IMG/VR virus record: IMGVR_UViG_3300021963_006415
Location: 1 to 64,000 of that record
Reading direction: 5' to 3' (one strand)
Origin: a virus
DNA length: 64,000 nucleotides
In this document: positions 1-64,000 of the stretch, in pieces
Numbering within the stretch: position 1 is the first letter of the stretch
Layout of the letters: each line of letters begins with the position of its first letter
Translations under genes and position numbers: made by a program
Notes under the pieces: model-generated
Told to the model about the DNA's origin: nothing
The model's database searches: none
Seen by the model: the letters and a program-made list of their open reading frames with translations, nothing else

Positions 1-16
1 TAGAAAACTAAAGAAA

Positions 17-214
17 TTATTTGTTTTTATCAAAAAAATTTTGTAATTTCTCTTTTCTTATTGCCTTTTGCTTATTAATTCTCTTAGTTACAGATGGTTT
101 TTCAAACTCTTTTCTATCCCTAAGTTGCTCTATTTGCTTTACGCTTTTTACTTTATTTTTGTAAGCTTTTAATGCTTTTTCGATGTTTCCATCTTTTACA
201 TCAATAATCAACAT
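17..214 (-). CDS. small Lys-rich protein, function unknown
   Basis: A 65-residue, strongly basic protein with an ATG start, six bases downstream of the preceding gene's stop. After a short hydrophobic strand (MLIIDV) it is mostly charged, helix-prone sequence with many Lys, Glu and Arg. I do not recognise a family. Its place at the end of the head-gene series (portal, core proteins, protease) suggests an assembly or capsid role, but this rests on position only. Confidence 0.65.
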   Translation of the reverse strand: MLIIDVKDGNIEKALKAYKNKVKSVKQIEQLRDRKEFEKPSVTKRINKQKAIRKEKLQNFFDKNK

Positions 215-220
215 AACTTA

Positions 221-592
221 TTACTGGTGGTTTACTAATTTATATTTTGTTTTATATAATAGGGATACAACTGTATCTATATCGTTCTGAATCCAACTAT
301 CTTGTAACTTTGGGTTTTGTCTTAATTTTGCAACCATAGTGCAAAGTTTTTCAAAATAATTAATTATATTTTTAATATCATTATTTTTATCCAATACTCC
401 AATGCCAGATAATTGAATTAATCCTTCTTTTCCCTGATATACTTCCACTAATCCATCAATTAATCCACCAATAGAATCATAATATTCACCCAATGCAACG
501 TGTGCCGAATGTGCTCCCACACCTCTAACACCCAAATGAAATGAATGCGCTTGTGTTCTACTTTGTAATAGTAATGATGCTAATTCTTCCAC
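221..592 (-). CDS. helical phage protein, possibly ferritin-like (DUF5856-type)
   Basis: A 123-residue protein starting at GTG; the G of the upstream TAG stop is the first base of this GTG (TAGTG), a translational-coupling arrangement. The N-terminal half is His-rich (AHSFHLGV, GAHSAHVALGEYYD) and then reads LVDGLVEVYQG-like helix. From memory this resembles a Dps/ferritin-like family of unknown function in large phages, sometimes labelled DUF5856. A metal-binding helical bundle is an inference; no enzymatic role is claimed. Confidence 0.75.
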   Translation of the reverse strand: MEELASLLLQSRTQAHSFHLGVRGVGAHSAHVALGEYYDSIGGLIDGLVEVYQGKEGLIQLSGIGVLDKNNDIKNIINYFEKLCTMVAKLRQNPKLQDSWIQNDIDTVVSLLYKTKYKLVNHQ

Positions 593-1020
593 TATTTTTT
601 ATTTTTTGATTCTCTCAACCCTAATCTCTTTCTCATAACTTCTTCCGAAACATCTGCAATTTCAAAGTATCTATTCAATACATGCCCCATATCTTCGTAA
701 AGAGCCTCTAATCTTTGTTCTTGTGCTTTTGCTTCTAATGATTCTTTTTGAAATTTTTCGTGCAATGCTTTTAATTCCTTCATATTACGCTTGATAGTAA
801 CTCTATCAAACCAATCACCACCTTCTCTTAAAGTATATTCCTGTGCTGCATCTGCAATACCACCTAAAGTTTCAGCAATAGTTCTGATATCAGATTTTCT
901 ATTCATCTGCTCTCTGAATTGACCAAATGTAGAAATTATTTCCAAAAAGTGTTTTTTGATTTCGGTAGGAAGTTGTTGAAATTCTTCTTCCTCATTCAAA
1001 AGGTCTTTTAACTTTAACAT
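592..1020 (-). CDS. helical head-region protein, function unknown
   Basis: A 142-residue acidic and helical protein with ATG start two bases after the upstream stop. Residues about 60-140 are rich in Glu, Lys, Leu and Arg and look like a long coiled coil (KELKALHEKF onward). No catalytic motif is seen. The position directly downstream of the prohead protease suggests a prohead scaffold or core-associated protein as in T4-like head clusters; that role is inferred from context. Confidence 0.7.
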   Translation of the reverse strand: MLKLKDLLNEEEEFQQLPTEIKKHFLEIISTFGQFREQMNRKSDIRTIAETLGGIADAAQEYTLREGGDWFDRVTIKRNMKELKALHEKFQKESLEAKAQEQRLEALYEDMGHVLNRYFEIADVSEEVMRKRLGLRESKNKK

Positions 1021-1022
1021 AA

Positions 1023-1286
1023 TTATCTCTTTACAATTTTATATTTTTTCAATCTTTGAACGGCTTGTGCTAATTCTTGCGGAGTCATACCTAAAGCATC
1101 TACTAATTTTGCTATTACTAATTGTTCTTTTCTTCTACCTAAGTTATATGATTTGATAACATTTAATGCTCTATCTAAAAATCTTTCAACTTTAGATGGG
1201 ATTGCCACATCCATATCCTCCAAATCTTCTTTTATTACTTTTGGATTAATTTGTTTACCAGGTATTAAATTTACTAGCTTTGCCAT
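1023..1286 (-). CDS. small helical protein, possible DNA-binding fold
   Basis: An 87-residue basic protein with an ATG start, four bases after the protease stop. The C-terminal part (about residues 50-87: RRKEQLVIAKLVDALGMTPQ, then LAQAVQRLKKYKIVKR) reads like two or three helices with a possible helix-turn-helix. I cannot name a family. It is retained between the protease and two other head-region genes, which argues for a conserved structural or regulatory function. Confidence 0.65.
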   Translation of the reverse strand: MAKLVNLIPGKQINPKVIKEDLEDMDVAIPSKVERFLDRALNVIKSYNLGRRKEQLVIAKLVDALGMTPQELAQAVQRLKKYKIVKR

Positions 1287-1290
1287 TTTA

Positions 1291-1881
1291 TTAGTTTAAT
1301 TCTATTATAATTTCTCTCATTAAATCTTGTGATTTACACCATTTACCACATTCTTCTGCAACTTTTTTCCATTGCTTTGATTCGTTCATTGGTGCCATAA
1401 ATGCTCCGTGAGTTGATGGGTTTGAAACAAAATCCCAACCCACTAATTCAAAATCTTCTTGCACCATTAAAGTACCATCGTTTAATTCTTTTACTGAACC
1501 TAATCCTCTACTACTAATACCTAAACGGATATTATTCTTCAACAATTCTCTAAGAATGTTTCCTGATGGAGTTGAAAGGATTTCTACAACACCAACAACA
1601 TCATCACCATCCCATCCGATTTCTCTGATATTGTGGGAAACGTTTTTAAGGTTAATAACGGGAGAATCTGGGTGGTCTAATTCACCCAATGCTCTTCTTT
1701 CTTTGATAAGTTGCTCATATTTTTGACACTCTCTTTCTAAGATTTCTTTTGGATATCTTCTATTGTTTTGATTAGGAGCACCTGCTCTTTGTAGGATACC
1801 TTTAACTAAATAAGTACCATTATCCTGCTCAACAAGTTTAGCTTCAAACAAATGAGTTTCTATCAATAATCCTTTATTCAT
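1291..1881 (-). CDS. prohead core protease, T4 gp21-like
   Basis: A 196-residue serine protease of the T4 gp21 (peptidase S80) type, which matures the prohead by cutting scaffold and capsid proteins. The sequence shows the two family landmarks: GELDHP with the probable catalytic His at about residue 70, and GISSRGLG with the probable catalytic Ser at 123-124. The size fits the family. The ATG starts immediately after the TAA of the upstream frame. Its neighbours (portal and core-type genes upstream) give the usual T4-type order; the major capsid gene would be expected further left, outside the window. Confidence 0.92.
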   Translation of the reverse strand: MNKGLLIETHLFEAKLVEQDNGTYLVKGILQRAGAPNQNNRRYPKEILERECQKYEQLIKERRALGELDHPDSPVINLKNVSHNIREIGWDGDDVVGVVEILSTPSGNILRELLKNNIRLGISSRGLGSVKELNDGTLMVQEDFELVGWDFVSNPSTHGAFMAPMNESKQWKKVAEECGKWCKSQDLMREIIIELN

Positions 1882-2301
1882 TTATTTTATATCTTTTTTT
1901 ACCTTTTCTACTGCTTTATCAGTTAACCCCCTATCATCCCACGCTTTTACTAAGGCGGTTTTTAGATGGTTTTTTAATTCATTTTCATCCAACTCTCCAT
2001 TTGTACTATCACTCATTTTTGTTATTTGAGTTTGTACATATCCCATTTTCACTATTCTATCCGCAACTCCGTTGTTTATTCCATCGTTGCTATCTAATAA
2101 CTTAGCTATATCGTTCATAACTGCTTTGTTATTCGATATAGATTCTAATATTTTGGTAACCGCTTTTTTGTATTCGTTGTTACCATTTATATAGTTTCCT
2201 ACTTTTTTAATTAATTCATAAAAAAAATAAAAAACTACTTTTCCTAAAATAGCAAAAGATATAGTTAAAAGTATTCCTTCAACTACACCTTCGTTAACTA
2301 C
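1882..2301 (-). CDS. frameshift-extension reading frame with a hydrophobic segment
   Basis: This frame is open from GTA at 2301 to TAA at 1882 (139 codons). It has no ATG, GTG or TTG before the internal ATG at 2118, so a gene called from that ATG alone would have 78 residues and leave 2119-2297 unexplained. The upstream part is protein-like: VVNEGVVEG, then a hydrophobic stretch (ILLTISFAILGKVVFYFFYE) like a membrane segment, then helical sequence running unbroken into the 78-residue part. It lies in the -1 frame relative to the preceding gene and begins exactly at that gene's A10 run. I infer production by -1 frameshifting as a fusion of about 297 residues; independent initiation at 2118 or a homopolymer sequencing error are the alternatives. 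Confidence 0.6.
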   Translation of the reverse strand, partial: VVNEGVVEGILLTISFAILGKVVFYFFYELIKKVGNYINGNNEYKKAVTKILESISNNKAVMNDIAKLLDSNDGINNGVADRIVKMGYVQTQITKMSDSTNGELDENELKNHLKTALVKAWDDRGLTDKAVEKVKKDIK

Positions 2302-2324
2302 TTTTTTTTTTGAGCCCCTTCATT
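2298..2324 (-). other. candidate programmed -1 frameshift site
   Basis: On the minus strand the last codons of the upstream gene read GCT CAA AAA AAA AAG TAG. This holds the heptamer A AAA AAG (2301-2307), the same slippery sequence used in E. coli dnaX, directly before the zero-frame stop. A GAAGGGG run (2315-2321) lies about seven bases upstream and could act like a stimulatory Shine-Dalgarno-type element. Directly downstream TAGTTAA can pair with TTAACTA about 21 bases later, a weak AT stem. The -1 frame then stays open for 139 codons. An A10 run could also permit transcriptional slippage. Confidence 0.6.
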
Positions 2325-2774
2325 TTTGGCTCTTAGTTTCGCTAAATCGCTTCCCTCAATTTCACCATCTTTATCAACATCAATTTGCTTTTGCTTATCG
2401 GTTAATTCAGCTTCTTTTAAACTTTTTAATTGTTTTTGTAATGGTTCAAACTGCTTTAAAAATTCATCGGCACTTATTCTACCAGCATTTGATGCTACCA
2501 CAAGCTTATATATTTTAGCCATAATAGGTTGCTCAGCCTTTGGATTGTTACGTTTATCGTATTCGTTTACCGAATCACCATATCCTTTCAATCTACCCTC
2601 CGATTTTGCTGTTGCAGCTTTATCCACAGCGTTGAAGAATGCTTTCTTTTCAGTATCACTCATAGAAGCGATTGATTTGCCAGTTCTGTCCAACATTGCT
2701 TTGAACATTTCTTGGTAATCGCTTTCTTCTTTAACAACTTGTTTGATAAGTTCTTTTAATTGAGTTAATTTCAT
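2298..2774 (-). CDS. prohead-core-type protein with EF-hand-like loop
   Basis: The zero-frame product has 158 residues. It starts with an amphipathic helix (MKLTQLKELIKQVVKEE) and continues as charged helical sequence. Near the C-terminus, DVDKDGEIEGSDLAKL resembles a single Ca-binding EF-hand or dockerin-type loop (about residues 132-147). It ends GAQKKK followed by TAG, on the slippery A10 run described separately. The place between portal and prohead protease matches where T4 encodes its small core proteins (gp67/gp68), so a scaffold-core role is inferred. It begins two bases after the upstream gene's stop. Confidence 0.75.
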   Translation of the reverse strand: MKLTQLKELIKQVVKEESDYQEMFKAMLDRTGKSIASMSDTEKKAFFNAVDKAATAKSEGRLKGYGDSVNEYDKRNNPKAEQPIMAKIYKLVVASNAGRISADEFLKQFEPLQKQLKSLKEAELTDKQKQIDVDKDGEIEGSDLAKLRAKNEGAQKKK

Positions 2775-2775
2775 T

Positions 2776-3726
2776 TTATTCTGATATTTTTCGTATTTGT
2801 TGTTCTAATCTTATAAGTCTTTCCTTTATCTTATAAATATTACTATTTGTTCTTTTCCAAAAAGACTGATTAGAAACTCCGTTTTCTGATTTTAATTTAC
2901 CATACCACCCCAAAAACTTTTCTATTTCTGCAAGTTGTTTGTTTATATTTGAGATACCTCTATTTACTTTTGTAGTTGCTGGTGCATCTTCTTTTTTTAA
3001 TGCAACCCAACGATTTTCATTCATTACAAAGTTACCATCTTTATCCGATACATAGTAGGCAACCATATTATACGAACCCCCTCTTTGTTTTTCAAGCTTC
3101 TCCACTTCTTTTTTGGCTTCTTTGTATGATGAATAAGAATCTTTAAAAACTCCTTTACCTTGCCCTCTACCTTTGTTATATCCTACATAGTATAAACCTT
3201 CTTTTACTACACTATATCCGGTTAATGCTGCTTGCTTTTTACCTTTTTTATCCTCATCTTCTTTTCTACCAAATGCGTATGGAGTACCATATCCAGCTAC
3301 ATCGCCTGTTGTAGTAGCTTCATCAACTTTCAATTCAGCATCTTTATACATACCACTAACCTTAGCATCTAATTCTGCTGCTAGCTTCTTCTTTTGTGCC
3401 GTTAAAGTTTTTAATTGTTGAATGTGTTGTTTTTCTTCTGGTGTTCCTTTTGATTTTTTGTATAAATCCAAATGCTTCTCCATAGAATCGATTACTTTTG
3501 CATAATCGGTTTGTATAGCTCTAACTGAACGTAATTCTGCTAATACAATTTCTTTGATTTTATCCGGTAAGCCTTTATGAGAAGTTGATGCGAAATCTTT
3601 TGTATCTTTATCAGACATTGAGTCAGCTGCTTTTTCAACTTCTGGAGATGGGTTTTCCATATCACCTTTTTGTGCGGCGTGTACCATACCCATAAATCTT
3701 TGTTGTGCTTTACTTACTGCTGGCAT
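2776..3726 (-). CDS. prohead-core-type protein, DUF3008-like N-terminus
   Basis: A 316-residue protein. The N-terminus MPAVSKAQQRFMGMVHAAQK closely resembles a short motif family (DUF3008-like) seen in many large phages. Residues about 60-135 are predicted coiled coil rich in Lys, Glu and Gln; the middle holds a Gly/Tyr-rich block (VGYNKGRGQGKG), and the C-terminal 70 residues are again helical. The ATG lies 17 bases inside the previous gene. A role as scaffold or core component is inferred from its place between portal and protease; the function is unknown. Confidence 0.75.
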   Translation of the reverse strand: MPAVSKAQQRFMGMVHAAQKGDMENPSPEVEKAADSMSDKDTKDFASTSHKGLPDKIKEIVLAELRSVRAIQTDYAKVIDSMEKHLDLYKKSKGTPEEKQHIQQLKTLTAQKKKLAAELDAKVSGMYKDAELKVDEATTTGDVAGYGTPYAFGRKEDEDKKGKKQAALTGYSVVKEGLYYVGYNKGRGQGKGVFKDSYSSYKEAKKEVEKLEKQRGGSYNMVAYYVSDKDGNFVMNENRWVALKKEDAPATTKVNRGISNINKQLAEIEKFLGWYGKLKSENGVSNQSFWKRTNSNIYKIKERLIRLEQQIRKISE

Positions 3727-4585
3727 TTTTTAGTTCTTTTAAAAGTTCATAAGACATCATTAATGCCGATAAATGTGATTCTTTTAATTTCTTAACAGTC
3801 TTAATTTTCTTAATGTTAGAAATAGTTTCTGCTAATTTAATCTTTGTTACCTTATCTGAAACTTTAGAACCAATTTGCTTTAATCCTTCTGATAAAGAAT
3901 TAACCTCATTATTAACGTACTCCTTTAATTTTCCGGTGTTGTTAATATTGTTAATATATTCTTTGAGTAAGTTTTTTTGTTCTTCTGATAAATTATTATA
4001 TTTTTTGTTGAAGTTTTCAACTAACATTTTATATGATAGCATTCTAACTTCTTCATCCTGCTTTCTATATTCTTCTAAAACTCTATCATTTACTTTCTTA
4101 TCTTTATTTTCAATTGAAGAATTGATTATATTTTCAACAATTGTAAATTTAGAATTAACAATATCTTTTGGTTCAAATGATTCTTTGGTAATAGATGCTT
4201 CAAAAATTTTATAAATTGATGCTAATGATTTATAATTTGAAATTGGAGATTTTACAAACTCATCAATATTATAAGTTTCTTTTATCTGCTTTATAAGATT
4301 ATATTTTTCTTTTGTAAGTTTTTGCTCATCCAATCTTTTACGAGCTTCGCACACAGTTTCTACAAATTTTTCAGCCTTTGATTCTGAATTATATTTTTCA
4401 TTAATCAAATACTGATATAGTTTTAATTCTTTTGAAAGTTCTTTTTTAGAAGAAAAAAATTCTTTTAATATCTTCTCAGCTTTTGAACTGGTTTTGCCAG
4501 ACATGATTTCGGATGTAATCTGTCTTACTAACAACTCAAAAATGAATCCTGTGTTTTTAAACTTTGAATGTTTAATATTTTTCAT
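3710..4585 (-). CDS. conserved T4-like head-region protein, function unknown
   Basis: A 291-residue helical, Lys/Glu-rich protein that starts MKNIKHSKFKNTGFIFELLV. That opening is of a type I recall from marine T4-like phages, where it sits next to the portal gene. I choose the ATG at 4585; an in-frame TTG one codon upstream is less likely. No enzymatic motifs are seen. A TATTTATA box on the minus strand ends about 20 bases upstream. Context suggests a head assembly component; nothing more specific can be supported. Confidence 0.75.
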   Translation of the reverse strand: MKNIKHSKFKNTGFIFELLVRQITSEIMSGKTSSKAEKILKEFFSSKKELSKELKLYQYLINEKYNSESKAEKFVETVCEARKRLDEQKLTKEKYNLIKQIKETYNIDEFVKSPISNYKSLASIYKIFEASITKESFEPKDIVNSKFTIVENIINSSIENKDKKVNDRVLEEYRKQDEEVRMLSYKMLVENFNKKYNNLSEEQKNLLKEYINNINNTGKLKEYVNNEVNSLSEGLKQIGSKVSDKVTKIKLAETISNIKKIKTVKKLKESHLSALMMSYELLKELKNASSK

Positions 4586-4605
4586 CAATTATATAATTTC
4601 TCTGA

Positions 4606-4613
4606 TATAAATA
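4606..4613 (-). promoter_or_regulatory. TATTTATA box upstream of core gene
   Basis: Minus-strand TATTTATA within a longer ATATTTATAT context, about 20 bases upstream of the ATG at 4585, in the short gap after the portal gene. The same octamer recurs at a similar distance before several other genes after short gaps. Promoter function is inferred from recurrence and position only. Confidence 0.35.
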
Positions 4614-4631
4614 TACTTTTCTTTTAGATTA

Positions 4632-6386
4632 TTACTCCTTATCCAAATTCTCTGTCAAAATCGTCTTTTTATTACCATCCATATCCTTAAATACTTCTAA
4701 ATAAGAAGTTTTTCTCGGTTTATATTTGACAGAACCTTCTTTTTGTTTAAGAGTTTTAATTCCCAATGGGTCTCTACCTTCGGGATGGTCATCTTTACCA
4801 TATCTAACCGGGTCTTTTGGTCTACCAACTCCATCTTCTGCTAATTCATTTTTTATCCTCTGAATTTCTTCCTCCACATCGGTTGGAGCATCTGTTCCTG
4901 TTTCTTTTGCTGGGTCAACACCCTGCGTTTCAATAGATGTTAATCTGAACATTTGTTTAGTATCTTCTAATACTGCAACTGTTTGTTCATCTTGTTCATC
5001 TTGTGCCATTCCCATAATAGACTGATACATCCATTCTTTAGAGAACATCTTTGTTTGTTGCATTTGTTGAATCAATGCTACTTTTGATGTGTATAACTCA
5101 ACTTTCTCTTGCTCATATATTTTTGATGGAGTAGTTAGTTCTAATGAAAAATCTGTCAAACTATCATCATCAATTCCTTGCGAATATAAGTGAACGATTG
5201 CGATTTTTGTTAATTCTGAAATAAGTACTCTTTGAATTCTTTCGATTGTTTTTGCAAATCTAATATCTTGCGCTGCTAACGTTGCTTTACCATTAATATC
5301 TTCTTCGTATCCTAAAAACGCTTTAGGAATCTTTAAAGATGACATCAATTTATTTTTAAGGTAATTGATATCATCAATCATATTATATTCTAATCCTTTC
5401 AATGTATCGATAGATGTACCATTATCACTACCACGAACTGGCATATAGTAATCTTCGATAAGGTTCTGCATATTATATTTTAAATTATACTCACCTGTTT
5501 TTTCATCAACAAAAGGAACTTTTTTAGATGCATTGATAATCTTTTGCATATAGTTATCCACTTCGTTTGGTGGGATATTACCAACATCTACTTTGAAAAT
5601 CCTCTTTTCAGGAGCTCTCATTACTCTATGAATTAACATAGCATCTTCCATAAGAGATAGCTGCTTCCAAACCCTTCTACCACCTTCAATCATAGATTTT
5701 CCGTAAGGTAAGAAGTTTGCATCTGAATTTAAACGGAAGTGAGCTACTTCATAGTTTTCGTATTCTTTTTTATTTCCTGCGTTAGCTGGAGAATAACCAC
5801 TATTTGGATTCATAAATGGTGAATATACGAATTTTACTCTTTGAGGATTTTGTATATCAAACCCTTCAACTCTACTTGTTTCATAAACAGACATTGGCTG
5901 TACGTTAACAATACCCAACCCTTCTGCCATTTCTAATTGTAAAAATAAATCACCATACTTTACTAAATTTCTAGTCCAAGGCCATAATGTAAATTCTATA
6001 TTCATAATATCATAAAACAAATTTTCTAAAATTTGCTTTACATTATCATCTGGGTGATGTATTTTTAATATATTACCTTGTTCGTTTTTTGCGGTACATT
6101 CATCAGCGTATATATCTAATGCCGATGATAAAATCGGGTCCATATCCATTGAATCGTAATCTCTAAACAAGTCAATTCTAACTTGTTGATAAGCCATAGC
6201 CGATTCTATTAAACCTCCACTAAATTGTGGGGTTCTCATACGCATGTACCTGTCTACTAAGTTTGTTGTTAAACTTTGATGTTCGTCTGTGTCTATTACC
6301 TTAATACCCTTTTCTGTTTTACGAACTATGGTATTAGTTGAAAATAGTTTTTGTAACCTACCAAAAAATGATTTATCTGATGCCAT
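4632..6386 (-). CDS. portal vertex protein, T4 gp20-like
   Basis: A 584-residue portal protein that forms the dodecameric ring through which DNA enters and leaves the head. The size, the N-terminal MASDKSFFGRLQKLF and the central portal-type block (MDPILSSALDIYADECT, then KYGDLFLQLE) match T4 gp20-like portals. A further family feature is the segment on loading and nucleic-acid contacts around NKLMSSLKIPKAFLGYEEDI. It sits between the Cys-rich protein and core-type proteins, downstream of the terminase, in the usual T4-type order. The C-terminal 80 residues are charged and probably flexible. Confidence 0.93.
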   Translation of the reverse strand: MASDKSFFGRLQKLFSTNTIVRKTEKGIKVIDTDEHQSLTTNLVDRYMRMRTPQFSGGLIESAMAYQQVRIDLFRDYDSMDMDPILSSALDIYADECTAKNEQGNILKIHHPDDNVKQILENLFYDIMNIEFTLWPWTRNLVKYGDLFLQLEMAEGLGIVNVQPMSVYETSRVEGFDIQNPQRVKFVYSPFMNPNSGYSPANAGNKKEYENYEVAHFRLNSDANFLPYGKSMIEGGRRVWKQLSLMEDAMLIHRVMRAPEKRIFKVDVGNIPPNEVDNYMQKIINASKKVPFVDEKTGEYNLKYNMQNLIEDYYMPVRGSDNGTSIDTLKGLEYNMIDDINYLKNKLMSSLKIPKAFLGYEEDINGKATLAAQDIRFAKTIERIQRVLISELTKIAIVHLYSQGIDDDSLTDFSLELTTPSKIYEQEKVELYTSKVALIQQMQQTKMFSKEWMYQSIMGMAQDEQDEQTVAVLEDTKQMFRLTSIETQGVDPAKETGTDAPTDVEEEIQRIKNELAEDGVGRPKDPVRYGKDDHPEGRDPLGIKTLKQKEGSVKYKPRKTSYLEVFKDMDGNKKTILTENLDKE

Positions 6387-6424
6387 TTTGTTTTTAAATA
6401 ATTGTAATTGTTAAATATATGGAA

Positions 6425-6448
6425 AATTTTTGGAATTTCCAAAAAATT
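6425..6448 (-). terminator. weak AT-rich hairpin before portal gene
   Basis: An inverted repeat (TTTTTGGA, three-base loop, TCCAAAAA) overlaps the stop of the 358-residue gene and is followed on the minus strand by TTTT. It may be an intrinsic terminator or a processing stem separating that gene from the portal gene. The stem has few G-C pairs, so the call is tentative. Confidence 0.3.
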
Positions 6449-7523
6449 ACCACTTTCTACAAGACCAATATCTTGCCTTCCATCTTGGACCTGGATTATC
6501 ACAATTATGTCTGGCTCTAAAAGATTTTCTTCTTTCAGGATTTGATTTTTTAATTCTCATATTTGGGTCACCAAAGTTTACTTTAACAACGTTACCGCTT
6601 GCATTTTTTACATAAACTTTGAACTTCTTAACATCTCCTTGCATTGGTTTACCCAATTGAACTTTTCTACCCTGATATTCAGCTTCATATACACAATTAC
6701 AATTTGCTTCAGCTAAATATTGTGTATATTCTTTCATAAACTGAACGAACTCTTTCATATCTTGTTCGTTTTCTACATCATATTCCTCTACTTCATCTAT
6801 TTGCTCGTTTACATTTTTTGCATTTACGGGCATTAAACTTTTTAATTTCATATCTTCATTATTTTCTTTTACAGGTACACAATTAGGGACCATTTTACCA
6901 TTTTTCATTTTTCCACCAACTGCTTTATATCCATCCCAACATTCATGTAATGCGTTTAATTCTCCTAAACTTTCATTACAAGTTTTCCAACCACCACCTT
7001 TTGATTTATAGTTTTTTGCAGCCCAACCATTTGCATAAGCTGATGGATAAACATCGAATTTTCTTTTTGCTGCTGCTTTTGATGCTGCCCATTTTCCTGC
7101 ATCAGTTGGACAATTCTTTTCTAAAAAAAGATTTAGTTTTTCTTCTATATTCATAGTTTCATTTTTTTTCTTGCCTTGGCAATGTGCTCTTTGGCTGAAA
7201 CCTTTTGGGTTATTACAATCTATACTCCTTTTATATTTTTCACTCCAATCTTCGTTTTTAGGTTTGGTAGAAACATATATTGGTGTTTTACCTTGTCCTT
7301 TACTATTACTACCACCTCTACCTGCTGCATTTTGTGCAGCTCTTTTTCTACGAGTTGCAGATTCTTTCTCCTTTTTACTCATTCCGGCAGCTTTTGCAGC
7401 CGGTACACATTTTGCATATCCACTCTTTTCTCCGGAAGTTCCACATGGTGGGTGTTTACCATCAACCTTTTTGCCGATGTTTACCCACTTTTCTTTAAAC
7501 CACTTATTTAAATCTTCCTTCAT
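6447..7523 (-). CDS. modular Cys-rich virion-region protein (DUF5872-like N-terminus)
   Basis: A 358-residue protein built from several short basic, Cys-containing modules. Residues 1-70 (FKEKWVNIGKKVDGKHPPCG, YAKCVPAAKAAGMSKKEKES) look like the DUF5872 type known in giant viruses and phages. A second module around 138-185 reads CPTDAGKWAASKAAAKRKFD then YPSAYANGWAAK. An acidic linker follows, and the C-terminus has the recurring phage motif KSFRARHNCDNPGPRWKARY with WSCRKW. The modules may bind metal or DNA. It lies between terminase and portal genes, so a packaging or head role is inferred; the function is unknown. Confidence 0.8.
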   Translation of the reverse strand: MKEDLNKWFKEKWVNIGKKVDGKHPPCGTSGEKSGYAKCVPAAKAAGMSKKEKESATRRKRAAQNAAGRGGSNSKGQGKTPIYVSTKPKNEDWSEKYKRSIDCNNPKGFSQRAHCQGKKKNETMNIEEKLNLFLEKNCPTDAGKWAASKAAAKRKFDVYPSAYANGWAAKNYKSKGGGWKTCNESLGELNALHECWDGYKAVGGKMKNGKMVPNCVPVKENNEDMKLKSLMPVNAKNVNEQIDEVEEYDVENEQDMKEFVQFMKEYTQYLAEANCNCVYEAEYQGRKVQLGKPMQGDVKKFKVYVKNASGNVVKVNFGDPNMRIKKSNPERRKSFRARHNCDNPGPRWKARYWSCRKW

Positions 7524-7540
7524 CTATGATAGTTTCAACA

Positions 7541-7548
7541 TATAAATA
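7541..7548 (-). promoter_or_regulatory. TATTTATA box upstream of Cys-rich protein gene
   Basis: Minus-strand TATTTATA in an AT-only context, 17 bases upstream of the ATG at 7523, in the 33-base gap after the terminase stop. It is one of the recurring boxes at gene starts; promoter function is inferred. Confidence 0.35.
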
Positions 7549-7556
7549 TATAAAAA

Positions 7557-9164
7557 TTAACGAAGTAACCAAGTTAGATTTTCTTTCTCTCCTCTACCCA
7601 ACTCCATTTCATATGGATTTTTCTGCTGCCAGTTAGAAGTATATACCCCTGTACTGTTTTGTATTGTGGTTGCATTCAACATATTTCTTGTCAAATCAAT
7701 ACCTTCTTGTCTTAAACGAAGTGCGGTATTTCTAACCCATAATCCAATTCCTAACGCCATTACCAAGTCATCATTATATCCTTTCATTGCTTCCGCTCTA
7801 CCACCATTCCAAATAAATGTAAACAATTCATCTATCAATCTATTAGAACGAATCAAAATATCCTTATCAGTCATATAGGTATCCAATGCTGATATAATCA
7901 AAGGACGGGTTTTAGATGTTGTAGAAAATCCTGCAACCATTCCCCTTTCCTGTCTATAATATTTGTTAGACATTTGTTTTTCAACATCTACATATTGTAA
8001 ATCGTTACTCATATAGAATAGATTCGGATATCCTCTATCTATAATTTGCTGAATACAAGCCCAACCTACGTTTGAGTTCTCCACTACTAACAATGCGTTA
8101 TTATATTCAGTTGCTAATGCGGTTAAAAAGTTTCCAAAATCTTTTGTGTCAATCTTACCTCTATATTCACCAACTTGCGATGAATCTTCTATATCAATGA
8201 TTTGAGCAGTAGAATAGTCACTTCCATCTCCTCTCGCCACGTCGGCGGATATCATATATTGTCTATTGTAATTAGGATGTTCCCATATCCAAAGATTTCC
8301 ATCGAATCCTCTCTTTTCTACGGGCTCCATAACGTATGTATCTTTATACCACGTTAGTAATGCCGGGTCGATTACAGTATCACCCGAACCAATAAAGTCA
8401 CAATCACATTCTTGTGCTGCTCCTTTAACTCCTAAGATACGAGTTTGCTCATCTCTCCACGCTTGGTTTCTTTCAGGGTGTACAGTCCAATGTAAATTGA
8501 TACAATTGAACCCATTTGCACCACTTTCACCTTCTACCCACATTTTATGGAACCAGTTACCCACACCATTAGGAGTAGATAATACGATTGCCGAACCACC
8601 TGTTGATAAGGTAGATTGTGCTGATAACCAAATTTCATCAATATCTCTAATGAATGCCGCCTCATCCACAACTAATAGTGATAGGGCTTCAGAACGTCCG
8701 GCATCTGGAGAAGATGCGATTGCTTTTACTTGTGAGCCGTTCTTTAATTTAAGCGATAGTTTGTTATCTTCAACGGATGAATTACCACCATCTCTTAACC
8801 ATACAGGCAGTAAATCGTGCATAACCCTAACCTTCTCTACTAAGTTTTTTGCAACAGTCACTTTAGTTGCAATAACCAACGCATTGAAGTCTTGGTTGAA
8901 TAACATCTTCCAAAGAATAAAGCCCGCCGATAAAGTTGATAAACCTAATTGGCGGGATTTAAGAATGATGTTAAATCTATTATCTTTAAAATCATCTAAA
9001 CAATTTTCCTGAAATGGGTATAAATGAAAAGGTATTTTTCCTCTCGTTGGGTGCTGAATCACACAATACTTTTTCATAAAGTATATTGGGTCTAAAGCAC
9101 ACTTCTTATACTCATCGGCGATGATTTCTTTTAGAGTCTTTTTAGGTTGCCCTTGAACACTCAT
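7557..9164 (-). CDS. terL: terminase large subunit (ATPase and nuclease)
   Basis: A 535-residue DNA-packaging motor of the T4 gp17 type. The ATPase domain shows a Walker A variant KSRQLGLST (about 69-77), Walker B VVDEAA (165-170) and a coupling motif LSTPNG (195-200). The C-terminal RNase H-like nuclease has its three acidic blocks: SADVARGDGSDYS (Asp about 308), VVENSNVG (Glu about 362) and NDDLVMALG near 465. The ATG overlaps the upstream TAA by one base. It pumps DNA through the portal encoded nearby and cuts concatemers. All key residues appear intact. Confidence 0.96.
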   Translation of the reverse strand: MSVQGQPKKTLKEIIADEYKKCALDPIYFMKKYCVIQHPTRGKIPFHLYPFQENCLDDFKDNRFNIILKSRQLGLSTLSAGFILWKMLFNQDFNALVIATKVTVAKNLVEKVRVMHDLLPVWLRDGGNSSVEDNKLSLKLKNGSQVKAIASSPDAGRSEALSLLVVDEAAFIRDIDEIWLSAQSTLSTGGSAIVLSTPNGVGNWFHKMWVEGESGANGFNCINLHWTVHPERNQAWRDEQTRILGVKGAAQECDCDFIGSGDTVIDPALLTWYKDTYVMEPVEKRGFDGNLWIWEHPNYNRQYMISADVARGDGSDYSTAQIIDIEDSSQVGEYRGKIDTKDFGNFLTALATEYNNALLVVENSNVGWACIQQIIDRGYPNLFYMSNDLQYVDVEKQMSNKYYRQERGMVAGFSTTSKTRPLIISALDTYMTDKDILIRSNRLIDELFTFIWNGGRAEAMKGYNDDLVMALGIGLWVRNTALRLRQEGIDLTRNMLNATTIQNSTGVYTSNWQQKNPYEMELGRGEKENLTWLLR

Positions 9165-9820
9165 TATTTTTTAACTTTGATTTTCCAATAAGTACCAAAT
9201 CCAACGTATGGTGAAAATCCGCCGGTAGTACCATCAACTACTCTATTGTTTACACCTAAAGTAAATTGATATATTTTATCTTTTTTAGTTTTTAACATTA
9301 CACCTGCTCCAACCGAAGAAACTACATCTGCTTTATTAAATCCACCATTTAATCCATAATAAACTTGCATTTTAGCTGGCTCTTTAACAATAAGTTCTTC
9401 TTTAATAACTCTTTCTTTAACTTTAGCATCCCAAGTTCTACCTAAGATTCTATTCTTTGTGATAGTATCGGTAAGAGCGATAGTTCCTAAACCACCATCC
9501 AATACTAATGTATCTTTATAAACAATCTTAGCTAAGTAATCTTTAAGTATTGCTGCACTATCTACATTTACCATTTCTTTAAGTACTAAAGTATCTACAT
9601 CAATTACTTCATGTACAATATCTTTACCCTTTTTAGTTACCACTTTTACTTTCTCTACTTCAATAGTATCAATTGTATGTTTTATAACTTCATATTTTTT
9701 ACCATCAATTCTGATAGTTCTTCCACCTGGCATTACCCCACCTGGGTTAAACCATTGTAATAAAATCCAAATTACTAATGCTACAATAGCAATGTTTTTA
9801 AAATTCAATAATTTTTTCAT
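9164..9820 (-). CDS. membrane-anchored protein with possible beta-strand C-terminus
   Basis: A 218-residue protein with one N-terminal hydrophobic segment (about residues 10-24, IAIVALVIWILLQWF) after a short basic stretch, so probably an inner-membrane anchor. The remainder is beta-rich, and the C-terminal 60 residues (YYGLNGGFNKADVVSSVGAG onward, ending YVGFGTYWKI) alternate aromatic and glycine residues like outer-membrane strands. It may be a spanin-like or entry-related envelope protein, but no family is recognised. It is translationally coupled to the terminase. Confidence 0.7.
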   Translation of the reverse strand: MKKLLNFKNIAIVALVIWILLQWFNPGGVMPGGRTIRIDGKKYEVIKHTIDTIEVEKVKVVTKKGKDIVHEVIDVDTLVLKEMVNVDSAAILKDYLAKIVYKDTLVLDGGLGTIALTDTITKNRILGRTWDAKVKERVIKEELIVKEPAKMQVYYGLNGGFNKADVVSSVGAGVMLKTKKDKIYQFTLGVNNRVVDGTTGGFSPYVGFGTYWKIKVKK

Positions 9821-9824
9821 AATT

Positions 9825-10493
9825 CTATTTTTTTATAAGCTCTGAATGATTTAATTCACATAACTTATCTTCTAATGCTGCTTTCCTCTCCAATAGAGCT
9901 TCAATTGCTTCGGTAGCACCATCAATATCTTTTTGTAAATCTTCTTTTACTTTATCCATATCAACATCGTAATTCCATTTTTCGATTCTACCATCTTCAT
10001 TTACGAATTCCAATGTTTTAGAAAGTCCGGCTAACGCATCTTCAAATCTCATCTTCAAATCTCTAACATACGCTATTTGATTTCTTGTTATTTTATAATC
10101 TGCATAAAAAGGAAACGTTCCATCTATTTTTAATTTTGTTTCCATTTTTGCCAAACAATTTGAACAATATCCTGTTTTACGGATTAACTTTTTATCAGCG
10201 TGTCCATATTGTATAGTATTACAATCTTCTGCTGAGCAGGTATTTAACTTTTCTAAATATGCTCTAACATCATCTAATTGTGATACTGATATTTTATATC
10301 CCTCCTTTTGTTCCCATTTCTTACCCTCTTTATCAGTCCAAATTTCACCAACGTTTCTTTTGGTTTCTACTTCACCTTCGTAACCATGTACTTTTTGTGT
10401 ATTATCATCTCTACCAAATACCGTATCTATAATCTTTTTACGGGTTGGATGAATGTAATTATTTTTTTCTTCAAAGCTTTTTCTCTTTGCCAT
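9825..10493 (-). CDS. zinc-finger protein upstream of terminase, possible packaging factor
   Basis: A 222-residue protein. A central pair of Cys motifs (CSAEDC at about 86-91 and CSNC at about 112-115) probably binds one zinc ion. The N-terminal 60 residues are basic and resemble a virion-associated linker; residues about 140-222 form a long predicted coiled coil. It lies two genes upstream of the large terminase, where a small terminase is often found, but its sequence does not let me make that assignment. The function is unknown. Confidence 0.7.
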   Translation of the reverse strand: MAKRKSFEEKNNYIHPTRKKIIDTVFGRDDNTQKVHGYEGEVETKRNVGEIWTDKEGKKWEQKEGYKISVSQLDDVRAYLEKLNTCSAEDCNTIQYGHADKKLIRKTGYCSNCLAKMETKLKIDGTFPFYADYKITRNQIAYVRDLKMRFEDALAGLSKTLEFVNEDGRIEKWNYDVDMDKVKEDLQKDIDGATEAIEALLERKAALEDKLCELNHSELIKK

Positions 10494-10513
10494 AATATTA
10501 TTTGTTTATAACT

Positions 10514-10521
10514 TATTTATA
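10514..10521 (-). promoter_or_regulatory. TATAAATA box upstream of zinc-finger gene
   Basis: Minus-strand TATAAATA in a 46-base AT-only gap between two genes, about 20 bases upstream of the ATG at 10493. It matches the T4 late -10 consensus in the coding orientation, unlike the other boxes here, which read TATTTATA. AT content makes chance occurrence likely, so confidence is low. Confidence 0.3.
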
Positions 10522-10539
10522 TATACATATATATATAAT

Positions 10540-13500
10540 TTATCTTCCAAACTTAAAAATTCCTAAAATTTGATTCAACGGAGCGAATGTGCCCGTTAAT
10601 TTATAGGTATTTCCTTTGTAAAAGAATACTAATCCTTCGTTTGGAACTAACTTTTCAAATCCACCAATAGCGTTTAATCTAGCCAATTCCTTTTCCAATC
10701 TTTTTATTTGAGCTTCACTACCACCACTTCTGATATCAGATATTGATGATTCTAATGATGTTTTAATTGATTGTAAAGCCGCATCAGGCTGAGCTGTTAG
10801 TACTGAACTCATAAATGAAAGAACTTCTGCGCCAACTCCTAAAAAGATATCTTCAAATTTACGAAGGTTTCCTTTCATAATTTTATCCTTTGCATCCTTA
10901 TCAACACCATCTGCCCACTTTCTGGCATCCTCATCTGCAATTGATTTAATTGTAAATGATTTATTATCAAATGCCCATCTTCTTGCTAATCCTTCTTTTT
11001 CTAATTGTGCTAAATTCTTTTTTGATTTGTTTACAAAATTCATCCACCAAGCATAGTGATATTCAGCTACACCATCTCTATCGGATAATCCGAATTCAGA
11101 TTGTAGTTTGGATAACATACCATTAAACTTACCTTTTTGAGAACTTAACTTTTCATCCTTTGGTAACTTTGTAATTGGAGGTCCTTGAATTGTGTAAGTG
11201 TCTTGTACGTGCTTATTGATTTGTTTAATCATAGATGCTAATTTACTTTCAGCACCTTTTACACTACCTATTGCATTTCCTTTCTCATCGTATTCAACCA
11301 CATTATGGAATATTAATAGATTTTGTCCATATGGGATTACGTTTGCGTTTTGTGGATAGATTACTTCTAAATTACAAAATGCTGAACCATCTTTGAATAT
11401 GCTTTGTCTTTCTTTTTCGCTCAATCCGCTAATTGCTGAATATAAATCTCTCATTGCGAAATTATATGCATCACTCAATGCACCTCTACCGCCAAATTTA
11501 GATGCCAACGCATTCATATCTAAAGCGCTTGCTCCACCATTTGCCAAATGTCCTTTATTACGAGCTGCAATTAACTTACCATTTTTCCAACTGATTGCTA
11601 ATGCCTGTCCATCGGTTTTCTCTCTTACTACTCCCAATTTACCATCTAACGCATTATTAACAATTTTTTTTAAATCACCAAATGTAAGATTCATTGAAAT
11701 ATCAAATGGATGATTCATATGCCCATATGCACCACCTTCACTAATCATTTGTTTAGATTCGTAAATGTGTCCATTTCTTTTACCAAAATCTCTTAATAAA
11801 ATTCCAGCAGCTGCATTAGCTTCGTTTTCAACATCAGAACCGGTTGAACCATCTTCATATCCACCAATAGTTCCAACTTGTCTTTGTTTAAGGTGTACTA
11901 ATTCGTGTGCTAATGTTCTAAGAATATCTGGTAAACTTCTATTACTTACATAAACAAATATTTCATCGGTCTTAGGGTCATATCCTCCATAAGATTTGAA
12001 TGAAGTAGCAAATTCATTATCTTTTACTAATCGTATTCCAAATGGAAATTGGTCTAAAGATAACCTATCTTTTGCAAATTTAATAAACTCACCTATAGTC
12101 TGAGCTTTACTTTTTTTTTGCTCTGGAGCTGGAACTTCTTCTTTTAATAACCCCAACTTAACAGACATATCAGTTATTTCTTCATAATCTGTATCTCTTA
12201 AACTTCTTTCTACTTCTCTTCTATTTGCATTTGGGTCTGCACAAACGGCTGCTCCTATTTTTTTTCTACCAAATGAACCAGCTCTATCCCACATTTTCAT
12301 AATAGCTTTGTAATGCCAATCGCCATGTCCTACTTCATTAAATGCAGATGGTGTTTTTATTCTTACCCAACCACCCCAACGAAACACTTTAGCGGGTATT
12401 GGTAATGTAGAGCCTAATGGTAATTTATGCTGATACTTTTTATCAATTCCAATTACTTTTGTAACAAAATCCCTAGTCTTATTATCAGCACCTATTAATT
12501 CAACTTCTACTTCAACAGGCTGTCCACCTATTTTAATTTTACCTTTAAAAAATCCTTTATTGATTTCATTTATAGTTCTAAATGTAGTTGCTTGCTTACC
12601 ATTAATTGTTGGCATTCCGTGGTCATCAGTTCCAATATCTTTAACTTGTATTTTTTTGTTTTTGAACTTGCCCATTAAAACAATATCACCTTTATCAACA
12701 TCTACATTTACATCTTCTTTAACTAAATCTCCAAAATCTTTACCTTGCTTATATGATTTAATAGATTGTAATAATTGTTCATCTGACATTTCAAATGTTT
12801 CCATTTTCTCTGCCATTTTGTTAACTACGTTCTGAATATATTTTTCAGAATTGAATTCTTCGTTTTCATTAACTAATGAACGTAGTTCTAATAATCCCAT
12901 CGTTACTCCTGCCAACCCTGCTCCACCAACTGCGGCTTGAGTACCACCCAATCCCATCGATTCTAATGCAACGTGTTTGATTGCATCTTTACCTAAGTGT
13001 GCGGCAAATCCACCGGCACCGTGAGTAAATGCCCCAATAGCACCATGTCCTACCGCAGATGCTGCTCCGCCTAATCCTGCTCCGCCTGCTATTGCTTTTG
13101 CTCCGGCAGCTAAACCACTTCCTAATGCAACACTAGCAACTAAAAGACCTAAATCTTTATAAAAATGCTTCATATGATGGACTTGCTCTTTTCTTTTTTC
13201 ATCAGAATATTCCCATTCACCAGTTTCTTTATTTTTAGTAGAACCAATCTTTTGCCCACTTGCTAATGCTTTATGCGCATCATATGCACCTTTTAGCATT
13301 TCGCCTTTATGTTGTAAAACGTGTCCAATTGCTTTAACAACTTTAGTATCTGCTACTTTCTTTATACCATCTTTTAAAGAGTTCATAAACTTAGAACCCT
13401 TTTTATGCTCACCATTATTGATAAACTCCTGCTCTTCTTTACCTAAAGATTTAATTTCATTATCTAATGCAGATTTCAGTTCTTCAGCTTTTTTTTCTTT

Positions 13501-14568
13501 TGCTACTCTATCTTCTGCATTTGATTTTAATTCAGCACCACTTAATTTTTGTTCTGGTGGTGGAGCTTGTTTTTCTCCACTCTTTTCAGAACCATCTTTT
13601 GGTTTAGCATCTACTTTACCTTGAGCAGTATCACCTTTTTTAACAGGCTGACCTGGTTGAGGCGGTGTTTCTGCTTTTTTCTTCGGTTCGTTTGCTGGCG
13701 CATCATCCGGGCCAACTAACTTTTTAGCCTGAATATGTGCTTCGTGGTCTTTTGGTAATCTTAATGCGTTTCTTACACTAATTTTTTTCTTTTTACCATC
13801 TGCTGCAGTATATGTAAGCTCCTTATCCATATTTGGATTAGGCTCTTCTTCTAAAAAGTATTCTTCAATAAAATTATCTGCTTCAAATACTAATTTTGCA
13901 ATTTGTTCTGCAATAGGGTCATATACATATGAATCATCCGTAGTTGCTACTGAACGAATATCATCATTTTTCTTTTGTATCTTCTTAACATCCTCTTTGG
14001 ATGGATAACCTTTTATGAATTCTTCTTTTACTAATTTTTTAGTTATCATTTTATAAATTTCTTTATCAAATTTTGGGTATGCTTTCAAAAATAATTTTTC
14101 AGCATTATCCGAACTTAACCAATTTCTTACATCAGTTCCACTAATTGCTTCTGGTTCAGGTGGTATAATATAAGTATAACCAATCTCATCGTAACCATAT
14201 CCAGCCTTACCTTTGTATGGTTTAAAATATTTACCTGCTAATCTATCCGCATCTTTTTGTCCAACAGCTGCAATATATTGAGTAGTTTTACCATCGAATT
14301 TAGAAAGTATTTCTTTTGGAGCGTATGGGTTTGATACTTGTACAATTTTGTTTGGTGGAATACCAAACATTTTACCCATTATAACAACTTTCTCTTTGAA
14401 ATTAAACGGAGATTTACCACTATCGGTTTTATCGGATGTGCCAATATAAACGTTATTAGCACCAAATTTTGACACTAATTTTTGATAGGCAGCGTAATGT
14501 CCTTTGTGAAAAGGTTGAAAACGGCCCGAATATACAACTATGGTTTTTTTGACTACTGGTTTATCCAC
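10540..14568 (-). CDS. multidomain NMNAT / metalloprotease-like / nucleic-acid-ligase-like protein
   Basis: A 1342-residue protein starting at GTG. Residues 1-180 are a nucleotidyltransferase of the NMN adenylyltransferase type: GRFQPFHKGH (15-24, with HxGH) and ISGTDVR (142-148). Next come a charged linker and a Gly/Ala-rich hydrophobic block at about 475-560, perhaps membrane-interacting. Around 886-890 HELVH with a downstream Glu-rich stretch resembles a zinc metalloprotease. From about 975 to the end it looks like an ATP-dependent RNA/DNA ligase: EKTDGQA with the candidate adenylated Lys (about 983), NLEVIYP, EGLVF, and YKLTG near 1322. It lies between the glycan cluster and packaging genes. 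Possible roles are NAD synthesis or nucleic-acid repair delivered with the particle; these are inferences. Confidence 0.85.
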   Translation of the reverse strand: MDKPVVKKTIVVYSGRFQPFHKGHYAAYQKLVSKFGANNVYIGTSDKTDSGKSPFNFKEKVVIMGKMFGIPPNKIVQVSNPYAPKEILSKFDGKTTQYIAAVGQKDADRLAGKYFKPYKGKAGYGYDEIGYTYIIPPEPEAISGTDVRNWLSSDNAEKLFLKAYPKFDKEIYKMITKKLVKEEFIKGYPSKEDVKKIQKKNDDIRSVATTDDSYVYDPIAEQIAKLVFEADNFIEEYFLEEEPNPNMDKELTYTAADGKKKKISVRNALRLPKDHEAHIQAKKLVGPDDAPANEPKKKAETPPQPGQPVKKGDTAQGKVDAKPKDGSEKSGEKQAPPPEQKLSGAELKSNAEDRVAKEKKAEELKSALDNEIKSLGKEEQEFINNGEHKKGSKFMNSLKDGIKKVADTKVVKAIGHVLQHKGEMLKGAYDAHKALASGQKIGSTKNKETGEWEYSDEKRKEQVHHMKHFYKDLGLLVASVALGSGLAAGAKAIAGGAGLGGAASAVGHGAIGAFTHGAGGFAAHLGKDAIKHVALESMGLGGTQAAVGGAGLAGVTMGLLELRSLVNENEEFNSEKYIQNVVNKMAEKMETFEMSDEQLLQSIKSYKQGKDFGDLVKEDVNVDVDKGDIVLMGKFKNKKIQVKDIGTDDHGMPTINGKQATTFRTINEINKGFFKGKIKIGGQPVEVEVELIGADNKTRDFVTKVIGIDKKYQHKLPLGSTLPIPAKVFRWGGWVRIKTPSAFNEVGHGDWHYKAIMKMWDRAGSFGRKKIGAAVCADPNANRREVERSLRDTDYEEITDMSVKLGLLKEEVPAPEQKKSKAQTIGEFIKFAKDRLSLDQFPFGIRLVKDNEFATSFKSYGGYDPKTDEIFVYVSNRSLPDILRTLAHELVHLKQRQVGTIGGYEDGSTGSDVENEANAAAGILLRDFGKRNGHIYESKQMISEGGAYGHMNHPFDISMNLTFGDLKKIVNNALDGKLGVVREKTDGQALAISWKNGKLIAARNKGHLANGGASALDMNALASKFGGRGALSDAYNFAMRDLYSAISGLSEKERQSIFKDGSAFCNLEVIYPQNANVIPYGQNLLIFHNVVEYDEKGNAIGSVKGAESKLASMIKQINKHVQDTYTIQGPPITKLPKDEKLSSQKGKFNGMLSKLQSEFGLSDRDGVAEYHYAWWMNFVNKSKKNLAQLEKEGLARRWAFDNKSFTIKSIADEDARKWADGVDKDAKDKIMKGNLRKFEDIFLGVGAEVLSFMSSVLTAQPDAALQSIKTSLESSISDIRSGGSEAQIKRLEKELARLNAIGGFEKLVPNEGLVFFYKGNTYKLTGTFAPLNQILGIFKFGR

Positions 14569-14586
14569 AATCCCTTTTTGTTTGTA

Positions 14587-14594
14587 TATAAATA
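14587..14594 (-). promoter_or_regulatory. TATTTATA box upstream of the 1342-residue protein gene
   Basis: Minus-strand TATTTATA about 18 bases upstream of the GTG at 14568, in the gap that follows the long glycan operon. It overlaps one arm of an AT-rich hairpin. This would let the packaging genes be transcribed separately from the glycan genes; inferred from recurrence and position. Confidence 0.35.
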
Positions 14595-14610
14595 TCTTTT
14601 TATAAAAGAT
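14594..14610 (-). terminator. AT-rich hairpin at the end of the glycan operon
   Basis: A perfect inverted repeat (ATCTTTT, three-base loop, AAAAGAT) begins at the last base of the 41-residue gene's stop codon. It could terminate or stabilise the transcript of the upstream operon. It has only two G-C pairs, so the call is weak. Confidence 0.25.
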
Positions 14611-14735
14611 TAGAAACTTTTATAAACAAAAGGGTCTCTTTTTTTAAGTTCTTCTAATTTTTTTTTAAATCTTTTTTTACGTTTGTGCTCTTCCCAAAGT
14701 TTTACAAAGAAAGAAATTACTGGCCAATTTTTCAT
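14610..14735 (-). CDS. 41-residue basic protein
   Basis: A short gene of 42 codons including TAA, from ATG at 14735, six bases after the stop of the preceding gene. The product MKNWPVISFFVKLWEEHKRK continues as a Lys-rich helix (KKRFKKKLEELKKRDPFVYK) and ends SF. The regular helix pattern, the defined C-terminal RDPF-type motif and the exact fit in an otherwise empty 173-base gap argue that it is real. The function is unknown; a small DNA- or membrane-binding helix is possible. Confidence 0.6.
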   Translation of the reverse strand: MKNWPVISFFVKLWEEHKRKKRFKKKLEELKKRDPFVYKSF

Positions 14736-14741
14736 AATAAA

Positions 14742-15284
14742 TTAATTTTTGTAATACAATTCAGGGTATTCTACTAAGCAATGAACTCCGCCTGTTTTAT
14801 AAGCCCTTTCATATATTGGTTCTATATCATTCCAATTTGTTAAATTGTGAAATTCTATATTTTTACATAAAGATTTAAATTCATCAAAATAGTTTCCTTT
14901 ATGTTGGTGGCCAGGGTCTAATGGTTTATCAGAGCCTTTACCTAATCTTATTAATATATTTGCTTTTTTTCCAGTCATTAATTCATATTTGTCTATATGA
15001 TTAATTAACTGATTTGCTGCGCATATTATAAAATCCCAACGTGGATAGAATGTAACAACAGTTTTTCCGGTCATTGCTATTCCTAAACTCATACCCATTT
15101 GAGTTTCTTCCATTACAGGCAATTCTACCATCTTTTCTTTTGGTACATTACCCAATGTAGTACTCATAGGATTTCCGGCATAGACTATTTGTTGTCCTAT
15201 AAATATAACATCATCTTTTTCTCCTAAAATTTTCATAGCAGATGTCAATGCATCTTTATATGGAGTATATTCTGGTTGACTCAT
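14742..15284 (-). CDS. TPP-dependent enzyme, E1-beta / transketolase-type pyrimidine domain
   Basis: A 180-residue protein matching the pyrimidine-binding domain of the E1-beta subunit of 2-oxoacid dehydrogenases and transketolases: YKDALTSAMKILGEKDDVIF, then EETQMGMSLGIAMTGKTVVT and the later NQLINHIDKYELMTG block, with a helical core and probable catalytic Glu in MEET. It lacks the usual C-terminal domain (family members have about 320 residues). The companion E1-alpha-like gene is at 17198-17827, with two epimerase genes between. Together they could form a TPP enzyme acting on a sugar precursor. Its ATG overlaps the upstream stop by one base. Confidence 0.85.
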   Translation of the reverse strand: MSQPEYTPYKDALTSAMKILGEKDDVIFIGQQIVYAGNPMSTTLGNVPKEKMVELPVMEETQMGMSLGIAMTGKTVVTFYPRWDFIICAANQLINHIDKYELMTGKKANILIRLGKGSDKPLDPGHQHKGNYFDEFKSLCKNIEFHNLTNWNDIEPIYERAYKTGGVHCLVEYPELYYKN

Positions 15285-16279
15285 TATGGTTGTGAATTTG
15301 GGTTAAATAAATGTTTGTTTGCTTTATACCAATTTAGTGCATCTTCTAATCCACTTTTTAAATCGTATTTTGGTTTCCATCCCAATTTACGAAGTTTTTC
15401 ATTAGATAATAATCTAACAGGAATCATAGGTGCTTTATTACTTACATAATCGATTGGATTATTATTATTTTCAATTTCTTTAATAGTATTTAAAACCTCA
15501 TTAACACTATATCCCGTACCATAACATACATTGTAAATATCATATGTATCTACATTTTCAGCAACACATATGAATCCACTAACCATATCATCGACGTGGA
15601 TAATATCTCTAATCTCACTTCCATCACCCCAAACAGGTATTGGATTCAACCCATCTGCTACTTTACGAATGTTTGCAGGAGTAACGTGGCATTTTTCGTA
15701 ATCGTATTTATCGTTCGGTCCAAATGCGTTTGAAGGTCTGATGATTACACACTGCATTGGATTGTGAATGTGATTTGATAAGAAATCACAAAGAGTTTCA
15801 CCATATCTTTTCATATTACCAACTGCTTTGTAAACAGGGTATATATTTGGTGTTTGACAATTTTCTTCTTCATAACAATAGTTCTTTCCCAAATCTGGAT
15901 ATACTGTATTTGATGAAATATACATAAATTTACGGACTTTATTTTTCCAAGCTTGCTCCATTAAATTTACATTCATTTCTACGTTTTGTGTAACATGCAA
16001 TAGTGGATTTACTTTTGTATCCAATGCGTTTGTAGTGTTTGCTGCACAATGAAATATAACATCTATATTCGTTGTTACTATTTTACAAAATTCGGCATCT
16101 GTCAAATCACCTTTATAGTGTTCACATTGATTTAAATCGTTTGGTATATCGTTTGTTAAATTTCTTTTATAAGTAACTGCTCTAACGTTTGTATATCCCA
16201 AATCTAAAAGCATTTTTAATAATCGTGAACCTATAAATCCACTAGCTCCTGTGACTAATATTTTATCTGTTTTTTTCAT
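15284..16279 (-). CDS. NAD-dependent sugar epimerase/dehydratase (extended SDR)
   Basis: A protein of 331 residues from ATG 16279; an ATG three codons upstream at 16288 is also possible. The Rossmann motif TGASGFIG is at the N-terminus, the DVIFHCAA block follows, and the catalytic pattern Tyr-x-x-x-Lys is seen in YPVYK. The downstream RYGETL and IRPSNAFGPND segments are typical of nucleotide-sugar 4-epimerases or 4,6-dehydratases. The substrate cannot be read from sequence. It overlaps the upstream epimerase gene by about 17 bases and is part of the activated-sugar module. Confidence 0.9.
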   Translation of the reverse strand: MKKTDKILVTGASGFIGSRLLKMLLDLGYTNVRAVTYKRNLTNDIPNDLNQCEHYKGDLTDAEFCKIVTTNIDVIFHCAANTTNALDTKVNPLLHVTQNVEMNVNLMEQAWKNKVRKFMYISSNTVYPDLGKNYCYEEENCQTPNIYPVYKAVGNMKRYGETLCDFLSNHIHNPMQCVIIRPSNAFGPNDKYDYEKCHVTPANIRKVADGLNPIPVWGDGSEIRDIIHVDDMVSGFICVAENVDTYDIYNVCYGTGYSVNEVLNTIKEIENNNNPIDYVSNKAPMIPVRLLSNEKLRKLGWKPKYDLKSGLEDALNWYKANKHLFNPNSQP

Positions 16280-17195
16280 AAAATTCATATGTTTTTTTAA
16301 TTCCTTCTTTTATACCCATTTTAGGTAGAATATTATAATAAATTTGATTTGTGATATCCATTTGCCTTCTTATATCACCATTTGGTTTAGTAGTATCCCA
16401 ATTTATTGAAATAGATTTTCCACTTATTTTTATTATAGTTTCTACAATTTCTTTAATAGTAATTTCTTCACCACACCCAAAATTTATGGTTATATGTTGT
16501 TTTTGTTCGTATAACTGAATAATTGCATCAGCTACATCTCCTGCGTAAACAAAATCTCTAATCGGAGAACCATCCCCCCACGCTTCAATTGAATCTATTG
16601 CCTCATATACTTTTTTAATGGTAGATGCTATAACAGTTCCCTTACCACTAAAATCATCATATTCTCCAAATATATTTGCGGGTCTGATTATTGCCCATTT
16701 TTCATATCCTTTTTGAACTTTATATGATTCTAACAATAATTCACCCATTCTTTTACTCCAAGCTGGAAACCAATCTGCTTCAGATGGTAAAGTTTTCCAA
16801 ACACTATCTTCTACAAATTTTTCAGCCGGTGCATATACTCCAACTGAACTTACAAATATTAACCAAATATTATTCTTTGCACATTGATTTATTATTTCTG
16901 TATTTATTTTAAACGATGGATATAAAAAATCTACTGGCTGTGTTTTTGCTCTCATTGGAGAACCTTTTACACCAAAAGCATTTAATACTACATCAGGAGA
17001 TTCATAAAAAAACAAATTTTTAATATTTTCTTCCAATGTTAAATCCAATTCATAAAATGTAAACTTATCGGATATGGGTAATTCTGATGAATATCTAATA
17101 TCTGCTCCAATTACATCGTATCCTTTTTCTAAGCATTTTTTTACTAGATGTATTCCAACTAAACCACTACAACCTGTTATTAATATCTTTTCCAT
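16263..17195 (-). CDS. NAD-dependent epimerase-like protein (extended SDR, altered active site)
   Basis: An extended SDR of 310 residues. I choose ATG 17195 (MEKILITGCSGLVG), two bases after the upstream stop, rather than an ATG six codons further upstream inside the preceding gene. The Rossmann motif TGCSGLVG and the IRPANIFGEYDD and GDGSPIRDFVYAGD segments are clear. Where the family has Tyr-x-x-x-Lys, this protein reads Pro-Ala-Trp-Ser-Lys before RMGELL, so the usual catalytic Tyr seems absent. Either another residue serves or the reaction differs. It lies between the E1-alpha-like and second epimerase genes. Confidence 0.87.
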   Translation of the reverse strand: MEKILITGCSGLVGIHLVKKCLEKGYDVIGADIRYSSELPISDKFTFYELDLTLEENIKNLFFYESPDVVLNAFGVKGSPMRAKTQPVDFLYPSFKINTEIINQCAKNNIWLIFVSSVGVYAPAEKFVEDSVWKTLPSEADWFPAWSKRMGELLLESYKVQKGYEKWAIIRPANIFGEYDDFSGKGTVIASTIKKVYEAIDSIEAWGDGSPIRDFVYAGDVADAIIQLYEQKQHITINFGCGEEITIKEIVETIIKISGKSISINWDTTKPNGDIRRQMDITNQIYYNILPKMGIKEGIKKTYEFYEKNR

Positions 17196-17197
17196 AA

Positions 17198-17827
17198 TTA
17201 AAACGCTACCCATTTTCCACTACCATAGTGTGGGAATTTTGATTTGTATTTGTAATATATTACATCGGATGGAATTTCTCTTTTTTTATTCCAAGTTGCT
17301 TCGGTTGGAGTATAAGTTGAAATATCGTTATCTTCCACAACAAAGTGTAAGGGTAAGTCAAAGTTTCTGGCATATTTGTGAACTTCATAAAATATACCAC
17401 TTTCAAAACTCATATCTCCAACAAAAACCCAAACTTTTTCATCACTACCACTTTTTTTAATAGATAAAGCAGTTCCTAATGCTATTGATAGAGTTGCTCC
17501 AACTATTGCCGATGCATAAAACTTTTCATCAATATTACATAATGTAATGGATTTTCCTTTTAAAATTTCTTCTTCAATCCAAACAGGACAAATTCCTTTT
17601 AATAATATATGATAATGTGAACGCCAGGTACTAAATACCCAATCGTTTGTTTTTATTCTTTTAAATATTTCAATTAAAGCTTGCTCATTTCCATTGGAAA
17701 GGTGTACGGGCCCTTTAATCTTACCCGCTTCCCAATGATTTACAATAAGTTTTTCAAAATCAATAAGAGATTCGGTTGTATGCTCAACTTCTCTTACTAT
17801 TGGATATTGTTCTAAATTTTTAATCAT
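17198..17827 (-). CDS. TPP-dependent enzyme, E1-alpha-like subunit
   Basis: A 209-residue protein matching the core of E1-alpha subunits: STWRSHYHILLKG, a GATLSIALGTAL helix, and the TPP-binding motif starting GDMSFESG and ending about 30 residues later in EDND. I choose ATG 17827 because it overlaps the upstream stop as ATGA; an ATG at 17866 lies inside the RmlC-like gene and its extra 13 residues are a shadow of that gene. Family members have about 320-400 residues, so this is a reduced form. The likely partner is the E1-beta-like protein at 14742-15284. Confidence 0.85.
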   Translation of the reverse strand: MIKNLEQYPIVREVEHTTESLIDFEKLIVNHWEAGKIKGPVHLSNGNEQALIEIFKRIKTNDWVFSTWRSHYHILLKGICPVWIEEEILKGKSITLCNIDEKFYASAIVGATLSIALGTALSIKKSGSDEKVWVFVGDMSFESGIFYEVHKYARNFDLPLHFVVEDNDISTYTPTEATWNKKREIPSDVIYYKYKSKFPHYGSGKWVAF

Positions 17828-18369
17828 CTGTCTCTTTTTTGTAATATTGGCGAATCTGTTGGCCATTCAATTTGAAATTCTGGGTCATTCCACTTAACTA
17901 CACATTGCGCATTTTCTTCTACAAAATCTCCTTCATAAAAAAGATTATAGTGAAATACACAATCTGTTAATGCAAAGTGTCCGTTGGCAAATCCCGGTGG
18001 TACTAAAATTTGGTCTCTATTTTTTTCTGAAATTAAGTACGAATTCCAATCACCATAAGTTGGTGATTCTTTTCTCATATCTAATACAACTAAAAATATA
18101 TCTCCTACAAGTGCTTGTACCAATTTCCAAGTTTTATTATCCCAATGTAATCCTCTTAATACACCTTTGTATGATTTTGAGAATCTACCATGAACTTTCA
18201 AATCACCACTCATAAAATTATGAACGGGATGTTCTTCAGAATGATATGTTGTCCATATTTCTCCTCTATATTCTCTATAAACAGATGGTGAAAATATTGG
18301 TACATCTTTACCAAATGGTTTCAAAAAAGAAACCTCAACATCATTCCATTTTTTGTCTTTGTAACTCAT
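17824..18369 (-). CDS. dTDP-4-dehydrorhamnose 3,5-epimerase-like protein (RmlC cupin)
   Basis: A 181-residue cupin of the RmlC family, which epimerises 4-keto-6-deoxy nucleotide sugars at C3 and C5. Visible family blocks are SYKGVLRGLHWD (catalytic His), KLVQALVGDIFLVVLDMRKE, SPTYGDW, ILVPPGFANGHFAL and WNDPEFQIEWP. The start is ATG 18369, one base after the upstream stop; an in-frame start at 18435 would only add residues translated from the neighbouring gene. It probably acts together with the three SDR enzymes around it on a keto-sugar intermediate. Confidence 0.9.
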   Translation of the reverse strand: MSYKDKKWNDVEVSFLKPFGKDVPIFSPSVYREYRGEIWTTYHSEEHPVHNFMSGDLKVHGRFSKSYKGVLRGLHWDNKTWKLVQALVGDIFLVVLDMRKESPTYGDWNSYLISEKNRDQILVPPGFANGHFALTDCVFHYNLFYEGDFVEENAQCVVKWNDPEFQIEWPTDSPILQKRDR

Positions 18370-18370
18370 A

Positions 18371-19336
18371 TTATGTTCTATTTGCGTAACCCAAAGGAAA
18401 TCCATTTCTGAACTCTGCTCCCATTTTAGGAACAATCATTTGATAACCTTGAATTAATTGTTTAATACCTCTATCTAAATCCCATTGTGGTAACCACCCA
18501 GTCGCTTCTATTTTAGCGTTTGATACGATATAATCTCTTTTATCGGGGTCCTCATAAAAATCGTTATATGATACCGCAAAATCCTTTACATGAGATTGTA
18601 TCTTTTCTAATAGTTCCTGCTTTGAAAGGTTTGCAGAACTTAATCCTACATTAAATACTTCACCTTTATATTCATCATAGTGATTTATCATAAAAAGAAA
18701 TGCAGATGCCACATCTTCGATATGAATAAAGTTTCTTTTAAATGTTTTCTCAAATACTACAATGTATTTATCGGTTATTGCTTTATAAACAAAATCGTTT
18801 ACTAACAAATCGGTTCTCATTCTGGGTGAAACTCCAAATACAGTTGCTAATCTAAATGTAATTGCTGATGTATTTGCCCTTAGAAAATTTTCAGCATCAC
18901 ATTTAGTTTGTCCGTAAACTGAAATAGGTGTGAGTGGTGATTCTTCTGTACATTCGGTTTGCCCAACGCCAATACCATATCCACTATTTGTATTTGGATA
19001 TAAAATCTTTTTATCTTTTGCAAATTTTACAATATTAAAAATTTGGTCAAAGTTAATTTCCTTTGCCAATTTAGGGTCTGCTGCGCAAGCAGGAAATCCA
19101 ACTATTGCCGCTAATGGTATAATCACATCAGCTTCTTTACATAATTCTTCTAATAGTGATTCGTTACGAACATCTCCATATACAAATTTAAATTTGGGAT
19201 ATGATGTATATTGCAAAAGAGAAGTTTGATTGAATAATAGTTTATCTAATACTGTAACTTCATATCCTACGTGTAGAAATCGTTCAACCATAACTGAACC
19301 TAAATAACCGGCACCGCCTGTAATTAATATTTTCAT
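18371..19336 (-). CDS. NAD-dependent sugar epimerase/dehydratase (extended SDR)
   Basis: A 321-residue extended SDR with TGGAGYLG at the N-terminus, ADVIIPLAAIVG, and a YGQTK motif supplying the Tyr and Lys of the active site. LATVFGVSPRMR and the NFIHIEDVASAF segment match nucleotide-sugar epimerases and reductases. The ATG overlaps the HAD gene's stop as ATGA. The exact substrate is unknown; it is followed directly by the RmlC-like gene, a common order in deoxy-sugar clusters. Confidence 0.9.
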   Translation of the reverse strand: MKILITGGAGYLGSVMVERFLHVGYEVTVLDKLLFNQTSLLQYTSYPKFKFVYGDVRNESLLEELCKEADVIIPLAAIVGFPACAADPKLAKEINFDQIFNIVKFAKDKKILYPNTNSGYGIGVGQTECTEESPLTPISVYGQTKCDAENFLRANTSAITFRLATVFGVSPRMRTDLLVNDFVYKAITDKYIVVFEKTFKRNFIHIEDVASAFLFMINHYDEYKGEVFNVGLSSANLSKQELLEKIQSHVKDFAVSYNDFYEDPDKRDYIVSNAKIEATGWLPQWDLDRGIKQLIQGYQMIVPKMGAEFRNGFPLGYANRT

Positions 19337-19692
19337 ATGTTCTTTAATTCACGTTTTGCTCTTTCTAAATCCATAGCTTTATCGTCTATAAGTAAATCAT
19401 AATGTAGTTTACCCATAAATAATCCATGATGCTTTATACCCCACTCTTTTAAATGATTTAATGTTAAGTCATACAATTTTTCATATATAACTTTAACATC
19501 TCCATCATATGTTTTCATACCTCTAGCTGTATAGATATATATTGTATTTCCTTTTTCATATAAAGAATTTGATATATCAATCATTTCTTGAATGGGTTTA
19601 CAATAGTGATATTTGTCTCCACCCATATGCTCTACATCCTTAGGTCTATAACATAACGTATCATCTAAATCAAAAGCGAATATTTTTTTCAT
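19333..19692 (-). CDS. HAD-family phosphatase-like protein
   Basis: A 119-residue minimal HAD-fold protein: motif I FAFDLDDTLC (nucleophile Asp about residue 8), motif II TARG (about 55-58) and the C-terminal LLIDDKAMD acidic motif. Short HAD proteins of this kind occur in capsule and LPS clusters, where they remove phosphate from sugar phosphates. With the kinase and nucleotidyltransferase domains at 21245-23155 it could complete a phosphorylate-dephosphorylate-activate route as in heptose synthesis; that link is an inference. Confidence 0.85.
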   Translation of the reverse strand: MKKIFAFDLDDTLCYRPKDVEHMGGDKYHYCKPIQEMIDISNSLYEKGNTIYIYTARGMKTYDGDVKVIYEKLYDLTLNHLKEWGIKHHGLFMGKLHYDLLIDDKAMDLERAKRELKNI

Positions 19693-20636
19693 TATGGTAA
19701 GTGGTTTAATTTATTTTTAATATTTTCTTTTACTATGTGGTCTATTTTCGGTAAATCATATAATCCAAAACAATAATGCCCACATACTGCAATCAATTTC
19801 TTTTTATCCGAAAAATCAAAGTCGGTTGGCACCCATCTTTCCCATTTTTTAGAATCTAAACAAATTTTGTAAAATTCATTTATTTGAGTATCTGACATAT
19901 ATTCTAAATATGTCAATGTTTCTATTTGTACTATCTCTGGGCCTATATTTAAAGAAGTTAATCCATTTTTAAATCTAATGTTTATTTCATCTTTAGTTAA
20001 ATAATCTCCATTATGTTCTTTTGTGTCTTTATTAAAGGATTTAAATAGAAGTGATTGCTTTTTTAATTTTTCTAAATTAAATACACCAGTATTTTTCATA
20101 TTTACTAAATCCAATCCAACACCAGATTGAACTACCATATAAACAATACTATCAAATTCTTCTTTCGTCAAATTGTCTAACAAATATCGCATAATATCAA
20201 TCAGTTCTTCATCACTAAATTTTCTTATAGCTTCTTCCGTTAATACTTCAAACTTAACATTTGGATTTAAATAATGTATATACTTTATAGAACGAATTGT
20301 TTCGTTTATACCATCTAAATGATTAGAGAATCGCTTCCAAGGGTCTAAATGTATTATATCGAAATAGTTTGCATCATGCGTATATGTAACATATCCAAAA
20401 TCAGAAATTACTCCTTGATTTGGACCTGAATGGTCTCTTTGTAAAATAATATTCTTATCTTTACTTCTGATATATTCGTAGAATTCTTTGGTATTCCAAT
20501 TATTTACATAACCGCCATCCCAATCTATTTGCCTACGAGTCGGTAATAATCCAAACTTATTATTATTGTTCAATTCTAAAACAGAATCAACTATGTTTTT
20601 AGACATTGGGCATATATAATATCTAGGCAGTTGCAT
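19692..20636 (-). CDS. aldolase-like protein, GatZ/KbaZ type
   Basis: A 314-residue protein resembling the tagatose-bisphosphate aldolase GatZ/KbaZ family: LLPTRRQIDWDGGYVNNW followed by IILQRDHSGPNQG (about residues 64-75), which matches the family's conserved D-H-x-GPN stretch. The C-terminal half (HYCFGLYDLPKI) is less conserved. It may be a lyase for a sugar or keto-acid rather than a true tagatose enzyme. Its start overlaps the AroE-like gene by 14 bases, so the two are probably translated together and may act in sequence. Confidence 0.65.
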   Translation of the reverse strand: MQLPRYYICPMSKNIVDSVLELNNNNKFGLLPTRRQIDWDGGYVNNWNTKEFYEYIRSKDKNIILQRDHSGPNQGVISDFGYVTYTHDANYFDIIHLDPWKRFSNHLDGINETIRSIKYIHYLNPNVKFEVLTEEAIRKFSDEELIDIMRYLLDNLTKEEFDSIVYMVVQSGVGLDLVNMKNTGVFNLEKLKKQSLLFKSFNKDTKEHNGDYLTKDEINIRFKNGLTSLNIGPEIVQIETLTYLEYMSDTQINEFYKICLDSKKWERWVPTDFDFSDKKKLIAVCGHYCFGLYDLPKIDHIVKENIKNKLNHLP

Positions 20637-21264
20637 AATCTATTCCTGTATATAATTTAAATTGATGTTTTGCTTGATTCTCTGCCACCATTTTACCATA
20701 AAAAGTATTAGGTCTCAAATCTATTATTCTACTATAAATTGATTTTATTTCTATTGGCGTTGCATTTATAAATGTTTCATTTAGTATGGATGGAATCGTA
20801 TCGATATCTTTTCTTTCAAATATTTTATATTCTATGTTTAGTTTTCTACAAGCATATTGAATTGCTTTACTAAATCCACCATTACCAATTATGTTTATAT
20901 TTTTATCAATATTAATGTAGGAAAAAAAATCAATAATACCAAAAAAATCAGTATTGTATCCTGTTAATTCACCATTAGTATTAATAACAGTATTTACTGC
21001 TCCTATTTTATGTGAAATTTCATCTAAATGATTTAAATGTGGTATTACACTTATTTTATGTGGCATACTTAATGCAAACCCACTAAACTCCAAATGTTTA
21101 ACTGCTTCAATAGTTTTTTTTATATCATTAGAATAAAATGATTTATATATTGCATTTATGTTATATTTTTCAAACGCATTATTAAAAAATATACAGCCAT
21201 TATTTCCAGGAGTTTCTGAAAATGAACCATATATTTTTGTATCTTTATTTATTTGTTGCTGCAT
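20623..21264 (-). CDS. aroE: shikimate dehydrogenase-like protein (AroE family)
   Basis: A 213-residue protein clearly of the AroE family, NADP-dependent reductases of 3-dehydroshikimate or related cyclitols. Family blocks are GFALSMPHK (catalytic Lys about 70), KIGAVNTV, LTGYNTDFFG (catalytic Asp about 106), NIIGNGGFSKA (nucleotide-binding) and MVAENQAKHQFKLYTG near the C-terminus. It is shorter than usual (about 270). A phage glycan cluster is an unexpected place for it; the substrate may be a ring-shaped sugar analogue. It overlaps the upstream gene by 20 bases. Confidence 0.85.
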   Translation of the reverse strand: MQQQINKDTKIYGSFSETPGNNGCIFFNNAFEKYNINAIYKSFYSNDIKKTIEAVKHLEFSGFALSMPHKISVIPHLNHLDEISHKIGAVNTVINTNGELTGYNTDFFGIIDFFSYINIDKNINIIGNGGFSKAIQYACRKLNIEYKIFERKDIDTIPSILNETFINATPIEIKSIYSRIIDLRPNTFYGKMVAENQAKHQFKLYTGIDYATA

Positions 21265-23155
21265 ATAACATTTCTATTGATTTAAACCATAACATTTTTG
21301 AAAACTTTTCATCATGTAGTGGAGACATGTTTAAGAATATTAAACCTGTTATTAGTTTGATTTTATTTAAATCAAACCCCATATGTTCTGCCCAATTTTC
21401 GAATTCCTCTTTAAATATTTCTAAATTTTTAGAAATATCATATGAATATTTTATAGAATATTCGCCCTCTATATAAATTATATTATCTTCGTTTTTCATT
21501 TTATTATATGGAATTATACATCCACCATATAATTTAGCTAAATCGTAGTAAATATCACCGGCTGGCGTATATCCTCCAAATGATTCTCTCCAATCAATAT
21601 ATGTGAATTTATTTGCATCCGAATTATAAATGATGTTATCGAATTGTAAATCACCGTGGAACAATTTATAAAATGGATTAGCATTAAATTTATCATAATC
21701 TATTGATAAAAAGAATGAGTCTAAAGATGGATATTCTTTACCATTTATATTATATGAATATTGATAATATTTTTCCCCATTCTTTTTTACAAATTTATAA
21801 AATCTTTTTAATGTTTTTTGCTTATAAAATTCAAATGTGTGCTCATTCGAATTGGTAGAAATTTCTACTAAATTTTTTTCAAAATTATTTAAAAATTTTC
21901 TGAATAAATCCAAATCATCTATTTCATATAGCGTATTGCCTTCTTCCCAATTATAGTAAATAAAGTTAGATATACTATTAAAATTAGATGGTATAAATTC
22001 ATTTAAAATTTTTGCACGTTCTATTCTATTTTCTAATATAGATTTTTCTGGTGTGAATTTTATAAATAAGTTACCTTCTCTATAAGTTATTTCGTTATTA
22101 TCTTTTTGTAAAGATAATGGCTTATCATTAAAATATTGTTTTGTTTTAGCTAAATCATCTAAATTACCAGTATCAAGCCATTTTAATTTTTTAATTTTAA
22201 ATGTAGGATATTCTAATGGTGCTTCAAATGCCGATACTAATTCTCCATTAACCATTGATTTTTCTAATTTTTCCCAAAATATATTATAATCCCATATTCC
22301 AGCCAACCCAATAAAAGCTAAATCATAACCATTTTTACTTTTATTTGAATAATCTATTATGTTATCTCCGGATGTTAATACAGTAGAATATTTTTCAGGA
22401 TACGATGTTGGTTGAACCCCCAACCAGTTACCATCTAAATGTGGCATTGGAGAATCAATTAAACAATCGCACGTTGTAATGTAAAAAGGTCTTTGTAAAT
22501 ATTCTTTACATTTTAACGCCGAATATCCTGGTCCTGAGCCGTTTCCGTCTATTCTATCTACTTCTACAAATGTAAATTTATGATTAGGAAATACTAATTT
22601 ACAATATTCTTTAACCAATTCACCTTTATATCCAATTGCAACCACAAATTCGTAATCTTTTGGAAATTTATCAATTATGTGAGAAATAATTGCACGATTA
22701 TTAATTGGTAGAAGTGCTTTGTTTGTCTCTTTTGTAAGAGATTCTAATCGAGTGCCCAATCCAGCTGCTAATATTAATACGGCGGGTGTTTGGTGTTCAC
22801 CTTCTATTTTGCCATCACCTCTTGCAAACTCATCATTGATTCTGATTACATCATCAACTTCGGGTGTAGATACTTCTTGTAAAATGATATCGGTTAGCGC
22901 TATTACTCTATGCTTTTTGGGTGGAGTTACATTAAAGTAATCTCCTGCTTTCATAATTTTCTTTTCAACCAAACCTTCATCATTTTCAAGCCATATTTCT
23001 GCTTCACCTGAAATGATGTAATTCGTTTCTCTTTTAAAATTATGATATTGATACGATGTTTTGTAACCCGCATTGATGTATATACGTTTATAACAATATT
23101 TTTCGTTGAGTTCTAACCACTCTTCCTTTCCCCAAGGTTTTGTAACTGTTTTCAT
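21245..23155 (-). CDS. cupin / nucleotidyltransferase / APH-type kinase fusion
   Basis: A 636-residue three-domain protein. Residues 1-115 are a cupin of the mannose-6-phosphate isomerase type (YQYHNFKRETNYIISGEAEI). Residues about 125-370 are a sugar nucleotidyltransferase with LAAGLGTRL (129-137) and KALLP. Residues about 375-636 are an aminoglycoside/choline-kinase fold with HGDLQFDN (about 499-506) and a YIDW metal motif. One chain could phosphorylate a sugar or alcohol and activate it as a nucleotide, as AmgK plus MurU or LicA plus LicC do with separate or paired proteins. Substrate unknown; feeds the glycosyltransferases encoded upstream. Confidence 0.88.
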   Translation of the reverse strand: MKTVTKPWGKEEWLELNEKYCYKRIYINAGYKTSYQYHNFKRETNYIISGEAEIWLENDEGLVEKKIMKAGDYFNVTPPKKHRVIALTDIILQEVSTPEVDDVIRINDEFARGDGKIEGEHQTPAVLILAAGLGTRLESLTKETNKALLPINNRAIISHIIDKFPKDYEFVVAIGYKGELVKEYCKLVFPNHKFTFVEVDRIDGNGSGPGYSALKCKEYLQRPFYITTCDCLIDSPMPHLDGNWLGVQPTSYPEKYSTVLTSGDNIIDYSNKSKNGYDLAFIGLAGIWDYNIFWEKLEKSMVNGELVSAFEAPLEYPTFKIKKLKWLDTGNLDDLAKTKQYFNDKPLSLQKDNNEITYREGNLFIKFTPEKSILENRIERAKILNEFIPSNFNSISNFIYYNWEEGNTLYEIDDLDLFRKFLNNFEKNLVEISTNSNEHTFEFYKQKTLKRFYKFVKKNGEKYYQYSYNINGKEYPSLDSFFLSIDYDKFNANPFYKLFHGDLQFDNIIYNSDANKFTYIDWRESFGGYTPAGDIYYDLAKLYGGCIIPYNKMKNEDNIIYIEGEYSIKYSYDISKNLEIFKEEFENWAEHMGFDLNKIKLITGLIFLNMSPLHDEKFSKMLWFKSIEMLYAATNK

Positions 23156-23164
23156 ATATACTTT

Positions 23165-23977
23165 TTATAATTTACTATTTACAAAGGTAAATAATTTTTT
23201 TGAAAATTCCAAATGCCATTTTTCGCCAGGGTGATGATTATCTCTAGCTGCCATATCTGATTCATAACAATTCGTAGGCTCAAAAAATCTATCGTAATCT
23301 ATTGTATCTTTTAAATGATTTTTTAAATCATTAAATATTTCATAATAGTATCCAGCTATTGTATGTATAACTTTTATATTATGTAACTTTGCTGTTGTTT
23401 CTACAAACTTATAAGCTTCCCAAAATTCCATTAAATCCTGATAGTCGTTTCTTAATTCTACAAATAGCTTATCTTCATCATCATTTTTCCAAATTACATC
23501 TCTTTCATGTGCCAAACGAAATCCGCCTACTTTTTTAAATACACCATTATCTTTCAAATAATCTCTTCTGCTAAATCCAGGCCACATTATTAAAACCAAA
23601 TCTGGTTTTATTTCGGATGCTACTATTTTGTAAAAATTTTTTGCTGTAAATGATGTAGAGATACCATATGTTCCGTAATTGAATACGGATACTTTTTTTT
23701 CTAATTTATTTTGAATGTTTTCAGCAATTAAATTTGGCCATATTGCTTCATTTCTAACGCCAACTCCCATTGTCCAAGAACAACCCAATGTCAATATATT
23801 ATACTCCGATTTATTTTTAAACGAATTTGAACGATAACCATGCTCATTCATTTTATATAAAATAGAACCATCATCTTTTGTATCACTAGCTATGGTAAGT
23901 AGTTCTTTGTTTATATAATTTTTATTAACAAATACTTTATCTGATAGTATTAATTCGTAGTCTTTTAGCATTATCAT
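23165..23977 (-). CDS. SGNH/GDSL-type hydrolase or acyltransferase
   Basis: A 270-residue protein with an SGNH-type nucleophile motif LTLGCSWTMGVG (Ser about 67), a YGTYGIS block containing the usual Gly, and the C-terminal DNHHPGEKWH with the catalytic Asp/His pair. Such proteins remove or transfer acetyl groups on glycans. It is the last of five SGNH-type proteins in the cluster and lies directly upstream of the sugar-activating fusion gene. The start is ATG 23977; a second ATG is two codons in. Confidence 0.82.
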   Translation of the reverse strand: MIMLKDYELILSDKVFVNKNYINKELLTIASDTKDDGSILYKMNEHGYRSNSFKNKSEYNILTLGCSWTMGVGVRNEAIWPNLIAENIQNKLEKKVSVFNYGTYGISTSFTAKNFYKIVASEIKPDLVLIMWPGFSRRDYLKDNGVFKKVGGFRLAHERDVIWKNDDEDKLFVELRNDYQDLMEFWEAYKFVETTAKLHNIKVIHTIAGYYYEIFNDLKNHLKDTIDYDRFFEPTNCYESDMAARDNHHPGEKWHLEFSKKLFTFVNSKL

Positions 23978-23984
23978 ATTTATT

Positions 23985-25412
23985 TCACATTATTTTAGTT
24001 CTATCATAAAATTCTTTTATTAAATCTTCTCCAAATAATTTATTTTTATGATGATTTAATAAAGTTGTATGATTATGAATTAATATATCTTCCATTTTCC
24101 AATACCATTCATGTATTTCTTCTTTACTCATTTCACACAATCTCTTTACTTCCAAAAATATGGCTTCCAATCTTTCATTTACATTTTCTATTTTATCATA
24201 ACTTTCATCTATAAATCCATCAAAAGTTTTAAAACCTAAATTTTTTAAAAGCTCTAATCCACCAGGATATGCTACAAAAAAGAAAGGTTGAAAATTTATT
24301 ATTGGTTTAAAAACTTTTTCAGTTAATGATTTATGCTCACCATGTACAAATGTTTCAAAACATATTTCAAAGTAGGAATTAATATGTGGTTCATAATGTT
24401 TATCCGTCCAAGCATTGATATGCCCATATGTAATACCTCTTTCGCTTTGTAGTATATGCGGTGCAGTTTCGTGTAATTTTTTTATATTACCCAAATGCAT
24501 ATTTTTTAAATCATATCTGTGAATTAAATGCTGTACAGTATCTGGAGAATATTGATTTCCATTTACTGCTAAGAAAGAAAAATCACCATATTCCAATAAC
24601 CCAGCGCTTACCATTTTATATAAGAACGCAATTCTATGCTCTCTACCATTTCTTATTTTCATTAAAAAATGATTTTTTCTAATAGTATTTTTTGTATTTA
24701 AAAAATCATTTTCATTCATGCATATACCACTATTACTATTCAATTCTTGTTGATAGTACCACGAACTATGGTCTAAACAAAATGGTAAATTTCTAACAGA
24801 ATATCTTCTTTGATTTTCTTCAAAATAATTTTCATAGCATTCTTTTGCATTAAAACTATTAACACATAAAATTATGGATTCTTTTGGAATACCGCTCAAT
24901 CTTAAACTTTCGTGAAAATCTTCATGTAAGTATTTATCAATATATGGCTCCATAGAATAATCTATGAATATGATTCCATTTTTCATTAAAATACGTTCCA
25001 TAGCTTGTTCGGATATGTATTTCCAAAAATACTCACCATTCATTCTACTACGAATTGTCTGATTTATTCCTATAAAATCACTCAATACAGGATTTGGTTT
25101 GATTGGATATATAAATAAATTTTTACCATCATTATTATTACCATATAATGGTTTTTCTAAATAATCTAATATTGGTTTATAAACTTGTGCTTGATAAAAG
25201 TAGCCTGTGCCAGAATTTGGCATTCCGTTAAAATTATTTCCAAACACATCTCCTATACCCAATTGTTGTTCAAATACTGTAGCGTTTTGCGCTTTATTAG
25301 TGTGCATTGATACCAAATAATTCATAATACCAATTTCTGGCATAGTTGCATTTGGTAAAACGAAACTAGGAAAAACGTAATCAAAAACAAAATTTAAATT
25401 GTATTTTTTCAT
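23985..25412 (-). CDS. glycosyltransferase-like protein with EKVFKPI motif
   Basis: A 475-residue protein from ATG 25412, one base after the upstream stop; an in-frame ATG six codons further upstream lies inside the preceding gene. The C-terminal third (SYFEICFETFVHG, then LTEKVFKPIINFQPFFFVAY) has the nucleotide-sugar-binding type motif of fucosyltransferase- and exostosin-like glycosyltransferases. The N-terminal half has no clear motif. It probably adds one residue of the glycan; donor and acceptor are unknown. Confidence 0.75.
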   Translation of the reverse strand: MKKYNLNFVFDYVFPSFVLPNATMPEIGIMNYLVSMHTNKAQNATVFEQQLGIGDVFGNNFNGMPNSGTGYFYQAQVYKPILDYLEKPLYGNNNDGKNLFIYPIKPNPVLSDFIGINQTIRSRMNGEYFWKYISEQAMERILMKNGIIFIDYSMEPYIDKYLHEDFHESLRLSGIPKESIILCVNSFNAKECYENYFEENQRRYSVRNLPFCLDHSSWYYQQELNSNSGICMNENDFLNTKNTIRKNHFLMKIRNGREHRIAFLYKMVSAGLLEYGDFSFLAVNGNQYSPDTVQHLIHRYDLKNMHLGNIKKLHETAPHILQSERGITYGHINAWTDKHYEPHINSYFEICFETFVHGEHKSLTEKVFKPIINFQPFFFVAYPGGLELLKNLGFKTFDGFIDESYDKIENVNERLEAIFLEVKRLCEMSKEEIHEWYWKMEDILIHNHTTLLNHHKNKLFGEDLIKEFYDRTKIM

Positions 25413-25413
25413 A

Positions 25414-26208
25414 TTAAAATAATGGAGCACCGAATGCTTTATTTTTTTGTTGATTGAATTTTAATTGATATGATTGTTGCTGATTGTGCCAAGCAGATAA
25501 ATCTACTATTGATTCTAAAAATTCAAAAGTTTCTTTTGATTTTTCTGTATCGAATTGTGGAAATTTATCTATCATAAATTCGTAATGCATTTTTTGTGTT
25601 GGGTGTGCATCCTTAAAATTTTCTTTTTTATATAGATAATAATCATCGGGATATACATATTTTCTTTCTTTCCAACTATCCAATGATTCTGAATCCGATA
25701 AATTATTATAAATGTTATCAACGAATCTTACAGACAATGGGTTTGTTAAAGTTTCATCAAACGGAGAATCTTTATAGTATAAACTATCCATTGCTAATAG
25801 TAGTTTATTTTCAATTCCTTTATATCCCAACATTTGTTTAATAGTACTTATTGAAATCCAAGAATTATAAATTCCCCAATCTTCTGACCACATCTCATCC
25901 CTAAATTGCTTAGGATATGTTTCGTTCTGATAAACGCTTCCTTGTAGTTTCCAACCAACTTTATCATAGTAAGAAAATCTATTAAAATTTGTGAACATTA
26001 CTACAATATAGTCCGTATCCTTATCAAATTTGTATTTTACATCTGCTTCTATAAATTTATTTAGTATAAATGTATTACATGCGCCACCTCTAGCAAAATT
26101 ATAGTACTCTTCAAAATTAGAGCCGATGTAGTCAGCCCAAGTACCAGTTATATGACCTGTGTAACTACAACCAAATGCAAAAAATCTTTTTTTATTTAGC
26201 CCATCCAT
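25414..26208 (-). CDS. SGNH-type hydrolase or acyltransferase
   Basis: A 264-residue protein with N-terminal FFAFGCSYTGHI (nucleophile Ser about 15), a NFARGGACNTFI block (Gly and Asn of the oxyanion hole) and DAHPTQKMH near the C-terminus for the catalytic Asp/His. It belongs to the SGNH series of this cluster and overlaps the preceding SGNH gene by 17 bases. A role in adding or removing O-acetyl groups on the glycan is inferred from the family. Confidence 0.82.
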   Translation of the reverse strand: MDGLNKKRFFAFGCSYTGHITGTWADYIGSNFEEYYNFARGGACNTFILNKFIEADVKYKFDKDTDYIVVMFTNFNRFSYYDKVGWKLQGSVYQNETYPKQFRDEMWSEDWGIYNSWISISTIKQMLGYKGIENKLLLAMDSLYYKDSPFDETLTNPLSVRFVDNIYNNLSDSESLDSWKERKYVYPDDYYLYKKENFKDAHPTQKMHYEFMIDKFPQFDTEKSKETFEFLESIVDLSAWHNQQQSYQLKFNQQKNKAFGAPLF

Positions 26209-26992
26209 TTTTTTCTAATTTTTTAATTATAGTTTCAAATACTTCTTTGTGCCCTTCAGCGGATGTATGTAGTGTATTCAAATCATCAGGATATTTCTTT
26301 GATAAAATTCCCCAATCTATATTCACTAAACTTTCATCAGGTATATAGTTTCTAAAATCGGAATCGTATGTTAATACCAAACATCTTATATCTCTATTTT
26401 CTAATAAATTATATGCCATAGTAATTACTCCAATATCATAATAACGTTGTATCCTATCATCGAATACTTCTGCATAATAATTTCTAAGAAGTTTCATTTT
26501 TTCCGGTCTTTCATTTTTAAATTTAGCAAAATAATCACCGGCGCCTCTTTTACCATTTAAAACATTATCAACATAATCTACTACACCATAATAATTTTCT
26601 GTAAACATTTCTCCGGTATAGTTTGTATCGTATTTCATAGGATTCTCCAACAAATACTGATATGTATCTTTACCATATGGTGGATATTGGTGGTAGTTAA
26701 CCCCTGTTAATTTTAAATCTCCATCCGATGTATCAACGTTATCCGGAAACCACTCAACTCTGTTATAAGATGTTGGGGCGATACACACAAAATCTATGTC
26801 GGATTTATTTAAGTTTTCTATTACATATTTTACTTGCAAAAATATAGATAGGTTTGTAGATGAACCTTTTGCAAAGTTTATAACATTTTCATTAAAATGA
26901 TTTGCTAATCTAGAACCATATGGTTCATTTTGTAAATCGTGACAGCCGATGCCAATACTAAAAGAATCACCACAAATAACTACATTTTTCAT
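26192..26992 (-). CDS. SGNH-type hydrolase or acyltransferase
   Basis: A 266-residue protein opening with NVVICGDSFSIGIG (nucleophile Ser about 10), followed by INFAKGSSTNLS (Gly and Asn) and C-terminal LHTSAEGHKE (His). It is distinct enough from its neighbours that a recent duplication is unlikely; the series looks like an old family with divergent substrates. The cellular location is probably cytoplasmic because no signal peptide is seen. Confidence 0.82.
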   Translation of the reverse strand: MKNVVICGDSFSIGIGCHDLQNEPYGSRLANHFNENVINFAKGSSTNLSIFLQVKYVIENLNKSDIDFVCIAPTSYNRVEWFPDNVDTSDGDLKLTGVNYHQYPPYGKDTYQYLLENPMKYDTNYTGEMFTENYYGVVDYVDNVLNGKRGAGDYFAKFKNERPEKMKLLRNYYAEVFDDRIQRYYDIGVITMAYNLLENRDIRCLVLTYDSDFRNYIPDESLVNIDWGILSKKYPDDLNTLHTSAEGHKEVFETIIKKLEKNGWAK

Positions 26993-26993
26993 A

Positions 26994-27752
26994 TTATCTC
27001 TTTATTCTACTTTTTAAATAACTATATATGATTTTTAATTCTTCTTCATCAAACATATTTATTTTTTTATAAAAATACATTATGGTAAACATATCCAATT
27101 GACCAGACCAATGCCAACCAAATGATTCCGTATTTATTGTAAAAAATGATGCAAATTTATTACAATCCCAATTTAAATCATGTATATGTGTATAATTTAT
27201 ATCAAATGGTTGATTTTCATAAATCCAATCATTTTCTAAACATTCTTTGTAAAAATTTTCATCAAATCTGTCATCATTTTTATGTACGTTTTTACAAACA
27301 TCATTAAAAAACAAAGAATAAAAAGAATCTTCATTACCGAAATAATTTGAATATTTTATATTTGATAATTTCCTCATTTTAGATGCTTTTCTTAATGAAA
27401 ATCCACCATTTTGTAATGAGTTACCTCCGCCCAAATAATCATATTTAAAAAAATCATTGTTCCATTTATTTGGGTTTATTATAAACCCATCCCACTGCAT
27501 AATTAAATAATATTCGGATTCTATTTCATATGGTAGTGTTTCAATCACCCATTTACTATATTCACTTCCATTTGCAAATTGTTTTTGAAAACCATTGAGT
27601 GGTGAAAAAACTTTTATATCAAAAAAATCAATATGAGCTTTAGCATATTTTATTACTTTATCCAATATTACATATCGTATATTTTTTTCGGTTGGTAAAT
27701 CTTTTAAATCATCTATAACAACCAATGTGATATTTGATAAATTTATTTTCAT
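26994..27752 (-). CDS. DUF5672-like glycosyltransferase
   Basis: A 252-residue protein resembling the DUF5672 family of predicted glycosyltransferases: YYLIMQWDGFIINPNKWN, then FFKYDYLGGG and NGGFSLRKASKM, which match its donor-binding and Gly-rich blocks. The IDDLKDL and HLHD-like segments are consistent with a GT-A fold. It begins with ATG overlapping the upstream TAA by one base. The sugar and acceptor are unknown. Confidence 0.8.
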   Translation of the reverse strand: MKINLSNITLVVIDDLKDLPTEKNIRYVILDKVIKYAKAHIDFFDIKVFSPLNGFQKQFANGSEYSKWVIETLPYEIESEYYLIMQWDGFIINPNKWNNDFFKYDYLGGGNSLQNGGFSLRKASKMRKLSNIKYSNYFGNEDSFYSLFFNDVCKNVHKNDDRFDENFYKECLENDWIYENQPFDINYTHIHDLNWDCNKFASFFTINTESFGWHWSGQLDMFTIMYFYKKINMFDEEELKIIYSYLKSRIKR

Positions 27753-28633
27753 TATAATAATTTATATTGCTCTATATATCTTACCAACTCTTCAGCCCAA
27801 ACAGTATGAGATTCGGGTGATGGGTGCCATCCATAATATATTGGTGTTGGATTTTTCTTTTCCATAAAACTTTTAAATGTATTATTTGGTTGGTCTTTTT
27901 TATAAAAACGAATTCTATCTACTGTATCCCATAGTGGTACATAATTGTATTGATACACATGTCTACCTTTGTGATTAGATATATTATACGATGTTCCATG
28001 CAAATTTAGCTTTTGTAATTCATCTCTAACATTCAAATCTTCCCAATCCATTGGATTTTTTCCAGGTGTCTGATAGAATGCATTAAACATCATCCATTTT
28101 ATATTATGTGCTTTAAAAAAATTTTGAAGTTGTAAAACGTTCATAACATATCTTGGTAAATATTCTTCTGGATTCCAAAGATATTGAACATATAATTTCC
28201 AAAATTCTTCTTGTTGTGGTTTATCAAAATGTTGTACTTGTGGCCATAATCTAAATCTCATTGAAAAATTTTCACTATCATCTTTATACCAAAAGAAATT
28301 TCTTTCGGGAGATGACCACCCAACTATTACAAATAAATCATCGGTTGGTAATTCTTTCTCAATGTAATTTGATGTAATATATGTCATTGTCCTATGTGCA
28401 ATAGTTCCGTTATCATCTGCTGGCCAAGCTAAATTTGTAACGTCTGCGTTCATCATTTCTGATAATCTTGTTGGAAATATTTTTGGAATCCTATAATTGT
28501 CATTTTCTTCCATCCAATCATATTTGCCAGGATGTACTTCTCCATCGTATCTCATACTAATTTGTGGGTCTGCGATTTCAGAACCAAATACCCAACTATC
28601 TCCGTTGCAAATTATTTTTAATTTTTTATTCAT
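27752..28633 (-). CDS. SGNH-like protein with GDSW motif
   Basis: A 293-residue protein with ICNGDSWVFGSEI at the N-terminus (candidate Ser about 13), a TNLAWPADDNG block, and YYGWHPSPESHTVW near the C-terminus. These positions match SGNH blocks I, II and V, although Trp follows the Ser. It starts inside the end of the previous SGNH gene (8-base overlap). Probably a glycan esterase or acyltransferase; some members of this type are of unknown function. Confidence 0.75.
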   Translation of the reverse strand: MNKKLKIICNGDSWVFGSEIADPQISMRYDGEVHPGKYDWMEENDNYRIPKIFPTRLSEMMNADVTNLAWPADDNGTIAHRTMTYITSNYIEKELPTDDLFVIVGWSSPERNFFWYKDDSENFSMRFRLWPQVQHFDKPQQEEFWKLYVQYLWNPEEYLPRYVMNVLQLQNFFKAHNIKWMMFNAFYQTPGKNPMDWEDLNVRDELQKLNLHGTSYNISNHKGRHVYQYNYVPLWDTVDRIRFYKKDQPNNTFKSFMEKKNPTPIYYGWHPSPESHTVWAEELVRYIEQYKLL

Positions 28634-29255
28634 ATTCTTTTATTTTTTGCAATATTTCTTCGTAAAATAATCTATGTCCTTCAAAAGACCAATGCCCATC
28701 GTTTATCTCTGCATCCACATGATTAATTCTTTCCCATTTATTTTGATAACCATCTTCTAAATCCCAAACAATACAACACTTTACTTTTTTATAAGTTTCA
28801 ATTATTTTTTTAAAAAATTGAATCCTTTCAATCCATCTATTATTATTTAAATCGGAATCGATAATTGATAATGTGTACATCAATGGAGCTATTTCATTTT
28901 CTACATATCCTTTTTCTTTTAGATGTAATTCTGATGCTGGTGTTATTGTTTTCCAATATTGTGTACCATCTTCTGCTTTTTCACATATATCAAATCTGTG
29001 TGAGAATGTTTTTTGTATTATAACGATATCACCTTTTCCGATTAGTTCAAAATTATGTATAATACTATCAATTATATAATCGTTACCGATTGCTCCCATA
29101 CCAAAATTAAATAATTTTAAATTTAATTTTTTAGCCAAATGTTCAGGCCATATTAAATCATTTTCTGATTTTTTATATTTTAAAAAATATGGGTCATCTG
29201 ATAAGCATCCGTTTCCACACGTAAATGAACATCCAAATACAATTAGTTTATTCAT
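28626..29255 (-). CDS. SGNH-type hydrolase or acyltransferase
   Basis: A 209-residue protein and the smallest of the SGNH series. It opens LIVFGCSFTCGNG (Ser about 10), then FNFGMGAIGNDY (Gly and Asn), and closes with INDGHWSFEGHRLF (Asp and His). All four SGNH blocks can be placed. It lies one base downstream of the third SGQ-type glycosyltransferase gene. Confidence 0.83.
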   Translation of the reverse strand: MNKLIVFGCSFTCGNGCLSDDPYFLKYKKSENDLIWPEHLAKKLNLKLFNFGMGAIGNDYIIDSIIHNFELIGKGDIVIIQKTFSHRFDICEKAEDGTQYWKTITPASELHLKEKGYVENEIAPLMYTLSIIDSDLNNNRWIERIQFFKKIIETYKKVKCCIVWDLEDGYQNKWERINHVDAEINDGHWSFEGHRLFYEEILQKIKEYE

Positions 29256-29256
29256 A

Positions 29257-30153
29257 TTAATTTACATCCGATTTACTTTTATCAAAGTATCCGTTTTCAT
29301 ACCAATCTTTTGATATATTAAATATTTCTTGCCAATCATTGATACTATGCAATCCTTTATCTTCAGCTTCTTTTCTAACAACATAATATGGGTTGGCATG
29401 CTCTGCATATGGATGAATGTTCCAATTTGTTAAGTATTTATATAATAACGTTCCGGGGCCATAATAAAATTCTGGAAATTGTACAAATTCTTGTGTTACC
29501 TTTTGCTCTCTACCAACATTCATTATTTTTTTATACCATCTATATAGTTGCGCTGTTATATCCATTGTAGTTGAATCTCCATAAAAAAATACATCATCAA
29601 AACAAACCTGATTAAATTCATTGGGAAATCTCGTTGGAGTTGGAGATGATGCATATGCTGTAAATGGTTTTAAAGAATGTACATAAAACTTATTAATTGG
29701 TAATCCAAATTTATTAACCCCTTCTTGTGGAAAATTAATATCAAATCTAGTTTTGATAACCATATCATAAGTCATATCTTTCATTAACTCATATCTACGT
29801 TTAAGTTCTATACTCTTCATAAAACTATAAAACATACCTTCCCATGCTTCTAAAAAAGCATCGGAATTATATGTTTCATATTCCATTAATTTTGGTTTGA
29901 ATGCAAATTTAATTTCGCTTTCTTCGTTTGGATTATCTATTTTACAATCCACATTTTCCCAACGGGGTTGTGTTTTGTTTCTGTAACTATTTGTATCCCA
30001 TGTATGGATAAAATAATCCACATTTACTTTACAATTTTTATCTTTATTAATTTTTACATCAAAATAGTTAATTATATTTTCTTTAGCAGCTCTCCAAGTA
30101 CGAGATTGCCCGCTTAAACAAACTGCTATATTATATGTTGTTATTTTTTTCAT
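29257..30153 (-). CDS. SGQ-type glycosyltransferase-like protein (third paralogue)
   Basis: A 298-residue protein from a family opening with IAVCLSGQSRTW and continuing VDYFIHTWDTN, with YDMVIKTRFDINF later (about 128-140) as the likely Asp-containing metal or donor site. It is the third of three tandem paralogues (29257-31881); 19 bases covering the start motif are identical with the second copy. Such proteins are found in capsule and LPS clusters and are predicted glycosyltransferases, but their activity is not established to my knowledge. Start overlaps the previous gene as ATGA. Confidence 0.75.
   Translation of the reverse strand: MKKITTYNIAVCLSGQSRTWRAAKENIINYFDVKINKDKNCKVNVDYFIHTWDTNSYRNKTQPRWENVDCKIDNPNEESEIKFAFKPKLMEYETYNSDAFLEAWEGMFYSFMKSIELKRRYELMKDMTYDMVIKTRFDINFPQEGVNKFGLPINKFYVHSLKPFTAYASSPTPTRFPNEFNQVCFDDVFFYGDSTTMDITAQLYRWYKKIMNVGREQKVTQEFVQFPEFYYGPGTLLYKYLTNWNIHPYAEHANPYYVVRKEAEDKGLHSINDWQEIFNISKDWYENGYFDKSKSDVN
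30111..30129 (-). repeat. 19-base direct repeat in SGQ-family genes
   Basis: These 19 bases, coding for part of the CLSGQ-type start motif, are identical at 30111-30129 and 30971-30989. A related 20-base match joins the second and first paralogues (30976-30995 and 31862-31881). They mark recent common origin or conversion of the three tandem genes. Confidence 0.7.
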
Positions 30154-30995
30154 ATTATGCTTTTATTTATGTTTGGATTTGCTTCAATAGTACCTCTTAT
30201 TATATCCGGGTCGATTTTTAATCTTACATTTTTAATATCAAACATTCTTATTACATATGCTAATATTGATTCAACTTTGACATCAAATGGGAATATATCC
30301 GGTGATAATTGTGGTAAATAATTATAAACATTTGATACAATATCATATGTAAAACTATCTGAGTAAAAAAATATATCACCAATAGCATCATGTGGAAAAT
30401 ACTCTGTATTGAAGCTATGAACAGAATATAATGTTCTTTCTTTTGGTTTTTCAAAATCATTTGTAAATATCATACGATTTAAATAATCAAAACTTAAATC
30501 ACTCCTCATTCTAACAACCATATCATATTCAAATCCATTTTCAAATTCATAATTACGTTTCAGTTCAGCCGCTCTCATAATACCATATAATTGCGCTCCA
30601 GCCCAACTAATTGGTGCCCATTTTGTATAATCTCCCAATCTCCATTGTGTTCTTGCATCCAATTCTTCTTTTCTACTGGTACTTTTGAATATATTTTCAA
30701 TTAAATGTCTTTTTGGTTTTATGGTTTGTAAAAATTCTTCAATCTCTTCTTTACTAACTCCTTCTGCGGGCGGCTGTTCAAATCCTGTATGGAATTTTCC
30801 AGCATCCCATTGTTGTTTTGTCCAAACTGCAAATGGCGTACTATTAAAATCCCACGTATGTACAAAATAATCAACTTCAATATCATCACCATCAATTTCT
30901 GGTGAGGTTTTTAATTCATTAAAAAATGCATCCCAACTTTTTTGAGCATCTTTCCAAGTTCTTAATTGACCGCTTAAACAAACTGCTATTCTCAT
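30150..30995 (-). CDS. SGQ-type glycosyltransferase-like protein (second paralogue)
   Basis: A 281-residue member of the same family: IAVCLSGQLRTW, VDYFVHTWDFN and YDMVVRMRSDLSF, with GDIFFYSDS in the C-terminal half as in the other copies. The first 20 bases of the gene are identical to those of the first paralogue, suggesting duplication or gene conversion. It has a longer loop (about 60-110) than its relatives. Probably a GT-A-type transferase acting on the same glycan. Confidence 0.75.
   Translation of the reverse strand: MRIAVCLSGQLRTWKDAQKSWDAFFNELKTSPEIDGDDIEVDYFVHTWDFNSTPFAVWTKQQWDAGKFHTGFEQPPAEGVSKEEIEEFLQTIKPKRHLIENIFKSTSRKEELDARTQWRLGDYTKWAPISWAGAQLYGIMRAAELKRNYEFENGFEYDMVVRMRSDLSFDYLNRMIFTNDFEKPKERTLYSVHSFNTEYFPHDAIGDIFFYSDSFTYDIVSNVYNYLPQLSPDIFPFDVKVESILAYVIRMFDIKNVRLKIDPDIIRGTIEANPNINKSII
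30976..30995 (-). repeat. 20-base direct repeat at SGQ-family gene starts, copy A
   Basis: The first 20 bases of the second paralogue, identical with the first 20 bases of the first paralogue at 31862-31881. They encode MRIAVC and include the start codon. Confidence 0.75.
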
Positions 30996-30996
30996 T

Positions 30997-31881
30997 TTAT
31001 TTTTCTTTTAATTCATCAATATAATATTCAACATCATTATCAATAATATATTTATCTTTTAATAAACTAATATAATATCCTTCCGGAGTCATTGAATTTT
31101 TATTTGGGTTTCCATAATAATAATCCTCACACCCAATACATTTATCATAAATACTTGTATATTCCAAACACTCTGGCCTTAACACAACATATCCTGTTTC
31201 TCCACCAAAATATCTTTGTTTAAAATCACACATTTTTACACCATTTAAAATACAATGTTTTATAAATCCATAAAAATTTTCACTGCCAAAGGCTAGCCCC
31301 CAATTTACCCATTTCAAATAATATTCGGATACTATATTCATTGATTTTGTGTTTGATAAAAAGTAAACATCATCTACTGTGTTTGTATTTATTGAATAAT
31401 CTCTTGCTAAATTTTCTATATAAATTTTTCCTGAATTCAAATCTTTCTCATAAAGCTCTATATCTTGACTTAACTTTCTATTATAATTAAAAAAAACATC
31501 TGGTCTTAGTTTTATAACATAATCATATTCAAATGAATTTTCTTTTTCAAATTCTTTTTTTAACTCTACGCTTTTATAAAAAGAATACCATAATGGCTGC
31601 ACTATGTTAAATATTTTTAATTCATCTCTCACCGATGCATAATTTTCAATAACAATTTTTTTAGGTTTATAATTTTGATTTATTGTTTCAATTTCATCTT
31701 CGTATAATTTTGTTTCTCTCGAAAATACATTAGATAAATTATAACATTTTTGCTTATTTATATCCCAAGTATGAATAAAAAAATCACAACTTGGATACAA
31801 TATTCCAAAAAATTCTTTCAAATCATTATAACAATTATTTCCAGTTCTCCACTGTCCACTAAAACAAACTGCTATTCTCAT
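30997..31881 (-). CDS. SGQ-type glycosyltransferase-like protein (first paralogue)
   Basis: A 294-residue member of the tandem family: IAVCFSGQWRTG, CDFFIHTWDIN and YDYVIKLRPDVFF, followed by VDDVYFLSNTKSMN. The C-terminal part contains extra Cys (KCIGCEDYY). It is the first of the three tandem genes in the direction of transcription, two bases after the free LamG protein gene. Divergence between copies outside the start and Asp motifs suggests different donors or acceptors. Confidence 0.75.
   Translation of the reverse strand: MRIAVCFSGQWRTGNNCYNDLKEFFGILYPSCDFFIHTWDINKQKCYNLSNVFSRETKLYEDEIETINQNYKPKKIVIENYASVRDELKIFNIVQPLWYSFYKSVELKKEFEKENSFEYDYVIKLRPDVFFNYNRKLSQDIELYEKDLNSGKIYIENLARDYSINTNTVDDVYFLSNTKSMNIVSEYYLKWVNWGLAFGSENFYGFIKHCILNGVKMCDFKQRYFGGETGYVVLRPECLEYTSIYDKCIGCEDYYYGNPNKNSMTPEGYYISLLKDKYIIDNDVEYYIDELKEK
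31862..31881 (-). repeat. 20-base direct repeat at SGQ-family gene starts, copy B
   Basis: The first 20 bases of the first paralogue, identical to 30976-30995. The preceding base differs in codon context, so the identity is confined to the start region. Confidence 0.75.
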
Positions 31882-31883
31882 AA

Positions 31884-32633
31884 TTAATAATATACGTTTC
31901 CTTCTATATAAATTTGTGGGTAGTTACCATTAAATGCGTAATTCCAAAGTTTATATCTATTCGATATTTTAAAATCACAAAAGAAGGCAAAATATTTAGT
32001 TAGTTCCAAATTTGGATTAAATATCTTATAATTTCCAAATATGTTTTTAGAATACTTTGAATCATAATTTTTTATAATATCTTGTACATCTAAATTTAAT
32101 ATTTTTTTTGAAGAACAAAATATTATTTCATATTCAAAATCACCAATTCCTCTTGTATCTTCATCGCCAAACATACTACCACACCCAATCCAAAATGGTG
32201 AATCTTTATAAGATAATTTATTAAACCCAGAATATACTATACTTCCTACTATATTACCATTTAAATAGCACGATATTTTTGCTTTATCATCATCATTAAT
32301 CATATATAAATCCACAAAATCTTCCATATCCGAATCTTTCAATTCTACATGTACTTGTTTAACGGATTTAGTACCATCTTCTTCGTTTTCGAACCAATAT
32401 GTGTATTGTAAAAATACTTTGTCCAATTGATTTTTAAAAACGGATATACCAGAATGCATTCCGCTTCTAGAAATAATAAATGATTCTTTTTCTGTCAATT
32501 TTTCTTTATCTATTTTTACTCTTGCAAAAAGAGTAAAATCCTTTTCCATAGAACCACCAATATTTGATTCTTTAAAGGATACATTTGATGGTAAAATCAA
32601 ATATAAATTATCTGCATTTATTTTTAAACTCAT
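31884..32633 (-). CDS. free-standing LamG / concanavalin-like protein
   Basis: A 249-residue protein from ATG 32633, overlapping the radical SAM stop as ATGA; an in-frame start at 32651 lies inside that gene. The pattern FTLFARVKIDKE, ISRSGMHSGISVFKNQ, ISCYLNGNIVGS and SPFWIGCGSMFGD follows the beta-sandwich of LamG-like domains, as in the inserted domains of the nearby galactosyltransferases and in the 1725-residue virion protein. It may bind a glycan or serve as an acceptor protein. No signal peptide is visible. Confidence 0.75.
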   Translation of the reverse strand: MSLKINADNLYLILPSNVSFKESNIGGSMEKDFTLFARVKIDKEKLTEKESFIISRSGMHSGISVFKNQLDKVFLQYTYWFENEEDGTKSVKQVHVELKDSDMEDFVDLYMINDDDKAKISCYLNGNIVGSIVYSGFNKLSYKDSPFWIGCGSMFGDEDTRGIGDFEYEIIFCSSKKILNLDVQDIIKNYDSKYSKNIFGNYKIFNPNLELTKYFAFFCDFKISNRYKLWNYAFNGNYPQIYIEGNVYY

Positions 32634-34048
32634 ATAGTAATTGTTGAACAAAAGTGATAAAATTCTTCTAATTCAGGAAATGTTTTACAAAAATCAGTTC
32701 CTCTTCTTCTATCGTGCTCACTAAAGTATTTGTAAAAATTATGTCTATTTTTTAGTTGTTGCATTGAATCTTGTGGTGCTAACATCCAATCATAAATTCT
32801 TTTAATTTTTTGAACTTCTACATCACTATAACCAATTTGTGTTGAGTTAAATGATGGTGTTGAAAAGAATGTTGCTAATTTTGCTTGATTCATTATTTTT
32901 TCAGAAAACTGATATGGTAGTATCTGAACAGTCTGATGTAGTGGCCATCTTAAATACGATGAATCTAAAAACGTTGCAGAGTTCCAGTACCTATATGGAC
33001 TTGCGTATGTTTCTTTTAATTTATAAACTTCTTTTATAAATTTATCATAATTTAAAACAGATAATGCATTATATGTAACCATAAATGTAATAACTATTTT
33101 TGGGCAACTTAACAATATTTTATTTATGTTATCCCAAAAACGATTAAATTCTAAACCTGTTCTAATATATTCCGCCTGTTGCCCCCAAGTATCGGCAGAT
33201 GTAAATAAAATTAATTCTTTTACCTTTCCACCATCTTCAATTTTTTTTATTTTTTCAATAAGTTTATCAATCAAAGCATCAGGTACACCTAAATTAGAAT
33301 TAATTGCTAATTTAAGATTTTTATTTGGATTCTTTTCGCTAATAATATAATCTAATACTCTCCATGTATCTTTTGATAATAATGGTTCTCCGCCCGTTAT
33401 TCTAAATGTGTGTAAACTATGATATAATTCGGGCCACCACTTCCAAAATGCTTCAACGTATGGATTATGTTCTCTTTGTGGAATTGGCATTTTATCTTCT
33501 CGCTTCATCCAAGTTATATCATTAAAATTATCAGTAGTTGGGTATCCGCCATATTCTTCAATTTCTTCCATCCAAGTTGTACTAAATGATGGTCCGCAAT
33601 ACGAACATTTAAAGTTACATGTATTTGAAAAGGCTACTTCCACATATTTTGGATTGTAATCATCTCTCCAATCTGAATTAAAAATTTCTTCTTTATGTTC
33701 CCAACTCCAACTTTCAGAAGATTTAAAAACTCTATCTGAAAAACGGTCTGAATTATCTTCTACATTCCAACAATAATCACATTCCGTTGGACGTGCTCCA
33801 CTCAACATTTCTTTTCTTTTTAATTTTTTAAAACGAGTGTTATGAAGTGCTGATGGATTTCGTGCTATTTCTTGCTCTGAAATTTTATGAGTGGCTGGGT
33901 GGTGACAAGAGTGATTGTGCCCACTTTGTAGTTGTAAAGTAACCTGTGTCCATTTAGCAAGACACATACCTGGCCCTATTGAATCTAACTCATTTTTTAT
34001 TTGGACATATAATGGATTTTCTCCTTTTATAATTTTATCTTCTGCCAT
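32630..34048 (-). CDS. radical SAM protein, twitch-type
   Basis: A 472-residue radical SAM enzyme. The [4Fe-4S] motif CNFKCSYC is at about 144-151 (Cys 144, 148, 151), and TGGEPLL follows near 220. Upstream Cys residues (CDYCW about 90-94, plus a His/Cys-rich stretch near 45-50) may hold a second cluster or zinc. The layout resembles the twitch-domain radical SAM proteins found in some phage and bacterial glycan clusters. The substrate could be a sugar or a peptide side chain. It sits between the GT7-LamG genes and the free LamG gene. Confidence 0.87.
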   Translation of the reverse strand: MAEDKIIKGENPLYVQIKNELDSIGPGMCLAKWTQVTLQLQSGHNHSCHHPATHKISEQEIARNPSALHNTRFKKLKRKEMLSGARPTECDYCWNVEDNSDRFSDRVFKSSESWSWEHKEEIFNSDWRDDYNPKYVEVAFSNTCNFKCSYCGPSFSTTWMEEIEEYGGYPTTDNFNDITWMKREDKMPIPQREHNPYVEAFWKWWPELYHSLHTFRITGGEPLLSKDTWRVLDYIISEKNPNKNLKLAINSNLGVPDALIDKLIEKIKKIEDGGKVKELILFTSADTWGQQAEYIRTGLEFNRFWDNINKILLSCPKIVITFMVTYNALSVLNYDKFIKEVYKLKETYASPYRYWNSATFLDSSYLRWPLHQTVQILPYQFSEKIMNQAKLATFFSTPSFNSTQIGYSDVEVQKIKRIYDWMLAPQDSMQQLKNRHNFYKYFSEHDRRRGTDFCKTFPELEEFYHFCSTITI

Positions 34049-34052
34049 GTTA

Positions 34053-35525
34053 TTATTTTATACAATGAACGTTTATCATTTTGTGTTTATCAAATATGGT
34101 TTTTGTATTTAGATATTTAAACTTACTATCTAAGTTACTCATACCATCTTTTTTATAATCTATTTTTCCTTGCTGCATTTCTAATACATATCTTCTTTCG
34201 TTTGCAGCTGTTGTTTCTCCCTTTGCCCATTTTTCTATTCCGCCAACGTTTATTAAACCTTCGGTTTGATGTGGCAAACATAAAAATTTACCATCTCTTC
34301 TATGTGGTAAAACTACATCGGAAATTTTTATTTCTCTATCTTCAAATGTTACATTTTTGCAAACACCATCATTTAATTCTGCTTGGTCTACAACTCTTCC
34401 AACTTCATCAAATTCTTTAAAATTATAGTGAAGTAACAATCCTTTTGTAGAAAATTGTTTATGTAATAATTCTATTTCAGCTGAATTTAATGCTCTATCC
34501 CAAAATTTTATATCAGCTATTTCTCCTTTAAAGAATGCATTTGGTTCAAATCCAGCTACCGATGTTGTATGTCCAATATAAAATGGTTCACTTCCATATC
34601 TTTTTAAATTATGTTCATATCTTATGGGTGATTCTGTGCCCGTACCATGTCTTGCACTATTTTCTCTACCATTTAGATACAAATGCATGTTTTTATTATA
34701 GTCATCTACAACCATTGTAATCCAACTCCACTCACCCTCATATCTTTTAAACCATTGATATATGTGCTCTTTGTGAGCGGTCCATAACATAGATGTATAT
34801 GCTCTACTATTGTTAAAAGATAATCCCCAATCATACCCTGGTTTTCTAATAATTGGATATTCTACAAATTTCCTTTCGGAATCACCAATTAACCAAATTG
34901 GAACTTTTTCTATTTGTTGGTCTGCTTTTACTAATACAGATATTGTATGAGAACTATTTAAAGCAAATCTCATATTTTCACTGCATGGTATTTTTATCAT
35001 CGATGATTTTCCATCAAATATAGCGGCTGTTTTTACTTTATCAAATTCAATGAATTGTCTATCAGCCATTCCCTCCATAACACATCTCCAAAATAGGTCA
35101 TCATCCTCCATACCCCAATCCCAATAATCGTTTGAATATCCATTGGTTTTTTCTACTTGTTCTTTTGAGAATAAAACTGCACCACCAAAGTATTCATAAT
35201 ATTTTAAAGCATAATCGGATTGAGATATACGAACTGCAATATGTTGTGGATTATCTTCTGGAAATGAATAATCACAACTTTCATCTTCCGGCACCATATC
35301 AATATCGTGCCAAACAATGTAATCACACCCATCTTCAAATGCGTATTTAGCAGCTACGTTTTTCATAAGTCCTCTATTAAAAAGGTACTCATCGCATTGA
35401 TGTGCCAAATATATAGTATGGTCTATTCCTCTTTCATCCAAAAATTTAGATACTTTAGGAACAAACTCATTCATATGAGCTTCTCTATTTCTATATGGTA
35501 CGCAAACGCCTAACTTATGCCCCAT
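34053..35525 (-). CDS. GT7-like galactosyltransferase with inserted LamG domain (copy 3)
   Basis: A 490-residue protein. Residues 1-150 match beta-1,4-galactosyltransferases (GT7): VPYRNREAH (9-17), FNRGLMKN (49-56), the metal motif HDIDM (73-77), FGGAVLFS (113-120), and WGMEDDD (137-143). Residues about 165-400 form a LamG-like beta-sandwich (IWLIGDS, ITMVVDDYNKNMHLYLNGR, FYIGHT, ADIKFWDRALNSAE). The GT7 end then resumes at about 404-490 (PHRRDGKFLCL, KKDGMSNLDSKF). The LamG domain thus appears inserted inside the catalytic fold. All GT7 landmarks are intact, so activity is likely. Confidence 0.85.
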   Translation of the reverse strand: MGHKLGVCVPYRNREAHMNEFVPKVSKFLDERGIDHTIYLAHQCDEYLFNRGLMKNVAAKYAFEDGCDYIVWHDIDMVPEDESCDYSFPEDNPQHIAVRISQSDYALKYYEYFGGAVLFSKEQVEKTNGYSNDYWDWGMEDDDLFWRCVMEGMADRQFIEFDKVKTAAIFDGKSSMIKIPCSENMRFALNSSHTISVLVKADQQIEKVPIWLIGDSERKFVEYPIIRKPGYDWGLSFNNSRAYTSMLWTAHKEHIYQWFKRYEGEWSWITMVVDDYNKNMHLYLNGRENSARHGTGTESPIRYEHNLKRYGSEPFYIGHTTSVAGFEPNAFFKGEIADIKFWDRALNSAEIELLHKQFSTKGLLLHYNFKEFDEVGRVVDQAELNDGVCKNVTFEDREIKISDVVLPHRRDGKFLCLPHQTEGLINVGGIEKWAKGETTAANERRYVLEMQQGKIDYKKDGMSNLDSKFKYLNTKTIFDKHKMINVHCIK

Positions 35526-35528
35526 AAT

Positions 35529-36956
35529 TTAAATTAATACAGATAAGTGATGATATTTTTCTATATGTGTATCCCCAATTGTTTGATACAAACAGCTGTT
35601 TAATCCATCCTTTTTAGTATCATACAAATCTTGCTTTATCTCATTAAGAAATTTTATCTGATTTATTCTAGTTTCATTATGAACCCACTTTCCACTTTCC
35701 CAACTATTTGTTTTATGTGATAGCAATTTAAATAAACCAACACGTCTATATGGTACATCTATTGTTTTACCCAATGATTCTTGTGATTTAATAAAATGAG
35801 AATTAAATACTTGTCCATCATTTTTATTAAATGTTAAATCCATTATGTAATTATTTTTTACAAATTTAGAATCATAGTATAACATTAATTTTTCTGAAGA
35901 ATTATATCCTCTAAAATTTTCTAATAAAGAGTTTTCCAAAGCGTTCTCTGAAAGTGTTTGTATTTCTTTTGGATTTAATATATCATTGAATATAGCAAAC
36001 TCTGATATAATTCCTGAAAAATAATTTGGATTACTTCTTTTAGGGTCTCCTACTCCTAAATAAAAATGTTGTTCTTTTGAATAATCTTTTAATTTTCCTT
36101 TATATAAAATTTCTTCTATCAATTCACCATCTTTATAAAACGAAATTGTTTTTTCTATGGCATTTATTACTAAAGCAATTTGTGTAAAATGGTTTGTAAG
36201 TATTTCTGAATTTATTGAAATACATTTGTTTTTATCATCCCAAATATCAACTTTATATCTTCTAAATGAATTAAAAGAAATATTAGTATCATATCCTGGT
36301 ATGGAAAATGCAGTGAAATCATCATATTCATTATTTGGGTTGGATACCAAATCATCTGGTTTAAAACTTATTAAGATAGTTCTATTTTTTGAGAAATCTA
36401 ATAAATCTTTTTTTTCAATTTTAATATGTGATTGTGAACCATCAAAATATAAACCATAAACATTTTTTATGTCATTTTTTCCAATTATTGTAGTGTCCAA
36501 AGGTAAGTTTTCCTTTTTACTTCTAAATAAAAGGTCATCATCTTCAAACCCCCATCCCCAATATAAATTAGAATACCCATTTATTTTTTCAAATGCTTCA
36601 ATTGAAAACATGGTAACTCCGCCGAAATAATCTTCGAATGATAGATTTTTTGATTTATCATTTTCTAATTCAAATTCTGTTGCTAAATGAAGTGGTATAT
36701 CTGAATAAGAATAATCAACATCCAATGGAATCATGTCCACATCGTGAAACACTACATAGTCGCATTCTAATTTTTTAGCTTCTAAAAACCCAACATTTAA
36801 TAATTTTCCTCTATTAAATGGTTTTTTATCAGATTGCTCTACAACTATTAATTCGTATTCTATATTGTTGTTCAAAAGATAGGCTGGAACATTTTTTATA
36901 AACTTTTCTAAATGTTCTGGTCTATCTCTATATGGAACTATAACTCCTAATTTCAT
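35529..36956 (-). CDS. GT7-like galactosyltransferase with inserted LamG domain (copy 2)
   Basis: A 475-residue relative of the next gene. GT7 blocks are VPYRDRPEH (8-16), FNRGKLLN (47-54), HDVDM (71-75), FGGVTMFS (111-118) and WGWGFEDDD (133-141). A LamG-like domain spans about 165-390 (ALVINAIEKTISFYKDGELI, FYLGVGD, ISEFAIFNDILNPKE). The GT7 C-terminal part follows (PYRRVGLFKLL, KKDGLNSCLYQ). The same insertion point as in its neighbour shows common descent. It lies three bases upstream of copy 3 and eight bases downstream of the 105-residue gene. Confidence 0.85.
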   Translation of the reverse strand: MKLGVIVPYRDRPEHLEKFIKNVPAYLLNNNIEYELIVVEQSDKKPFNRGKLLNVGFLEAKKLECDYVVFHDVDMIPLDVDYSYSDIPLHLATEFELENDKSKNLSFEDYFGGVTMFSIEAFEKINGYSNLYWGWGFEDDDLLFRSKKENLPLDTTIIGKNDIKNVYGLYFDGSQSHIKIEKKDLLDFSKNRTILISFKPDDLVSNPNNEYDDFTAFSIPGYDTNISFNSFRRYKVDIWDDKNKCISINSEILTNHFTQIALVINAIEKTISFYKDGELIEEILYKGKLKDYSKEQHFYLGVGDPKRSNPNYFSGIISEFAIFNDILNPKEIQTLSENALENSLLENFRGYNSSEKLMLYYDSKFVKNNYIMDLTFNKNDGQVFNSHFIKSQESLGKTIDVPYRRVGLFKLLSHKTNSWESGKWVHNETRINQIKFLNEIKQDLYDTKKDGLNSCLYQTIGDTHIEKYHHLSVLI

Positions 36957-36964
36957 ATTTTAAT

Positions 36965-37282
36965 TTAGACTGTTTCTATATCTTTTTTTGGTCTTACCTT
37001 TCTAACAGGCATTGGATTTGATTCGGATTCAACTGATTCTACATCATCACCCGTGTTAGCTTTAGATTTAGCTAAGTTGTGAAATTCGTATAAATAATAC
37101 GCAATTCTTTCACTCCAATCTTTTTTATCGATTTCTTCAAACCAAATGGTTAGTGCATCTAATGAATTTGCAATTTTTTCTAATGCTTTAACTTTTCTAG
37201 TTTCTAAAACAACTAATTCTAAATTGGTTGGTTGTTGTGATTGTTCCTGCGTTGTTACTTCTTCTTTTTTGTTTGTAGCCAT
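36965..37282 (-). CDS. small helical protein between GT7-LamG genes
   Basis: A 105-residue protein: a Gln/Thr-rich start, a helix (VLETRKVKALEKIANSLDAL, then TIWFEEIDKKDWSERIAYYL) and an acidic, Pro-containing tail. I do not recognise the family. It is wedged between two GT7-LamG genes with gaps of 5-8 bases, so it is co-expressed with them. It could be a small partner or an unrelated conserved phage gene interrupted by the glycan genes; its sequence composition looks less AT-rich than its neighbours. Confidence 0.7.
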   Translation of the reverse strand: MATNKKEEVTTQEQSQQPTNLELVVLETRKVKALEKIANSLDALTIWFEEIDKKDWSERIAYYLYEFHNLAKSKANTGDDVESVESESNPMPVRKVRPKKDIETV

Positions 37283-37287
37283 AATAA

Positions 37288-38742
37288 TTAAATTTTAATT
37301 GAATGTATGAATATGTTTTCTTTTATTTTTTTAGTATCTTTTAAATCATATGATACTGTATTTAATCCAAATTTATCGGTATTTAAAACACCAGATGCTA
37401 TTTCGTAGAAAAATATTTTTTCATTTTCTACAAAATTTTCATCCTTTTCATCCCACTTATAGTTATCTAATTTAAGGAATTTTTTTGAATTTTCCAAAAT
37501 TTCAAAATAACCAGGAGATTCTTCCGGCATATCAAATTTGTAAGATACGTTTATATCTTCTTTTTCAATTTCTGATATAAGACCCGTAGATATTCCTCTC
37601 ATATTACTTTTTGATTTTTTAGATACATCTACATAAAAATCTCCAAATCTTTTATCAAATGGAATGTTAATTACAGGTTCAAATGTAGTGGTTTTTTCTT
37701 TATATCCATCTACATATATTTTTTGAATTTCCGATTGTTTTAGGGCATAATCAAAAATTAATAATTCTGATATTTTTCCTCTTAGATTATTTTTATACTC
37801 TAAACTGCCTACCCACACATCACTTTTAGATGAATTTAAAATATTTGATGATATTGGTAATCTGCTGACATCTTTACCATTCATATATAAAATCATTTCT
37901 GAATTATTCAAATCAACTGTAAGAGCTATGTTAACCCACTCATTACAATAATTTCTATGTGGAAACCATATTTGTTGCAACTCTTTTTTATCGTTCCAAA
38001 TTTGTGCAACTACTGCTTCGTTTTTCATAACGAACAATCCAATATCATATCCTTTTTTACCTACTATACAAGCATTTTGTATTTGATTATCATTTATATA
38101 AACATTAGCAGAAATAGTAAAAGAATCATTAAATGTTAAATCTGTAATTTTATTTGATTTAATAACCCCACATATATTATCACTACATAAAAACGGATAT
38201 ATTGTTTTTTTAATTTCTCTATTTGCAAGTTTATTATCAGTCAATATGTGTGGTTTGTATATGTTTTTTGTAAAAAACTTACTTAGATTCAAATATCCAC
38301 TTTTATTCAATCTATAAAGTAAATCATTCCAATGAAATACTCCACCCCAATAATCATTACTAAATCCGTTTATTTTTTGAAATTGTTGTTTGTTTATTTT
38401 AAATGCACCACCAATCCAATCTGCGTAAGGTCTTAAATTTGGGCACAAATGAGTTGGTTTATCCGAATACCAATAATCACATCTTTCATCTTTTGGTAAT
38501 ACATCTATATCCTGAAAAACGAAATAGTCGTGGTCATCTTTTGTTAGTTCAAATCCTATATTACACAATTTACCATAATTAAAATATAAATCAGCATACT
38601 TTTGATTCATAAAGTGGATAGTATAATCCATTTTATCTTCTAAAAAATATTCCATATGACCGGAAAACTTATACATTTCATCTAAACGATTTTCTGTATA
38701 AGGTACTATAATAGCTAATTTTTTACCTTTTGCATCTTTCAT
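37288..38742 (-). CDS. GT7-like protein with inserted LamG domain, altered active site (copy 1)
   Basis: A 484-residue third member of the group. IVPYTENRLDEMYKF, FNYGKLCNIGF, the metal motif QDIDV (77-81) and a LamG-like region (about 170-350: TISANVYIND, IALTVDLNNSEMILYMNGKD, DVWVGSL, ISELLIFDYALKQSE) are present. Where the other copies have WGWGFEDDD or WGMEDDD, this one reads WGGVFHWND (132-140), losing two acidic residues expected to act in catalysis or acceptor binding. It ends with the DKFGLNTVSY motif of the GT7 C-terminus. It may be inactive, or a changed-specificity enzyme or binding subunit. Confidence 0.8.
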   Translation of the reverse strand: MKDAKGKKLAIIVPYTENRLDEMYKFSGHMEYFLEDKMDYTIHFMNQKYADLYFNYGKLCNIGFELTKDDHDYFVFQDIDVLPKDERCDYWYSDKPTHLCPNLRPYADWIGGAFKINKQQFQKINGFSNDYWGGVFHWNDLLYRLNKSGYLNLSKFFTKNIYKPHILTDNKLANREIKKTIYPFLCSDNICGVIKSNKITDLTFNDSFTISANVYINDNQIQNACIVGKKGYDIGLFVMKNEAVVAQIWNDKKELQQIWFPHRNYCNEWVNIALTVDLNNSEMILYMNGKDVSRLPISSNILNSSKSDVWVGSLEYKNNLRGKISELLIFDYALKQSEIQKIYVDGYKEKTTTFEPVINIPFDKRFGDFYVDVSKKSKSNMRGISTGLISEIEKEDINVSYKFDMPEESPGYFEILENSKKFLKLDNYKWDEKDENFVENEKIFFYEIASGVLNTDKFGLNTVSYDLKDTKKIKENIFIHSIKI

Positions 38743-39599
38743 TACAAACTTATAATTTTTTTACTTAAATGATTCCAATTTTTATAATTTTCATAATTTG
38801 GAGTTGAACACATTTCAAACATATAATCCTTATTAGAAACATCTACTATGAATCTATTATCTTTAAGAGCATCATACATTTTTTTATATTCATCCGAATA
38901 TGAATATTCACTATTAATATCTGCTACGGCTTTTAACCTTCTTCTTACTGTTGAATCCCATTTAAAGTGGTGAACTTGAGTAAAGTTTTTTTCTATTGGA
39001 TATCTAAATGGGTGATTCCATCCTTTCCATTTCCAAGTTGTTTCATTATCTATAATCGCATAATGTTGACCATTTGAAACCTCTACATTTCCTTTACATA
39101 AGGTAACTTTATTTGGACAAGCTCCACTCATTGGGTGTCTAAAAAATCCAGCCATTGGAAATTCTTTCCAAAGATTAGTATCATCATCTATTGATGGAAA
39201 ATCACCATCTATACCAATTCTATCTATAAATCCACCTGTTACAAATCTCCAACCATTTATTTCACAATCATCTATTATTTCTGAAATGGGTTTTGAATAT
39301 AATTGTAATTCATCATCATCAGCCACAATCCACCAATCATCTGGAAAAAGCAACTTTGTTTCATTGTATAGCTTTGTAACCATTTCCCAATCAAATGGTT
39401 TATGTGTTTTTACTTTATGAATTTCTAATCCAAAATCAGAGCATATTTCTGCTATCTCAAATTCTATTTTCTTATTTGTTTCGGAGTTTTCATATACAAC
39501 AACAAATATATCGCTCACTATATCTTTATAGTGATTTAATTGATGCCGTAATGTATTGGTACGATGGCCCGTAACTGTTACCAATTTTGGTTTAATCAT
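38742..39599 (-). CDS. GT-A-type glycosyltransferase
   Basis: A 285-residue protein with a GT-A layout: an N-terminal KLVTVTGHRTN strand, a VVVYENSE donor-site strand and the acidic motif WWIVADDDE (about 89-97) that would bind metal and nucleotide sugar. Later blocks FVTGGFIDRIG and SNGQHYAIID suggest a GT2- or GT92-like protein. It is coupled to the GT7-LamG copy 1 gene by a one-base stop/start overlap (TAATG). The donor is unknown. Confidence 0.8.
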   Translation of the reverse strand: MIKPKLVTVTGHRTNTLRHQLNHYKDIVSDIFVVVYENSETNKKIEFEIAEICSDFGLEIHKVKTHKPFDWEMVTKLYNETKLLFPDDWWIVADDDELQLYSKPISEIIDDCEINGWRFVTGGFIDRIGIDGDFPSIDDDTNLWKEFPMAGFFRHPMSGACPNKVTLCKGNVEVSNGQHYAIIDNETTWKWKGWNHPFRYPIEKNFTQVHHFKWDSTVRRRLKAVADINSEYSYSDEYKKMYDALKDNRFIVDVSNKDYMFEMCSTPNYENYKNWNHLSKKIISL

Positions 39600-39622
39600 A
39601 ACTTATTATATATGTATATATA

Positions 39623-40381
39623 TTACTTTTTACTTAATATTGCTAAACCCGTACTTGTTGCTTTGGATGTAAAAGTACGAAAATTTTTTAAATTTACCAA
39701 ATTCCATTCACTATTATTTTCCAATTCTTTAATAAATTTTGCGGGTCCATCAAATGGAACAAAATCTTTTTTAGCTTCTTCGGCTATAATTAATGTATCT
39801 TGATATTTTTGGTCTGTATCGTGTATTGTTATAATACCATTTTCTGACATTATGGTTGAATATAATTCAAAATCTTTTTTTACACCTTCATAAGAGTGGT
39901 CACCATCAATATGTAAGTAATCAATTTTAATATCTTGTCTTACAAAATAATCATAAAATGCTCTTTCAGATGTTTCTAAAATAACTTGTGGTTGAAAATG
40001 CTGTCTTAAAAAAGAATTGGTATCTGTCCAATCGGTATATCCCCCCACTCCATTTGAAGCATCTACTATAATTGTAGTTCCTATATCACCCCATTCATTT
40101 GTATTTTTCCCTTCAAAAATACCTTGCTCCCATAAATCATATCGTGATTGTGTCATAAGACGTGGTATAAACCCACCGCCAGTTCCAATACATACGCATA
40201 TTTTTGCTCTAATAAATTGGATAAAAGAATATATTAGAATACCATCTCCTAAATGTAAATCAGTTGCACCATGTGTCCATCTATATGAAACAGGATTTCT
40301 TATTATAATGCCATCGGTATTTATATAATGATTATTTGTTAAATAATCTTTTACTCTATTTAAATTGATAAGGCTTTGCAT
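39623..40381 (-). CDS. class I SAM-dependent methyltransferase
   Basis: A 252-residue protein with VCIGTGGGFIPRL as a SAM-binding-type loop and IDYLHIDGDHSYEGVKKDFE followed by IITIHDT, the core signature of the Methyltransf_24 group seen in glycan clusters. It would methylate a hydroxyl or carboxyl group of a sugar. It overlaps the GT-B gene upstream by 22 bases. Confidence 0.85.
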   Translation of the reverse strand: MQSLINLNRVKDYLTNNHYINTDGIIIRNPVSYRWTHGATDLHLGDGILIYSFIQFIRAKICVCIGTGGGFIPRLMTQSRYDLWEQGIFEGKNTNEWGDIGTTIIVDASNGVGGYTDWTDTNSFLRQHFQPQVILETSERAFYDYFVRQDIKIDYLHIDGDHSYEGVKKDFELYSTIMSENGIITIHDTDQKYQDTLIIAEEAKKDFVPFDGPAKFIKELENNSEWNLVNLKNFRTFTSKATSTGLAILSKK

Positions 40382-41349
40382 ATTTCTTTAATCCATTTTT
40401 GTTTATTACTATAATCACTTAATCCATTTCTTAATTTAGAAAATTCTGAATTTATTGTTTCAAAATCATCTTCTAATATTTTTAAATATATGTGATTAAA
40501 TTCTTGCTTTGTGTTTGCTCTGTATTTGTAATCAATATGCTTCATCCAATCGGTGTGTATTATTGGAACTTTACCATTATCAATTGCATCAAATATTGCA
40601 TACCCAAATGGTTCTTTTGTATAACATCCGTGAAATATCTGAAAATTTCCATCAAAAAATTTCTGATGAAATTGGTAATCAAATTCTATGAATCTATGAT
40701 AATGAGAATTTATTTTACTACCTTCTAACATTCTTTTATAATCATATTTGTTAGAAAATATAATTGAAGGAATATTATCCAAATAATGTGCATTTTTTCT
40801 TGTCTCACATCTTGCAGCGTAACCAATTTTATTGCTGATAATTCCTACAAATGGTTTGTTATTTTTCCATTCATAGTAATTTGCTATGTTAATAACGTGT
40901 GGATAACTTTGATGTATATTATCATTTTCGTATCCTATCCAAACTATATTATTTGAATTATCTAATATTTGTTTTTGCCATTCCCAATCTATTTTAGTCA
41001 TTAGATTTTCATATTCATCATTCAACCCCAACATATCAGGAATGAAAGCATGAACAAATGTTGTGTGAGTTTTGTGTAGATATTTTTTGATTATGGGATT
41101 TGGCTTATAAGAATGATGTAAAAATACTATTTTATCACATGAATCTAATAAAGCATCTACTTTTCCATCATTTTCGTGAGTATATAACTTATAAAAGTTT
41201 TCTTTATTATTTACTAATGGTCTACCATCTATTAATAATACAAATTGCTCTTTTATTAAAGGGAAAATGTTTTCTATAAAGTTATTACACCATATATCCG
41301 AACCACCTACAACATTTTTTCCGTAACCTGTTGTTATGAATACTATCAT
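40360..41349 (-). CDS. GT-B-type glycosyltransferase
   Basis: A 329-residue protein with a GT-B layout: VGGSDIWCNNF in the N-terminal domain and KEPFGYAIFDAIDNGKVPII in the C-terminal domain, which matches the nucleotide-sugar-binding E-x-F-G-x-x-x-x-E/D motif of GT4-like enzymes, with Asp in place of the second Glu. No membrane segment. The start overlaps the preceding gene's stop as ATGA. Confidence 0.83.
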   Translation of the reverse strand: MIVFITTGYGKNVVGGSDIWCNNFIENIFPLIKEQFVLLIDGRPLVNNKENFYKLYTHENDGKVDALLDSCDKIVFLHHSYKPNPIIKKYLHKTHTTFVHAFIPDMLGLNDEYENLMTKIDWEWQKQILDNSNNIVWIGYENDNIHQSYPHVINIANYYEWKNNKPFVGIISNKIGYAARCETRKNAHYLDNIPSIIFSNKYDYKRMLEGSKINSHYHRFIEFDYQFHQKFFDGNFQIFHGCYTKEPFGYAIFDAIDNGKVPIIHTDWMKHIDYKYRANTKQEFNHIYLKILEDDFETINSEFSKLRNGLSDYSNKQKWIKEICKALSI

Positions 41350-42065
41350 AAAGTTTTAAAATAAATGTTTTTTTCTATTATAGATTCAACATATGTATTA
41401 ATATTTGAATCGTTTCTACCAAAGCAAACCTTTGGATGAAAATTTTCTATATAGTTTTCTAAAGTGCAATTTGACCAAATTTGTATTGCAAATTCTTCAA
41501 TTAAAGTTTTTAAATTTTGATTTTTTGCAATTTGTAATAATTCAGTAGCTATGTTAGGATTTGATATGTAAATAAATCCAGCATTTGGTATTATATACGT
41601 TTCATCTTTTGACCAAGAGTATTTTTTTATTAAGTGTGATATATTATAATCAAATGATTCAACATCTTTATTAGAAGATTGTAATTCATTTATAGTATAT
41701 TCATATATTGGTGCTAAAAATATCTTTGTATTAAAATAGTTGAAAAAATCATCATCTAAATTTTTATATAAATTATAATCCCAATCTAAAAAAAGTATTT
41801 TTGAAAAGTTTTTAGATGCTTTTTCTATTGCAATTAATTTATGAATGAATTCATATAAAAATGATGTATATTTAAAATTTAATTTATTTCTATCGCATAG
41901 GATAGTAGTATATCCCATCGAATCCAATTGTAATTTATTTTCAATACCCCATACATATACAATTTCATTATATTGTGGTGTATTTGGAATTAATGATAAA
42001 TCCATATCTCCCCAAACTGCTCTAACAAATTTAATATCTCTCGTATTTTGCGGTGTTGTAATCAT
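41346..42065 (-). CDS. GT-A-type glycosyltransferase (GT8-like)
   Basis: A 239-residue protein with KILFLDWDYNLYKNL (Asp-Trp-Asp at about 94-96), a metal- and nucleotide-binding motif of the type found in GT8- and GT32-like enzymes, and IPNAGFIYIS downstream. It is the first gene of the glycan cluster and begins one base after the fibre gene's TAA, so it is certainly on the same transcript and probably translationally coupled to the fibre. Confidence 0.8.
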   Translation of the reverse strand: MITTPQNTRDIKFVRAVWGDMDLSLIPNTPQYNEIVYVWGIENKLQLDSMGYTTILCDRNKLNFKYTSFLYEFIHKLIAIEKASKNFSKILFLDWDYNLYKNLDDDFFNYFNTKIFLAPIYEYTINELQSSNKDVESFDYNISHLIKKYSWSKDETYIIPNAGFIYISNPNIATELLQIAKNQNLKTLIEEFAIQIWSNCTLENYIENFHPKVCFGRNDSNINTYVESIIEKNIYFKTL

Positions 42066-42066
42066 A

Positions 42067-45000
42067 TTATTGATTTTCTAATTCTAAAATTCTTTCCTCT
42101 AATTGTTCTATTTTTATAAGTAATTCTTTTATAGCAGCTGTATTTAATGCTATTATTGCATTGTAATCTAATGATAATACATCGCTTAAATTATTTATAT
42201 TTCCTACATTTTTTATTAAAAATGGAAATTCATTTTGTACTTCTTGTGCTATGAATCCATATGAATCTCCCTTATCTGTCAATGGTGCAGTTATATCATT
42301 CCACAAAAATGATTTTGGATTTAACTTTTCAATTTTTACTAATGGAGATTCCAAATCTCTTATATTAGTTTTTAATCTTTCATCCGAAGATGATAGAACG
42401 GCAGATGTATATAAAGCTCCATTTATTCTAACATCTCCCAAAAATGCAGCACTATATGCAGTTCCACCTACTGTTGCAACCGGTCCGATTTGAGCAAAAC
42501 CACCGGCTGATGATACAATCATACCATTTACACCAATAGAAGTTTTTTCTTCTGCTGATGTTATATCAATTGTAGGAGAACCTCCGGTGATACCAGTCCA
42601 AGCAAATTGACCAGAAAGTGTTACTGAACCAAATGTGAAAGCAATATATTGAGATGATATTGTTCTCGAAATATCTACAACAGCATAATAAGTTCCACCC
42701 GATGTTAATCCTGAAAATGGTACTGCTGCCGTTCCTGCTGTTATAGCTGGGTGGGTGTATGGTGATGTTGCGGATGATAAATAATCACGTTGAGAGAAAA
42801 CCGTAACTGTTTTTGATGTAACATAAGAACCTCCCGATGTATATATTGTTACGGTAACTGTTTGTAGGGTAAGATTCTGAACACTTCTAAAATTTGCTAA
42901 AGTTTGATTCCATTGTGATTGACCTGGTACCGCAGTTCCCGTATATGGTACATTTACAATAATCGCAGTACCTCCTATTGTGAAGTTTCCAGTTGTGGCT
43001 GATGTACCAAAAGTATTACCTACAGTTTGTTGATAGTTAAAGCTACTAAATAGTGGATTTGCACTTGTATCGGTAGTACTTGGAAATGTCGCTGATGTAG
43101 ATGTGCTATTTGTTGATAAACTATCTTTTGTAATTTTAATTTTTTCAACACCACCACTTGATAATGTTATGTTACCATCGTTATACAATATAGTTTGACT
43201 ATTATTGGATGAAAGGGTTGTAGAACCAATCGTCCAACCACCAATAGTTCCCGATGTTGATTTTAAAACACCCGTTGGAGTTACACTAAATGGTGCGTTA
43301 GCAAATGTTATATTTCCTAAAGAAATTCCGCTTGAATTAGCTATAAAAATACTAGTAGTTCCACTACCAATAGAAATAGTTCCACCATTAAACGTTGAAG
43401 CATTCATAGTTCCGGTGATGGATAATGCACTTCCATTGAAAGTTAATTTATCTCCCAATGAAAATACATCGGTAGAACCGGATGCAAAATAAAATGGGGT
43501 ATCGGTATTATTATAATTTCCTGTACCTACAAATATTTTTTTATTAGTACCATCCAATGTAATACCACCACTACCAACTTTAAATACAGAAGAAATATAT
43601 CCAGCATTACCAGCTATAATTGGCGATGAAATTGATGTTGATGTTATAAACGTACCACTACCACCAACCCAACCACCATTTGCTAATAGGTTTACGGAAG
43701 CACTTGCAACGGCTAAAGCGTTTGAATTTGCAGTAGCAATAGCTGCTGCTTGTGCGGCACTAGCTGCATTTGAACCAGAAGTAACGGCATTATTTGCGGC
43801 AGTTTGAGCAAATAGTTGGGCTGCAGATGCTGATGCCGCAGCATTATTTGCGGCTGTTTGCCCAGCTAATGTAGCTGCTGTTTGAGCTGCTGATGCTGAA
43901 ATAGAACCCGATAAAGCTGCGTTTGAAGCGTATAGTGAGCCAGATGATACTGCGTTTGAGCCAACAGTATTTGCATATGTTTGTGTTGCCGCATCTCCAC
44001 CTGTAACACTAATAGAACCTTTTATTTCTAAATTAGTTCCTGTCCATTTTATATATGAAGTACTTCCATTTACAATACTAAATTTAGAAAGATTACTATC
44101 TCTACCCAAAAATATACCATCATTTGCATATCCTTGCGTTGTTTGGCCAACCGATAAATATGGATTTGTAGTGCCACCGGCAAGTGTGATATTTGCGGAT
44201 GAAACTCCACCACTATTATTAGTACCAATATTTAATGTACTTTGAACAAATGAATCTTCAAATAAACCTATTTTTGCTGCAACAAAGAAATCTTGTGTAC
44301 CTAAGTTTTCCCAACCCGTTTGTGCAGTTTGGTTTGGTGAGCCATCGGCTACGTTTCCTGTTGTGGATGTATGTTGTCTAATTGCTGCATAATAGTTTTC
44401 ATATGGTGCTACACCCGTTGGACTCCAAAGAACCACATCTCTGCGGCCTGTTCCTGCGCCCGTACTAAATTGGTAAGCTCTGTTAGCTTCCCAAACTCCT
44501 GTGAATACAACACCCGGACCTGTTTGACCATCTAATGTAACCGATACCGTATGTGTTTGAGAAACAGTTGCCGATGTACCGGCTGCATTTACATACACTA
44601 CATTGAAAGTCACAATTGTTCCAGCGGTTGTTGTTGGTGTTGTTGGTGTTATTGTTGCACCACTATTAGTACCACCTGATAACGATGTTATTCTAAATGT
44701 TGAATTTGCGTATGGCGATGAATCATCGTATGTGTATGTAGTACCTCCCTCAATTACACTAACAACAAATGAACCAGGCGTTCCATATGTTCCCGTATTA
44801 CTTCTCGTTACAATTTGTGATGCAGGATTTAAGTTTATTACAACCCCACTTTCACCTTGCTTTATTTTTGAAGCTCGTATTGTTATGGTTTGTGTTTGAC
44901 CCGTTGTACCTTCACTATCCGTATGCGTTACAGTCAATGTTACCGATGCTTCATCTGCATTCATTACCGCCGATGTCATTGTAAGTGTATTACTACTTAC

Positions 45001-48000
45001 AATTGGAGCGATTGAAAAGCCAGATGAAGAAGCAATAGCCATAGATGTAAATCTATTAGTTGTACCTTCTAAAGCCGTTATTGTAACGTTAGTAAGTGTG
45101 CCGGTTTGTGTACCAGCTGCATTTGCTGCAACAGTTTGTGATTGTGGAGTTGCTGAAATCGTAACGCTTGGTACTGCTTTTTTAACTTTAGTTAAAGATA
45201 TTGTATCACTTAAAGTTCTACTTTGTCCTTCCGAATCCGTAACTGATGCGGTAATTGCTACACTAGCAGCATTTGTTCCATTTGCTAAAGTTCTTCCTGC
45301 TAAAGTTACTAAACCTGTTGAATTATTTGTAACAATGTTTGCTAAATCAGAGCTACTACCACTCAATAGTATTAATCCTAAATTTGATGTAGAACCATTG
45401 TACGTTTCTGCGATAGTTACAACCGCATTTGCAAAAGAATCAATTTGTTCGCCAGTTGATTTTGCTGAAACAGATTGTGCTTTATTTGTTGTTGATAACG
45501 TTAAAGATGGTGCTGCTGCTTTTGCCTTTGAATACGTTACAACTTTTGTTATATCAGTTGAAGTTCCTCTACCATCTTTATATCTAACAACTAAACTTAA
45601 AGAACCACTATCAGCTGTTAATGATGTAATTCCATAAGTTGCGTCATCCGGCGTTGTATCATTTGGAGTACAATTTGTACCTGTTGCCGAAATTATATCA
45701 AATCTATTATTTGTTGATAATCCTTCTTCTCTTGTAATATCTTCACCACCTACTTTTACACTCACCGAACCACTTGTTGCAACGAATGAACCACTTGCTA
45801 CCCAACCCGTAGAACGTGCTGGCAAAGTTGCGTTTTCGTTTGTTAAATTTACTGATATTTGAGATTCAGCAATAACCGATGATAGTGTAACTTCGTCATT
45901 ATATGCGGTGCCATTTAAATCATATGCTGTAAATGTATATGTTTGTACGCCGGTACTATATTGGTAATTTGAGGATTGCCCAGCTGAAATTGTATAAGAT
46001 GTAACACCATTTCCTTCATAGTTTGGTGCTGATAAAGCAGGAACTCCACTACCGCTTGTTACAGTTATAGTATTTGTTAAACTTCCTAAGTTTAATCTTT
46101 TTGCTAATATTGTTATGGTTTGTGAAGATGGGATAGGCGATAAATCAGTCATTTTATAAAAAAACTGATTTGCATCCGATGTTGCTATTAATCCTTTACC
46201 CTTATCACCTTTTAATACTGCATCAATTGTTACCGATGAAGTAAAATCTCCATCAACAGTATCATATTTAAAATCATAATGGGATTGTCCAAAATCATAA
46301 ACATATCCACTTCCCGAAATTGGTGTTGCACTATATGGATGTGTAGATGAAGTTACAAATAATCTATAAACAGTCGCATTTCCAATACTTTCTATTTCAT
46401 GTAATGGTGGTGGTGTTCCAACTTCAGAGCCTGATGTGATATTAAATCCCTCATCTTCATATGATGGTAAATTTTGTCTTACCAAACGAATATCAATATA
46501 ATCATCGACTATATCCGATTTGTATCTATCATCCGGGTCAAATACAAAGCTATTTTTATCTGCCGTAGCATAAAATAATCTTGCAGGTGCACCTTGGTCT
46601 ATTCTAAAAATTGTAAAGTATCTATTAACATCTTCGCAACTGGCAGTATATGTAATTGCTCCAACAGTTACCCCTAAAGCAGAAGAACCTGTAAAGTTTG
46701 CTAAAGATAATGTTCTTGTATCAACATCGACATAATCTAATGTTCCGGGCTGCGGTGTTACTGTAATCAAATTTCCATTTACATCAACTGATTGTGATTG
46801 GAATGTAACAGAGCCAGTTAAACCTGTTTTTGTAAAATCAATTGTTACGAATTGTGGAAAAACAGATGCTGTTGAAAAGTTAAATGAATTATTAGAAACG
46901 TTTAATTGCAAATCTCTTCTAACATCAACATCATTACCACCACTAAAAGTAAATTCTTCTTCTAATAAAACGGGAACGTAATTGTTATTTATATCGTATA
47001 ACTCAAATTTAAAATCAAATGTTTCATTATTGATTTTAACAGGCACATTTACAGTCAATGTAATTTCATTTGGAGAAAAAGATGATTCTTGTGCCGCTCT
47101 TAAACTTATATCACTAATATGCCATACACCACCCTTTACAACATATACTAAATTACCAACACCATCCGAATCTGGTTTAAAGTTTATTTGTTGTTTATCG
47201 TATTTTCTAAATTGAGTATTTGTTGTTAAATCTCCAATTTTTTTTCCGTAGTTTGTTTCTAATGATGTTGGAGTAAACGCAGAACCACTCATATAAATTT
47301 CAATACCACCAAATGTATCAGCTGCCGCAGATAATAGTGGTGTAAAATCCAATTGATATTCTGTATTCTTTGTGAAGTTTATTGATTCTTTATTATAGAA
47401 CTTAAATAATCCAACCGATGAACTATAATCACTTTGTGGTGTTAATAAAACCGATTTTAAAAGAGTTGTATTATCAACACTAAGATTTACGCCGGTTTCT
47501 ATTGCCGATGATGTCCAAAATGATGATAATATAGCGTTGGTAAATAAACCGGTTCTAACATTTAGTTGATTTGCAAAAGATGATGTTAATAATAACTCAT
47601 TACTTTCTAATTGAACATCTTCTAATAATTGAAAATCTCCTAAATCATTTTTAGAACTCGCATAAACTTTGATTCGGTTTACATCACCACTAAATGTTTC
47701 TAAATCGGTAATATTAATTGTAGCAAATGATGAATTGATTGCTGAATCGGTTAATGTAACAGTTGCATCATATGACATTGTATATGATGCCGATGTAAAT
47801 GCGGTAACCGAATAATAATTTGGTAAAGATGAGCCTGTTATATAATATGGAACATCAACAAACGCTTTTTTGTTTGTTGTAACATCGGTTATAATTGGGG
47901 AGTATGATTTAGCTAATCCGTTTATTTGAATGGTTTCTCTTTCCATTGATTCGGAAAATTGAGATAATCCATTTAAAGATAGTTCGTATCGTGATACTCC

Positions 48001-48600
48001 TTTGAACGTTCTATAATCTTCCCCCGCTGATGGTAATGTTGGTGTACCATTTACTGAACCAGATATTGTTAATCTACTTACGTTTCTATTGTAGATTGGA
48101 AGTATTGATTCGCTTATATCGATTTTAGGTCTACGATAAAATCTTATTTTAGATGTATTTGCTAATATTGGGTTTACATTTATTTGCTTTTCCCATTTAA
48201 CATTATATGTATCTTTCCAATTTTCAGGAACAGGTATTGTAACTCCATTAAAATTATACTCACTTAATTCTCCTAATATTGTTATAGTGCAAGGACCAAA
48301 AGCAGTATCGGGGTATATGTAAACAGCAACAACTTTAGAAGTTCCTTCAAAATATTCAGGAATACCTTCGCCTGGTTCGTGATAAACTATTTTACCTTGC
48401 GAATCTCTGATTTGAATTTTTACAATTGTATCAGAAACCAATTCAGGAGAACCTTGAATAAGGAATGCGTTTTTACCTCCCGTAAAAGTATCGGGTAATT
48501 CTGTTATTTTAAAATATTTACTATTAGGGTCAGTATCGTTTACTAAAACATTAATTGTTTCTAAACTCTCATCAAAAAGGGTTTTCTTTAAAATTGCCAT
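42067..48600 (-). CDS. tail fibre / spike with Ig-like repeats and S74 chaperone
   Basis: A 2177-residue virion protein. Residues about 840-1360 hold Ig-like beta-sandwich repeats of about 110 residues (repeat starts near 1023, 1137 and 1245). A chitin-binding-like GVWEANRAYQFS block follows, then an Ala-rich segment with an 18-residue repeat (QTAANNA). The last about 110 residues are an intramolecular chaperone of the S74 type: SDERLKTNIRD (Ser about 2072, Lys about 2077) marks self-cleavage, followed by FIAQEVQ and a C-terminal coiled coil. It would bind the host surface and trimerise with chaperone help. The glycan cluster follows one base after its stop. Confidence 0.92.
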   Translation of the reverse strand: MAILKKTLFDESLETINVLVNDTDPNSKYFKITELPDTFTGGKNAFLIQGSPELVSDTIVKIQIRDSQGKIVYHEPGEGIPEYFEGTSKVVAVYIYPDTAFGPCTITILGELSEYNFNGVTIPVPENWKDTYNVKWEKQINVNPILANTSKIRFYRRPKIDISESILPIYNRNVSRLTISGSVNGTPTLPSAGEDYRTFKGVSRYELSLNGLSQFSESMERETIQINGLAKSYSPIITDVTTNKKAFVDVPYYITGSSLPNYYSVTAFTSASYTMSYDATVTLTDSAINSSFATINITDLETFSGDVNRIKVYASSKNDLGDFQLLEDVQLESNELLLTSSFANQLNVRTGLFTNAILSSFWTSSAIETGVNLSVDNTTLLKSVLLTPQSDYSSSVGLFKFYNKESINFTKNTEYQLDFTPLLSAAADTFGGIEIYMSGSAFTPTSLETNYGKKIGDLTTNTQFRKYDKQQINFKPDSDGVGNLVYVVKGGVWHISDISLRAAQESSFSPNEITLTVNVPVKINNETFDFKFELYDINNNYVPVLLEEEFTFSGGNDVDVRRDLQLNVSNNSFNFSTASVFPQFVTIDFTKTGLTGSVTFQSQSVDVNGNLITVTPQPGTLDYVDVDTRTLSLANFTGSSALGVTVGAITYTASCEDVNRYFTIFRIDQGAPARLFYATADKNSFVFDPDDRYKSDIVDDYIDIRLVRQNLPSYEDEGFNITSGSEVGTPPPLHEIESIGNATVYRLFVTSSTHPYSATPISGSGYVYDFGQSHYDFKYDTVDGDFTSSVTIDAVLKGDKGKGLIATSDANQFFYKMTDLSPIPSSQTITILAKRLNLGSLTNTITVTSGSGVPALSAPNYEGNGVTSYTISAGQSSNYQYSTGVQTYTFTAYDLNGTAYNDEVTLSSVIAESQISVNLTNENATLPARSTGWVASGSFVATSGSVSVKVGGEDITREEGLSTNNRFDIISATGTNCTPNDTTPDDATYGITSLTADSGSLSLVVRYKDGRGTSTDITKVVTYSKAKAAAPSLTLSTTNKAQSVSAKSTGEQIDSFANAVVTIAETYNGSTSNLGLILLSGSSSDLANIVTNNSTGLVTLAGRTLANGTNAASVAITASVTDSEGQSRTLSDTISLTKVKKAVPSVTISATPQSQTVAANAAGTQTGTLTNVTITALEGTTNRFTSMAIASSSGFSIAPIVSSNTLTMTSAVMNADEASVTLTVTHTDSEGTTGQTQTITIRASKIKQGESGVVINLNPASQIVTRSNTGTYGTPGSFVVSVIEGGTTYTYDDSSPYANSTFRITSLSGGTNSGATITPTTPTTTAGTIVTFNVVYVNAAGTSATVSQTHTVSVTLDGQTGPGVVFTGVWEANRAYQFSTGAGTGRRDVVLWSPTGVAPYENYYAAIRQHTSTTGNVADGSPNQTAQTGWENLGTQDFFVAAKIGLFEDSFVQSTLNIGTNNSGGVSSANITLAGGTTNPYLSVGQTTQGYANDGIFLGRDSNLSKFSIVNGSTSYIKWTGTNLEIKGSISVTGGDAATQTYANTVGSNAVSSGSLYASNAALSGSISASAAQTAATLAGQTAANNAAASASAAQLFAQTAANNAVTSGSNAASAAQAAAIATANSNALAVASASVNLLANGGWVGGSGTFITSTSISSPIIAGNAGYISSVFKVGSGGITLDGTNKKIFVGTGNYNNTDTPFYFASGSTDVFSLGDKLTFNGSALSITGTMNASTFNGGTISIGSGTTSIFIANSSGISLGNITFANAPFSVTPTGVLKSTSGTIGGWTIGSTTLSSNNSQTILYNDGNITLSSGGVEKIKITKDSLSTNSTSTSATFPSTTDTSANPLFSSFNYQQTVGNTFGTSATTGNFTIGGTAIIVNVPYTGTAVPGQSQWNQTLANFRSVQNLTLQTVTVTIYTSGGSYVTSKTVTVFSQRDYLSSATSPYTHPAITAGTAAVPFSGLTSGGTYYAVVDISRTISSQYIAFTFGSVTLSGQFAWTGITGGSPTIDITSAEEKTSIGVNGMIVSSAGGFAQIGPVATVGGTAYSAAFLGDVRINGALYTSAVLSSSDERLKTNIRDLESPLVKIEKLNPKSFLWNDITAPLTDKGDSYGFIAQEVQNEFPFLIKNVGNINNLSDVLSLDYNAIIALNTAAIKELLIKIEQLEERILELENQ
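43787..43854 (-). repeat. 54-base tandem repeat in the Ala-rich fibre segment
   Basis: A 14-base core (43787-43800) recurs identically at 43841-43854, a 54-base or 18-codon period. At protein level it gives two QTAANNA units in an Ala/Ser-rich coiled coil of the fibre shaft. Longer variants of the Ala-rich unit extend on both sides with less identity. Confidence 0.7.
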
Positions 48601-48698
48601 TGTATCTTTTTGGGGTTACAAAGATAAATATTTCAAAAAAAATATTATCTTCATATTTATATAAAGAAAACTAATAAAAACTAAAGAAATATAAAGTT
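48601..48698. promoter_or_regulatory. divergent intergenic region with inverted repeat
   Basis: A 98-base gap between the minus-strand fibre gene and the plus-strand ribbon-helix-helix-like gene. It holds an imperfect inverted repeat: AAGATAAATATT (48621-48632) and AATATTATCTT (48641-48651), symmetrical except for one extra base. On the minus strand TATCTTTG (48619-48626) resembles the -7 element TAnnTTTG of Bacteroidota promoters; no matching -33 TTTG at the usual distance was found. The repeat could be an operator for the adjacent DNA-binding protein. Confidence 0.5.
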
Positions 48699-48878
48699 AT
48701 GAAATACGCAATGTTACAAATAAAAAAAGAAACCCACGAACTTCTCAAACAATATTGTGAAGAACATGGGTTTAAGATGGGAAGTTTAGTTGAAAATTTA
48801 ATTAAGAAACACGTTGGTGTTACTAAACCTCAAGCGAGTGTGTTAAGAGCTGATAAGGTTAAAAATCAATCTTACTAA
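48699..48878 (+). CDS. ribbon-helix-helix-like DNA-binding protein
   Basis: A 59-residue protein and the only plus-strand gene in the window. It reads MKYAMLQIKKETHELLKQYC, then EEHGFKMGSLVENLIKKHV and a basic tail ending KVKNQSY. The order is one beta strand (YAMLQIKK), helix A (ETHELLKQYCEEHG), turn and helix B (KMGSLVENLIKKHV), the layout of Arc/CopG/MetJ ribbon-helix-helix repressors; such dimers bind inverted repeats with the strand. It faces away from the fibre gene and its end overlaps the end of the Mre11-Rad50 gene by 20 bases. Autoregulation and control of the fibre-glycan operon are inferred. Confidence 0.75.
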   Translation: MKYAMLQIKKETHELLKQYCEEHGFKMGSLVENLIKKHVGVTKPQASVLRADKVKNQSY

Positions 48879-51800
48879 ATCCATCTATCTTTTTTATCTC
48901 TATCAATCCATCTACGATATCTCTCATTTGTTCTAAGTGAGAAATCATCCATATAAAATCGAATTGAGTTTTTAAATATTGCATCATCATAAATAATGAT
49001 GATAAGTTATTTGCATCCAACGTACCAAATCCCTCATCAATTACTAAGAAGTTAGGACGGGGCAGGTTACATATGTTAATCAGAGCTACTCTAATAGCCA
49101 AACCACTTACAAACTTCTCCATACCACTACACATTTCTAATGGCCATTCTTGGTCTTCGTAAACAATTTTTGCGTTAATAGATTTACCATCTATATCCAT
49201 TACGATACTAAAATCTACAACCTGCGCAAGTATATTATTGATTTCATTTTCAATAACAGGCATTGCTTTGGAAATGAGTTCGTATGGTACACCATCTCTC
49301 TTTACAGAATCGATATAATAGGTGTATAGGCGACTCTTTTCTTCCAATTCCTTAACTTCATCCATCTTATCCTTTACATTGTCTATAAACGATTGTATTT
49401 GAGTAATAGAGCTATTCAAATCAGATATTTGTTTGTTAAGCGATTTTACTTCGGATTCTATTTCACCTTTGGTTTTATTTAAACCTTCAATAACAGATTC
49501 TATTTGTTTATTACGTTTAATCGTATCTTCATTATCGTGATACTTTTGGATATCTGAATTTACTTGCTCCAATTGAGTGTCATACAATTGTTTTTGAGTT
49601 TCAAATCCATTTAATTCGGCAATTGTTTTTTCTTTAATTACAATTGCTTTCTGATATTTAGATTTTAACTCAACCAAATAATCCCATTGTTCTTCTACAT
49701 CCGCAATATAAGATGCCTGTTGAATTAGTGATTGGTGTTTGTTTCCTAATTCAGTTAATTTATCTTCTTGCTCTTCTACTTTAGATTTTGTTTCTAACGC
49801 ATCTTTTACGAATACGTTATTCATACAAAACTTACAGTTTGGGTCATATTCGTGTTGTTCCAAATGTGAAAGTTTTTCTCTATTGGATTCTAAAGATTGT
49901 TCTAATAACTGAATTTGATGTTCAGTTTCATTTATCTCACTTTTATACTCATCCCATTCCTTCTTAGCATCTTCGATTGGTTTACCATTAATAGTTTTGT
50001 GTTCTTCAATCGATTGTGATATTTCGGAAATACTTTGTGTGTATTCATCTAATTTTGCTTTCTTATTTTTTTCTTCTGAAAGAACATGTAGAATATCAAA
50101 TCCAATTTGATTCTTTTTCTTTTCCAATTTATCTAAATCTAAATTTGCATCTACTGGCACCAACTCTTTTGTTAATCCCAATATTCTATTAGATAAATCT
50201 TCTACATCATTTGCTTTTGTTTCTAATTCCTTTTCTTTTGCTCTTAATTCTGATTTCTTTGTTTGCTTTTCTAAACCCTTTTCAGCCAACTCTGTCGTAA
50301 AGTCGGTTTTCTTAAAATTTTTGATAAGTACTGCTACTTCCTTAATATCCTCACTTGCAGTTTCATACAATTTATCGAATATATCTAACCCCATAAATTG
50401 TGCCAATAAATCCTTACGTTCACTTTGTGATTTATCAATGAATAGTGCATTGTTACCTTGCAAACTCAATGCAGTTAATACGAAATCTTCGTACTTACCA
50501 ACGTATTGTTCAATTACTGCGTTTGTATCTCTTCTCTCCGTTCCGTTTAGAGATGTGATTGTACCACCTTCATCTTTCCAAAATTGTACATCTACTTTAA
50601 CGTTCTTTCCTTTGTTAATCGTTTTAGCAGTTCTACTAATATGAAAATCTATTCCATTTACTTGGAAGTGTAAGTTACATTCGAAATCCTTTTTACGATT
50701 GTTCATAATGTGAGTAGCCTTAAATGCTCTACTACACTTATCAAACAAACAAAAGGAGATTGCATCAAATAGGGATGATTTACCACTAGCGTTTGGTGCG
50801 AATAATCCCATTAATCCTCCTACTTTTGCGAAATCTATTTTATTATTTTCACCATAGGAGAACATATTACTGAATGTAAACTTTATAGGTTTCCAATGTA
50901 TGTTCCTATGTACTTCTTCTTGCGTTATTCTGCTATTGATATCTCTATTGATTGCTTCTAAACCATCTAAATCCGCAGTGGTTGTAAATGGCATCATTCT
51001 TTGAACATAATCCTTTATCAATGTGTTTTGATAGTTGATATCGGATATATCTTCAAAATCTAATTTGTTTAATCTATTACCTGTCTTTTGTTTTGAGAAT
51101 GAATCAGTTCTGATAATTGTAAAATCATCAACACCATATCTCATTTTGATTTCGGTAATTACTTTCTTTGTATCGGCAGTATCAGTATTTGATAAACGAA
51201 CTCTCAATCGAGGGAACTTTGGCATATCCGTTACAACTGGTACTACACCATTATCTACATCCAATGTATAATATCCATAATCATTTGGAATATCTATTGC
51301 TTCGTATTTTAAAGATGCAACATCCCAAATAAGGAATCCGTGTCCGTTTAAACTCTCACCAAAGTTTTGTTGTACCAATGAACCGGCGTAAACTACTTTA
51401 CATCCGCTTGGAGAAATCATAGTTTGTCTTTTATGAATATCACCTAATAAGGCTAAATCATAACCATCAAACATATCCGTTGTAAAATGTCTACTACTTA
51501 CTACATACCCCACGTCTGTCATTGAATTATCAACTGGTCCGTGAAATAATGCAATCTTTTTGTTTCCAAATAGTGTTTCTGCTTTTGGCCAATTATCTTT
51601 TTTATCAAAGATACTGAATACAGCAAAATCAACCCCACCTAACGAATATACTTGCGTATCTTTAAGATAGTGAAAATTTGGTAGGTTTAAAGCCTCTACG
51701 ATTGGAGTAAGTACATCCAAACGGTCAGAGTTGTTCATATTACAATCGTGATTACCTGCAATCAAAATTGTTTCACAATGTTTAGAGCATTCGGTAAATA

Positions 51801-52002
51801 ACCAACTAATCTCTTTCACCAATTCCGGTGACATTTCCAATTTAGCATGTGCAATATCACCTGCTAAATAAATGATTGAATCTTCCGTACCTCTTTTACG
51901 GATTTCTTCAAACATCTTTTCAAACACTGCTCTATACTCTTTGTGCCTTTGTACGTTACGAATATGAATATCCGCAATATGGTAAATTCTTTTTAAACTC
52001 AT
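48859..52002 (-). CDS. single-chain Mre11-Rad50 (SbcD-SbcC; T4 gp47-gp46) fusion
   Basis: A 1047-residue recombination nuclease. The N-terminal part is an Mre11/SbcD-type phosphoesterase: DIHIRN (11-16), AGDIAH (47-52), AGNHDC (82-87) and ALLGDIHKRQ. From about 370 a Rad50/SbcC ATPase follows: Walker A APNASGKSS near 405, a long coiled coil with zinc-hook CKFC near 723, signature CSGMEKF near 957 and Walker B FLVIDEGFG near 984. T4 encodes these as separate genes 47 and 46. It would resect DNA ends for recombination-dependent replication. The ATG overlaps the primase stop as ATGA. Confidence 0.93.
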   Translation of the reverse strand: MSLKRIYHIADIHIRNVQRHKEYRAVFEKMFEEIRKRGTEDSIIYLAGDIAHAKLEMSPELVKEISWLFTECSKHCETILIAGNHDCNMNNSDRLDVLTPIVEALNLPNFHYLKDTQVYSLGGVDFAVFSIFDKKDNWPKAETLFGNKKIALFHGPVDNSMTDVGYVVSSRHFTTDMFDGYDLALLGDIHKRQTMISPSGCKVVYAGSLVQQNFGESLNGHGFLIWDVASLKYEAIDIPNDYGYYTLDVDNGVVPVVTDMPKFPRLRVRLSNTDTADTKKVITEIKMRYGVDDFTIIRTDSFSKQKTGNRLNKLDFEDISDINYQNTLIKDYVQRMMPFTTTADLDGLEAINRDINSRITQEEVHRNIHWKPIKFTFSNMFSYGENNKIDFAKVGGLMGLFAPNASGKSSLFDAISFCLFDKCSRAFKATHIMNNRKKDFECNLHFQVNGIDFHISRTAKTINKGKNVKVDVQFWKDEGGTITSLNGTERRDTNAVIEQYVGKYEDFVLTALSLQGNNALFIDKSQSERKDLLAQFMGLDIFDKLYETASEDIKEVAVLIKNFKKTDFTTELAEKGLEKQTKKSELRAKEKELETKANDVEDLSNRILGLTKELVPVDANLDLDKLEKKKNQIGFDILHVLSEEKNKKAKLDEYTQSISEISQSIEEHKTINGKPIEDAKKEWDEYKSEINETEHQIQLLEQSLESNREKLSHLEQHEYDPNCKFCMNNVFVKDALETKSKVEEQEDKLTELGNKHQSLIQQASYIADVEEQWDYLVELKSKYQKAIVIKEKTIAELNGFETQKQLYDTQLEQVNSDIQKYHDNEDTIKRNKQIESVIEGLNKTKGEIESEVKSLNKQISDLNSSITQIQSFIDNVKDKMDEVKELEEKSRLYTYYIDSVKRDGVPYELISKAMPVIENEINNILAQVVDFSIVMDIDGKSINAKIVYEDQEWPLEMCSGMEKFVSGLAIRVALINICNLPRPNFLVIDEGFGTLDANNLSSLFMMMQYLKTQFDFIWMISHLEQMRDIVDGLIEIKKIDGFSKIDF

Positions 52003-52940
52003 AATGAATTTATTTTGTTTAATAGTAAATCTTCTGATGAAAACTCTTTAGTTTTCTTTAGTTCTTCATAAAATTTTTCATAACCCATATCCGATGCATC
52101 TTTATCTTTTAGATACATCATCTTTACATTGATTCCATTTTTTCTGAAGTAATCAGCTGCTTTAAGTGCTTCGTTGATTGCATCGTTATCTAATGAAATA
52201 ATGATATTGTTTACCCCACTCATAAAGATTTTTTCAACCAATTGTTTGGAAGGAAACTTACCTAAAAGTGGAATAGCGTTTCGTTTAATTGTAATAGCAT
52301 CAAATACACCCTCACAAAGTATAATTGGTTCATTCCAATTTACCTGTGATTCAAAACAAATTATATTCTTACTGATTGGCGGGTTTTTATATTTCATCTT
52401 CTCATCTTCATAATAAGAACGAGAAACAAAATAATTAAGTGAACCATCTGAATTGTATGATGGGATTATCACTCTACGGGCATATAAACCTTCTTTACAA
52501 TATCCAATATTGTGTTTGATGATATCTTTTATACTAATACCTCTTTGGGTAAGATAATGTATAGCATGTTTGTATTCAGGATTAAATCCCTTTGGTTCTT
52601 CTGCTAATGAAATAAATTCTTTTGGGAGTTGAATAAACACCTTTGTTTCAGCATCTTCTTGCTGTGGTGTCCAATTACTATCACCATAGATTTCTCTAAT
52701 AAGAGATATCGTTTTTCTATCTACATCTAATTTACGAAGTAAAGATGTAAGTTTCTTACCACCACTATTACAAGTCCAACAATGCCACTTTTGGGTTTCG
52801 GTATTAACTTGTAGTTTTGGTTTGTGATGATTACAAAAAGGACAGTAATATGCTATTTCGTTCCCTTTTAGGGATACTCCACTACCCAATACATTAGTAA
52901 GGGCAGTAATTACCTTATTTTTATCATTGCTACTTAACAC
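51999..52940 (-). CDS. DNA primase, CHC2 zinc finger and Toprim
   Basis: A primase of about 313 residues making RNA primers for lagging-strand synthesis, like T4 gp61 in layout. The zinc finger reads YYCPFCNHH, then about 15 residues and WHCWTC. The Toprim catalytic parts are ILCEGVFDAI (Glu), SLDNDA (Asp-x-Asp) and DASD near the C-terminus. I choose GTG 52940 (LSSNDKNKVI); an in-frame TTG at 52958 adds six hydrophobic residues and cannot be excluded. The minus strand has a TATATTTG sequence at 52945-52952, which resembles a Bacteroidota -7 element and would favour the downstream start. It is coupled to the Mre11-Rad50 gene. Confidence 0.9.
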   Translation of the reverse strand: MLSSNDKNKVITALTNVLGSGVSLKGNEIAYYCPFCNHHKPKLQVNTETQKWHCWTCNSGGKKLTSLLRKLDVDRKTISLIREIYGDSNWTPQQEDAETKVFIQLPKEFISLAEEPKGFNPEYKHAIHYLTQRGISIKDIIKHNIGYCKEGLYARRVIIPSYNSDGSLNYFVSRSYYEDEKMKYKNPPISKNIICFESQVNWNEPIILCEGVFDAITIKRNAIPLLGKFPSKQLVEKIFMSGVNNIIISLDNDAINEALKAADYFRKNGINVKMMYLKDKDASDMGYEKFYEELKKTKEFSSEDLLLNKINSL

Positions 52941-52985
52941 AAACCAAATATACAACAAATATTTGAAATTACCAAATTTTTATGG

Positions 52986-53396
52986 TTATAAGAACCATTC
53001 TTCTGGTATTTCTTTATCTGCGTATTTAAATCCGTTCTTTTCGCACCAATCTGCGTAGGTGGTTTTGGATTTTTTATTGATTTTATTCTTAGAGTTTGTA
53101 AAAACGAATCTGATATCCAATTCTGGATGTTGTTGTTTAACTAATAGGTGCTTTTTTCTATCTGCTATAACAAATCTACCTTTAGTTTCTATAATAATTC
53201 CATTTGGTAACTTAAAATCAGGATTGTAAGTATGTTCAGAAGCAGGTATAATATAAGCCACCTTTTCGGATTCATATTTAACCTCAATTCCTTTGCTTGC
53301 AATTTGATTGGAAATATTTTCTTCAAGACCGGATTTAAATCCATACTTTTTAGCAACCCATTTAGAGTTGGACTTTTTTGTAACTTTTTTTGGCAT
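52986..53396 (-). CDS. Holliday-junction resolvase, T7 endonuclease I-like
   Basis: A 136-residue nuclease. The active-site pattern of phage T7 endonuclease I is visible: a Glu in SGLEENI (about 25), Asp in NPDFKLPNG (about 60), and Glu-Thr-Lys in IIIETKGR (70-72). The basic N-terminus (PKKVTKKSNSKWVAKK) fits DNA binding. It would cut branched DNA before packaging, so it belongs functionally with the primase and Mre11-Rad50 genes that follow. The start is an ATG and the length is close to the T7 protein's. Confidence 0.9.
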   Translation of the reverse strand: MPKKVTKKSNSKWVAKKYGFKSGLEENISNQIASKGIEVKYESEKVAYIIPASEHTYNPDFKLPNGIIIETKGRFVIADRKKHLLVKQQHPELDIRFVFTNSKNKINKKSKTTYADWCEKNGFKYADKEIPEEWFL

Positions 53397-53403
53397 TAAA
53401 TTA

Positions 53404-53613
53404 TTATTTCTTTACAGAATCCGAGTATTTTTTATCGTTAATTTCTCCACCTCTTCCGGTTTTGAATTTTGCAGCAGTTAACACTTGGTCATCTACCTTT
53501 TTCAAATCGTTTGTAGTGTATGGAGTTTGTGCGTTTACTCCAGCTTCAAATGAAATTTTATCAACACCTAAAGATGCTTGAGATGCTTTGTATAATTCTA
53601 AAATCTTTGACAT
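53404..53613 (-). CDS. small protein of unknown function
   Basis: A 69-residue protein with an ATG start: MSKILELYKASQASLGVDKI, a middle with VNAQTPYTTNDLKKVDDQVL and a Lys-rich end. I recognise no family. It lies between a structural-type gene and the nuclease gene, seven bases upstream of the latter. A TATTTATA box precedes it by 16 bases. Possibly a small virion-associated protein; no function is claimed. Confidence 0.65.
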   Translation of the reverse strand: MSKILELYKASQASLGVDKISFEAGVNAQTPYTTNDLKKVDDQVLTAAKFKTGRGGEINDKKYSDSVKK

Positions 53614-53629
53614 AGTTTCTATTGTTTAA

Positions 53630-53637
53630 TATAAATA
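53630..53637 (-). promoter_or_regulatory. TATTTATA box before the DNA-module genes
   Basis: Minus-strand TATTTATA 16 bases upstream of the ATG at 53613, in a 28-base AT-rich gap. It could drive the small protein, nuclease, primase and Mre11-Rad50 genes as one unit. Inferred from recurrence. Confidence 0.35.
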
Positions 53638-53641
53638 TAAG

Positions 53642-54838
53642 TTAAGTATCAAAACGAACAATAAAGTTTACAGGCAATTCAGGGTCTGACTTAATTGGTT
53701 GTGGTAATTTAGCTACCGCCACTAAATCACAATTATCATCGTATAATCCTATTGTAGTTATAAATGGTGCTAAGAAAGAACCTGTACTATCTACCGAACT
53801 ACTAGCTTCCCAATGTTCAAATCCAGCTTTTGCGCTTCCCGTAGTTCCACTAAATCTATAATCTAAAATATCTCCATTTTCTAATATAGATTTTTTACGA
53901 ATGTATTTTACACCAGGATTTGTTGTTACTTTTCTAACTATACCATTGGTATCTACATATGTAGAAGTTTCTGCACCAACAACCTCTACTGCTGATGGGT
54001 TTTGTGAAACGTTAAATTCATCGGGCTGAACTATTAATAAGAATTCGTTTTCATAAATGGTTTCGGTTGATTTATAATCTAAAGTCCAACCACTATTTAA
54101 TCTATTAGCTGCATCTCTCGTTAGTACTATCAATCCTTGTGTATAGAATACATTACCTATTTTTATACCCTGTGCTGCATCTGGTAAGAATGGTAAATCA
54201 TCTGCAATCAATACTCCTGATTGTACATCGTATGATATTAATTGTTGAAAATATGTAGTACCATCCCATAAAATTCTTATTTCTTCGTTTTGAATATCAA
54301 CAAATACAGTTGTTGGGTATGGAGATGAAGCACTATATTCATTATTAATATAATCTATAAAATTTATCTGATTTGTTTGATTATCTATTAGTGATAAAAT
54401 TATACTATCTCTTGGGTCTTGTATATTACCATATCCATCATCTACATAAGTGGTAGATGAATCTACTAATGTAACTGAAAACTTTTTTATACCTTCACCA
54501 ACTGCAATTTGTGGAATACTTATTACTTTTGCATAATCCTCTATATATCTTTCTTTAGCTAATGTTGCCGTTTCGTAATAATTTTTTTTAGAACCAAATC
54601 TTAAAAATGGATTATCTTCATTACCATTATAAAATTGTCCTTTAAGTTGCCCGTAAACGGATACTCTATTATATTCAGAACCACTTAAATATCCTTCGGA
54701 TACAGACGCAGTTGTGTTATTTGAATATAAAATATTTTCTGCTTCAAAAACTGAAGCATTGGAAGTTGCTCTATCCCACTCTTTATAAGCCTTAAAAGGT
54801 CTTATACTAATATCCGATTTTGGTATTCTTTTTAACAT
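53642..54838 (-). CDS. virion structural protein, C-terminal domain shared with next gene
   Basis: A 398-residue, beta-rich protein: MLKRIPKSDISIRPFKAYKE, then sequence rich in Tyr, Ser and Asn (KSTETIYENEFLLIVQPDEF) without membrane segments. The last 45 residues (FITTIGLYDDNCDLVAVAKL, ending VNFIVRFDT) are clearly similar to the end of the 404-residue protein just upstream. The start lies only six bases from a TATTTATA box, so either the message is leaderless or a later start is used. Probable baseplate, neck or fibre-attachment component; not further assignable. Confidence 0.75.
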   Translation of the reverse strand: MLKRIPKSDISIRPFKAYKEWDRATSNASVFEAENILYSNNTTASVSEGYLSGSEYNRVSVYGQLKGQFYNGNEDNPFLRFGSKKNYYETATLAKERYIEDYAKVISIPQIAVGEGIKKFSVTLVDSSTTYVDDGYGNIQDPRDSIILSLIDNQTNQINFIDYINNEYSASSPYPTTVFVDIQNEEIRILWDGTTYFQQLISYDVQSGVLIADDLPFLPDAAQGIKIGNVFYTQGLIVLTRDAANRLNSGWTLDYKSTETIYENEFLLIVQPDEFNVSQNPSAVEVVGAETSTYVDTNGIVRKVTTNPGVKYIRKKSILENGDILDYRFSGTTGSAKAGFEHWEASSSVDSTGSFLAPFITTIGLYDDNCDLVAVAKLPQPIKSDPELPVNFIVRFDT

Positions 54839-54844
54839 ATCACA

Positions 54845-54852
54845 TATAAATA
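54845..54852 (-). promoter_or_regulatory. TATTTATA box close to a start codon
   Basis: Minus-strand TATTTATA just downstream of a strong terminator hairpin and only six bases before the ATG at 54838. If it is a -10 element the transcript would start at or just before the ATG (leaderless). The terminator-then-box order supports a new transcription unit here. Confidence 0.4.
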
Positions 54853-54863
54853 TCTTTCAAACT

Positions 54864-54890
54864 AAAAACCCAACTTTTTTGGAGTTGGGT
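54864..54890 (-). terminator. intrinsic terminator after the 404-residue gene
   Basis: On the minus strand, 41 bases after the stop at 54932: stem ACCCAACT, loop of seven bases, AGTTGGGT, then TTTTTAG. The eight-base stem with four G-C pairs and a T tract is a good rho-independent terminator, the clearest hairpin in this AT-rich window. It separates the upstream virion genes from 53642-54838. Confidence 0.8.
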
Positions 54891-54931
54891 CTAGCCTATA
54901 CATTGATAGTTCGATATAAGTTACTCTCTGA

Positions 54932-56146
54932 TTAAAAGTCCAATTTAACCTTAATTGCAACTTCCTTATCAAATGATTTTTCAATTGGTTTAGATACCTT
55001 TGCTACTGCTAATAATTCATTAGCATCATCGTAAAGACCTACAGTAGTAATGTACACTTTAGGGTCTCTTTCAAAAGTAGGTTGAACAAATTGTCCAGTT
55101 GAGCCGGTTACAAATGTTGGGTTGTTTGAGAAATTGAATTCTCTATTGTTAGCTCTTACGAAATAATGTGAAGTAGAAACGTTTTCAGTTCTACGAGCTT
55201 GGAAATCTTCTCCTTTTTTCAATGCACCAAATAAATTGTGCATATTAGTTACGTTACTATATGTGTTAGCTGCCGATGCTGAAACAAATGTTGTTCCAAC
55301 GCCTGCTCTAACAGCTGCTGGGTTTAAGATGATAACTCCTGCATCAGGATAGAATAATCCCCATCCTTGTCCGTTTGAAGCGGTTGTTGAATTGATTGTA
55401 CCTTCGTTGCCTGTACCAATGTTCAATGCACCACTTACCATATTAAATACCCTACCGCTTGAACCAACAGTTTCAACTTGGCCAGAATCATCAATTAAAG
55501 TTACTAATCCAGCTGAACCTGATAAACTTATTTGAATGTTACCTGGGTCTAATTTTTCTTTGTATCTAGCTCTATTGATGTTTAATGCGTAGAAGTGTTC
55601 TAAATCATGTCCACCTTCAGTAGACCCATTATAAACACTAAAATATGTATCACCACTATCTAACAATAAATTTCTCATTTGAGAATAGATAGCTTTAGTT
55701 GCTAAAGTAGAACTATCCGTTTGAGATAATGTTGGTACACCACCACCACTAATATGTGCGTATGCTATTGAAAACTGCACTTCTGCTGATGCTGATGTGT
55801 AGTGTTCGTTGTAAACATCTAAATAGTATTTACCACTTACAGAAGAACTTTGCTCTGAAGATGAATAGAAAGCGGTTAAAGAACCAGCATCACCACTCCA
55901 AATACCAGAAGTTACAACTTCTGTTCTATTTGTTACTTTATCAATAGCACCGAATTTTTTGTAAATACCATTTGTTACAGTAGTTACATCGGCACTGATT
56001 TGTTCACCTTGTCCTAAGAATTGGTTTACAATGTTTACTAATTCGTTTGTATCAACGGGAGTACCTGCGGTGTTAGCTGCACCTGCAAGATATTGTGATA
56101 AATTACTTGCTAAAAGGGCTCCTCTATTATCTCTTATTACTGCCAT
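54932..56146 (-). CDS. virion structural protein, tail/baseplate type
   Basis: A 404-residue beta-rich protein: MAVIRDNRGALLASNLSQYL, a Gly/Ser-rich middle (SGIWSGDAGSLTAFYSSSEQ), and a C-terminal domain (YITTVGLYDDANELLAVAKV, ending VAIKVKLDF) shared with the 398-residue protein. The N-terminal helix pair followed by beta-rich sequence looks like a tail or baseplate component of contractile-tailed phages. It is followed by a terminator. I cannot assign a T4 counterpart. Confidence 0.78.
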   Translation of the reverse strand: MAVIRDNRGALLASNLSQYLAGAANTAGTPVDTNELVNIVNQFLGQGEQISADVTTVTNGIYKKFGAIDKVTNRTEVVTSGIWSGDAGSLTAFYSSSEQSSSVSGKYYLDVYNEHYTSASAEVQFSIAYAHISGGGVPTLSQTDSSTLATKAIYSQMRNLLLDSGDTYFSVYNGSTEGGHDLEHFYALNINRARYKEKLDPGNIQISLSGSAGLVTLIDDSGQVETVGSSGRVFNMVSGALNIGTGNEGTINSTTASNGQGWGLFYPDAGVIILNPAAVRAGVGTTFVSASAANTYSNVTNMHNLFGALKKGEDFQARRTENVSTSHYFVRANNREFNFSNNPTFVTGSTGQFVQPTFERDPKVYITTVGLYDDANELLAVAKVSKPIEKSFDKEVAIKVKLDF

Positions 56147-56154
56147 AGTTTATA

Positions 56155-56778
56155 TTATTGAACGTATGTTACTGTTACTGGAATTGTTTGTGAACCACCA
56201 GTTTCGTTACCATAAACAGTTATAGTTGTTTTGATAGTCGAAGTTAATGATGGGTTTGGAATAAATTTGAAAGTTAAACCCTTAGCTACTGCTGCTGTTG
56301 CTGATACATCATCACCAATAAAGATAGGTACAGTACCTACATCAGCGGTTACACCTTCACCTACAATATCACCAGCGTTTTTATTTGCTAATACGATTGT
56401 ATATCCTAATCTTCTATTTCCGGCAGGAGATGTAGTTGGAGATAATGAAACCTCACCACTTCTTTGATTTACTGCTACATTAGGAACACCAAATTCTACA
56501 ACTGGGATTCTTGTAGTATTTTTTGGAAGTGTTACGATTTTATATTTCATCACTTGAGTTTCATCAGGCGATGCTTCTAATACTGGCATATTTTTGATTG
56601 CTGCATCATAGTAAGCAGAACCCAATGGATGTGCTGGCTCATATAATGAATAATCTATCTCATCATCTGCTAAGGCAAATTGGGTAATATTTAAACCCAA
56701 ACCTGCTGCTAATTTTTCTCTACCTTTTTTAGTAAGAATTGCATCAACTGTCAATTCATTATTACTTAAATATCCCAT
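56155..56778 (-). CDS. virion structural protein
   Basis: A 207-residue protein: MGYLSNNELTVDAILTKKGR, then EKLAAGLGLNITQFALADDE and beta-rich sequence with repeated Thr and Val, ending TITVYGNETGGSQTIPVTVT and YVQ. The opening resembles a conserved start I associate with virion proteins of T4-like marine and Bacteroidota phages, but no function is known to me. It lies between the 1725-residue and 404-residue genes with gaps below 50 bases. Confidence 0.75.
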   Translation of the reverse strand: MGYLSNNELTVDAILTKKGREKLAAGLGLNITQFALADDEIDYSLYEPAHPLGSAYYDAAIKNMPVLEASPDETQVMKYKIVTLPKNTTRIPVVEFGVPNVAVNQRSGEVSLSPTTSPAGNRRLGYTIVLANKNAGDIVGEGVTADVGTVPIFIGDDVSATAAVAKGLTFKFIPNPSLTSTIKTTITVYGNETGGSQTIPVTVTYVQ

Positions 56779-56799
56779 AGTTTTTTAATTATCTTTGTT

Positions 56800-56813
56800 T
56801 ATAAATATAAATA
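56800..56813 (-). promoter_or_regulatory. double TATTTATA box before 56778
   Basis: Two overlapping TATTTATA octamers on the minus strand (56800-56807 and 56806-56813), 21 to 27 bases upstream of the ATG at 56778, in the 48-base gap after the large virion gene. It is the clearest instance of the recurring box. Confidence 0.4.
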
Positions 56814-56826
56814 TTTTAAAATTCCG

Positions 56827-59800
56827 TTATTCCACTTCCAATATTGGTTCACTTGCATCTCTACCCGCTTTATTAACTCTCAACGTATTTGGATTTGTTA
56901 AGAATGTTTCAACAGGAGGAGTACCATCCAATGTAGTTGCTGCCGTATTTTTTGAACCATTATAAAACGAATTTTGTAATCCTCTAGTTAAATCGGATGT
57001 ATTTCTATAATGCGTTTTTAAATATCCATTCAATGGAATTACTTCCATATTTGCATTTGATGATGTAAATTGATGTGAACCACTAAATGGTTGTATATTT
57101 AATTTTGTTTCAATATAAGTGTCCGTTCCAATTTTGTTATAAAGTCCACTAACTCCTACACTTCCTGTCAAATATACATATTCTCTAGTCTTTGTTTCTT
57201 TTATAATTTGAACTCTAACTCTTTCTTTTTTAAGATTACCATCTTTATCATAGTATGTTCTTATAGCAGAACCACTTTGTGCATAAATACCAAATCCAAC
57301 ATTCTCATAATCACTTTGCCCAACTACAACACTACTATTTATTAAATCTATTTCGGTTAATATAGTTGGTTCGTTAAACATAGAACCTATACTAGCCGTA
57401 TATTGATATGAATTACCTTCTAATATTGAAAACTCTTTTGCATCTATTGTAGATATGTGTTGATAAGATTCCCCATCTAATATTGCTGCTGAAGCAGATT
57501 GTATAGTTGATGTATATTGGTTATTTTCACCAATCAATGAATATTCACTTTCGGTATCTAATACAACATCGTATTGAGTATATTCAGCAGAAAGTAATTC
57601 ATTACCATATTGTATTACGGATTCATAATTGTTATGCTCACCAACTGGTTTTGAATATTGATGTTTACTTCTTTCTAAAATATGTGGTTCTATTAAAAGA
57701 CCGGTACTTGCTTTAACTCTTGCAGGTAACATCTTCTTAATATCTTCAAACATAGATTTCTCATATAGTTTGATTAAGTTGATGTATGAATAAATATCTC
57801 TGCCATCGAATCTTTGGAAATAGTAATGTCTTAACTTATCCAAATTTCTATAACTATCTTTATATCTATCCGATGGGTCACCAATGTAGTTATCCAAATT
57901 AATTCCACCAAACGATTTAGCAATATCAATATTCAACTCTTTTGTAGGAGAGAAGAATAAACCAACTCTATTTGAATCGGTTGGAGATTGGTCAAATGCT
58001 TTTTTAGTTGCTCTACCTTTTGATGATAAATCAGAAACTAATGTTTGCTCCTCAAATCTAACTTTATTAGTTGAATAACGAGATGAGCCCATATCAGGAA
58101 CTTCTAGCACAACACTTCTATCGATTGCCTCAAATTGATATGGATAATTTGGCTGTGCATTAAATCCTGCTACACTTGCGGAGAATGAAGCTGATGGATT
58201 AATTGAATACAAATCGGTTGAACTACCGCTTTCATAAGCTGCTCTATCAGAACCTTCAGCAAAGTAAATGTTTGTATCTACGTTTGGTAATGTTTGGAAT
58301 ACTGACAAATCTTTTGGATATTCAAAATCTAAACGGAAATGTAAATCATCGGTTGAAGATGAAATATGATTACCATTAATCATTTCAGGGAATGAAACGT
58401 GCTCATAGAATCTTTCTTTATTTAATGGCGTAGACCATAAACGGAATTCATCTGTTGTTCCAACAAAGTCATTACCAAATCTTATATTAGAACCATTGTT
58501 CCAATTTGAATTGGTTGCTAAAACGCTTATTGTTTTAGAGTCTTCAAATATAGTTCTATCTTTATCTGCTTGTCTTAAATTTAATTCAAAGTTATGATAG
58601 CTAGAACTAACTTCTCTACTAACTTCTACACCAAAAAATCTACCATTAAATATTGGTAATAATGATGATGATATTGCGTTTGAGCCCGAATAGTTTAATA
58701 TTACTCTACCATAATTTTGATTAGTAGAACCACTTATATGTACTCCCCAACCACTACCAGAAACAATATTATATTCACCGGCTACGGATGGTTTTACAAA
58801 AAATTCTATTGTATCTGGTTTTCTATTTTGATTTGTATTAAGCCAATCTATTGATATATAAGAGCCGTTATTCATTTTTAAACCATAAGTTAGATTATCA
58901 AATACTAACTTCGATTTACCAACTTCACTAACTTCCGGTCCCCCAAATTCTAAAATTGAAAGATTTGATGATGGAATACCATAACAACTTAATAGTGCAT
59001 ATATACCCCTTCTTGTACCTTTATGTTTTAATAGGTAAGGTAAGTTATTTACAATTCTTCTCCAAACTTCATATGTTCTTTGTTTAGCAGGATTTTCGTT
59101 TTTAATATTACCATCTACATCTATGCCAAATGCATATTCCCAAAGTTTAGAATCTGCTGCAAGATTTTTTGCATCCCAATTGAATGATTTAAGAATATCA
59201 AATAACAATTTATCTGATACGCCATCTTTTGCTTTATATCCCAGCCCTCTACTCCTTTCAATTGCTTTAGTGTGGAAGTAAATGTTATCAAAATGTTGAC
59301 CAACCATTGTAAAGAATAACGTAAATTGGTCATTTATTTCATTATTAACAATATATTCAGGTATGTTATTTAAAACATAATTTGGATTTTCAATATCAAA
59401 ATCTTCTGCTAAAGTTATTATATTATCATACCAAGGAGTAACACTTGCAGTATCAGATGAACTCAATCTAATATTGCCATTATAAGGCCATCCCATAGAA
59501 GATGATTCGTATAAGAATTTCTCAAATCCATCAAAACCAGCTATTAATGTATCTTTTTTAGATTGCTGTCTTTGTCTTTCTTGTATAGCAGATATTGAAC
59601 CTGTATGTGAGCCGGATAAAGGAGCTGAGCCTGTTAGGTATGTATTATTAAATGCCGTTTCATATACTTCAATTAATTGAACCTTATAAACAAAATTATC
59701 AACTCTTTCTTTAGCTGAACTAAAATGTACAAAGTTATTCCATAGATAGTCCGAACCGCTAGCATATTCCACATTTAATTCATCGGTATTTATTAAAGAT

Positions 59801-62004
59801 GATGTTAGGTATGTGGAAACTAATTGAGCCGATGATGTTGAACCACTTAATATAAGATTATCCAATGATTCATAAGTAGTAGATTGACCACTTACAAAAT
59901 CAGCATCAATATTAAAATTTGGTCCCTTTATTGGAGGGCATTTAACATCATCTTGCTCTGTAAGAACTATTGTTTCAATTAGTGGATTGGACATTAATTT
60001 GGTAATCCACAATGTAGAATTTACAGAAATGTTAGGATTTAAAGGCGTGTATAATTTAAGAATTAAAGAATCTACTTCATTAGTTATCTTTACGTTTCCT
60101 ATTTCATCTGTTTCTTTTTTCGATAAAGTCCAATTATCATTTTCCCAAGAAGAAATTAATATCTGCTCATCGTTACCAAAATTTGTTAAATGAGATAAAT
60201 ACTTATTTTCTTTTTCGGGTTCGATTACACTTAATTTTTCTGCAAAAGCATCAAATATAACAGTTGAGAATATATTTTCATCAAATTGAAATGCAGGTAA
60301 TCCTAAAGTAGTTATTACCTCATATTCGTTACCAATAAGTTCTTCGGCACCACCTCTATTAAATGGTTTAAATACTAAAGTTACGTTATCGCTTCCTGTC
60401 CAATTTGGAAACTTTTCTCTTAGAGTTTTTAAGTTTATTAAAACTTCTCCATTTGGATTTAAGTTTTTAAATAAACCTATTCTTCTTTTATCTTTTAGTA
60501 ATAAATCTACATCAATAGTTGTTGTTGAAAACGATGTATATTCTACTTTGTATTCTATATTAAAATCTGAAAACGATGGTACATCTATGTTTTGTGGAAA
60601 ATTTATTTCTGTAATTGATGGAAAATCGTTTACAGAATTAAAAGTAATTATTGAAGTAGCAGAATCACCTGTTCCGTATTTATCACTTTTAGCTAATAAT
60701 ACTACTTTTTTACTTCCGTAAATTTCACCAAAATCTTTTTTAAATGATAGTGTTATATATTCATTAGATGCTGGTATTGTTATTACTTCATCATTTCCAT
60801 TAATGTAAATTAATATATTATCAGCGTTTTGCGTTTTAAATGGAATAGAAATAGTTTTATCATCATCCGATTCTTTTACTTGGACAGATATTTGTTTATA
60901 TACATCATTTATTTCAATAGAAGGTCTTTCTACTTGTATTTCTTTTTCAAAAAGAGTTACAACCGATATGCCTGTTTTTAAAGATTGACCTGGTACACTA
61001 AAAACAGATGATTGACTAGTCCATTTACTATAATCAGAATCGTTTACCCCAGCTAATGCTGATGGGTTTGATGTTTGATATATGTTCTTTAAAAAATAGT
61101 TAGATGGTAAATTGTTGTATCTTATTTTAAAATCAACCCTACTATTATTTAAAGTATTTAAATCTATTTGTTTTATAGTATTTCCCGTCTCTAAATCAAT
61201 AGAACCTTCTCCTATTATATTGCCATTTGAAGAAAATATTGTATAATCTAATATTACATTTTTTCCTAATTCATTTTTTAAATTAGAAGAAAATCCAATT
61301 TCATATTCAACCATTTGTTGGGTTGGAGTTATTTGGTCTATTGGATTTACAACATCAATCGGAAAGTTTTTTTGTATAGGTTTTAATGTAAACGTTAATG
61401 GAACGCTACCAAAATTAAATGTTCTACTATCGGCAAATTGATATGTACCATCCGATTGTAATTGCCACTCTCTTAATGTTAATATTTCAGAGTAACTATA
61501 ATCGATGGCTGTTACGTTTGGTGTTATATTATAGTTAAATCCATAGTAACCATAATCATATCTGTTATAACCATAAAAATCATAATTTGTTGGTTGATAT
61601 GTGTTATAGTATGTATAATTTTGTGGTTGATATGTCTTTGTTACTTCTACCTCAAAATATTGATTTGGTAAAGTACCCTCTTTTCTAACCTCATATCTTT
61701 TAATACCATTAAATGTACTAGATGGAGAATATGTTATAGTATTTGAAATACCATATCCTTTGTTTATACCATTTTCTAAAAATTCTACTTCACCACTATT
61801 TGATAATAGAGTTATTGTTATAGAATTATTAGTTATTTGATTTGTATAATTAGTTGGTACATACGTTGGATTTGGGGTAACAGGTGGTACATAACCTCCT
61901 CCACCTCCACCACCTCCATTTATAAAAGCAGTGTAATTACCATATCCATCATATGAATTCAAAGTTGGTTCTCCACCAAATATATTTTCTAATGCTGCTA
62001 TCAC
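56827..62004 (-). CDS. large virion protein with LamG-like domain and C-terminal repeats
   Basis: A 1725-residue protein from a GTG start. Near the N-terminus is a run of eight Gly residues followed by Pro/Tyr-rich sequence. The middle holds Ig-like beta regions. Around 1100-1280 is a LamG-like beta-sandwich (YNIVSGSGWGVHISGS, VILNYSGS, IRFGNDFVGTTDEFRLWS). Downstream, LRHYYFQRFDGRDIYSYINL is a conserved virion-type block. Residues about 1495-1590 contain imperfect repeats of about 20 residues (units such as LDGESYQHISTI and LEGNSYQYTASI). It is probably a baseplate or long fibre protein with sugar-binding capacity. Confidence 0.85.
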   Translation of the reverse strand: MIAALENIFGGEPTLNSYDGYGNYTAFINGGGGGGGGYVPPVTPNPTYVPTNYTNQITNNSITITLLSNSGEVEFLENGINKGYGISNTITYSPSSTFNGIKRYEVRKEGTLPNQYFEVEVTKTYQPQNYTYYNTYQPTNYDFYGYNRYDYGYYGFNYNITPNVTAIDYSYSEILTLREWQLQSDGTYQFADSRTFNFGSVPLTFTLKPIQKNFPIDVVNPIDQITPTQQMVEYEIGFSSNLKNELGKNVILDYTIFSSNGNIIGEGSIDLETGNTIKQIDLNTLNNSRVDFKIRYNNLPSNYFLKNIYQTSNPSALAGVNDSDYSKWTSQSSVFSVPGQSLKTGISVVTLFEKEIQVERPSIEINDVYKQISVQVKESDDDKTISIPFKTQNADNILIYINGNDEVITIPASNEYITLSFKKDFGEIYGSKKVVLLAKSDKYGTGDSATSIITFNSVNDFPSITEINFPQNIDVPSFSDFNIEYKVEYTSFSTTTIDVDLLLKDKRRIGLFKNLNPNGEVLINLKTLREKFPNWTGSDNVTLVFKPFNRGGAEELIGNEYEVITTLGLPAFQFDENIFSTVIFDAFAEKLSVIEPEKENKYLSHLTNFGNDEQILISSWENDNWTLSKKETDEIGNVKITNEVDSLILKLYTPLNPNISVNSTLWITKLMSNPLIETIVLTEQDDVKCPPIKGPNFNIDADFVSGQSTTYESLDNLILSGSTSSAQLVSTYLTSSLINTDELNVEYASGSDYLWNNFVHFSSAKERVDNFVYKVQLIEVYETAFNNTYLTGSAPLSGSHTGSISAIQERQRQQSKKDTLIAGFDGFEKFLYESSSMGWPYNGNIRLSSSDTASVTPWYDNIITLAEDFDIENPNYVLNNIPEYIVNNEINDQFTLFFTMVGQHFDNIYFHTKAIERSRGLGYKAKDGVSDKLLFDILKSFNWDAKNLAADSKLWEYAFGIDVDGNIKNENPAKQRTYEVWRRIVNNLPYLLKHKGTRRGIYALLSCYGIPSSNLSILEFGGPEVSEVGKSKLVFDNLTYGLKMNNGSYISIDWLNTNQNRKPDTIEFFVKPSVAGEYNIVSGSGWGVHISGSTNQNYGRVILNYSGSNAISSSLLPIFNGRFFGVEVSREVSSSYHNFELNLRQADKDRTIFEDSKTISVLATNSNWNNGSNIRFGNDFVGTTDEFRLWSTPLNKERFYEHVSFPEMINGNHISSSTDDLHFRLDFEYPKDLSVFQTLPNVDTNIYFAEGSDRAAYESGSSTDLYSINPSASFSASVAGFNAQPNYPYQFEAIDRSVVLEVPDMGSSRYSTNKVRFEEQTLVSDLSSKGRATKKAFDQSPTDSNRVGLFFSPTKELNIDIAKSFGGINLDNYIGDPSDRYKDSYRNLDKLRHYYFQRFDGRDIYSYINLIKLYEKSMFEDIKKMLPARVKASTGLLIEPHILERSKHQYSKPVGEHNNYESVIQYGNELLSAEYTQYDVVLDTESEYSLIGENNQYTSTIQSASAAILDGESYQHISTIDAKEFSILEGNSYQYTASIGSMFNEPTILTEIDLINSSVVVGQSDYENVGFGIYAQSGSAIRTYYDKDGNLKKERVRVQIIKETKTREYVYLTGSVGVSGLYNKIGTDTYIETKLNIQPFSGSHQFTSSNANMEVIPLNGYLKTHYRNTSDLTRGLQNSFYNGSKNTAATTLDGTPPVETFLTNPNTLRVNKAGRDASEPILEVE

Positions 62005-62018
62005 TCTTTATTGTTTAT

Positions 62019-62026
62019 TATAAATA
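62019..62026 (-). promoter_or_regulatory. TATTTATA box before the 1725-residue gene
   Basis: Minus-strand TATTTATA 14 bases upstream of the GTG at 62004, in the 24-base gap after the 458-residue gene. One of the recurring boxes. Confidence 0.35.
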
Positions 62027-62028
62027 TC

Positions 62029-63405
62029 CTATTGTATGTTTTCTCTTTGAAGCATATCTCTTTCAAATACTTGCTCTCTACCATATCCAGTTCCTAAATC
62101 TCTTTCTATATAGCCGCCGCCTCCGCCACCGCCGCTATAAGATGGAGTATCTGCTATCGGAGTTTTTATTGGGTCCTCTAATATGGGCTCTTCTTTTACA
62201 GGTTCTATTTTAATAATAGGGTCTGGTTCTATTACTAAAATTGGTCTTGGTTTGATTGGCTCTATTTTAATAGGTTCAGGTTCTGCGGGTGGCGCTGGTG
62301 GTAAATCAACCGGCGGAATAACCTCTTTCGGTTGTTCTATAATATCAATTGGTTGTTCTACTTTTACATTATATATTTTACTACCTTTGATATTTAATTC
62401 TACTTTTTCAGGATTATATACATTCCTTACTCTATTTTCTTCAATTTTTATTTCACCAACTAAATCTTTAACTTCTTTTTTAAGTTCAGTAATTTCAAAC
62501 TCTTTAGGAAGTGTTTTTATAGTAATATCTCTTCTTTTTAATGTTTTTGTATGATAATCTATACAATTTCTTAATATAGAGTTTATTTCACTCAATAATC
62601 TACTAAATTCATATTGTTCACAATCTTCAAATCTAATTGCAGATGGTTTTCCAAAATTAGATTCTGAAACATTATAATTTTTATTGTTTACCCAATATGT
62701 TACACTATCTTTAAAATCAGAAAATATTCTTTTTTTAAATCCATCAAAATCAGATAAACCAAAATCTTTTTTAAGAATTGCAAAGAAATCTTTTCCGAAT
62801 CTAGCAATCATAGCATCGGTGATTGATTCTAAATATGTAACTTCAAATGAATCCAATGCATCTAATATATTTTTTTTGTAATATTTAAAATCTTTATTTA
62901 GGTTATTTATATTTTTAAATTCTAATTCTATTCTTTTATTAACAGTCGAATCACTTGTTTTTAATGGTAATACTCTTATCTCTTCTCTTGAGGGGGATAT
63001 TTCTTGTATCCAAACTCTACTTAATTCATTATCATTACCAACTCTATTTCTTACAAAGTTTATTATAACTTTAAGAATACCATTTGTAAATCCTAAGTCA
63101 TTTAATAATTTTTCAATATCAATTGCTAATTCTTTTTGACCACCTTTGTTTGTAAGGTTATATAAATAATTTTTAATATCGCCTGTTTTTATGTAAGCAA
63201 CATTATTACCCGTTTTGTGTGGAAGTAAATTGTTATTAATATCATAAACAGATACTTCCATAACATCGTATTTACAATCACCAAAATCGGTTTCTTCAAC
63301 TTCATTTTTTGTGACAATAAATTTGTCATCCTTCATCAAAAATTCACCTTGATTGGATTTATTTATGTCGATTGAATCGAAGTTTGTATATTTTGTAATA
63401 CTCAT
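62029..63405 (-). CDS. tail/baseplate-type protein with Pro-rich and Gly-rich tail
   Basis: A 458-residue protein. Residues 1-330 alternate beta and helical sequence (MSITKYTNFDSIDINKSNQG, YDVMEVSVYDINNNLL). Residues about 355-425 are Pro/Glu/Ile-rich with repeating EPIKIEPIKPRPI-like units, and then SGGGGGGGY precedes a charged end (REQVFERDMLQRENIQ). The Gly run recurs near the N-terminus of the next protein, at 1725 residues, so the two may meet in the particle. No family is recognised; the position suggests a baseplate or fibre-connecting role. Confidence 0.75.
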   Translation of the reverse strand: MSITKYTNFDSIDINKSNQGEFLMKDDKFIVTKNEVEETDFGDCKYDVMEVSVYDINNNLLPHKTGNNVAYIKTGDIKNYLYNLTNKGGQKELAIDIEKLLNDLGFTNGILKVIINFVRNRVGNDNELSRVWIQEISPSREEIRVLPLKTSDSTVNKRIELEFKNINNLNKDFKYYKKNILDALDSFEVTYLESITDAMIARFGKDFFAILKKDFGLSDFDGFKKRIFSDFKDSVTYWVNNKNYNVSESNFGKPSAIRFEDCEQYEFSRLLSEINSILRNCIDYHTKTLKRRDITIKTLPKEFEITELKKEVKDLVGEIKIEENRVRNVYNPEKVELNIKGSKIYNVKVEQPIDIIEQPKEVIPPVDLPPAPPAEPEPIKIEPIKPRPILVIEPDPIIKIEPVKEEPILEDPIKTPIADTPSYSGGGGGGGYIERDLGTGYGREQVFERDMLQRENIQ

Positions 63406-63415
63406 AATTTATTTA

Positions 63416-64000
63416 TTAATATGAATTAGGATGGTATTTACCAAAACCGGCATCATAAGTTTTTTCTTTGGATGTACCATCGGCACGTGTAATAGTTACT
63501 TTCAATGAACCACCTTTATAATCTTTTGAATGCGTATGCCCTCCAAATAATCCACCCTTCTTTCTAGCATCTAAATCACCAACACTATTTTCTGTTAGTG
63601 AAAATTCAATTGATTTGTTTTCGCCAGGAGCCATTGTGAATGATGTTGATGGTATTGAATAAAAATCTCTACCACCTTCCGGATTAGTTTTTGTTATTTT
63701 AACTGTTATTTCCTTTTTATCATTATTTGTTATACTTAATGATTTTCCGTTTTTCCATTGTGAACCACCGCCCGATTTGAATCTAGCCCATATCTTTGGT
63801 GCATTAGTATCTTCTTCAGGTTCTAACTTAACAATAGCAACTTCATTTATAACATCAGCTCCAGCAGCTTGTGCCTGTGCCTGTGTACCTTGTACAATTG
63901 CCTGTTGGTTTTGTACTGCTCCCAATTGAGATTGTAATCCTTCAACAATTGAATTCAATGAATCGATTTGTTTAATCAATGCTTGAATCTGAGCTTTAAA
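63416..64000 (-). CDS. virion-region protein, 5' end beyond the window
   Basis: The frame is open to the right edge (FKAQIQAL before LIKQIDSLNSI), so the true start is probably outside; a TTG at 63979 would give 187 residues. The N-terminal part is a coiled coil (KQIDSLNSIVEGLQSQLGAV) followed by a Gln/Ala-rich stretch. Residues about 60-187 are beta-rich, with GDLDARKKGGLFGGHTHSKD and KEKTYDAGFGKYHPNSY at the end. Probably a trimeric virion or baseplate protein; not further assignable. Confidence 0.7.
   Translation of the reverse strand, partial: FKAQIQALIKQIDSLNSIVEGLQSQLGAVQNQQAIVQGTQAQAQAAGADVINEVAIVKLEPEEDTNAPKIWARFKSGGGSQWKNGKSLSITNNDKKEITVKITKTNPEGGRDFYSIPSTSFTMAPGENKSIEFSLTENSVGDLDARKKGGLFGGHTHSKDYKGGSLKVTITRADGTSKEKTYDAGFGKYHPNSY

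Follow-up and report, generated by a model that had tools for sequence, protein, structure and literature searches.

A conserved A-run joins a probable prohead core gene to a hidden −1-frame extension in uncultured T4-like phages

Introduction

In Escherichia coli dnaX, −1 frameshifting at the heptamer A_AAA_AAG, with a stem-loop several nucleotides away downstream, shortens the product; a recoding review gives this heptamer as the shiftiest among those compared in E. coli (PMC5009743). Thermus thermophilus dnaX and insertion sequences employ transcriptional slippage instead, on runs of at least nine A's that are under selection there and avoided elsewhere. Among phages, T7 10A/10B, T3, Lactobacillus A2, Listeria PSA/A118 and lambda G/GT make two products from one start, the minority product carrying a C-terminal extension for virion assembly; these frameshifts extend capsid or tail proteins, often by Ig-like domains. 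T4 proheads, in turn, form on the inner membrane and leave it after cleavage, and T4 internal proteins carry a 10-residue targeting leader (PMC9958956, PMC9026906). The T4 protease gp21 cuts C-terminal to a Glu that follows a short motif (PMC9026906). Membrane attachment and release of T4-type proheads are only partly understood.

Here we describe a junction in uncultured T4-like phages that combines traits of these systems. It has the heptamer and the spaced stem-loop of E. coli dnaX, but its run measures A9–A12, it lacks a Shine-Dalgarno context, and the shift would add a long extension. With the transcriptional-slippage cases it shares a selected run of at least nine A's, avoided elsewhere, and it differs from them by a structure past the run and a 0-frame stop directly after it. 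As in T7 and the other phages named, one start would yield two products, the minor one extended; unlike there, the protein extended is a small core-type protein beside the prohead protease, and the addition is a domain with a putative membrane helix. The locus position, a short leader ending in [ILV]xE and the adjoining gp21-family protease recall T4 prohead core and internal proteins, and the scheme proposed below resembles the membrane-bound prohead assembly of T4; however, homology to the T4 proteins is not detectable, and no frameshift is known at that place in T4. Searches of open-licence papers turned up no account of frameshifting within a prohead core gene, and neither "prohead" nor "scaffold" occurs in the available portion of the recoding review (PMC5009743).

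Results

A T4-like head locus with a probable prohead core gene

The window—the whole stretch of DNA analysed here—comprises the first 64 kb of the 92.6-kb virus record IMGVR_UViG_3300021963_006415. Its GC content is 30%, and its minus strand holds nearly every gene. None of the 36 gene starts checked in the window has a Shine-Dalgarno-like motif, which suggests a Bacteroidota host. The head genes follow one another as terminase, portal, two genes without assigned function, core gene and prohead protease, a series that by its predicted products matches a T4-like head locus:

7557–9164: terminase, in the head series of the window
4632..6386, minus strand: T4-like portal protein (gp20; PF07230, E 8.7e-73), upstream of the core gene in a shared, operon-like series
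2298..2774, minus strand: core gene, 158 codons, probable prohead core protein, with a leader, a conserved helical domain, an EF-hand-like loop and a KKK end
2727..2774, minus strand: leader MKLTQLKELIKQVVKE, resembling a T4 capsid targeting sequence or propeptide, ending in [ILV]xE; putative function
2346..2381, minus strand: conserved EF-hand/dockerin-like loop DVDKDGEIEGSD
1291..1881, minus strand: prohead core protein serine protease (Peptidase_S77, gp21-like; PF03420, E 6.6e-30; phrog_207, E 3.6e-53)

The core gene shares 66–85% identity with its relatives and encodes 158 residues in the window, against about 100 in most relatives. Glu16 of its leader is nearly invariant, and neighbouring head genes bear LNE-10, IKE-20 and LIE-8 near their N-termini. 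The loop, judged a canonical EF-hand by eye only, reaches 21.6 bits with Pfam EF-hand_7 (E 3e-4) against a curated cut-off of 30, and its match to Dockerin_1 (E 0.013) is likewise below cut-off. AF2 modelled the core protein poorly (pLDDT 62.5). An earlier sequence-only reading of this DNA had named the protein a head-core protein; the gene's place between the portal gene (followed by the two unassigned genes) and the S77-type protease gene speaks for that name, as does the leader, whereas homology does not identify the protein: Pfam and PHROGs gave no significant match to a T4-type core or internal protein family, and cultured phages returned just weak partial matches in two Vibrio phages.

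The core gene is also modular, with extra domains before the KKK in four relatives (L090, L032, L096 and L159) that retain the A-run, the stop and the extension described below. Elsewhere in the window, a 1342-residue gene (10540–14568), nucleotidyltransferase-like at its N-terminal start by eye, has a part, EVGxxDWHxKAIMK..RxLRDTDYEEI, that resembles the core-gene insert of L090, L032 and L096. Inspection by eye also picked out a small basic, ribosomal protein S21-like protein at 17–214—the corresponding head region of Microcystis phage Mel-JY01 has an annotated RpsU gene—and a long array of sugar-nucleotide, glycosyltransferase-like and SGNH-like genes between the head and tail genes (about 14.7–42 kb).

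The junction and the extension that follows it

Read directly, the core gene ends in GAA GGG GCT CAA AAA AAA AAG TAG. The elements of the junction and of the extension are:

2302..2311, minus strand: slippery run of exactly A10 (T10 on the plus strand)
2301..2307, minus strand: in-frame slippery heptamer A_AAA_AAG
2298..2300, minus strand: 0-frame stop TAG, immediately 3′ of the heptamer
1882..2301, minus strand: extension of 139 residues, −1 relative to the core gene, from GTA (2301) to the stop TAA (1882–1884)
2290..2298, minus strand: Val-Asn-Glu directly 3′ of the junction ([VI][NSDT]E, Glu invariant), candidate prohead-protease cleavage site
2230..2286, minus strand: hydrophobic helix of the extension (residues 6–24, KD19 mean 2.07), probable membrane span
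2255..2292, minus strand: hairpin of 17 bp with a 4-nt loop, 8 nt past the heptamer
2297–2304 pairing with 2246–2253: outer 8-bp stem of that hairpin

Most of what the sequence-only reading had noticed here was borne out: a core gene closing on A AAA AAG before its stop, a −1 frame open for 139 codons without ATG, GTG or TTG until 2118, a membrane-like extension, which fits the hydrophobic helix, and a stem after the slippery site, present as a fold of −23 kcal/mol (z −4.5; outer stem included). A functional part for the upstream GAAGGGG that it had also pointed out finds no support: relatives do not conserve it, and no checked gene of the window has a Shine-Dalgarno-like site.

No in-frame start lies upstream of the extension. 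The ATG at 2118 is its codon 62; in other lineages the first ATG, GTG or TTG of this frame falls anywhere from codon 5 to codon 74. Pairwise dN/dS has a median of 0.21 in the extension frame, compared with 1.02 and 1.30 in the other two, and by this measure the extension is a protein, predicted in the −1 frame, under purifying selection. Eight residues (Glu4, Tyr25, Leu30, Tyr37, Ile93, Trp121, Lys133 and Lys135) are invariant in all 46 aligned extensions. AF2 modelled the extension with a pLDDT of 88.7 and a pTM of 0.83, as a helix (residues 16–32) followed by a helical bundle (42–138). Judging by its motif, the hydrophobic helix is long enough to span a membrane and probably inserts into one, and the [VI]xE after the junction resembles a T4-type prohead protease cleavage site. 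At its 3′ end the extension adjoins the protease gene.

Searches with the extension returned little. PHROGs yielded no match for the window's extension and isolated weak ones for the 46 members scanned (best E 6e-4). A fold search of the PDB gave nothing significant, and one of BFVD found a single 204-residue phage protein, A0A6J5M8K1 (TM 0.76, 31% identity); no structural or sequence match in Pfam, PHROGs or the fold searches assigns a function. The extension was absent from cultured phages, with two chance-level matches (E 10) in the uncultured phage cr55_1, and from prokaryote genomes. It also occurs nowhere in the genomes of Mel-JY01 and Flavobacterium phage immuto, the closest cultured relatives by protease. 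Neither an Rfam match nor a tRNA turned up. Recoding of this kind hides a conserved family of 139-residue proteins from gene finders.

The −1 arrangement is conserved among relatives

Relatives were collected from metagenomic IMG/VR viral contigs, which stem from many independent metagenomes. A core-protein search gave 70 relatives, and two extension searches contributed the best 80 of 136 and the best 80 of 115; collapsing these left 74 distinct junctions long enough for comparison. In 72 of them the core gene, the A-run, the stop and a −1-frame extension stand together; in the other two the extension is a separate gene, with A10 in both. An in-frame fusion of core gene and extension was found in none of the 74. 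Runs of A9, A11 or A12 always come with compensating codons that preserve the −1 offset, so that frames fused through such runs, the outcome that would have undone the sequence-only reading, did not appear. The 0-frame stop is TAA or TAG, at the window's place or one codon later. Dozens of related viruses share this arrangement, which is therefore almost certainly genuine and functional in a large uncultured T4-like family, with a protein product predicted from these alignments.

The two exceptions (L047/L158 type) encode the extension behind its own ATG and a head-type leader, MIKLKS[IL]LIEV-MKKKS-VNEN, with the A10 run retained inside MKKKS; its MIKLKS[IL]LIE resembles the MIKLKDILKE leader of the neighbouring head gene. 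By sequence, then, the unfused extension brings a leader of its own. A downstream start, which the earlier reading had taken as contrary evidence, is confined to this clade, which has lost the frameshift arrangement; elsewhere the expectation of no separate start stood. A further set of relatives (L030, L034, L036–L039, L042–L044, L048, L057 and L059–L061) has core genes ending in LRKKD or LRKK without a run of at least nine A's; there, as in L048, the protease gene follows directly with no extension between, and in L048, a 209-kb record, the extension is absent from the rest of the record too.

A long A-run is kept at the junction and avoided elsewhere

Among the 72 frameshift junctions, the run is A10 in 42, A11 in 26, A9 in three (the clade of L192, L198 and L199) and A12 in one. 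The heptamer reads A_AAA_AAG in 61 of these distinct junctions and A_AAA_AAA in the remaining 11. The codon before the lysines varies (CAA, GAA, or another codon plus an extra AAA), the extra Lys codon being usually present when the codon ahead lacks a final AA. On the extension tree, a label combining run length and preceding base shows about 29 changes, and throughout the run never drops below nine. As far as these alignments tell, the invariant element is a run of at least nine A's, not the dnaX heptamer as such.

Such runs are rare elsewhere. Across 1.02 Mb of relatives (partly redundant), all 129 coding-strand runs of at least ten A's lie at the core/extension junction. Within the window's coding DNA, the junction A10 is the sole run of ten or more, and runs of at least nine occur twice against 7.5 expected from synonymous shuffling; every other Lys-Lys-Lys has at least one AAG interrupting the A's. 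By these counts a long A-run is kept at the junction and avoided elsewhere. Besides the junction, the window's coding DNA reaches nine A's just once, in an A9 on the coding strand at 12111–12119, within the 1342-residue gene.

Most lineages have a predicted stem-loop past the run

We scanned 49 diverged sequences for folding in 65-nt windows. The structure minimum falls exactly at the end of the run, with a mean dinucleotide z of −3.36 and a mean energy of −16.3 kcal/mol, compared with z values mostly around −0.7 away from the junction. Shuffling synonymous codons, which keeps the protein, left a mean z of −3.24, with 86% of sequences below −1.65. With structure at the junction in 82–86% of the 49 lineages, the predicted stem-loop exceeds in most of them what coding explains.

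In lineages of the VNEN type, AAYYTTGCC/GGTAARRTT forms the stem, flanked by an outer GTAAA/TTTAT; two main-stem pairs covary, UA↔CG (7) and CG↔UA (11). Two-sided changes in this stem occupy 27 cells against 15.1 in shuffles (reached in 0 of 500), but the covariation is modest: in the main helix just these two pairs vary on either side, and the number of pairs that do so shows no excess over shuffles. The window's own VVNEG lineage has a different hairpin at the corresponding place.

The hairpin is weak in some lineages that have the frameshift arrangement (z about 0 in L159; not significant in L080, L089, L093 and L011), so the structure may help without being indispensable. We considered the L047 type, with its separate ATG and no hairpin, as a control tying the hairpin to frameshifting, and rejected it: its sister L159 has the frameshift arrangement with A11 yet no hairpin, so that the hairpin is absent clade-wide. 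A second, weaker structure peak lies about +135 to +165 nt past the A-run (about 2100–2165 in the window; synonymous-shuffle mean z −1.55).

Ribosome or RNA polymerase

Features of two mechanisms meet at this junction. A heptamer of the form X_XXY_YYZ before the stop, a selected −1 ORF without a start of its own and a downstream structure are those of −1 frameshifting; A9–A12 in 72 of 72 junctions, with such runs avoided elsewhere in coding DNA, are those of transcriptional slippage. The earlier claim of a −1 programmed frameshift stands for the conserved −1 arrangement (72 of 74), whereas sequence alone cannot separate a ribosomal shift from polymerase slippage. We infer that the slippage is ribosomal; a structure 3′ of the run is still untranscribed when RNA polymerase passes, which points to the ribosome, and −1 ribosomal frameshifting on the A-run, with a minor longer product predicted, is the reading that we favour with some reservation. 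Most ribosomes would then stop just past the run and yield a soluble core protein (158 residues here), and a minority, aided by the hairpin 8–9 nt downstream, would slip back one base and read 139 more residues into a product of about 297 residues: leader, core protein, membrane helix and helical domain. Since reading would continue from the core gene, the long product would carry the core protein's N-terminal leader. Under either slippage mechanism one ATG is predicted to start two products, and both mechanisms may act at the same A-run.

That the run is never shorter than nine makes programmed transcriptional slippage alone a serious rival, albeit one we hold to be rather unlikely. Here host RNA polymerase would add or drop A's, and some mRNAs, with A11 (or A8), would encode the fusion in a single frame, which ribosomes would read in the normal way. 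A ribosomal heptamer alone would not need a run of at least nine, but a polymerase would, and despite the roughly 29 label changes none of the 72 junctions has A6–A8; the 11 without A_AAA_AAG keep the run all the same, and the absence of runs of ten or more from other sites is what slipping runs would predict. On nine A's, slippage by bacterial RNA polymerase is efficient (PMC5009743), and many bacteria select against A-runs of that length (PMC1088944). Long A-runs, however, also make ribosomes slide, A11 being needed when structure is missing (PMC4363877), so run length alone is not decisive. Nor does the conserved structure just downstream, beyond coding, have an obvious role in polymerase slippage, for which the stimulatory RNA hairpin on record lies upstream (PMC5009743). 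Two further readings dispense with slippage. The extension might be made as a separate protein, from a non-canonical start or by re-initiation past the stop; the L047/L158 gene with its own ATG indicates that it can work unfused, and many relatives have an ATG right past the stop. That ATG, though, is in the core frame rather than the extension frame, in which no start position is conserved; initiation at the window's codon 62 would forfeit both the conserved [VI]xE and the hydrophobic helix, and the A-run and the structure would go unexplained, all of which renders this reading improbable. Least credible, to the point of being nearly dismissed, is a sequencing or assembly error or a decayed gene, with a true run of 11 A's and one continuous frame: homopolymers are error-prone and one more A would fuse the frames, but relatives from many independent metagenomes keep the −1 offset, also with A9, A11 and A12, none is in frame, and the extension is under purifying selection.

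A possible role in prohead assembly

Returning to the slippage product, its leader, of the type that targets T4 proteins to the prohead core, would take it into the prohead; there, while assembly proceeds, it would tether a minority of the core subunits to the membrane, and the prohead protease would cut after [VI]xE and free the membrane domain at maturation. We infer this destination, tethering and cut from leader, helix and gene order, insertion and cleavage at the level of motifs. Carried further, the frameshift would determine how many membrane-anchored core subunits start prohead assembly on the cell membrane, and the cut at [VI]xE would release the finished prohead, a proposal that we advance as speculative and think more apt to fail than to hold. 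Its interest is that a core protein anchored in the membrane through recoding, its joint holding a candidate protease site, would link recoding, membrane attachment and maturation.

Alternatively, the extension may have no part in anchoring the prohead and could, for instance, be a membrane protein that is packaged, ejected or used in host takeover and borrows the core leader to travel in the head; this concerns function and is compatible with either slippage mechanism. T4 internal proteins ride in the head by means of such a leader and are then injected (PMC9026906), no structural or sequence match gives the extension a function, and its absence from some relatives (L048) means that it is not required in all. 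Against this, gene order places the extension between the portal and core genes and the protease, directly before the protease gene. We lean away from the non-anchor role, while taking it to have a considerable chance of being right.
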